This document shows, piece by piece, positions 1 through 23,279 of a stretch of DNA of 23,279 bases; the stretch's first letter is position 1; each line of letters opens with the position of its first letter. The stretch is from a virus. The stretch lies in IMG/VR virus record IMGVR_UViG_3300017598_000697, positions 1 through 23,279 of that record. One strand, 5' to 3'. The notes under the pieces were generated by a model. That model saw only the letters and a list, made by a program, of their open reading frames with translations, was not told the DNA's origin and did not search any database. The translations under genes were made by a program, and so were the position numbers.

Positions 1-114
1 ATTTAGTTTATGACTACAACCATAAGAGTAGTTACTATTATCATCACGAAATGAACAGTTATAAAAGAATGTATCTAAGTCACTATAAATTATTTCATTT
101 GATTGAACTATCAT
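1..114 (-). CDS. Partial hypothetical protein running off the left edge
   Basis: The first 38 codons of a minus-strand gene are present and stay open to base 1. The start is an ATG at 112-114, preceded by GGAGG at 8 nt spacing. The visible protein begins MIVQSNEIIYSDLDTFFYNC and contains Cys-Ser-Phe and Tyr-Gly-Cys-Ser-His elements that could be part of a metal-binding domain. It overlaps the 3' end of the upstream gene by 20 bp, as expected for a coupled small-gene phage operon. Function is unknown. The coding call rests on the open frame, the good ribosome binding site and the operon context. Confidence 0.55.
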   Translation of the reverse strand, partial: MIVQSNEIIYSDLDTFFYNCSFRDDNSNYSYGCSHKLN

Positions 115-328
115 CCCTCAATCCTCCACCACAAATAGGACAAAAAGATAATGCTACTAAATCGTGTTTTTTTCGTCCATATCTATATGTAATTTCTCCT
201 ATAAATTCTTCAGATAAATTACCCATAAATGCATACGTTACTTTTTCAAATTTTGTATCTTTACTTATTAATAATTCAAGTTCTGAACATAGCGTGATTT
301 TTACATTTTGGATATTGCATTTATTCAT
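95..328 (-). CDS. Small protein with a C-terminal CPxCGG zinc-knuckle motif
   Basis: A 77-residue protein in the accessory operon. The ATG at 326-328 overlaps the stop of the preceding gene (ATGA), so I prefer it to a GTG nine bases upstream. Near the C-terminus is Cys-Pro-Ile-Cys-Gly-Gly-Gly, a half zinc-ribbon knuckle like those in small phage proteins of the restriction-alleviation (Lar-like) type. Only this CxxC pair and two isolated cysteines (near residues 4 and 14) are present, so a complete four-ligand site is uncertain. The Lar-like resemblance is inferred from the motif alone; no function is assigned. Confidence 0.6.
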   Translation of the reverse strand: MNKCNIQNVKITLCSELELLISKDTKFEKVTYAFMGNLSEEFIGEITYRYGRKKHDLVALSFCPICGGGLRDDSSIK

Positions 329-930
329 CTTAAACACTCTATATTTTTATTGCTCTCTGCATAAGGAAGTATCCATTTATCGTCTAGGTGATAACTTGAT
401 GATTCACCCTCTACCCAAATAACACAATATGTATCATTCAGATTTTGTGCTTCACTTCTTGTTTTTGTTAAGACTGGAATATCTTTACCATCTGCTTGAA
501 ACCATACTTTAGAACCTATTGGATATTTTTCATTAAATTCATCCATAAACCTATTTGTTTCATCTATTTTTAATTGATGTTTTTCACTCTCAGATAATGT
601 TCTTGTTTTACTTTTGTCTTTTTCAAGTTTAGCCTTAGGTTTCCAATCTTTTCTAAAATTTGAAAATTGTTCGCCTATGCTCTCACCAGCTTCATCAAAA
701 TAATATTCTTGCTTAAAGAATTTGTATATAGCCTTAGAAGCTGTAGGAGCTTCAATATGTGCTATCTTTATGTAGTTATATTCTACCTTGTATAGTTTGT
801 GAGGTTTTTCATCTGCAATAAGTCTTAAGCATTTTTTACAAGTTACTTTTTTATTGTCTTCAGTAGTATCAAGTTTTGCTCTATCCCAAACGCCTACACC
901 ACACCAAAGATTTTTTTTATGTGTTTTCAT
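325..930 (-). CDS. Hypothetical phage protein with N-terminal cysteine cluster
   Basis: A 201-residue soluble protein. The N-terminus has Trp-Cys-Gly (about residues 9-11) followed by a CxxC (Cys-Lys-Lys-Cys, about 31-34), a plausible partial zinc site of the kind seen in small phage accessory proteins. The middle, from about residue 95, is rich in Lys, Asp, Glu and Ser and probably flexible. The C-terminal part (from about 135) has a beta-rich pattern with several Trp. The start ATG overlaps the stop of the upstream ASCH-like gene as ATGA, which indicates translational coupling. I do not recognise the family and assign no function. Confidence 0.65.
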   Translation of the reverse strand: MKTHKKNLWCGVGVWDRAKLDTTEDNKKVTCKKCLRLIADEKPHKLYKVEYNYIKIAHIEAPTASKAIYKFFKQEYYFDEAGESIGEQFSNFRKDWKPKAKLEKDKSKTRTLSESEKHQLKIDETNRFMDEFNEKYPIGSKVWFQADGKDIPVLTKTRSEAQNLNDTYCVIWVEGESSSYHLDDKWILPYAESNKNIECLR

Positions 931-1514
931 CCCTCAACCCTCTCAAATTCATAAACCAATACATAGTCTTGAGGATTTATTTTTGGATACTGATTTTCAA
1001 ACCATTCATCTTGATATGGATTGTCATCCATACATAATATATCTTCAGGACATCCTTCAGCAACTATTTCTTCATAAGTTCTTTGCCAAAACTTTTCAAT
1101 TCTTATATTAGTAATCTTTGAAAAGATACGAGCGTATTCTTTTGGCATTTCTGATGCTGGATTCCAAGGTACATCTATTTCTTCTTCATCTGTTCCATCA
1201 ATCCAACTATGCAAATTATCATCAGCTTTATAGAATGTTTTTATGTTATTTTGCTCATAATAATCTTCATATCCTCTAATGAATTCTTCTTGAATATAAA
1301 GAACATCACCCACTTTAATATCAGGCTCAAAACCCCAAACTTTTTCAGCTTCATCATATTTGTTTTCTGCATAAAGTTTTTGGATTAGTTTAGCTTCTGC
1401 ATCATCCAAAAAGCCACCAGCTACTTCTACTCTAAACATAGTTTTACGACCCTCTAACTTAGCTTTAGTCATTTCTACATTAATTTGTATTGGTTTTGCG
1501 TTATCACACTGCAT
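927..1514 (-). CDS. ASCH-domain-like protein
   Basis: A 195-residue protein that follows the layout of the phage ASCH-like family. An N-terminal Lys-Pro-Ile strand leads to a helix ending Leu-Glu-Gly-Arg-Lys-Thr-Met-x-Arg. Then come a Lys-Val-Gly-Asp-Val-Leu-Tyr-Ile-Gln-Glu segment (about residues 67-76), a Trp-x-Pro-Ala-Ser-x-Met-Pro segment, and the strand Ile-Thr-Asn-Ile-Arg-Ile-Glu followed by Glu-Glu-Ile-Val-Ala-Glu-Gly. ASCH domains are predicted RNA- or nucleotide-binding beta barrels related to PUA; the role in phages is not settled. Here Met-Phe-Arg replaces the more usual Met-Thr-Arg. It sits 3 bp downstream of the exonuclease gene, in the same operon. Confidence 0.75.
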   Translation of the reverse strand: MQCDNAKPIQINVEMTKAKLEGRKTMFRVEVAGGFLDDAEAKLIQKLYAENKYDEAEKVWGFEPDIKVGDVLYIQEEFIRGYEDYYEQNNIKTFYKADDNLHSWIDGTDEEEIDVPWNPASEMPKEYARIFSKITNIRIEKFWQRTYEEIVAEGCPEDILCMDDNPYQDEWFENQYPKINPQDYVLVYEFERVEG

Positions 1515-1517
1515 AAC

Positions 1518-2255
1518 TTATCTCGGTTTCTTAGTATCTGTTAAATAATTATGAGTATAGATAATATCTCTTTCTTCCATAGCCTCAAATACTGCTTTAC
1601 AAAGCTCTGTATCATATAATGCTTGATGTTGTTTTTCTGCATCTACCTCTACATCATAAAAAATACATAACTTGTTTAAGTTGGGCCACTTTCCATCGAA
1701 GTATTTTTGATTTGATTTCATCGTACAAAATATATTTTTAAAATTCTTTGTAACTTCATCTGGTAAAAAACTGTAATCAAATATTACGTTTTGACATATC
1801 AAAGTATCTACATCACTCATAAATTCTATAAAATCTAAATCATCTATGAAATACTTTTCATATTGACAATCTTCACCACGTAAAACATTCACTACCTCTT
1901 CACTTAAGCCATTAAATTTCACAGCTTTTTGATTGTAGTCCTCTACTGGATAATAAAAACGTTCAAAAACTTGACCATTCTCTTTAATAACAGCTATACT
2001 CAATACACTAGTACCTTGAAAACCATTTGACTCTATGTCTAAAAATGCTTTTTGTTTTTCTTCTACTAGTTCAAACTGTTCCTCAAAGATTTCTTTGTCG
2101 ATTTTCCAATCTTCACAGTTAGCCCCTACCTCAGTTTCTTTATTTGTCAACATACATATTGGTGGTAACTCTTCACCTTTTAAAACATCTTGAAACTGCA
2201 TATATCCACAGTTTAAACAATTAGCTTCAACAATTAACTTTATTACTTTTTTCAT
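1518..2255 (-). CDS. DEDDh 3'-5' exonuclease with N-terminal zinc ribbon
   Basis: A 245-residue two-part protein. Residues 1-50 hold Cys13-x2-Cys16, Cys34 and Cys47 followed by Glu-Asp-Trp, the layout of a small phage zinc ribbon. From about residue 70 there is a DnaQ-like exonuclease. Exo I is Asp73-Ile-Glu75-Ser-Asn-Gly, Exo II is Asn-Val-Ile-Phe-Asp160-Tyr-Ser-Phe-Leu, and Exo III is His210-Gln-Ala-Leu-Tyr-Asp215. The four acidic ligands and the catalytic His of a DEDDh enzyme are therefore intact. Expected activity is Mg-dependent 3'-5' degradation of DNA or RNA. No polymerase domain or polymerase gene is nearby, so proofreading of a phage polymerase is not supported; DNA processing or a host-takeover role is possible. 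The start overlaps the upstream stop as TAATG. Confidence 0.85.
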   Translation of the reverse strand: MKKVIKLIVEANCLNCGYMQFQDVLKGEELPPICMLTNKETEVGANCEDWKIDKEIFEEQFELVEEKQKAFLDIESNGFQGTSVLSIAVIKENGQVFERFYYPVEDYNQKAVKFNGLSEEVVNVLRGEDCQYEKYFIDDLDFIEFMSDVDTLICQNVIFDYSFLPDEVTKNFKNIFCTMKSNQKYFDGKWPNLNKLCIFYDVEVDAEKQHQALYDTELCKAVFEAMEERDIIYTHNYLTDTKKPR

Positions 2256-2533
2256 TATATTTCTCCTTTAAATAAAATACTAACTACTGAAGCTATATGT
2301 TTATCTTCTATCTCAGATAATAACTGCGTCATAAAAAATCTATAGTGAGTACTCATAGCTGGCACAAACTCACCATACTGTTTTGTTAAAAAATCCATAA
2401 AACTTTGAATTGTATTTTTTAAAAATATTTTTCCAATATCTTCACTTTTGTTAAAACCTAAGTTGATCACTTCCGCTTCCATAGAAGAAAGTTTTTTTAT
2501 TAAATCTTCTTCATCTTGAGATATTATATTCAT
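2255..2533 (-). CDS. Small hypothetical helical protein
   Basis: A 92-residue, mostly helical acidic protein with no signal peptide or membrane segment and no motif I recognise. It is coupled to the exonuclease: its TAA overlaps the exonuclease ATG. It starts 1 bp downstream of the previous stop region, with GGAGAG upstream of the ATG. It is probably a real member of the accessory operon, judged from spacing and coding pattern; function unknown. Confidence 0.6.
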   Translation of the reverse strand: MNIISQDEEDLIKKLSSMEAEVINLGFNKSEDIGKIFLKNTIQSFMDFLTKQYGEFVPAMSTHYRFFMTQLLSEIEDKHIASVVSILFKGEI

Positions 2534-2534
2534 C

Positions 2535-3029
2535 TTATGCTCTCCTACTTTCTCTATAGTTGTAGTGTGCTATCTCTGCATCTAAAAGGTTTAAAAGTGA
2601 ACTAGCAACTTTTAGACTTGAAAACATTAACCTTTTTTCACTACCCTCTGCAGTTTGAAATTTATCTATCTTCTTTTTGTTAAAGCCATAGTATTTAAAC
2701 ATTTGAGGCTCTTTTCTTAAAAGTGCTAAAATCAGACCAGTTACAGTTATTGCATTTGTTGCTGGAAATTTTTCTATAGTATTTGCCCACGCTTGATCAC
2801 TTATTTTTGTATGCATATGCCAGTTCATCTGTATCACAGATAATTGCTTCGCATATTGTCGTGGGTTTGCCCTCATTTTCGCTGGGCCATTTTTTATCTC
2901 GAAGTTTTTCTTTTTTAAAGCTTTTGCAATATATTGGATATCTGCATATTTGATTACTTCGTCTGCATCGTAGTGGCTCATCGCTCCAACTATAAACAAA
3001 CCTACTAATAAATTTCTATTTAAATTCAT
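2535..3029 (-). CDS. Hypothetical protein of the accessory operon
   Basis: A 164-residue basic protein. The N-terminal stretch, about residues 6-17 (Asn-Leu-Leu-Val-Gly-Leu-Phe-Ile-Val-Gly-Ala-Met), is hydrophobic but short, followed by an Asp/His-containing helix. It could be a buried helix rather than a membrane anchor. The middle contains Gln-Met-Asn-Trp-His-Met-His and the C-terminal half is helical. The start is coupled to the upstream gene by ATGA. I do not recognise the family. The position, next to small helical proteins and upstream of a nuclease, fits an early or accessory phage protein but does not define a role. Confidence 0.6.
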   Translation of the reverse strand: MNLNRNLLVGLFIVGAMSHYDADEVIKYADIQYIAKALKKKNFEIKNGPAKMRANPRQYAKQLSVIQMNWHMHTKISDQAWANTIEKFPATNAITVTGLILALLRKEPQMFKYYGFNKKKIDKFQTAEGSEKRLMFSSLKVASSLLNLLDAEIAHYNYRESRRA

Positions 3030-3229
3030 ATTAATTCCAATCTTGTTATAAAACCAGTACCACCGTTTTTATGTATGCGACTTAAAAAGCGTTTTAAGTA
3101 CTCTACATCCTTAGAGTACTCTTCGTATTCTTTTCCTTTAAACTTACCCTTTAAAACACTTAAAGGTATCTCTTCTTTTGGCATATGCTCTCTCATCACT
3201 TTTGTATGATTAAAAAAATCATTTTTCAT
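3026..3229 (-). CDS. Small basic hypothetical protein
   Basis: A 67-residue Lys/Glu-rich protein with no recognisable motif. It is coupled on both sides: its ATG overlaps the upstream stop (ATGA) and its TGA overlaps the downstream ATG. Continuous coupling through three neighbours is the main evidence that it is translated. High charge and lack of hydrophobic segments suggest a cytoplasmic protein. Confidence 0.55.
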   Translation of the reverse strand: MKNDFFNHTKVMREHMPKEEIPLSVLKGKFKGKEYEEYSKDVEYLKRFLSRIHKNGGTGFITRLELI

Positions 3230-3438
3230 GTCTCACCCTCTTTTAATTCACTTGGGGATATCATCATCTTTTTTGCTGAAGCTGTTAATTCTTCATCTCT
3301 TCTATCAATAGCTTTTTGTAAAAAAGTTTTAGCTTTTTTATCTGTAATTAAAAATAATGATTGTTGAACGGATACTAGTTGATTTCTTTGCATTAAAAAG
3401 ATTCTGCTTGCTATCTCTTTTGCTTTATCTCCACTCAT
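3226..3438 (-). CDS. Small helical hypothetical protein
   Basis: A 70-residue helical protein (Met-Ser-Gly-Asp-Lys-Ala-Lys-Glu start), rich in Lys, Glu and Gln. A GTG three codons upstream (3447) is possible, but the ATG at 3436-3438 has a GGGG ribosome binding sequence at 8 nt and is preferred. It overlaps the end of a short upstream open frame (3425-3517), suggesting coupled translation. Function is unknown. Confidence 0.55.
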   Translation of the reverse strand: MSGDKAKEIASRIFLMQRNQLVSVQQSLFLITDKKAKTFLQKAIDRRDEELTASAKKMMISPSELKEGET

Positions 3439-3517
3439 GATTTTCACCCCAACGTCTTTTTTTAAAGAATTTTTTTGCTAAAATGAGAAATCTTATAATT
3501 ATGAATGAGTCTGTCAT
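3425..3517 (-). CDS. Possible 30-residue membrane microprotein
   Basis: A short open frame with a good ribosome binding site: AAAGG at 6 nt before the ATG at 3515-3517. The product begins MTDSFIIIRFLILAKKFF and ends with a very basic tail (Lys-Lys-Arg-Arg-Trp). That is one short hydrophobic segment followed by positive charge, as in small single-pass or membrane-associated phage peptides. It lies downstream of a TATAAT-like box and overlaps the next gene by 14 bp, so it could be the first cistron of the accessory operon or a leader peptide that couples translation. Chance occurrence in AT-rich DNA remains possible. Confidence 0.4.
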   Translation of the reverse strand: MTDSFIIIRFLILAKKFFKKRRWGENHEWR

Positions 3518-3627
3518 GTTTAACCTTTAAATTCATGTTAAGTGAATTATAAACTAATTATTCTATATTAGTTCATATTTTGTGAATTAAAGATATATTT
3601 TAGTCTATTTGTGTAATTAAGAAGCAC
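3518..3627 (-). promoter_or_regulatory. Probable promoter/operator of the accessory operon
   Basis: On the minus strand a TATAAT box (plus-strand 3546-3551) lies about 28 bp before the microprotein start. Around it are dyads: AACTAAT (3552-3558) paired with ATTAGTT (3567-3573), and AATTCA (3530-3535) paired with TGAATT (3543-3548). GTGAATTA also occurs twice directly (3542-3549 and 3582-3589), 40 bp apart. These could bind a repressor, but such short AT-rich dyads can arise by chance, so the operator call is tentative. Confidence 0.4.
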
Positions 3628-3834
3628 TTATTCTTCATTTTCTTGTGCTATGAGTGCTTGTAGTTTTGTTTTTTCTTTACATAATGCATCTATAGTCGTC
3701 TTTGCAGCCCAATAAAGACCAGGGGGTACATCATAGTTTGGATTTTCACATACTGACTCTATTAAAAATTTAACAGCCTCTATATGTTTTTCCATCTCTT
3801 CAAACGAATTATTTATATTACTTAAAGTTTGCAT
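3628..3834 (-). CDS. Small divergent hypothetical protein
   Basis: A 68-residue acidic helical protein with a good ribosome binding site (AAGGAAG, 4 nt before ATG). It is the first minus-strand gene facing the plus-strand 153-residue gene across a shared intergenic region. Its N-terminal half forms amphipathic helices, followed by an Asp-Val-Pro-Pro-Gly-Leu-Tyr-Trp segment and a second helix. No DNA-binding motif is evident. Position at a divergent control region suggests an early or regulatory gene, but that is inference only. Confidence 0.6.
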   Translation of the reverse strand: MQTLSNINNSFEEMEKHIEAVKFLIESVCENPNYDVPPGLYWAAKTTIDALCKEKTKLQALIAQENEE

Positions 3835-4016
3835 TTACTTCCTTTTATTAATTTTAATTTAATAATTATTTTAAATCAATCTTGTTAAATTACAAAAAGC
3901 TTACTTATATAATCTAATTATGTAATTTATCTACATAATTCTTAGTATTTTGCTAAGATATTGTTATTTACTAAATATTTACACTTGTAACAAGAAGTAA
4001 CAAAGGGGGGGGTGCT
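3835..4016. promoter_or_regulatory. Divergent control region with nested dyads and a G8 tract
   Basis: This region separates the only plus-strand gene from the accessory operon. It holds a perfect 9-bp inverted repeat, AATTATGTA (3916-3924) and TACATAATT (3932-3940), with a 7-bp spacer. It is followed directly by CTTAG (3941-3945) paired with CTAAG (3953-3957), and then a perfect 11-bp palindrome CTTGTAACAAG (3984-3994). TATAAT occurs at 3908-3913 and an extended -10-like TGCTAAGAT at 3951-3959. A run of eight G (4005-4012) provides the ribosome binding sequence of the plus gene. The nested dyads look like operators for a repressor controlling one or both directions; binding is inferred. Confidence 0.5.
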
Positions 4017-4478
4017 GTGAAACTAGAAAACACCGATTACTTTCCTCTTGTTCATAAGCTTTTTGGTTTTCCTAAATTAACATTTGCAAAAATGCTCTCA
4101 GGTGAAAAAGGAATCGGTAAACAACTACTAGCTGAAATGATAAAAGGTATCCCTGTAGAATTTTTACATAATAAAAAAAATAATATCCCATTCTTTAAAC
4201 CTAAAGGTTTTATATATTTAACAGAAGATAAATGTGACTTATTATTTGAGTTTCGTGCAGGTACAATCAAAAAATGGAAAAGTGAAAAGAAAGTATTTTT
4301 ACGAGAGTGCCTTCTAGATATTACAGAGCCTTATGCATACAATCGTTTGTCAATGATTTATAATGATAAAGCTATGCTCATTCTTTTCCCAAATATCACT
4401 AATAAGCTCTGTTTATCAAACGAAGCTATGCAACTTTGCAATAAATGTTTTTTTAAAGATTTTTGTAATAAAATTTAA
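4017..4478 (+). CDS. Divergent cysteine-cluster protein, possible regulator
   Basis: The only plus-strand gene, 153 residues, with a GTG start placed 4 nt after an eight-G ribosome binding tract. It ends with Leu-Cys-Asn-Lys-Cys-Phe-Phe-Lys-Asp-Phe-Cys (C-x2-C-x5-C). That spacing is used for iron-sulphur clusters in some PD-(D/E)xK nucleases, but the nuclease motifs are not evident here, so I do not assign that family. The N-terminal part has Leu-Phe-Gly-Phe and Gly-Glu-Lys-Gly-Ile-Gly-Lys segments and no clear helix-turn-helix. Its isolated orientation and operator-like upstream dyads are what one expects of a lysogeny or copy-control gene; that is inference. It converges tail-to-tail with the virion gene cluster, 3' ends overlapping by 4 bp. 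Confidence 0.65.
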   Translation: MKLENTDYFPLVHKLFGFPKLTFAKMLSGEKGIGKQLLAEMIKGIPVEFLHNKKNNIPFFKPKGFIYLTEDKCDLLFEFRAGTIKKWKSEKKVFLRECLLDITEPYAYNRLSMIYNDKAMLILFPNITNKLCLSNEAMQLCNKCFFKDFCNKI

Positions 4479-5743
4479 TCTAAAATCAAACTCTTTTTAA
4501 CTCCATCAACTATAACTTCTGCTTGTTTTTTGCTGGAATTTGTATCATCCTTTATATTTCGTTTTTTAACTTTCGTTGACGAAACCTCTTTAGTGGCTTT
4601 AAATATTCTTCCATATTCATAATCTTTAATAGGGAAGTTAATCATACCTTGTTTTGTATTTTTTATAGCGGCAGTGTTTGCACGTGCTAGTGAGTTAATA
4701 GACTCTATAAGTTTAGTACTGTCTTGAGACTTTTCAAAATTCCACTTAGCTGCACGTCCAGCTTCCGTTCCAGTTAAAGCTGCACCATATAGTTTATGCA
4801 TCTCTTCAGAATCTAGTTTACCTAAAAGCTGAATTAAATTATTTTGACGTGCTGTGTATCTATTGAAGCCCGACCAGTTTTTGGCTGTTTCATTTAACCA
4901 GCTTCCTTTATACATACCAGAAACATCTTCTATCTCTTCTTGCGAGTATTCATTTAACTCTTTTACAACTCTATCTAGTTCAACTTGAGCACCAATTTGT
5001 TCTTTTTCTTTAGGTTTCATAGTTTTATAGTCAATATATTTAACTTTTCCATTTGCTAAGTACTCAGCCTGCCCTGCTTCGTCCATAACTTTACCAAAAG
5101 CTTCTATATGTCTTTTGTTTTCATCATTAAGTGTATTAGCCCTTGCCTTATACGTATGCATCTTAACACTATCATTAAAGTTAGTCTCTTTTGGTTCACT
5201 TAAGTTGTCTAGTTGTGCTTGTTGCACTTTAAAAGTATTATATCTATCCATTAAACCAACAGCTATAAAGTTTGGTTTGCTTTCATCTTCAAATATAGTC
5301 TTCATAGATTTTTTAAAAGTAAGGTCATCTATATCACCATTATTTTCTTTTACAAATCCAGACCATGCATCATCTATCTCTTTTGATTCAAATACTTTTT
5401 TATTTTGATCATAATAATTTTGTGCCAATGAAGTATTTCGACCATTATTAAAAGTATGTTTTTTGTTAAAACTATCAAAGTCTTTATAATCTATCATTTT
5501 TGCAAACGTAGCATTATCACTTCTATCTTCTTCTAACATTTGAGTTTGTAAATTATTACCTAAAGTTTGTGAATTTAAAAATGAAGACCTGGTATCTCTA
5601 CTTACCTGCTCTGCTTTGATTTTATCTTGGTTTTCTATAACCTTACCAACATCACTAAAACCTTGCCCTACTCCAGTAAAAATATTTCCTTTTGGCATAG
5701 CTAAAGCAAAAATATTCGAGTTATATTGTGGATTTCTTTTCAT
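4475..5743 (-). CDS. Putative internal virion/ejection protein (helical)
   Basis: A 422-residue hydrophilic, helix-rich protein, the last gene of the tail-lysis block. It starts with a short basic segment and Phe-Thr-Gly-Val-Gly-Gln-Gly-Phe-Ser-Asp-Val-Gly-Lys-Val-Ile, a Gly-rich opening followed by a long helix, resembling the start of podovirus internal or ejected proteins. The rest is Gln/Asn/Lys-rich helices without an enzymatic motif. It is coupled to the previous gene by TAATG with GGAG upstream. One copy of the dispersed palindrome (4571-4584) lies within codons about 387-391, near the C-terminus. The virion role is inferred from composition and location after tail genes. Confidence 0.5.
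   Translation of the reverse strand: MKRNPQYNSNIFALAMPKGNIFTGVGQGFSDVGKVIENQDKIKAEQVSRDTRSSFLNSQTLGNNLQTQMLEEDRSDNATFAKMIDYKDFDSFNKKHTFNNGRNTSLAQNYYDQNKKVFESKEIDDAWSGFVKENNGDIDDLTFKKSMKTIFEDESKPNFIAVGLMDRYNTFKVQQAQLDNLSEPKETNFNDSVKMHTYKARANTLNDENKRHIEAFGKVMDEAGQAEYLANGKVKYIDYKTMKPKEKEQIGAQVELDRVVKELNEYSQEEIEDVSGMYKGSWLNETAKNWSGFNRYTARQNNLIQLLGKLDSEEMHKLYGAALTGTEAGRAAKWNFEKSQDSTKLIESINSLARANTAAIKNTKQGMINFPIKDYEYGRIFKATKEVSSTKVKKRNIKDDTNSSKKQAEVIVDGVKKSLILD
4571..4584. repeat. Dispersed palindrome, copy 1
   Basis: TTTCGTTGACGAAA inside the 422-residue virion gene. It is read in a different codon phase from the other three copies, encoding Val-Ser-Ser-Thr-Lys, so it is conserved as DNA rather than as protein. 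Confidence 0.8.
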
Positions 5744-5979
5744 TAGTTGACTCCTGATGTAGTTTTATTTGTATTTGTAGGTGTTGATGTACCCTCTGAA
5801 GTATCAGCTATGGTTGTATCTACATAATTATGAGTATGTGCATTAAATGCACTTTGCAATTCTTGCACAGTTGTCTCTAATGATGTCACCCTATTCGTTA
5901 AAGCTATGACAGTTGCATTTTGATTTCTTGATGCTAAAAAAGCTATTTTTGCTAGTTTATTATGTTTATTACTAGCCAT
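5743..5979 (-). CDS. Short coiled-coil protein with HTH-Asn-Tyr segment
   Basis: A 78-residue protein. The ATG at 5977-5979 overlaps the endolysin stop as TAATG and is preferred to a start six codons upstream. The centre is a short coiled coil (Val-Thr-Ser-Leu-Glu-Thr-Thr-Val-Gln-Glu-Leu) followed by Ala-His-Thr-His-Asn-Tyr and a Thr/Ser-rich tail. A trimeric coiled coil ending in a His-x-His turn recurs in small phage tail or spike-associated proteins, where histidines can bind a metal at the trimer axis. That comparison is by pattern only. It is coupled downstream to the 422-residue gene. Confidence 0.55.
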   Translation of the reverse strand: MASNKHNKLAKIAFLASRNQNATVIALTNRVTSLETTVQELQSAFNAHTHNYVDTTIADTSEGTSTPTNTNKTTSGVN

Positions 5980-6479
5980 TAGGTTCTCTCTATCCAACCA
6001 GCAAAAAACTTTTCTTGCTTAGGATTGTTTTGAGCAAATTCTTTGTATGCACAAAATTGGAACCCATTCAATGTTTTTAATAACTTTCTCTCTAGTACTA
6101 AGTCAACAGCTTTAAAAGTTTTAATTCCAATATATCCATCTACATCTAAATCTATAAACTTTAACTCATTACGATTAAGTATGTTAAGAGATTCTTGTAA
6201 CATTTTTCTTGCTGTTGTCATGCCCATATTTACTGCTGTATCAAACACTTCTATTGCTATGCTATCCGGTAAACTATCTAAGTTACCCTTTTTTGTATTC
6301 CAATAATCTTTATAATAAATTGCCCATGCTTCTCTAAGAGTTAGATTTTTGATATCCAACTCAGGATATGAACGTTTAGAGATACCGAACTTAGTTTCAC
6401 CACCTCTATCATCTGGGTCATCTACATAACCACCCTCTATTCCTACTGTTTCTTCAAAAGCTTTTTTAAATAAATCCAT
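5979..6479 (-). CDS. Endolysin, GH108 family N-acetylmuramidase
   Basis: A 166-residue cell-wall hydrolase that should cleave the MurNAc-GlcNAc bond of peptidoglycan at lysis. The family signature is clear: Val-Gly-Ile-Glu15-Gly-Gly-Tyr then Asp-Asp-Pro-Asp-Asp-Arg-Gly-Gly-Glu-Thr-Lys-Phe-Gly-Ile-Ser, with Glu15 the expected catalytic acid. A Tyr-Lys-Asp-Tyr-Trp segment follows. The second half has Asp-Thr-Ala-Val-Asn-Met-Gly and Asp-Gly-Tyr-Ile-Gly-Ile-Lys-Thr, matching the C-terminal peptidoglycan-binding module that accompanies GH108. There is no signal peptide or membrane segment, so it needs a holin to cross the inner membrane. Start ATG has AAAAAGG upstream. It follows the membrane and lipoprotein genes of the lysis cassette. 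Confidence 0.92.
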   Translation of the reverse strand: MDLFKKAFEETVGIEGGYVDDPDDRGGETKFGISKRSYPELDIKNLTLREAWAIYYKDYWNTKKGNLDSLPDSIAIEVFDTAVNMGMTTARKMLQESLNILNRNELKFIDLDVDGYIGIKTFKAVDLVLERKLLKTLNGFQFCAYKEFAQNNPKQEKFFAGWIERT

Positions 6480-6483
6480 TACT

Positions 6484-6819
6484 TTAATCCTTTTTCATAA
6501 ATGCAAAAATTTTATCCATAGTGAGACTTTGGTGTGTTAATGTCTTATTTAGATGCTCCATTTCTTTAAGCATTTTCTCTTCAAGGTTTTTCATACCCTC
6601 TATATATACTGGTAGATGCACAAACTTTTCATATGCGAGAGTGCTATTCATTTTCTTTTGAGACTCCAATTTGCAAGCATCTCTATCTTTCATTAATTGT
6701 TTTACATCTTCATCTATCTCTTTTATTTTTAGATTAGATACTGCAAATTTTGATATAAGTATAATTACAGGAATCAAAAAAGTCACAACTAAAGCTACTA
6801 TTATTTCTGTTGTTGTCAT
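6484..6819 (-). CDS. Membrane-anchored coiled-coil protein, holin or inner-membrane spanin candidate
   Basis: A 111-residue protein with one strong N-terminal transmembrane helix (about residues 4-24, Ile-Ile-Val-Ala-Leu-Val-Val-Thr-Phe-Leu-Ile-Pro) followed by a charged helical/coiled-coil domain. One membrane helix plus coiled coil fits an inner-membrane spanin subunit, or a haemolysin XhlA-like lysis accessory protein. It sits between an outer-membrane-type lipoprotein gene and the endolysin gene, the usual place for such functions. The stop of the lipoprotein gene overlaps its ATG as TAATG. Nothing in the sequence separates holin from spanin with certainty. Confidence 0.6.
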   Translation of the reverse strand: MTTTEIIVALVVTFLIPVIILISKFAVSNLKIKEIDEDVKQLMKDRDACKLESQKKMNSTLAYEKFVHLPVYIEGMKNLEEKMLKEMEHLNKTLTHQSLTMDKIFAFMKKD

Positions 6820-7124
6820 TACTTTACCTTTTTAACAAAATCATACGAATAGCAACCCATACCAAGCGGATATTTGATACTGTTAATCTCATTTAATCCA
6901 AAACAAAATCTGCTGGTATAAGGTATAAAAGGCAAAATTGAAACATCATATTGCAACCAACTTTTAGGACACTCCGTTTTATCTATCAAGTCATAGCAAA
7001 TACTTGTTACTTTATTTTCTAAATTATTATCCTTAATAGTCTCTTTAGCCACATTTCTAGCCAAAGGGCTACAACCACTAAAGATAATTATCATAAATAA
7101 AAATGTAAATAAAACTAACTTCAT
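6819..7124 (-). CDS. Small lipoprotein, possible outer-membrane spanin
   Basis: A 101-residue protein with a lipoprotein signal: Met-Lys-Leu-Val-Leu-Phe followed by hydrophobic residues and Ile-Phe-Ser-Gly-Cys-Ser, with the lipidated Cys at about residue 18. I chose the ATG at 7122-7124, two bases past the upstream stop with GGAAAAG at 7 nt, over an ATG five codons earlier, because it gives a compact signal peptide. The mature part has five further cysteines and is probably disulphide-bonded in the periplasm. A lipoprotein next to a single-pass membrane protein and the endolysin suggests a two-component spanin that fuses inner and outer membranes at lysis; the Cys-rich mature part is unusual for that role. 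Confidence 0.6.
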   Translation of the reverse strand: MKLVLFTFLFMIIIFSGCSPLARNVAKETIKDNNLENKVTSICYDLIDKTECPKSWLQYDVSILPFIPYTSRFCFGLNEINSIKYPLGMGCYSYDFVKKVK

Positions 7125-7125
7125 C

Positions 7126-7407
7126 TTAAACTTTTCCATAACGAACTAAACAAGCTGTAGATGCAACTAAAGTTATTGCATATCTTCCAACAATGTTTTT
7201 TTTCTTTAAACATTTAATAAACACTTTTGTAGAACACTTTTTATCATGCTTTTTACAACAATCACCTATGTAAATCTTTCTCATCATAGGTATATAAAAT
7301 CTACCTAAATACCATTGATACCAATATTCAGGAAACTTAGTACAATGATCTATTTCTTTATCATCATTTTCTTCTTTAACATAATCAAGAGGCTCTAAAG
7401 TTTGCAT
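7126..7407 (-). CDS. Phospholipase A2-like small protein
   Basis: A 93-residue protein with Gly-Asp-Cys-Cys-Lys-Lys-His-Asp-Lys-Lys-Cys at about residues 48-58. This resembles the phospholipase A2 active-site helix, Cys-Cys-x2-His-Asp-x-Cys, with one extra residue before the last Cys. His54 and Asp55 would be the catalytic dyad. Upstream segments His-Cys-Thr-Lys-Phe-Pro and Tyr-Ile-Pro could be the calcium-loop region, but the usual Gly-rich loop is not clear. A hydrophobic stretch precedes the C-terminus. It lies just upstream of the lipoprotein and other lysis genes, so a membrane-lipid activity in lysis or infection would make sense. Activity is inferred from the motif and position. Confidence 0.55.
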   Translation of the reverse strand: MQTLEPLDYVKEENDDKEIDHCTKFPEYWYQWYLGRFYIPMMRKIYIGDCCKKHDKKCSTKVFIKCLKKKNIVGRYAITLVASTACLVRYGKV

Positions 7408-7424
7408 ATCTACACCTTATTATT

Positions 7425-7880
7425 TTAAATAACTATCGCTTGAAGTTCTTCAACTGTTCTAGCTTCATCTTTAATATATGCTCTTGTATCATCTTCATAA
7501 GATTCACCTTGAGCTTCCATATGAACTTTTTTACCAATAGATACTAGTAAATCATCTCTTTTAGCTACATCTAACTCACCATTAACAGGAGTACATAACA
7601 TATCTACATAAGGTGTAATTCCACCATTTAAAGATGCGAAGTATTCATCTTTTTTTCTATTAAAATTACCAGCACTAACATTTGAATATGGCTCTTTTTG
7701 TATTGCTTCTTGAGCATTTACATAGTTTTTTAAAGCTAGTAACTTCTTAGCTCTTAAAGCCTCTATATCAATCGTAGGGTTATTTTTACTGTCTGCTAGT
7801 TTTTGTGCTTCTTCTTCACTTTTACAGTTAGCCAAAACTGCATTATTATTTAATACTTGTTTTCCATTTACTACAAACAT
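7425..7880 (-). CDS. Hypothetical tail-associated protein
   Basis: A 151-residue soluble protein directly downstream of the Kelch-like gene, with a strong ribosome binding site (AAAGGAG). The N-terminus is beta-like (Met-Phe-Val-Val-Asn-Gly-Lys-Gln-Val), then a helix beginning Ile-Glu-Ala-Leu-Arg-Ala-Lys-Lys, and a Glu-Pro-Tyr segment. Small genes in this position often encode tail-fibre chaperones or baseplate accessories, but I do not recognise the family and the role is a guess from location. Confidence 0.55.
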   Translation of the reverse strand: MFVVNGKQVLNNNAVLANCKSEEEAQKLADSKNNPTIDIEALRAKKLLALKNYVNAQEAIQKEPYSNVSAGNFNRKKDEYFASLNGGITPYVDMLCTPVNGELDVAKRDDLLVSIGKKVHMEAQGESYEDDTRAYIKDEARTVEELQAIVI

Positions 7881-7881
7881 T

Positions 7882-8919
7882 TTAACTCTCCTTTGTCACA
7901 TTATAAAAATGTGGTACTTTTAAATCTGTACACTTAACTCTATCTGTGTAGTTTGTTTCATAACCCTCGCAATGACCGCCAAAAGTAAATATCTTGTCTT
8001 GAAATATGACTTCTGTTTCTTTTTCTACATAACCGCCAAATCTTTTATTACCAGCACCTAGATAGGCTATTTGTTTAACTTTTGTATCTATGTTATAAAC
8101 TGTAAAATATTTGTCTATTTGTGGTCGTACATACAACTTATTTTCATATAGTAATAAGCTACATAAAGGCGAGGTACTAGTAGCATGAGGCATTTTAAAT
8201 AATAAACTTGTTACATGTGTTGTTACATTATATGTTCTTACATCGCTTGAAGCATTACCTAATAAATATATTAAGCCGTCTTTATATGCACCTTGACAAC
8301 GAGCAACTGCTCCAACTAAAGGCGGTAAATCAATAATAGTATTGGTTGAATGAGTATATTGTTTTATTGTAGTAGTACCACCTTGCATGATATAAATATG
8401 ATCACCATTGCTGTCCTCAACATGAAACCTTGAGCCACTATCTTGAACATTACCTGTCATTGAATCGGATGACCACGAGTCATTGCCTATATCATAGATA
8501 CGTCTTTCATTTGTACGGTGAACACTGGTATTATGGAAGCCAAGATAGTAGATTTTGCCGTTTCTAACAATACCATGTGTATAATCCAGCCTCTCACTTG
8601 CGTATTCCTGCAATTGAGTAAATATTTTAGTATTTAAGTTAAAAGAGTAAAATTCTTCTGCACTACCATTTAAAATATAAAAAACTCCGTTTTCTTTATC
8701 AAAAGCAAATGAAGTTGTATCAGTCATTGTAACTGGTATAGCTTTATCAAGTACAGCAGTAGCTCCATACATATAACCATTGGAAGGATTAGTATCATTG
8801 TTATAATTATATCCGCCAGCATCTTTAATGAATGGAAAGGTCTTAATCCCATCCGCCATTGTTGCTGAAAGTTGTTCTGCACTATTGTTGCCACTTTTAA
8901 AATCTTCTAAAAAACTCAT
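7882..8919 (-). CDS. Kelch-like beta-propeller, probable receptor-binding protein
   Basis: A 345-residue protein. The ATG at 8917-8919 overlaps the tail-fibre stop (TAATG) with GGAG upstream; a TTG five codons earlier is the longer alternative. After a leader of about 65 residues, at least five blade-like repeats follow a pattern of gene-product strands ending in Ile-Tyr-Tyr-Leu-Gly, Ile-Tyr-Ile-Met-Gln-Gly, Ile-Tyr-Leu-Leu-Gly or Phe-Thr-Phe-Gly-Gly, then Tyr-Asn/Asp-Ile and a Trp or aliphatic strand. This is the layout of a Kelch/galactose-oxidase-type propeller. Directly following the tail-fibre gene, it is a good candidate for the tip that contacts the host surface. No enzymatic residues are evident. 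Confidence 0.65.
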   Translation of the reverse strand: MSFLEDFKSGNNSAEQLSATMADGIKTFPFIKDAGGYNYNNDTNPSNGYMYGATAVLDKAIPVTMTDTTSFAFDKENGVFYILNGSAEEFYSFNLNTKIFTQLQEYASERLDYTHGIVRNGKIYYLGFHNTSVHRTNERRIYDIGNDSWSSDSMTGNVQDSGSRFHVEDSNGDHIYIMQGGTTTIKQYTHSTNTIIDLPPLVGAVARCQGAYKDGLIYLLGNASSDVRTYNVTTHVTSLLFKMPHATSTSPLCSLLLYENKLYVRPQIDKYFTVYNIDTKVKQIAYLGAGNKRFGGYVEKETEVIFQDKIFTFGGHCEGYETNYTDRVKCTDLKVPHFYNVTKES

Positions 8920-10889
8920 TATATTAATCTCCAATCATTATTTATAAACTTTAAAACTACACTAGCATTATCAGTTTTAAGACCGCTATCTTCAGCTAAA
9001 GCCATAATAGTTTGAGCATTTCTTCCAATGATTAAGTTATTAGTTGAAAAGCTTGTAGCTACATCTAAGATTCTAACTTTTGTATCTGCTGGTGGTGTAG
9101 CTGGTAAAGTTAAAGTAAAAGCTCCAGCACTTGTATCGCATAAAACTAAGTCATTAGCTAAAGCTGTATAGTTAGCTGTTTTTACATCTGTTGTATTAAA
9201 CTTTGTATCTGTATCTGTCTTATCAGCTTTTAAATCAAATGCTGTTTGTTGAGCTGTAGAGATTGGCTTTAATTCATCTGATGTATTATCTACATTTTCT
9301 AAACCTACATCTGTTTTTGTGAGTGTTATTGCACCAGTTCTCCCATTAACACTTGATACATCTGAATTAATTACATCAAACGTTTGTATAGTTGCATCTG
9401 TATAAGTAATTGTATAAGTATCAATGTTTCCACTTGTAGCTGTTTTTGTTATACCAGATATACCAACACCCTGATCACCTTTTTCACCTTTTCCAAATGG
9501 TGAACCTGCAGACCAATCCGCATCTGCATCACTTAATTTAAAATATATTTTAGATTCATCTAATGCTAAAAAAGAAAAACCTTTTTGTTGGCTATCATAA
9601 AGACCCCTATCAGCTAATGCTCCAACTGAATTAACTTGAAATGCATCACCTTTATCACCTTTATCACCCTTTGGAATACTTATAAGCCATACTCCAGTAT
9701 TTACATCATAAGTTACCTTTACACTTTGCCCAGCATCTAATGTTTGAGCCTCTGCTGTTAATGCTGTTAACTCATCACGATATGCTTTTGCTTCACCTGC
9801 TTTGTCTGATGCTATAGCTGCATTATCTGCTGATGCTAAGATTTGCACCATGTTTGTTGAGATATTTGTTAGCTCTGTAAGTTTTGCGAATACTGCATCA
9901 ATGTTTAATTTATTATCATTTACTGCGTTAATATTAAATTCATTATCTGCTACTGCATTAACATTAGCTACATTATCCGCTACTAATTCTACTTGTGTTT
10001 TGTATGTAGGCTCTGCTACAACTTCTACTTTTGCTTTGTATGTAGCATTTGCTACTGTATTAATTAAGTTTGGACCACCAACTTTAATATCATCATAAAT
10101 TGCTATCAATCCAGTTAGTTGTGTATGGATTTCTTGCATTTTAGTTAAGTTTGTATATAAACTTTGCCCTGCTCCAGTTAATTTTTCTTTGTCATCATAA
10201 AGATATTGAATTTCATCTGTTTTACTAGCTAGAGCTATGATTGAGCCGATATCATTTCCTAATGCTATGATATCCCCTGCTCTATTAGCTAAAGTCTGTA
10301 ACGCAGATGTAGTCTTTGCCCAAAAATAAGCTGGATTTGTCTCAAGGGACGAGCCACTATAAGCTTGTAGTTGAATGCGGTCTATATTTGATGCGTTTCC
10401 ATCAACATCTCTAATTCTTATTAATGTTGGTAGGCTTGAGAGTGTATCGTTTATAACATCTATCTCTGTATTTAATACATGAAGTTGTGGATCTGATTCA
10501 GCATCATTGTAAGCTGCTATTCCAGTTATTAATCTGTTGTAGATTGAGGCATAAGAACTCAACTCTTCAACTACTGGATTTTGATTTTCATCTAACACAG
10601 TAAAGTCTATTTGAAAAGATGCACCAGTATTTAATGTTACAGTTAAACCTTTATATGTCACCTCTGTTGATAAACTAGTATTATTTAAAGATAAATCTAT
10701 ATCTAGTTTACGATTTCCTAAATAATTACTTTTAATTAAATCAGCAGATATCAAACCCATATCAAGGTCTGATATCTCTTTCATGATATCTACAATATCT
10801 TCACTAAATAAAGCAGTTGCTTTTTCAATAGTTGGTAATTTTTCATACAGTTCATTTTGTTTTTCAATAAAACCTATTTCTTCTTCCAT
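8919..10889 (-). CDS. Tail fibre protein with collagen-like segments
   Basis: A 656-residue trimeric tail-fibre-type protein. The N-terminal region (to about 270) is helical and beta mixed and probably attaches to the virion. Residues about 303-331 carry three 10-residue repeats of the Asp-Asn-x2-Asn-Ile-Asn-Ala-Val type. Short collagen-like Gly-x-y runs occur at about 407-415 (Lys-Gly-Asp-Lys-Gly-Asp) and 467-475 (Lys-Gly-Glu-Lys-Gly-Asp). Val-Asn-Gly-Arg-Thr-Gly-Ala-Ile and Gly-Leu-Glu-Asn-Val-Asp-Asn-Thr-Ser-Asp at about 514-538 are classic phage fibre repeats. The C-terminal domain is beta-rich. Its ATG overlaps the upstream stop (TAATG) with GGAGAG upstream. Confidence 0.85.
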   Translation of the reverse strand: MEEEIGFIEKQNELYEKLPTIEKATALFSEDIVDIMKEISDLDMGLISADLIKSNYLGNRKLDIDLSLNNTSLSTEVTYKGLTVTLNTGASFQIDFTVLDENQNPVVEELSSYASIYNRLITGIAAYNDAESDPQLHVLNTEIDVINDTLSSLPTLIRIRDVDGNASNIDRIQLQAYSGSSLETNPAYFWAKTTSALQTLANRAGDIIALGNDIGSIIALASKTDEIQYLYDDKEKLTGAGQSLYTNLTKMQEIHTQLTGLIAIYDDIKVGGPNLINTVANATYKAKVEVVAEPTYKTQVELVADNVANVNAVADNEFNINAVNDNKLNIDAVFAKLTELTNISTNMVQILASADNAAIASDKAGEAKAYRDELTALTAEAQTLDAGQSVKVTYDVNTGVWLISIPKGDKGDKGDAFQVNSVGALADRGLYDSQQKGFSFLALDESKIYFKLSDADADWSAGSPFGKGEKGDQGVGISGITKTATSGNIDTYTITYTDATIQTFDVINSDVSSVNGRTGAITLTKTDVGLENVDNTSDELKPISTAQQTAFDLKADKTDTDTKFNTTDVKTANYTALANDLVLCDTSAGAFTLTLPATPPADTKVRILDVATSFSTNNLIIGRNAQTIMALAEDSGLKTDNASVVLKFINNDWRLI

Positions 10890-11434
10890 TACTGCTCTCC
10901 TATGATTGTTGCTAGATGTTTATCAAAAATTTTCATATCTTGATTTTCAACTTTACCATCCGCATACAGAATAAAATATTCAATTATCTTTTTTTGATTT
11001 TGAGGAATTAAGTTTTCATCACCAAAAAGATATTTTTCTAAATTTTCTATAAGTATTTTGTTTATATTACTTTTTGTATTAGTTGAGTTTAAGCTGATAA
11101 AGTCTTTCATATATGCTGGTGTTTTGATAAGTGTTTTTATAAAGTTTATATCACTTGTTCCAATAGGGATATATAACTTTTTAGGCTTGATAGTTTCGTC
11201 GACGAAAGTCATTATATAAAAAATATCTAATGGTGATTTTTCTGTTTCAAATAAAACTATTTCAAAATTACCATTAGCATCTGTTGTCGCTTTTAGACTT
11301 GTAGGTACTATCTGCCCATCATCTTCAAACATGTTTATTTCATTATCATATTTGTTACACAATACAAAAGTTAACTCTTTTTCTGCATAACCATTTGATA
11401 CTATTGTGCTAATGTTTCCAGTTATCTTTCTCAT
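10889..11434 (-). CDS. Tail fibre-associated structural protein (first gene of tail operon)
   Basis: A 181-residue protein that opens the tail operon. Residues 1-110 alternate as beta strands around Thr-Asp-Ala-Asn-Gly-Asn-Phe-Glu-Ile, the opening seen in phage fibre-network or tail-fibre attachment proteins. The C-terminal 70 residues are helical. It is coupled to the long tail fibre by TAATG. The only poor feature is the lack of a clear ribosome binding site before the ATG. The promoter-like 42-bp repeat is only 5 bp upstream, so the mRNA leader would be short. The dispersed palindrome (11194-11207) encodes Phe-Val-Asp-Glu near residues 76-80. Confidence 0.55.
   Translation of the reverse strand: MRKITGNISTIVSNGYAEKELTFVLCNKYDNEINMFEDDGQIVPTSLKATTDANGNFEIVLFETEKSPLDIFYIMTFVDETIKPKKLYIPIGTSDINFIKTLIKTPAYMKDFISLNSTNTKSNINKILIENLEKYLFGDENLIPQNQKKIIEYFILYADGKVENQDMKIFDKHLATIIGEQ
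11194..11207. repeat. Dispersed palindrome, copy 2
   Basis: A perfect 14-bp palindrome TTTCGTCGACGAAA inside the first tail-operon gene, encoding Phe-Val-Asp-Glu. It lies about 280 bp from the iterons. Confidence 0.8.
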
Positions 11435-11438
11435 GAGG

Positions 11439-11480
11439 CAATTTTAAAACTTTTTATGATTATAAAAAAGGGGGGTAGTT
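11439..11480 (-). promoter_or_regulatory. 42-bp conserved promoter-like repeat, tail operon copy
   Basis: On the minus strand this reads AACTACCCCCC then TTTTTTATAATC and ATAAAAA, ending TTTAAAATTG. It contains a perfect TATAAT (plus-strand 11459-11464), about 25 bp before the first tail gene. It matches 19023-19064, upstream of the capsid operon, at 40 of 42 positions. The region where a -35 box would fall reaches into iteron 1, so initiator binding could affect tail transcription. No standard -35 is present, which would suit a phage activator or altered polymerase specificity; the factor is not identified. Confidence 0.65.
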
Positions 11481-11483
11481 GTT

Positions 11484-11591
11484 TTTCCTATAGTGAGGAC
11501 TTTATTATATATATTTCCCATATTGAGGACTAAAAAAGATTTATTTCTTATACTGAGGACAAAAAGGCTTTATTTTTCCCATATTGAGGTC
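11484..11591 (+). repeat. Iteron array 1, four units
   Basis: Four 17-bp iterons in the same direction: TTTCCTATAGTGAGGAC (11484-11500), TTTCCCATATTGAGGAC (11514-11530), TTTCTTATACTGAGGAC (11544-11560) and TTTCCCATATTGAGGTC (11575-11591). Start-to-start spacing is 30, 30 and 31 bp, close to three helical turns, so bound initiator molecules would lie on the same face of the DNA. They are inverted relative to array 2. Confidence 0.88.
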
Positions 11592-11597
11592 TTTTTT

Positions 11598-11749
11598 GTC
11601 CTCGCTATAGGAAATTATAGACTATATTCTCTGTTTTTTATACTTAAGTCCTCATATTAAGAAATCTATCCTCGTTGTAGGAAATAAAGTCCTCGTTGTG
11701 GGAAGCATGAAGTCCTCGCTATAGGAAATAAAGTCCTCGCTATAGGAAA
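11598..11749 (-). repeat. Iteron array 2, six units in opposite orientation
   Basis: Six units read GTCCTCGCTATAGGAAA or a close variant: 11598-11614, 11648-11664 (GTCCTCATATTAAGAAA), 11668-11684 (ATCCTCGTTGTAGGAAA), 11689-11705, 11712-11728 and 11733-11749. The first is followed by an AT-rich gap and the other five are spaced 20, 21, 23 and 21 bp apart, about two helical turns. The same word occurs in opposite orientation in array 1, and twice in the repB promoter. Confidence 0.88.
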
Positions 11750-11815
11750 TAAAACCCTTGTATGCTCTTAGAACACGAGTCTACTGAGTCTTTTAACTCT
11801 TAAGTATGTACTCTC

Positions 11816-12829
11816 TTAAGTACTAAATAAAGTATTTTGTTCTTTTTTTCTTGAAAAATCCCTATATTTTCCACTCTGTGATTTATATTCATCTATCTCT
11901 TCACTAGAGTAACCATATTTATGTGTCATCATCCCTCTATATAAACTCTCTAAAGATTCTAACTCATCTTCTATAATTAATTTTTTTACTTTAACTTTAT
12001 AATGATTAACTTTTTCTATTTTAGTTTTTGTATGTTCAACAACCCATTCTACAAACTCATCTATCCTAACACTTGGTATTCTACACTTAGAAACTACTTT
12101 CTCTAAATCTTTACACCATGAAAAAACAAATGATTTATGTGTTTTATCAAATGAACAAATTATCTCTTCACCAGTAAGTTTTGATATTTCATTAATACCA
12201 CGGTCTATCCCCTCTTTCATTTTAGATATATGTTTATGATTAGTTCCAAATTTATCATTTAACTCTTGAAGTGTCTTTTTTACTGTACCTAAACTTTTAT
12301 CTATTTTATTAGGCATAGAATAGTATCTTAAATACATTTCATATATTTTATATCCATACTTTGTTTTAAATTTTTTTGATAACGATAAGTTGATACTTGT
12401 ATAACCAGCTTGATCAATCATATAATTAATAAAACTTTCTGATATATCAATTTGTACTAAATGTTGTGTGTCTTTATATGATGTCACATCATGTAAAAAA
12501 GAAGTTAAAGCCCATCCGACTTTTTTACCATTTTTAATATCATTAAAATCTCTTAATTCAAAAGGTAATTTTAACTCTAATAAATAAGTTTTAATTCTAT
12601 CAACATAATCATTGTTTCGCTCTAAACCTAACTTTTTTCTTAGATAGGATAGTTCTAATGATATCTTACTATCTTGTCTCTCATGATATACTTGTAATAT
12701 AACATCTAATGATTTCATTGCCCCTAAAGACAATTCACCATTTTTTGCGTCTGTAATAGCATTATTTTTGCGAAGCATTTCAAAATGTTGTTCTTTTGCT
12801 TTTTCTAATGGGGTTTTTGCTTTAGCCAT
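11816..12829 (-). CDS. repB: Replication initiator protein, Rep_3 (RepB-type) family
   Basis: A 337-residue plasmid replication initiator with the two winged-helix layout of the Rep_3 family. The first domain (about 1-140) contains Leu-Arg-Lys-Lys-Leu-Gly-Leu and the Leu-Pro-Phe-Glu-Leu segment. The second holds Ile-Asn-Leu-Ser-Leu-Ser-Lys-Lys-Phe, then Tyr-Gly-Tyr-Lys-Ile-Tyr-Glu-Met-Tyr-Leu-Arg-Tyr-Tyr and a Leu-Gly-Thr-Val-Lys-Lys-Thr-Leu-Gln-Glu-Leu helix near the recognition region. These proteins bind iterons as monomers to open the origin and repress their own gene as dimers. Iterons downstream (11484-11749) and inside its promoter (12859-12895) fit both roles. Ribosome binding sequence AAGGA precedes the ATG. 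It is transcribed with the virion genes' direction and lies between ejection-type genes and tail genes, an unusual place for a plasmid replicon. The gene symbol follows the family name. Confidence 0.92.
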   Translation of the reverse strand: MAKAKTPLEKAKEQHFEMLRKNNAITDAKNGELSLGAMKSLDVILQVYHERQDSKISLELSYLRKKLGLERNNDYVDRIKTYLLELKLPFELRDFNDIKNGKKVGWALTSFLHDVTSYKDTQHLVQIDISESFINYMIDQAGYTSINLSLSKKFKTKYGYKIYEMYLRYYSMPNKIDKSLGTVKKTLQELNDKFGTNHKHISKMKEGIDRGINEISKLTGEEIICSFDKTHKSFVFSWCKDLEKVVSKCRIPSVRIDEFVEWVVEHTKTKIEKVNHYKVKVKKLIIEDELESLESLYRGMMTHKYGYSSEEIDEYKSQSGKYRDFSRKKEQNTLFST

Positions 12830-12924
12830 AAATATTCCTTAATTTGGAATTTCTATTGTACCTCAATTTAGGAAATAAGTCCTCAATATGGGAAATTTAA
12901 TATAATTTTTTTTATATGGCCTAA
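12830..12924 (-). promoter_or_regulatory. repB promoter with two iteron operators
   Basis: On the minus strand a TACAAT -10-like box (plus-strand 12855-12860) overlaps the first of two iteron copies: TACCTCAATTTAGGAAA (12859-12875) and GTCCTCAATATGGGAAA (12879-12895). Initiator bound here would cover the -10 and the presumed -35 region, giving negative autoregulation and copy-number control. This is established for Rep_3 plasmids and inferred here. The rest of the gap is AT-rich with no gene. Confidence 0.75.
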
Positions 12925-13305
12925 TTAACTAGACCATACCTTGTCATACTCATCTTGTTGTTTGTCTTGTTTTTTTGTCTCTTTATCAACTCTATTTTTT
13001 TCTAATTTAAATATATCATCTTGATACTCTTTAGTTAAAAAAGACTGATAGATTTGACCTACTGCTCCAGTAACAGCACCTACACCTTGTAAGGTTCCAG
13101 ATAAATTTTTTGAATCAAATAAGGTATCCCAGTTAAATGAATCATTTTTTGTAATATTTAAGTCATTTTCAAAAGCTTTAGGTTCATAACTTATAGTATC
13201 CCCCATAAAATTCTTATCTGGATTAATTGAAATATCATTATTAAATATAAAACTATCATTTACCCACTCCATAACTCCAGTTGTAGGGTTTTTTCTCATT
13301 GGCAT
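12925..13305 (-). CDS. Putative internal virion/ejection protein (small)
   Basis: A 126-residue protein with strong AAAAGG upstream. The middle has a Gly/Ala-rich hydrophobic helix (Leu-Gln-Gly-Val-Gly-Ala-Val-Thr-Gly-Ala-Val-Gly) followed by a long, very polar Lys/Glu/Asp/Gln-rich coiled-coil tail. This combination is typical of the small ejection protein of podoviruses (compare T7 gp14 in general layout). The identification is from composition and location after the larger membrane-active virion gene and upstream of repB. It is the last gene of the head/internal block. Confidence 0.5.
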   Translation of the reverse strand: MPMRKNPTTGVMEWVNDSFIFNNDISINPDKNFMGDTISYEPKAFENDLNITKNDSFNWDTLFDSKNLSGTLQGVGAVTGAVGQIYQSFLTKEYQDDIFKLEKNRVDKETKKQDKQQDEYDKVWSS

Positions 13306-13320
13306 TTATTATCCTTTTTA

Positions 13321-14202
13321 TTAATATGCTTTAAAATTTTGACCACCAGCTAATTCATCAAAATCTTTCATCATTACCATTTTATTTAAATCTTCATCGT
13401 TGTAAGCTGGCATACCTAAAAGTCTGGCCATTGGATCATGTGCAGTAGTGCAATCATAATAATTACTACCAGCACCACCATTAAACAAAATCCCTCCAGC
13501 TTGCATCTCAAAACCAACTTCATAATTTGTACTATCATTAAACCATTTAATTTTTAATGCATTATAATCTCTTTGTGCTTTTTCAATAGCTTCTTGAGCT
13601 TCTTTTAATAAGTCTGAATAATAGTTTTTTAAATTAGCTGCAGCTTCATAATCAGTCCATATACTATATGAAGCTAATGAGTTAGATATATAAAAAGGTA
13701 AATTAGTTAAACCTAAATATTCATAAACTAAGGGACCACCAACTACAGATACAAATATAAAAGATACCGATGTAATTATTGATTGTACGATCATTGCATT
13801 TTCTCTTATAAATTCAGTATGGAATAATGCATATTCTAAATCACCAAAATGCTTAACAGCTTGATTTAATAATCGTCCTTCATTATGTAAAGAATCTAAC
13901 GTAACAATACCAGCGGCCAGCAGGGCATATCCTACTGGTATTCCAAATAAAGATAAAAATGCTCCAACTACTACAGCTACAACAGCTACTGATGTCATGG
14001 CCAGTGAGCCAAGGTGGGAGAGGAACCCTTTAAAGTCCCCCTTAATAATAGACTCTACCATTCCAACTACATTCTCAACTATACCAACTACTACATTTGC
14101 TACAAATTTCACAGCTTCAGCTACTGTTTCTACTACAGCTTTAACTACATCTTTTACAAAATTTGTCACAGCTTTTACTACGCTTGATACGACTTTACTC
14201 AT
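13321..14202 (-). CDS. Putative membrane-active internal virion protein
   Basis: A 293-residue protein. Residues 1-60 form an amphipathic Val-rich helix with repeating Val-Val-Lys-Ala-Val and Phe-Val-Lys-Asp-Val-Val steps. A hydrophobic Gly/Ala/Val pair of segments follows at about 67-100 and another at about 138-162, both likely membrane-inserting. The C-terminal half is soluble and helical with Trp-Phe-Asn-Asp and Tyr-Tyr-Asp-Cys elements. Virion proteins with amphipathic and hydrophobic segments are used by podoviruses to build a DNA channel across the host envelope, and the neighbouring small coiled-coil gene would suit that. It overlaps the preceding gene by 8 bp. Confidence 0.55.
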   Translation of the reverse strand: MSKVVSSVVKAVTNFVKDVVKAVVETVAEAVKFVANVVVGIVENVVGMVESIIKGDFKGFLSHLGSLAMTSVAVVAVVVGAFLSLFGIPVGYALLAAGIVTLDSLHNEGRLLNQAVKHFGDLEYALFHTEFIRENAMIVQSIITSVSFIFVSVVGGPLVYEYLGLTNLPFYISNSLASYSIWTDYEAAANLKNYYSDLLKEAQEAIEKAQRDYNALKIKWFNDSTNYEVGFEMQAGGILFNGGAGSNYYDCTTAHDPMARLLGMPAYNDEDLNKMVMMKDFDELAGGQNFKAY

Positions 14203-14593
14203 GCAGATACTTTAAAGAGTTTTTTTCTTTTTCTTTTAAATCTAATTCATAGATATCACCTTGATATTTTTTTGTTATAGATTTATATTTTGATACATCA
14301 TCAGTTCTTAAATAGATAGGTTTTTGTAATTTTGTTATAGCATGCATGAAAAAGAAAAAAGCTTTTTTACCATGTCTATGTCTTTTAGATATATAAAATA
14401 ATGTCAATGATGAATGTGTTTTGTAATTTAGAGCTAACATAAAAGACACTAAACCTTTTTCATCATATGCATATAACGAAATACCTTTTTTTACATGAAA
14501 GTTATTTTCTTTGTTTGTTGTATGAGGAAACTCTCTTTTTATAATTTTATCAATATCATAAACTTTTAAATTTGTGAGTTGTTTAATCTTCAT
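14195..14593 (-). CDS. Small GNAT-like hypothetical virion-region protein
   Basis: A 132-residue basic protein with an N-terminal helix, a strand-turn-strand (Leu-Tyr-Ala-Tyr-Asp-Glu-Lys-Gly-Leu-Val-Ser-Phe-Met), another strand (Leu-Thr-Leu-Phe-Tyr-Ile), and Arg-His-Arg-His-Gly-Lys-Lys-Ala before a hydrophobic helix. This order loosely resembles the acetyl-CoA-binding core of GNAT folds, in which a basic Gly-rich turn precedes helix 3. Some podoviruses carry a GNAT-like gene among virion genes. The turn lacks the usual Gln/Arg-x-x-Gly-x-Gly/Ala pattern, so enzyme activity is doubtful. It is coupled to the membrane-active virion gene. Confidence 0.45.
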   Translation of the reverse strand: MKIKQLTNLKVYDIDKIIKREFPHTTNKENNFHVKKGISLYAYDEKGLVSFMLALNYKTHSSLTLFYISKRHRHGKKAFFFFMHAITKLQKPIYLRTDDVSKYKSITKKYQGDIYELDLKEKEKNSLKYLHE

Positions 14594-14608
14594 TTTTCAC
14601 TCTTTGAT

Positions 14609-15529
14609 TTATACTGTTGTTGTTATAATTTGAGGTGCTGTTGTATGTGCTGAGTTAATTAATAAAGTGGATGTATCTATTGCATTTATTGCTGTTTTTG
14701 CCTCATCCATTTGTGTTGATGATATTACTACATCTGTCGCAGTACCTAATGCATCCATATACTTAACCCAGTAATCTGCTTTTCTAAGTATGTTATTGTC
14801 TACATTTGTTTTAACAAGTATAAGTCTTCTTGCTTCTTCAGCTTTTGCACTCTCCCATGTAGCTTTTGCTGATTGGTTTTTAACATTAATACTTGCTTTT
14901 GTATCATTTTGTCTTAGTTTTTCAGTTATTGTTTGTTCTGTAACTAATTTTACTTGTTCTTTTTTTAAGTTTGCTTCTGCTTCTTTATTTATGGTTTCTT
15001 TTTGCTCAGTTAAAGCTTTGTTATTTATTAGGATTGTTTCTGCTACTTCTTTTAATGCTTGTTTTTCTACTAAGGTAGCTTGTTTTTCTTTTAAACTTGT
15101 TTCTGCTACTTCTTTTAACGCTTGTTTTTCTACTAAAGCAGCTTGTTTATCTTTTAAATTTGTTTCTGCTACTTCTCTTAATGCTTGTTTTTCTACTAAA
15201 GCAGCTTGTTTATTATTTAAACTTGTTTCTGCATTTGCTTGTGAAATCTGAGCATCTATTAATAAAGCTTGTTTATCTTTTAAATTTTTATCTGCAGTTA
15301 TTAATTGCATACTTTTTCCAGCTTCTAATAATTCTCTTACGAAGTTAGCTGCGAATTGTTGTTCAAACTGTACATATAGTTGACCTTTTGTTTCATCATT
15401 AACTGCAAAACTACCCAATCCCTCAATTACTGATTTTCTAGCATTTACAACAAATTCATTCTTATCAAATTCTGTAGTTAAATAAGTGACATCTTTCATT
15501 AGTTGTGTTATATCTGTTGATGTTTCCAT
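14609..15529 (-). CDS. Coiled-coil virion-region protein with tandem 21-residue repeats
   Basis: A 306-residue mostly helical protein. Residues 1-95 form a globular helical head (Met-Glu-Thr-Ser-Thr-Asp-Ile-Thr). Residues about 102-164 hold three copies of a 21-residue repeat of the type Glu-Thr-x-Leu-x-x-Lys-Gln-Ala-x-Leu-Val-Glu-Lys-Gln-Ala-Leu, a multiple of seven residues and so a continuous coiled coil. More degenerate copies extend on both sides. The C-terminal part has Trp and a Thr/Ile-rich tail. It lies after the head-tail adaptor candidate, so a tail-tube-proximal or internal structural protein is likely. The repeat number could vary between relatives by slippage. Confidence 0.55.
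   Translation of the reverse strand: METSTDITQLMKDVTYLTTEFDKNEFVVNARKSVIEGLGSFAVNDETKGQLYVQFEQQFAANFVRELLEAGKSMQLITADKNLKDKQALLIDAQISQANAETSLNNKQAALVEKQALREVAETNLKDKQAALVEKQALKEVAETSLKEKQATLVEKQALKEVAETILINNKALTEQKETINKEAEANLKKEQVKLVTEQTITEKLRQNDTKASINVKNQSAKATWESAKAEEARRLILVKTNVDNNILRKADYWVKYMDALGTATDVVISSTQMDEAKTAINAIDTSTLLINSAHTTAPQIITTTV
15036..15224. repeat. Three tandem 63-bp coding repeats
   Basis: Units start at 15036, 15099 and 15162, each exactly 63 bp, followed by a diverging fourth copy from 15225. They encode 21-residue coiled-coil repeats, and the unit is in frame so expansion or contraction keeps the gene open. Differences between copies are scattered, many at third codon positions, indicating an older duplication kept under protein-level selection. 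Confidence 0.9.
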
Positions 15530-15531
15530 TT

Positions 15532-16128
15532 TTAAATCCTTTGATGTTTAGTTTTTGTATTTCTAGAGTTTTTGTTTGAGAGTAGGGTGTCTTTTATTGT
15601 TTGTATCTCTGTTTTATATAATTTAAGATAATCTACACTTAGTTTCATATTTTCTGATTTTACTGGAGACATATGGGCTAAATGCATTACATAAAAAACA
15701 AGTGCATTTTTTACAAAAAGTGGTAATTGAACTTCATCTTCAATCTCATCTATTTGAATAAAATAATTATATGAAAAACGCATTTTGTCTGTTACTCTTG
15801 GATACAGATGTAAATTTATTCCATCTAAGGCTATAGTATAATCTGAAATATTTAAATAATTTTTTTGTAAATAATCATAACTCTTAATAATACAATCTTC
15901 ATCTGCGACACTAGCATGGATGATAGATAAAAAATCTTTTGGTAAATTATAAGACTCTTTATTGTCAAATAAATCTATATAAATTGTACTCTTAAAAATT
16001 AAAGTATCACGACATATCTCTATGATTGCTGAGTTAATATTATCTATTAACTCCCCATTAGACCATTTTTCTTCTTTTTGATCTGCAAGATTTTTTCTTG
16101 TAGCTAAGAGTATGTCGTTTACTAACAT
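15532..16128 (-). CDS. Head-tail adaptor candidate
   Basis: A 198-residue protein. The N-terminus (Leu-Val-Asn-Asp-Ile-Leu, then a Trp-Ser-Asn-Gly-Glu-Leu-Ile-Asp-Asn-Ile-Asn segment) has the layout of podovirus head-to-tail adaptor proteins that bind below the portal. The middle is beta-rich around Leu-His-Leu-Tyr-Pro-Arg, and a C-terminal helix has Tyr-Leu-Lys-Leu-Tyr. Position after the capsid genes and before the coiled-coil and ejection-type genes agrees with that role. A ribosome binding sequence AAAGAA precedes the ATG. The assignment is from the N-terminal pattern and synteny. Confidence 0.6.
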   Translation of the reverse strand: MLVNDILLATRKNLADQKEEKWSNGELIDNINSAIIEICRDTLIFKSTIYIDLFDNKESYNLPKDFLSIIHASVADEDCIIKSYDYLQKNYLNISDYTIALDGINLHLYPRVTDKMRFSYNYFIQIDEIEDEVQLPLFVKNALVFYVMHLAHMSPVKSENMKLSVDYLKLYKTEIQTIKDTLLSNKNSRNTKTKHQRI

Positions 16129-16130
16129 TT

Positions 16131-16631
16131 TTATTCTTTATTAATAAGCTTAAAAAGTTCAGCTTTTAATGTTTTAGTTTTTTTATTACCTGGTACTATG
16201 TTAAAAGCTATACATGTATCTTTGATTTTTTCATCATCCATACTTTCAAGTTCTTCTAGGCTTGGTAATTCGATTTTTATATCATTGGGTGTATTATCAC
16301 CCTCTTTTTCTTCATTTAGCTCTTGTAGGGCTTTTATTTGAGTCTCTAAGGCTAAGATTTTTTCATCTTTTACCAACAGTTGAGTATTTAAGTCATTCAC
16401 GCGAGAATTTTCTAAATTATCTTCACTTTCGTCGACGAAACTTAAAGGTTCATCCACTTTAGTAAAAACTCTTTTTTTAGTCATTAATATAGCTGTAACA
16501 ATAGGTACCAGAACACAATCACCTTTTTCTAAGATAATTTTTTCTCTTAAGCCTTTTATACCAACTAAAGGGTGGGGTACTTCCCCACCATACTCTATCA
16601 ACATTAAGGCTGGAGTATATATCTTTTTCAT
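16131..16631 (-). CDS. Coiled-coil protein with SAP/HeH-like C-terminal domain
   Basis: A 166-residue three-part protein: a beta-like N-terminal 60 residues, a helical coiled coil (about 78-110, Leu-Asn-Thr-Gln-Leu-Leu-Val-Lys-Asp-Glu-Lys), and about 40 C-terminal residues. The last part (Leu-Pro-Ser-Leu-Glu-Glu-Leu then Asp-Thr-Cys-Ile-Ala-Phe-Asn-Ile and Lys-Thr-Lys-Thr-Leu-Lys-Ala-Glu-Leu) has the helix-extended loop-helix pattern of SAP or HeH domains, common in small phage structural genes that touch DNA. The dispersed palindrome (16427-16440) falls in the linker before the coiled coil and encodes Phe-Val-Asp-Glu. It lies between decoration and adaptor genes, so is probably a virion component. 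Confidence 0.55.
   Translation of the reverse strand: MKKIYTPALMLIEYGGEVPHPLVGIKGLREKIILEKGDCVLVPIVTAILMTKKRVFTKVDEPLSFVDESEDNLENSRVNDLNTQLLVKDEKILALETQIKALQELNEEKEGDNTPNDIKIELPSLEELESMDDEKIKDTCIAFNIVPGNKKTKTLKAELFKLINKE
16427..16440. repeat. Dispersed palindrome, copy 3
   Basis: A perfect palindrome TTTCGTCGACGAAA in the linker of the coiled-coil/SAP-like gene, encoding Phe-Val-Asp-Glu. Confidence 0.8.
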
Positions 16632-16632
16632 C

Positions 16633-16992
16633 TTAGTAACTTACTTCTTGAGAAGTTGGTAAGAAGTACTCCAGTCTGATTGTAACTGCTCCAGCTGTAG
16701 CTGCATTTGATATTGTTGCTACAATATCTCTCTCAGTTTCAGTTGTTGTAAAACGAGTTACACTTGCTGAACTACCAGCTGTTGAAATGTTATAAGCATT
16801 TGTAAACTTGTTATCATTTACACCAGTTCCAACTTTAATTGTATTTGTATTATCAAATACTTCATCAACTTGAACATGTACAGCTACGTCAGTACCCACT
16901 GGTAACTGAGCGATAGTTGTAACTGCATTTGCATCTGTATAAGTCAGTTGCTTTCTAATTTGTTTTGTACTTTCATATTCAGTATTTTTCAC
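16633..16992 (-). CDS. Putative capsid decoration protein
   Basis: A 119-residue beta-rich protein immediately after the major capsid gene. I prefer the GTG at 16990-16992 because AAAAAAGG lies 7 nt before it. A GTG 11 codons upstream (17025) is in frame but overlaps the capsid gene and lacks a good binding sequence. The product alternates Thr/Val/Ala strands with turns (Leu-Pro-Val-Gly-Thr-Asp-Val-Ala-Val-His-Val) and has few charged residues, typical of head decoration or cement proteins. The identification follows from composition and its position directly downstream of the capsid gene. Confidence 0.55.
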   Translation of the reverse strand: MKNTEYESTKQIRKQLTYTDANAVTTIAQLPVGTDVAVHVQVDEVFDNTNTIKVGTGVNDNKFTNAYNISTAGSSASVTRFTTTETERDIVATISNAATAGAVTIRLEYFLPTSQEVSY

Positions 16993-17005
16993 AATAGGAC
17001 CTTTT

Positions 17006-18136
17006 TTATTTAATTGATTGAACACAAGCGATTACACCGTAATCTTTGCCATGCCATACTAATTTTTTCTCTTCTGCTGTTTTACCCATAAACTTAGCTT
17101 TTTCAAAACCAAAAAATGTATCAATAGCTGAAATCATTTTTCGACCACTATCAGCTGAATCTTCCAAATAATCAGGGATAGCTGCGAATGGTTGTAATCC
17201 TGCAGTAGCACCAAGAAGTAAGTTTACTTCAGTCTCAATCCCACCATTACCAGCATAATCACTAAAACCACCAGCATAATCTTCAAAATCTGGTGTTTTT
17301 GAAGTTACAACACCTTCATAATCATCATCCCAGTTTCCATTAGATACAATAATTGCAGTTTCAAACTCACCAATTTGACCAGATGTGATAAACTCACCAT
17401 TTGCTTGAGTAGATTGTGCAAGAGTCTCTTGATATGCTACCCATAATGGATCTTCTTTTAAAGTTTTTTTAGCAGCCTTACCTATACGAATTAGATAAAA
17501 ACCAACTTCAGTCTCTTGACCTTTGATATTTCTTTTTTCTGTTTTATAAGGACGAATACGTGGGTGTTTAACTCCATCTGCATCTTCATAACCATTTTCA
17601 GCACGATTTAATAGTTCAGTTATTGAAGCTGTATTAAATGTATCACCAACTTCTAAAGCTGAAGTTTCAACTTGTTCACCAGCTGCATTTAAAGATACAA
17701 TATTTGTACAATTTGCACTTAATTTTGCTGTACGGATTCTATTGATTGTATCTGAGAACCAATCGGCTAAACCCTCTTTAGCTTCATTTCTAAACTCTTT
17801 TGCGATTGTTTTAGAGTTGATTTTTTTATGTTGTGATTTGATAGAGTTTGCTAAAATATCACCAGTAATAACTTGATAAATATATTTTAATTTGTCTCTA
17901 TTTGCTTCAAGGTCAGTATTACCTTTAACACCACCACCACGAAGTAAACCACGTAAACTCATTGTGATGTTTTTAGAACCATTAGCATTTTCTACTAATT
18001 GTGTTTTAATAACATCATCATTTGTTGGACCCATTAAAGGTGTATAAAAACTAGCTTTACTTGCAGTAACGATAATATCTTTACCATGTGATTCTAAAGC
18101 ACTTGGTTCTCTTTCTATAAATTCATTTTCTAACAT
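17006..18136 (-). CDS. Major capsid protein, N4-gp56 family
   Basis: A 376-residue major capsid protein of the N4-gp56 type (HK97-like fold). The N-terminal part holds Leu-Met-Gly-Pro-Thr-Asn-Asp-Asp-Val-Ile and a Met-Ser-Leu-Arg-Gly-Leu-Leu-Arg-Gly-Gly-Gly-Val segment, and the middle has an Ala-Asp-Trp-Phe helix. The C-terminal third includes Val-Ser-Asn-Gly-Asn-Trp-Asp-Asp-Asp-Tyr, Leu-Leu-Leu-Gly-Ala-Thr-Ala-Gly-Leu-Gln-Pro, and Gly-Lys-Asp-Tyr-Gly-Val-Ile-Ala-Cys-Val near the end, the conserved tail of this family. GGAGATAAATAG precedes the ATG. It follows the scaffold and a 66-residue gene. It is the best marker of the virion lineage, a short-tailed (podovirus-like) phage with an N4-type capsid. 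Confidence 0.9.
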   Translation of the reverse strand: MLENEFIEREPSALESHGKDIIVTASKASFYTPLMGPTNDDVIKTQLVENANGSKNITMSLRGLLRGGGVKGNTDLEANRDKLKYIYQVITGDILANSIKSQHKKINSKTIAKEFRNEAKEGLADWFSDTINRIRTAKLSANCTNIVSLNAAGEQVETSALEVGDTFNTASITELLNRAENGYEDADGVKHPRIRPYKTEKRNIKGQETEVGFYLIRIGKAAKKTLKEDPLWVAYQETLAQSTQANGEFITSGQIGEFETAIIVSNGNWDDDYEGVVTSKTPDFEDYAGGFSDYAGNGGIETEVNLLLGATAGLQPFAAIPDYLEDSADSGRKMISAIDTFFGFEKAKFMGKTAEEKKLVWHGKDYGVIACVQSIK

Positions 18137-18337
18137 CTATTTATCTCCTAGACCTATTTGTTTAAAAAAATCACCATTTGAAATATCTTCAATTGATTCT
18201 TTTTGTTGTTTAGCAAGTTCTTGCACCTTTTTCATACGACTCTCATCACTTAAGATAACTTGAGCTTCAGCGAGAGTTTCTAAATCTCTCTCAATTTGCC
18301 ATTTATCATCTTCACCTACTGTAGTACGACCAAACAT
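18137..18337 (-). CDS. Small helical protein between scaffold and capsid genes
   Basis: A 66-residue charged helical protein beginning Met-Phe-Gly-Arg-Thr-Thr-Val-Gly-Glu-Asp-Asp-Lys-Trp-Gln. It is coupled to the scaffold gene (TAATG with GGAG) and directly abuts the capsid ATG, a three-gene unit under translation coupling. No motif is recognised. A capsid assembly cofactor, or a short peptide released during maturation, is possible but not shown. Confidence 0.6.
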   Translation of the reverse strand: MFGRTTVGEDDKWQIERDLETLAEAQVILSDESRMKKVQELAKQQKESIEDISNGDFFKQIGLGDK

Positions 18338-18993
18338 TAAGCAGCTCCAATCGATTTAAGATATTCTCCATCTTCGTTTTTTTCTTTTGAAAACTGAGAT
18401 GTAGCACTTCTTAACTCATTTAAATCAGGTGGTAAATTATCTTCATCCTCATCTGAAGGGTTTGCTTTTTTAAAAAGTTCATAAACAAACTTTAGTCTTG
18501 CCACTTTGTCATCACCAGTCTCTTCACGCATCTTCGTAAGTTGACGGTCAGTCATATCTAATTTTGCAAACTCTTCTAACTCTTCTACACTTACATCTTT
18601 ATTCTCTGCTAAAAAAGTACTAAAAGCTTTGTTAGTTGATGATTGCTCTTTTTTACCAGTTAAAGATTTATGACCCTCTTCTAAGGCTGATTTTTTTTCA
18701 GATAGCTTTGTTTTAAAGTACTCTGTTTTTTTACTTTCAACAAGTTGAAGTTTTGCTGGAAGGTCTGTACCAACTTCAAACATATATTTTTCATCTTCAC
18801 TTAAAAGAGAAACAAAATCTTTTTGAAACTCTACTTCTAAAGTACCTTCTAACTCATCTACTTCATTTTGCAGAAGTTCAAGTTTTGTTTCGTCTCTTAA
18901 GATTTCGTTATCAATTTCCACGTCTTTTTCATTTGTTTCAGGAGGTGGCTCTTGATTTACATTTAGTTTTTCATTTTCTTCTACATGATCCAT
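18337..18993 (-). CDS. Capsid scaffold protein candidate
   Basis: A 218-residue acidic, hydrophilic, helix-rich protein with no cysteines. It has long coiled-coil stretches (Leu-Leu-Gln-Asn-Glu-Val-Asp-Glu-Leu-Glu-Gly, about residues 40-50; Lys-Lys-Ser-Ala-Leu-Glu-Glu-Gly-His, about 100-108). The Glu/Pro-rich N-terminus and a Ser-Asp-Glu-Asp-Glu-Asp-Asn segment near the C-terminus fit an internal scaffold removed or degraded during head maturation. No protease triad is visible. It is the first gene of the capsid operon, with AAAGGAAA before the ATG, and sits downstream of the conserved promoter-like repeat. Confidence 0.75.
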   Translation of the reverse strand: MDHVEENEKLNVNQEPPPETNEKDVEIDNEILRDETKLELLQNEVDELEGTLEVEFQKDFVSLLSEDEKYMFEVGTDLPAKLQLVESKKTEYFKTKLSEKKSALEEGHKSLTGKKEQSSTNKAFSTFLAENKDVSVEELEEFAKLDMTDRQLTKMREETGDDKVARLKFVYELFKKANPSDEDEDNLPPDLNELRSATSQFSKEKNEDGEYLKSIGAA

Positions 18994-19022
18994 ACACTTT
19001 CCTTTAATAATTTTGATTTTGC

Positions 19023-19064
19023 CAATTTTAAAGGTTTTTATGATTATAAAAAAGGGGGGTAGTT
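19023..19064 (-). promoter_or_regulatory. 42-bp conserved promoter-like repeat, capsid operon copy
   Basis: It matches the copy at 11439-11480 at 40 of 42 positions. On the minus strand it reads AACTACCCCCC, TTTTTTATAATC, ATAAAAA, and then TTTAAAATTG after two changed bases. TATAAT (plus-strand 19043-19048) is about 50 bp before the scaffold ATG. It begins inside the stop codon of the preceding gene and fills the gap before the scaffold gene, the longest gap in the head block. Position, TATAAT and conservation indicate a late phage promoter; the C-tract may be recognised by a phage-specific factor. Confidence 0.7.
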
Positions 19065-19440
19065 AAATTGTTTTAATGATTTTAAAAAAATCTGTCTCTT
19101 TTCCATATAATTTTATATGATTATTTACTATATATTCTACAAGGTTTCCCATATAACAGTTTTGTTTAGATGCTGTGTTTTCCAAAACTATCATTACATC
19201 TTCATGCATACTCCAACTTGGAACTGATACTCTTTTATTTTTATGGTCTTGAGATTTACCTTGTATTTTTGAAATATCCTTGGAATGTAATAAAAAAAAG
19301 TTACTTACTGCTTTTTCTATAAATCTACTAGTTGTTATATTTGCTTCTTTGGCTTGCTCTTTTACTTGATTGATGCTATCTTGAGACCATGTCCATTCAG
19401 GGACTTTGTATCTTGATTTTGTTGCTCTGCCAATTTTCAT
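19063..19440 (-). CDS. Tandem ribbon-helix-helix-like DNA-binding protein
   Basis: A 125-residue protein made of two matching halves about 60 residues apart, without gaps: Arg-x2-Val-Pro14-x-Trp16 with Asp21, Ala30, Asn34, Glu42, Val45 and Asn47, against Arg-x2-Val-Pro74-x-Trp76 with Asp81, Ala90, Asn94, Glu102, Val105 and Asn107. Each half has a short strand, a helix, a turn with Asn and a second helix, as in ribbon-helix-helix repressors, which normally work as dimers. Here one chain could supply both halves. It follows the small terminase gene and precedes the capsid promoter-like repeat, so it could regulate late transcription or assist packaging. The domain call is from pattern only. Confidence 0.6.
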   Translation of the reverse strand: MKIGRATKSRYKVPEWTWSQDSINQVKEQAKEANITTSRFIEKAVSNFFLLHSKDISKIQGKSQDHKNKRVSVPSWSMHEDVMIVLENTASKQNCYMGNLVEYIVNNHIKLYGKETDFFKIIKTI

Positions 19441-19449
19441 TTTTAACTC

Positions 19450-20013
19450 CTACTTTTGATGTATAATTTTCTGTAAATCTTCATTACTCATATTTTTCAT
19501 ATCCTCTTGAGTAATATTTCCATTTAAATTATTTATTACAAAACTTGCTGATTTAGCATGAATAGCGTTATGTGCAGATACCAACATATCATGAAAGATT
19601 TTATTTGTACCTATGCTTTTAGCATTTTTTGCAAATACTTCTGCTTTTATTAAGTTGTTAGCCATTTTAACCTGTAATGATTTTGTACTTAATTCATCAT
19701 TTATAAGTTCAGCTATCACTTTTTCATTGTACTCTGGAGTTTGGTTATTATCATCTTTTTCAGTTTCTTGTAGCAGCTGTATTTTTGTTTCTTCTTTTAC
19801 TACTTCCGTTACCGCAGTTGTAATGGTTTGTTGTACCTTTTCTTTTGTATTAAAATATTTATTTTTTATCCACTTTTCATTTGTAACCCATGCCTCTATT
19901 GTTTTTTTACTTACATCACACATTTTAAAAACTTCATATACTTTTGCGACTGAAAGATTATGTGTTTCGTAGTAAATTTTTATATCTTCTTTTAAAGTTT
20001 CATCAATAGCCAT
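19450..20013 (-). CDS. Terminase small subunit
   Basis: A 187-residue protein just downstream of the large terminase gene. The N-terminal 50 residues form a helix-turn-helix (Tyr-Tyr-Glu-Thr-His-Asn-Leu-Ser-Val-Ala, then Val-Ser-Lys-Lys-Thr-Ile-Glu-Ala-Trp) ending in Asn-Glu-Lys-Trp, the DNA-binding domain of many small terminases. The rest is helical and hydrophilic, fitting oligomerisation. It would recognise the packaging site and bring in the large subunit. The gene order large-then-small is the reverse of the common arrangement. TerL stop and this start are separated by zero bases (TAAATG), with GGAGAGG upstream. Confidence 0.7.
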   Translation of the reverse strand: MAIDETLKEDIKIYYETHNLSVAKVYEVFKMCDVSKKTIEAWVTNEKWIKNKYFNTKEKVQQTITTAVTEVVKEETKIQLLQETEKDDNNQTPEYNEKVIAELINDELSTKSLQVKMANNLIKAEVFAKNAKSIGTNKIFHDMLVSAHNAIHAKSASFVINNLNGNITQEDMKNMSNEDLQKIIHQK

Positions 20014-21552
20014 TTATATACCTCTCCATGTATGTCTTTTCTTTTTTAATGATTTTTTCTTAGTTTCGTTGACGAAACTTTTTTTAGGTACTGCAAATAA
20101 CCAAGTAGAAGCTACACAGTCTATGCAGTCATCTTTGTTATGTTTTTTTTCAGGGTTAAAAGCTAATAACTCTTTTATATATTGTTTTTGAAAGTCACTA
20201 TCACAGTTCTTATGGATTTTAATCAGGTGGGCTTCAAATGGGGCAGTTTTGTATTTTATTTTTTCATTTTTACTTATTTGATTGTTTGGTTTATAAACCT
20301 CTATATTTGCGTTTAAAAGAGTCATACCTTTAGCTCTTCTTTTAGCATTTTCGATTAAAAGTTCTTTTTTTAGTACTACACCTAAAGAGATTCCGCCACC
20401 AGCACCTTCAATATATACTGGTGCAGTTGGCCACTTAGTCATCAATGAGATTATATTATGTGCAGTTTCATAAACATCCCATATCCCACATCTGCCATCC
20501 ATGATTGTTTGTCTTTCTATCTCCTCTTCATTTATACTCCAACCAACTACACCTACTGCTCTGTTATCTGCTTTTTTATTTAATGATTCGGCATTATCAA
20601 CTGAGATATAAAGTTCTTGTTGGGGTAGGTCTACATCTGTAATATATGTAATATTTTCTTTTTTAAAGTGGCCAGCTTCTTTGTCTTCAGGGTCTTGTTG
20701 ATACTGACGTTTGTACTCTTTTTTTCCTAAGTCAAGTTCCATTTTTCTTAAATCTTCATGGTCTTCATATTGTATAAAAAGTGGTTCATTAGCTGCTCTT
20801 TCATATTTAAAATCACCATATTCGTAAGTGATAGCCTCTTCATTTAAAGCTACTAAATTAACATGGAACCACTCTTCACCTTGAGTTTTTAATAAAAACC
20901 CAGCTAAATCATCTTCTGCTAATCTTTGCATAATTAAAATTACAGCTTTTTGTTTTGAAGTTTTTTTAAGACGTGTAGATGTTGATTTTTGATAAAACTC
21001 TATCACTTGCTTTTTAGCTGCAGGCGAATCACTTTCCCCAGCTTTTAATGGATCATCTATTATTAAAATATCTGCATGAAATCCAGTGATGGTACCACCA
21101 ACTGTTGTTGCATAAAATCCACCACGAGAGGTTGTTTTCCAAAACTCTTTCTCATTTTGATCACGAGACAGTTCAACATCTTTAAAAATATTTTTGTATT
21201 TATCATCTTCAACTATACTTTTTGTTTCTACTGAAGTTTTTTTACTTAAGTCTCCAGAGTAACATGCATAAATAAAACTAAGTTTTGGAAAATTACCTAA
21301 AGAATGACTTACAAATATTCGACACACCTCTTCAGTTTTTCCGTAAGCTGGAGGCATATTAAAAATAACTCTTTTTAAATCTCCATTAAGTACACCCTGC
21401 AGTACAGCTGCAATATAACGATGATGCCAATTTAATACAAGTTCAACTTCGTAGATATATTGAAAAACATATTTCATAAACTCCATTAAATCACGTCTAC
21501 TCATCTCTCTAATAGCGAGTTGTGCTTGTGCATCTTTTTGGGACTGGGTCAT
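20014..21552 (-). CDS. terL: Terminase large subunit
   Basis: A 512-residue DNA-packaging motor. ATPase domain: Walker A-like Asn-Met-Pro-Pro-Ala-Tyr-Gly-Lys72-Thr, Walker B Ile-Leu-Ile-Ile-Asp166-Asp167, and a Val-Ile-Leu-Ile-Met-Gln-Arg coupling segment near 204-210. RNase H-like nuclease domain: Asp319 in Ile-Ser-Val-Asp, Glu382 in Val-Tyr-Ile-Glu-Gly, and Asp474-Asp475 with Asp478 near 474-478. All key acidic residues are present, so it should both translocate and cut concatemeric DNA. The C-terminal tail is very basic and holds one of the dispersed palindromes (20064-20077), encoding Phe-Val-Asn-Glu. It is followed by the small subunit and preceded by the methyltransferase. The longer start was kept; a clear ribosome binding site is lacking. 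Confidence 0.93.
   Translation of the reverse strand: MTQSQKDAQAQLAIREMSRRDLMEFMKYVFQYIYEVELVLNWHHRYIAAVLQGVLNGDLKRVIFNMPPAYGKTEEVCRIFVSHSLGNFPKLSFIYACYSGDLSKKTSVETKSIVEDDKYKNIFKDVELSRDQNEKEFWKTTSRGGFYATTVGGTITGFHADILIIDDPLKAGESDSPAAKKQVIEFYQKSTSTRLKKTSKQKAVILIMQRLAEDDLAGFLLKTQGEEWFHVNLVALNEEAITYEYGDFKYERAANEPLFIQYEDHEDLRKMELDLGKKEYKRQYQQDPEDKEAGHFKKENITYITDVDLPQQELYISVDNAESLNKKADNRAVGVVGWSINEEEIERQTIMDGRCGIWDVYETAHNIISLMTKWPTAPVYIEGAGGGISLGVVLKKELLIENAKRRAKGMTLLNANIEVYKPNNQISKNEKIKYKTAPFEAHLIKIHKNCDSDFQKQYIKELLAFNPEKKHNKDDCIDCVASTWLFAVPKKSFVNETKKKSLKKKRHTWRGI
20064..20077. repeat. Dispersed palindrome, copy 4
   Basis: TTTCGTTGACGAAA in the codons for the basic C-terminal tail of the large terminase. 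The flanks extend it to GTTTC...GAAAC arms. It encodes Phe-Val-Asn-Glu. Confidence 0.8.
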
Positions 21553-21553
21553 T

Positions 21554-23071
21554 TTAGGCTATTTTCTCAGCTGCAGTAACATAAAAATTACTCTCTACTA
21601 ATATCTTAGCCATAAGAGGTACCACGCTATTACCGCACATTCTTACTTGAGCAGTTTTTGGTAAAGGTTTTCCATTGTACTCAATGTTAATCTTATAGTC
21701 TTTTGGAAATCCTTGTGCTGTGTATAATTCTCTTGGTGTAAACATTCTCATGCAGATATCTATTACCTGGTACTGTTTATTTTTTACTTCTATAAGTGCA
21801 AATCTATCTTTAGTAGTGATAGTATGTGTTGGGTCTGCGACATTTTGACCTTCGCCTACACCATAGTATTTCATCATATAAGCATTTACGTCATTCTCAT
21901 TTTGTGCTTTGAATTTTAAATCATATTTTTCTATAAATGCTTGTACTAATGCAAAGTGTCCACCTTTAACATTTGCACATATTGTACGTAATGGTTCATC
22001 TAATGCCATGTTACGTTGTGATGAACCATTTGCGTGTTCTGTAACAAAAGGAGCGACTAAAGCATGACGACTTCCACCAGCTGTAATAGTTCCCACTGGT
22101 GTATCAAGTGGATTACCTCTTGGATTTTGTTCACTTGTAGAACTTCCATAGTAAGTAGATACATATGGTAAAACTAATGCACTTTTAATGCCTCCGGCTG
22201 TAATAGTTCCTAAAGGTGAATCTACTACACTTCCAGTTGAAGCACCATAAAATGTAGAAACATAAGGTACCTTGTCTTTTACTATAAAAGGTTCTTTTTT
22301 ATCTATGATAAACTTCTTCATGCCTTTAGCTAGACGTTTCATAGTATTTTCAGCAAGTGGTCTTCTTACCCCAACTTTTTTGCCTTCTTCTTTAGATAAA
22401 AAGATAGAGTGTGCAGGTATGGACCAGTCAATACATTCAGCTGCAGTAGCCCAAGGCAAACGCTCAGGGAATTTTTTAGGGTCTCCATGAGTAGGTTCAG
22501 GAAATACTATCGGCATTCCATCGCAACGAGCTATTAAAAATAATCTTTTACGAATAGTTGGAGCACCATAATCTGATGCTCTTAATTCTTTGAACTCTAC
22601 CTGATATCCCAATTCTTCAAAAGCTTTAACAAACTCTTTAAATGTTTCACCTTTTTTGGAAGGAATAGGGCGATTATTTGCACATATAGGCCCCCAAGTT
22701 TTAAACTCTTCTACATTTTCTAAAAAAAAGATTCTAGGTCTTACAGCTTTAGCCCATTTTATAGCAATCCAAGCAAGACTCCGTATATCACAACTAACTG
22801 GTGCTGAACCTTTTGCTTTTGAAAAGTGTTTACAATCTGGACTTAGCCATGCTCCACCAACTGGTACACCATTACAAGCTTTTGCGATATCTACTTCATG
22901 AATATCTGAAATATAATGTTTTGTATTTGGATGGTTTGCTTCATGTAATGCAATAGCTTGTGGATCATGATTTATGGCAATGTCAGGACTAACCCCTAAT
23001 GCCATTTCTATACCAGTAGAAGCACCACCGCCACCAGCAAAGCCATCTATAAATAATTCACCATTTAACAT
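21554..23071 (-). CDS. DNA cytosine-5 methyltransferase
   Basis: A 505-residue C5-methyltransferase. Motif I is Asp9-Gly-Phe-Ala-Gly-Gly-Gly-Gly-Ala at the N-terminus. Motif IV is Ser-Pro-Asp-Cys80-Lys-His-Phe-Ser, with catalytic Cys80 and the common phage variant Pro-Asp-Cys in place of Pro-Pro-Cys. Motif VI is Glu118-Asn-Val, motif VIII Asp-Tyr-Gly-Ala-Pro-Thr-Ile-Arg-Lys-Arg near 167-176, and motif X Met-Cys-Gly-Asn-Ser-Val-Val-Pro. Between VIII and IX, about residues 265-427 carry four repeats of the Tyr-Val-Ser-Thr-x-Tyr-Gly, Thr-Ile-Thr-Ala-Gly-Gly type, which probably form the target-recognition region. It lacks a nuclease partner in the window, so it most likely protects phage DNA from restriction. 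AAAGGA precedes the ATG. Confidence 0.93.
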   Translation of the reverse strand: MLNGELFIDGFAGGGGASTGIEMALGVSPDIAINHDPQAIALHEANHPNTKHYISDIHEVDIAKACNGVPVGGAWLSPDCKHFSKAKGSAPVSCDIRSLAWIAIKWAKAVRPRIFFLENVEEFKTWGPICANNRPIPSKKGETFKEFVKAFEELGYQVEFKELRASDYGAPTIRKRLFLIARCDGMPIVFPEPTHGDPKKFPERLPWATAAECIDWSIPAHSIFLSKEEGKKVGVRRPLAENTMKRLAKGMKKFIIDKKEPFIVKDKVPYVSTFYGASTGSVVDSPLGTITAGGIKSALVLPYVSTYYGSSTSEQNPRGNPLDTPVGTITAGGSRHALVAPFVTEHANGSSQRNMALDEPLRTICANVKGGHFALVQAFIEKYDLKFKAQNENDVNAYMMKYYGVGEGQNVADPTHTITTKDRFALIEVKNKQYQVIDICMRMFTPRELYTAQGFPKDYKINIEYNGKPLPKTAQVRMCGNSVVPLMAKILVESNFYVTAAEKIA

Positions 23072-23089
23072 ATTTTATTTCCTTTAAAT

Positions 23090-23279
23090 TTAAATCTTAC
23101 AAAAACAATCTTTCAGCGGTTCATCTGAAAAGTCAAAGAGTGTTCCTTGTCTATCTGCTTTTATAAACAGTTTTTCCATATCTGCACAAGTCCTATGTGA
23201 AGTGAACCAATAGGCATTTTTAACTTTCATACCCATACTTTGGTATGTTAAAAGTCTTGTTTCTATCCATACCATGTAA
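23090..23279 (-). CDS. Partial unknown protein cut by the right edge
   Basis: The last 63 codons of a minus-strand gene that stays open past the window edge. The visible product is basic and ends Leu-Phe-Asp-Phe-Ser-Asp-Glu-Pro-Leu-Lys-Asp-Cys-Phe-Cys-Lys-Ile. Internal methionines could start a shorter gene, but no strong ribosome binding site decides it. It lies 18 bp before the methyltransferase ATG, so the genes are probably co-transcribed. No function can be assigned from the fragment. Confidence 0.5.
   Translation of the reverse strand, partial: YMVWIETRLLTYQSMGMKVKNAYWFTSHRTCADMEKLFIKADRQGTLFDFSDEPLKDCFCKI

Follow-up and report, generated by a model that had tools for sequence, protein, structure and literature searches.

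A plasmid-derived Rep_3 iteron replicon between virion genes of a Campylobacterota phage points to a phage-plasmid

Phage-plasmids are already known as a kind of element. The prophage initiator RepA of P1 binds iterons (PMC7157519). In about 20% of the cluster A mycobacteriophages, parABS substitutes for the integration cassette, and a few of these encode a RepA that extrachromosomal replication requires and that suffices for it (PMC7157519). KHP30 encodes an integrase, yet its presence in cells has been reported to be episomal (PMC7688985, PMC11321410).

The DNA analyzed here, referred to as the window, is a linear fragment of 23.3 kb (IMG/VR record IMGVR_UViG_3300017598_000697), in which positions 11435 to 12924 carry an iteron replicon. 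The likeness to P1 lies in the iteron-binding initiator, and the low-copy plasmid prophage that is P1's state may be that of the window phage as well. In contrast to P1, however, the window replicon is located in a late operon without par genes in view, and the two virions are unrelated. The RepA/parABS phages of cluster A (Miko, Rachaly, and Jeeves; PMC7157519) resemble the window in that plasmid maintenance genes replace an integrase cassette within one phage cluster and in that a plasmid-type initiator lies near virion genes, but phage and host are unrelated, no iterons were found at repA, and the Rep protein is not reported as Rep_3. An initial reading of the letters (the sequence-only reading) had held that known phage-plasmids use other backbones. 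This contrast is overstated for P1, because an iteron-binding RepA makes the iteron-initiator class of phage-plasmid an old one.

The rep gene (11816–12829, minus strand) encodes a Rep_3/RepE-type protein of 337 amino acids, whose N-terminal WH1 domain matches Pfam PF01051 (Rep3_N) with 40.3 bits (cut-off 22.4). A sequence search of the PDB with the Rep profile gave no match, and therefore a fold search was performed with a predicted model of moderate confidence only (pLDDT 75). Residues 30 to 243 of this model align to mini-F RepE54 with a Z score of about 15 and to pi with 12.8, and Rep is predicted to consist of two winged-helix domains as in these proteins. Mini-F RepE, the closest fold, binds iterons. 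Judged by domain, predicted fold, and phased iterons, Rep is an initiator of the Rep_3 class (RepE, pi, and pPS10 RepA), predicted to bind iterons and to initiate replication. The window protein retains all 112 positions that are invariant in ten relatives, its branch length is ordinary among them, and comparison with the nearest relative gives a dN of about 0.19 and a dS of about 1.05. The GC content of rep (0.258) falls inside the range of the phage genes (0.228–0.361). These comparisons show a Rep that is intact and under purifying selection, and they do not suggest that rep was inserted recently or is decaying.

The iteron consensus TTTCCYATANYGAGGA has 11 matches in the window with at most two mismatches, all within positions 11484 to 12895, whereas dinucleotide shuffles predict 0.16 and never exceeded 2. 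When one degenerate copy is counted, there are 12 iterons, two at the rep promoter and ten downstream of rep in the putative origin, so that the Rep_3 initiator, the promoter iterons, and the ten-iteron origin proposed earlier are all recovered with the right counts. The promoter pair TTTCCCATATTGAGGA (12880–12895) and TTTCCTAAATTGAGGT (12860–12875), on the minus strand, is the presumed autoregulatory operator of rep; pairs spaced by 20 bp also lie upstream of rep in five related loci (L002, L008, L009, L010, and L011). By direct reading, a putative −10 hexamer TACAAT (12855–12860, minus strand) abuts the proximal iteron, and in L008, L009, and L010, too, a TATAAT or TACAAT stands immediately behind that iteron. 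When the rep region was scanned for sigma-70 patterns, fewer sites were found than in shuffles, and this hexamer was not listed among them; the −10 assignment therefore rests on the comparison with relatives. Its position directly after the promoter-proximal iteron would fit autorepression of rep.

The core of the putative origin (11649–11749, minus strand) comprises five iterons in the sense of rep, at 11734–11749, 11713–11728, 11690–11705, 11669–11684, and, as a weaker copy, 11649–11664. Their start-to-start spacing of 21-23-21-20 bp is shared, in an alignment, with the region downstream of rep in pSDCE1 (L002), L008, L009, L011, L012, and L014. A sixth rep-sense iteron with the exact consensus (11599–11614, minus strand) recurs in L008–L011 and L013. 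Four further iterons occupy 11484–11590 on the plus strand (11575–11590, 11544–11559, 11514–11529, and 11484–11499), 30 to 31 bp apart, and opposed copies are also present in L002, L008–L014, and L017. The earlier statement that everything here points the same way is thus true of the genes only, since the iterons lie in both orientations. Taken as a unit, 11435–12924 is by its sequence a complete iteron replicon with initiator, promoter iterons, and a presumptive origin.

In the plasmid-database search with the initiator that the sequence-only reading had suggested, the nearest annotated relatives were Rep proteins of Sulfurospirillum diekertiae plasmids (62% and 57% identity), with more distant ones residing on Nitratiruptor and Hydrogenimonas plasmids. 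A genome scan yielded 15 relatives, ten of them at 62 to 77% identity and nearly all on Campylobacterota contigs; the nearest is only 75 to 77% identical, that is, about 24% diverged. The closed circular S. diekertiae plasmid pSDCE1 (NZ_CP059996) and the par-linked Campylobacterales contigs share with the window a Rep of 62 to 77% identity, the same iteron, the core spacing, the opposed distal iterons, and, in most, the two promoter iterons. The difference lies in the surroundings. On these molecules parAB is found beside rep (parA-parB divergent from rep in L008–L013, parAB ahead of rep in pSDCE1), whereas the window replicon stands alone in a phage late operon. No homologs of phage terminase, capsid, or portal were found on pSDCE1 or the par-linked rep contigs. 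On this comparative evidence, the window replicon is of plasmid ancestry and its donor a Campylobacterota plasmid family. One relative (L012, WFMP01000141.1) is labeled Candidatus Gracilibacteria but carries a Campylobacterota Rep, 70% identical to that of the window and close to Sulfurimonas L009, which is probably a binning error.

The host group of the phage is Campylobacterota (the Helicobacter/Sulfurospirillum group). Its virion and packaging genes include those for the major capsid protein (MCP; 17006–18136, minus strand), which matches PF13252 Phage_capsid_3 with 46.5 bits and phrog_334 at E 9e-33, and the terminase large subunit (TerL; 20014–21552, minus strand; phrog_38 at E 4e-88). 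The N4-gp56 capsid named in the sequence-only reading found no support, as NCBIfam gave no match for this protein at E 0.001. Adjoining TerL is a probable small subunit, so assigned by position (19450–20013, minus strand; 31–38% identical to the genes at the same place in the four relatives described below). An endolysin (5979–6479, minus strand; Glyco_hydro_108 and PG_binding_3, phrog_315) and a tail fiber gene are also recognizable. Directly upstream of terL lies a C5-cytosine methyltransferase gene (21554–23071, minus strand; PF00145), a position occupied in four relatives by dnaB or ssb; G414 carries a homolog of it (52%; 3433–4905) in its early region. In an otherwise minus-strand layout, positions 4017 to 4478 hold a plus-strand candidate gene of 153 amino acids with a GTG start, located between late and early-type genes, for which no family match was obtained at E 0.01.

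Four elements are colinear with the window, namely G412 (IMGVR 3300028584_000885, 35.2 kb), G413 (3300042208_000036, 46.7 kb), G414 (2871084118_000001, 48.1 kb), and contig 112 of genome G364 (22.9 kb), within a Campylobacterota phage family whose members span 23 to 48 kb. They share with the window TerL (45–47%), MCP (34–53%, the highest value being that of G412), and the order of the late genes, but differ in having an O-like and DnaB module beside terL, no detected Rep_3, an integrase after g11 wherever that region is seen, and, in G412 and G414, ParAB. Because the portal, a protein of 1580 to 1749 amino acids, the S24 repressor, and the O/DnaB genes of these relatives (where seen) are all missing from the window, the record represents roughly half a genome; it is about half the length of G413 or G414, and no end repeats were found in the 23.3 kb. 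The closest named phages are Helicobacter phages, with 22 to 28% identity in MCP and 33 to 37% in TerL. By these identities the window phage is distant kin of Schmidvirus (KHP30 and 1961P) rather than a member. With 1961P and KHP30 the window shares a related TerL (about 34%) and a weakly related MCP, and the portal (30%) and DnaB (33%) of the window's relatives are also related to theirs. Unlike the window, both encode an integrase and an HTH_36 'replication initiation protein', which was considered as the same Rep and rejected because it is unrelated to Rep_3.

The replicon is bordered by g21 (12925–13305, minus strand) and g19 (10889–11434, minus strand), both virion-type, on the strand of rep, and homologous to adjoining genes in G412, G413, G414, and G364. 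The interval between them measures 1,491 bp in the window, about 50 bp in G412, and about 90 bp in G414, and in G413 and G364 it holds one lipoprotein-like gene, of which G414 has a homolog at another place. The g21–g19 interval is a cargo slot, occupied in the window by the Rep unit, and the earlier proposal of a plasmid replicon set between virion gene blocks is correct in view of the plasmid kinship and the colinear gene order. The lipoprotein-like homologs (G413 33432–34034, G364 contig 112 13882–14511, and G414 21982–22623; 26–29% identity) may be a mobile lysogenic-conversion or exclusion gene.

Searches for the same arrangement elsewhere were negative. Rep3_N exceeded its cut-off in 0 of 9 related virus records, and no match to Rep was found among INPHARED phages. 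Viral-contig scans with Rep (a single protein and two alignments) and with the tandem-iteron pattern found no relative and no match, respectively, in scans that may omit near records, and a first viral-contig scan with a single capsid protein found no relative either. Neither the window MCP nor G414 DNA matched PLSDB plasmids, and the portal gave a single match of 23% there, in a Paracoccus megaplasmid. Relative to the collections searched, the source of Rep, the phage lineage, and the slot are new, and the earlier suggestion of a distinct lineage holds against these phage and plasmid collections, in which the nearest named phages are of the Helicobacter Schmidvirus type.

The junction of the overlapping genes g11 and g10 (4475–5997, minus strand) marks the place where relatives carry an excisionase-like gene and a tyrosine integrase behind g11; in G364, G413, and G414 the integrase is found 0.3 to 0.4 kb beyond g11. 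The similarity of g10 to the gene of 463 to 504 amino acids that precedes the 1580- to 1749-amino-acid gene in relatives is weak (E 2e-5; hhalign probability 26%), and the integrase argument is therefore framed on g11 alone. A scan of the 23.3 kb window for Phage_integrase gave no match up to E 1, and no serine recombinase or resolvase was found in it, consistent with the earlier remark that no integrase is in view. Likewise, a search of the visible half of the genome for ParB and par genes was negative, and no repressor, ParAB, or portal is present there. Three relatives (G412, G414, and G362) encode ParAB with about 28 to 41% identity to the proteins of the parA-parB pair that diverges from rep in L008–L013, and S24 lysogeny repressors are present in relatives. 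Because ParAB occurs together with an integrase in G414 and G362, plasmid genes in this phage family do not exclude integration, and the family mixes integration and plasmid strategies. A search for iteron-like repeats around the par genes of G412 found only families of two or three copies that resemble chance occurrences. The repressor-par region of this closest relative also contains an ArdC-type antirestriction gene with a zincin domain (L163 15785–16717). ArdC-type antirestriction genes are typical of plasmids.

Considering these data together, we judge the window to be best, and probably correctly, explained as part of a temperate tailed phage of Campylobacterota that carries a plasmid iteron replicon and is maintained as a low-copy circular plasmid prophage. 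Both phage-homologous virion and packaging genes (MCP, TerL, tail fiber, and endolysin) and a plasmid-type initiator and origin are seen. This reading is favored by the match of Rep, iterons, and spacing to the plan of a closed circular plasmid; by an intact, selected Rep with the predicted fold of mini-F RepE; by flanks colinear with four relatives whose slot is empty or otherwise filled; by ParAB in three relatives, the lack of an integrase downstream of g11 in the window, and the S24 repressors of relatives; and by the reported episomal state of the distant relative KHP30. It is weakened by the linear half-genome fragment, whose unseen half may hold an integrase and whose visible half shows no repressor, ParAB, or portal; by the ParAB of G414 and G362, which coexists with an integrase; and by the failure of our searches to find a second phage with this Rep. 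The phage-plasmid proposed in the sequence-only reading therefore stands as the best explanation, although a fragment of this kind does not demonstrate it. The sequence itself establishes the intact replicon, its kinship with plasmids, its position within the phage gene order, and the lack of an integrase in the visible half, whereas a temperate lifestyle, an extrachromosomal prophage, autoregulation, copy control, and origin activity are inferred.

An integrating temperate phage that carries the replicon as cargo is a less likely alternative, but one that retains some weight. Rep and its origin would then act only briefly, to start replication once the phage has infected or excised, or would serve to exclude resident plasmids by incompatibility. 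That the g21–g19 slot holds unrelated genes in relatives, that integrases occur in close relatives (in two cases together with ParAB), and that about half of the genome lies outside the record all suit this view, yet an integrase is lacking both at the usual place after g11 and anywhere in the 23.3 kb, and an incompatibility decoy would need iterons only, whereas the whole replicon has been kept. Far less probable is a recent, non-functional plasmid insertion in a decaying prophage, the outcome that would have spoken against the earlier proposal. Rep is clearly plasmid-derived, and the searches revealed it in no other phage, but it shares only 75 to 77% identity with the closest Rep, dN is far lower than dS, and none of the family-invariant residues is lost, so that it does not behave as such an insert; moreover, the twelve iterons remain in register, the surrounding phage genes are open and ordered, and neither border of the unit showed a transposase gene. 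We attach an equally slight probability to a chimera in which assembly joined a plasmid contig to a phage contig. Although the window is a single metagenomic record, syntenic phage genes flank the Rep unit on both sides, its borders fall exactly between two phage genes, and other plasmid genes are absent (parA adjoins rep in plasmids), so two independent chimeric joins would be required.

If the phage-plasmid reading is correct, replication would start when Rep monomers occupy the five phased core iterons that follow rep, the origin opens, and the helicase of the host is loaded, and binding of Rep to the two promoter-overlapping iterons would turn off synthesis of Rep itself. The opposed origin iterons would pair with the core iterons via Rep (handcuffing) and thereby cap the copy number. 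Partition would be performed by ParAB encoded in the unseen half, and upon induction the phage genome would be packaged as usual. A more far-reaching version, which we regard as improbable, holds that the plasmid Rep_3 replicon replaced both the integrase and the O-like/DnaB module, such that a single plasmid origin would both maintain the prophage and initiate lytic replication. It is suggested by the methyltransferase gene beside terL, at a position that dnaB or ssb occupies in four relatives; the O-like/DnaB module may simply reside in the unseen half.

The phage-plasmid reading points to a Campylobacterota lineage that was not found in INPHARED or PLSDB, with an identified donor plasmid family. 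The different combinations of integrase, ParAB, and Rep across the phage family offer natural comparisons for the interconversion of integrating phages and phage-plasmids. In addition, the self-contained replicon of 1.5 kb is a possible vector origin for Sulfurospirillum and Sulfurimonas.

Two further features were observed in relatives of the phage. A reverse transcriptase gene lies beside a tail-type gene in L045 (18178–19182), G413 (28419–29417), and L051 (13261–14316), a layout that resembles a diversity-generating retroelement; the best NCBIfam model for the L045 protein is a group II intron reverse transcriptase, below cut-off. No such gene was seen in the window. Finally, a chromosomal prophage relative (L044 4355–11947, in G409) has an open frame of at least 2531 amino acids downstream of its capsid genes, perhaps akin to the very large protein of the window's phage family.
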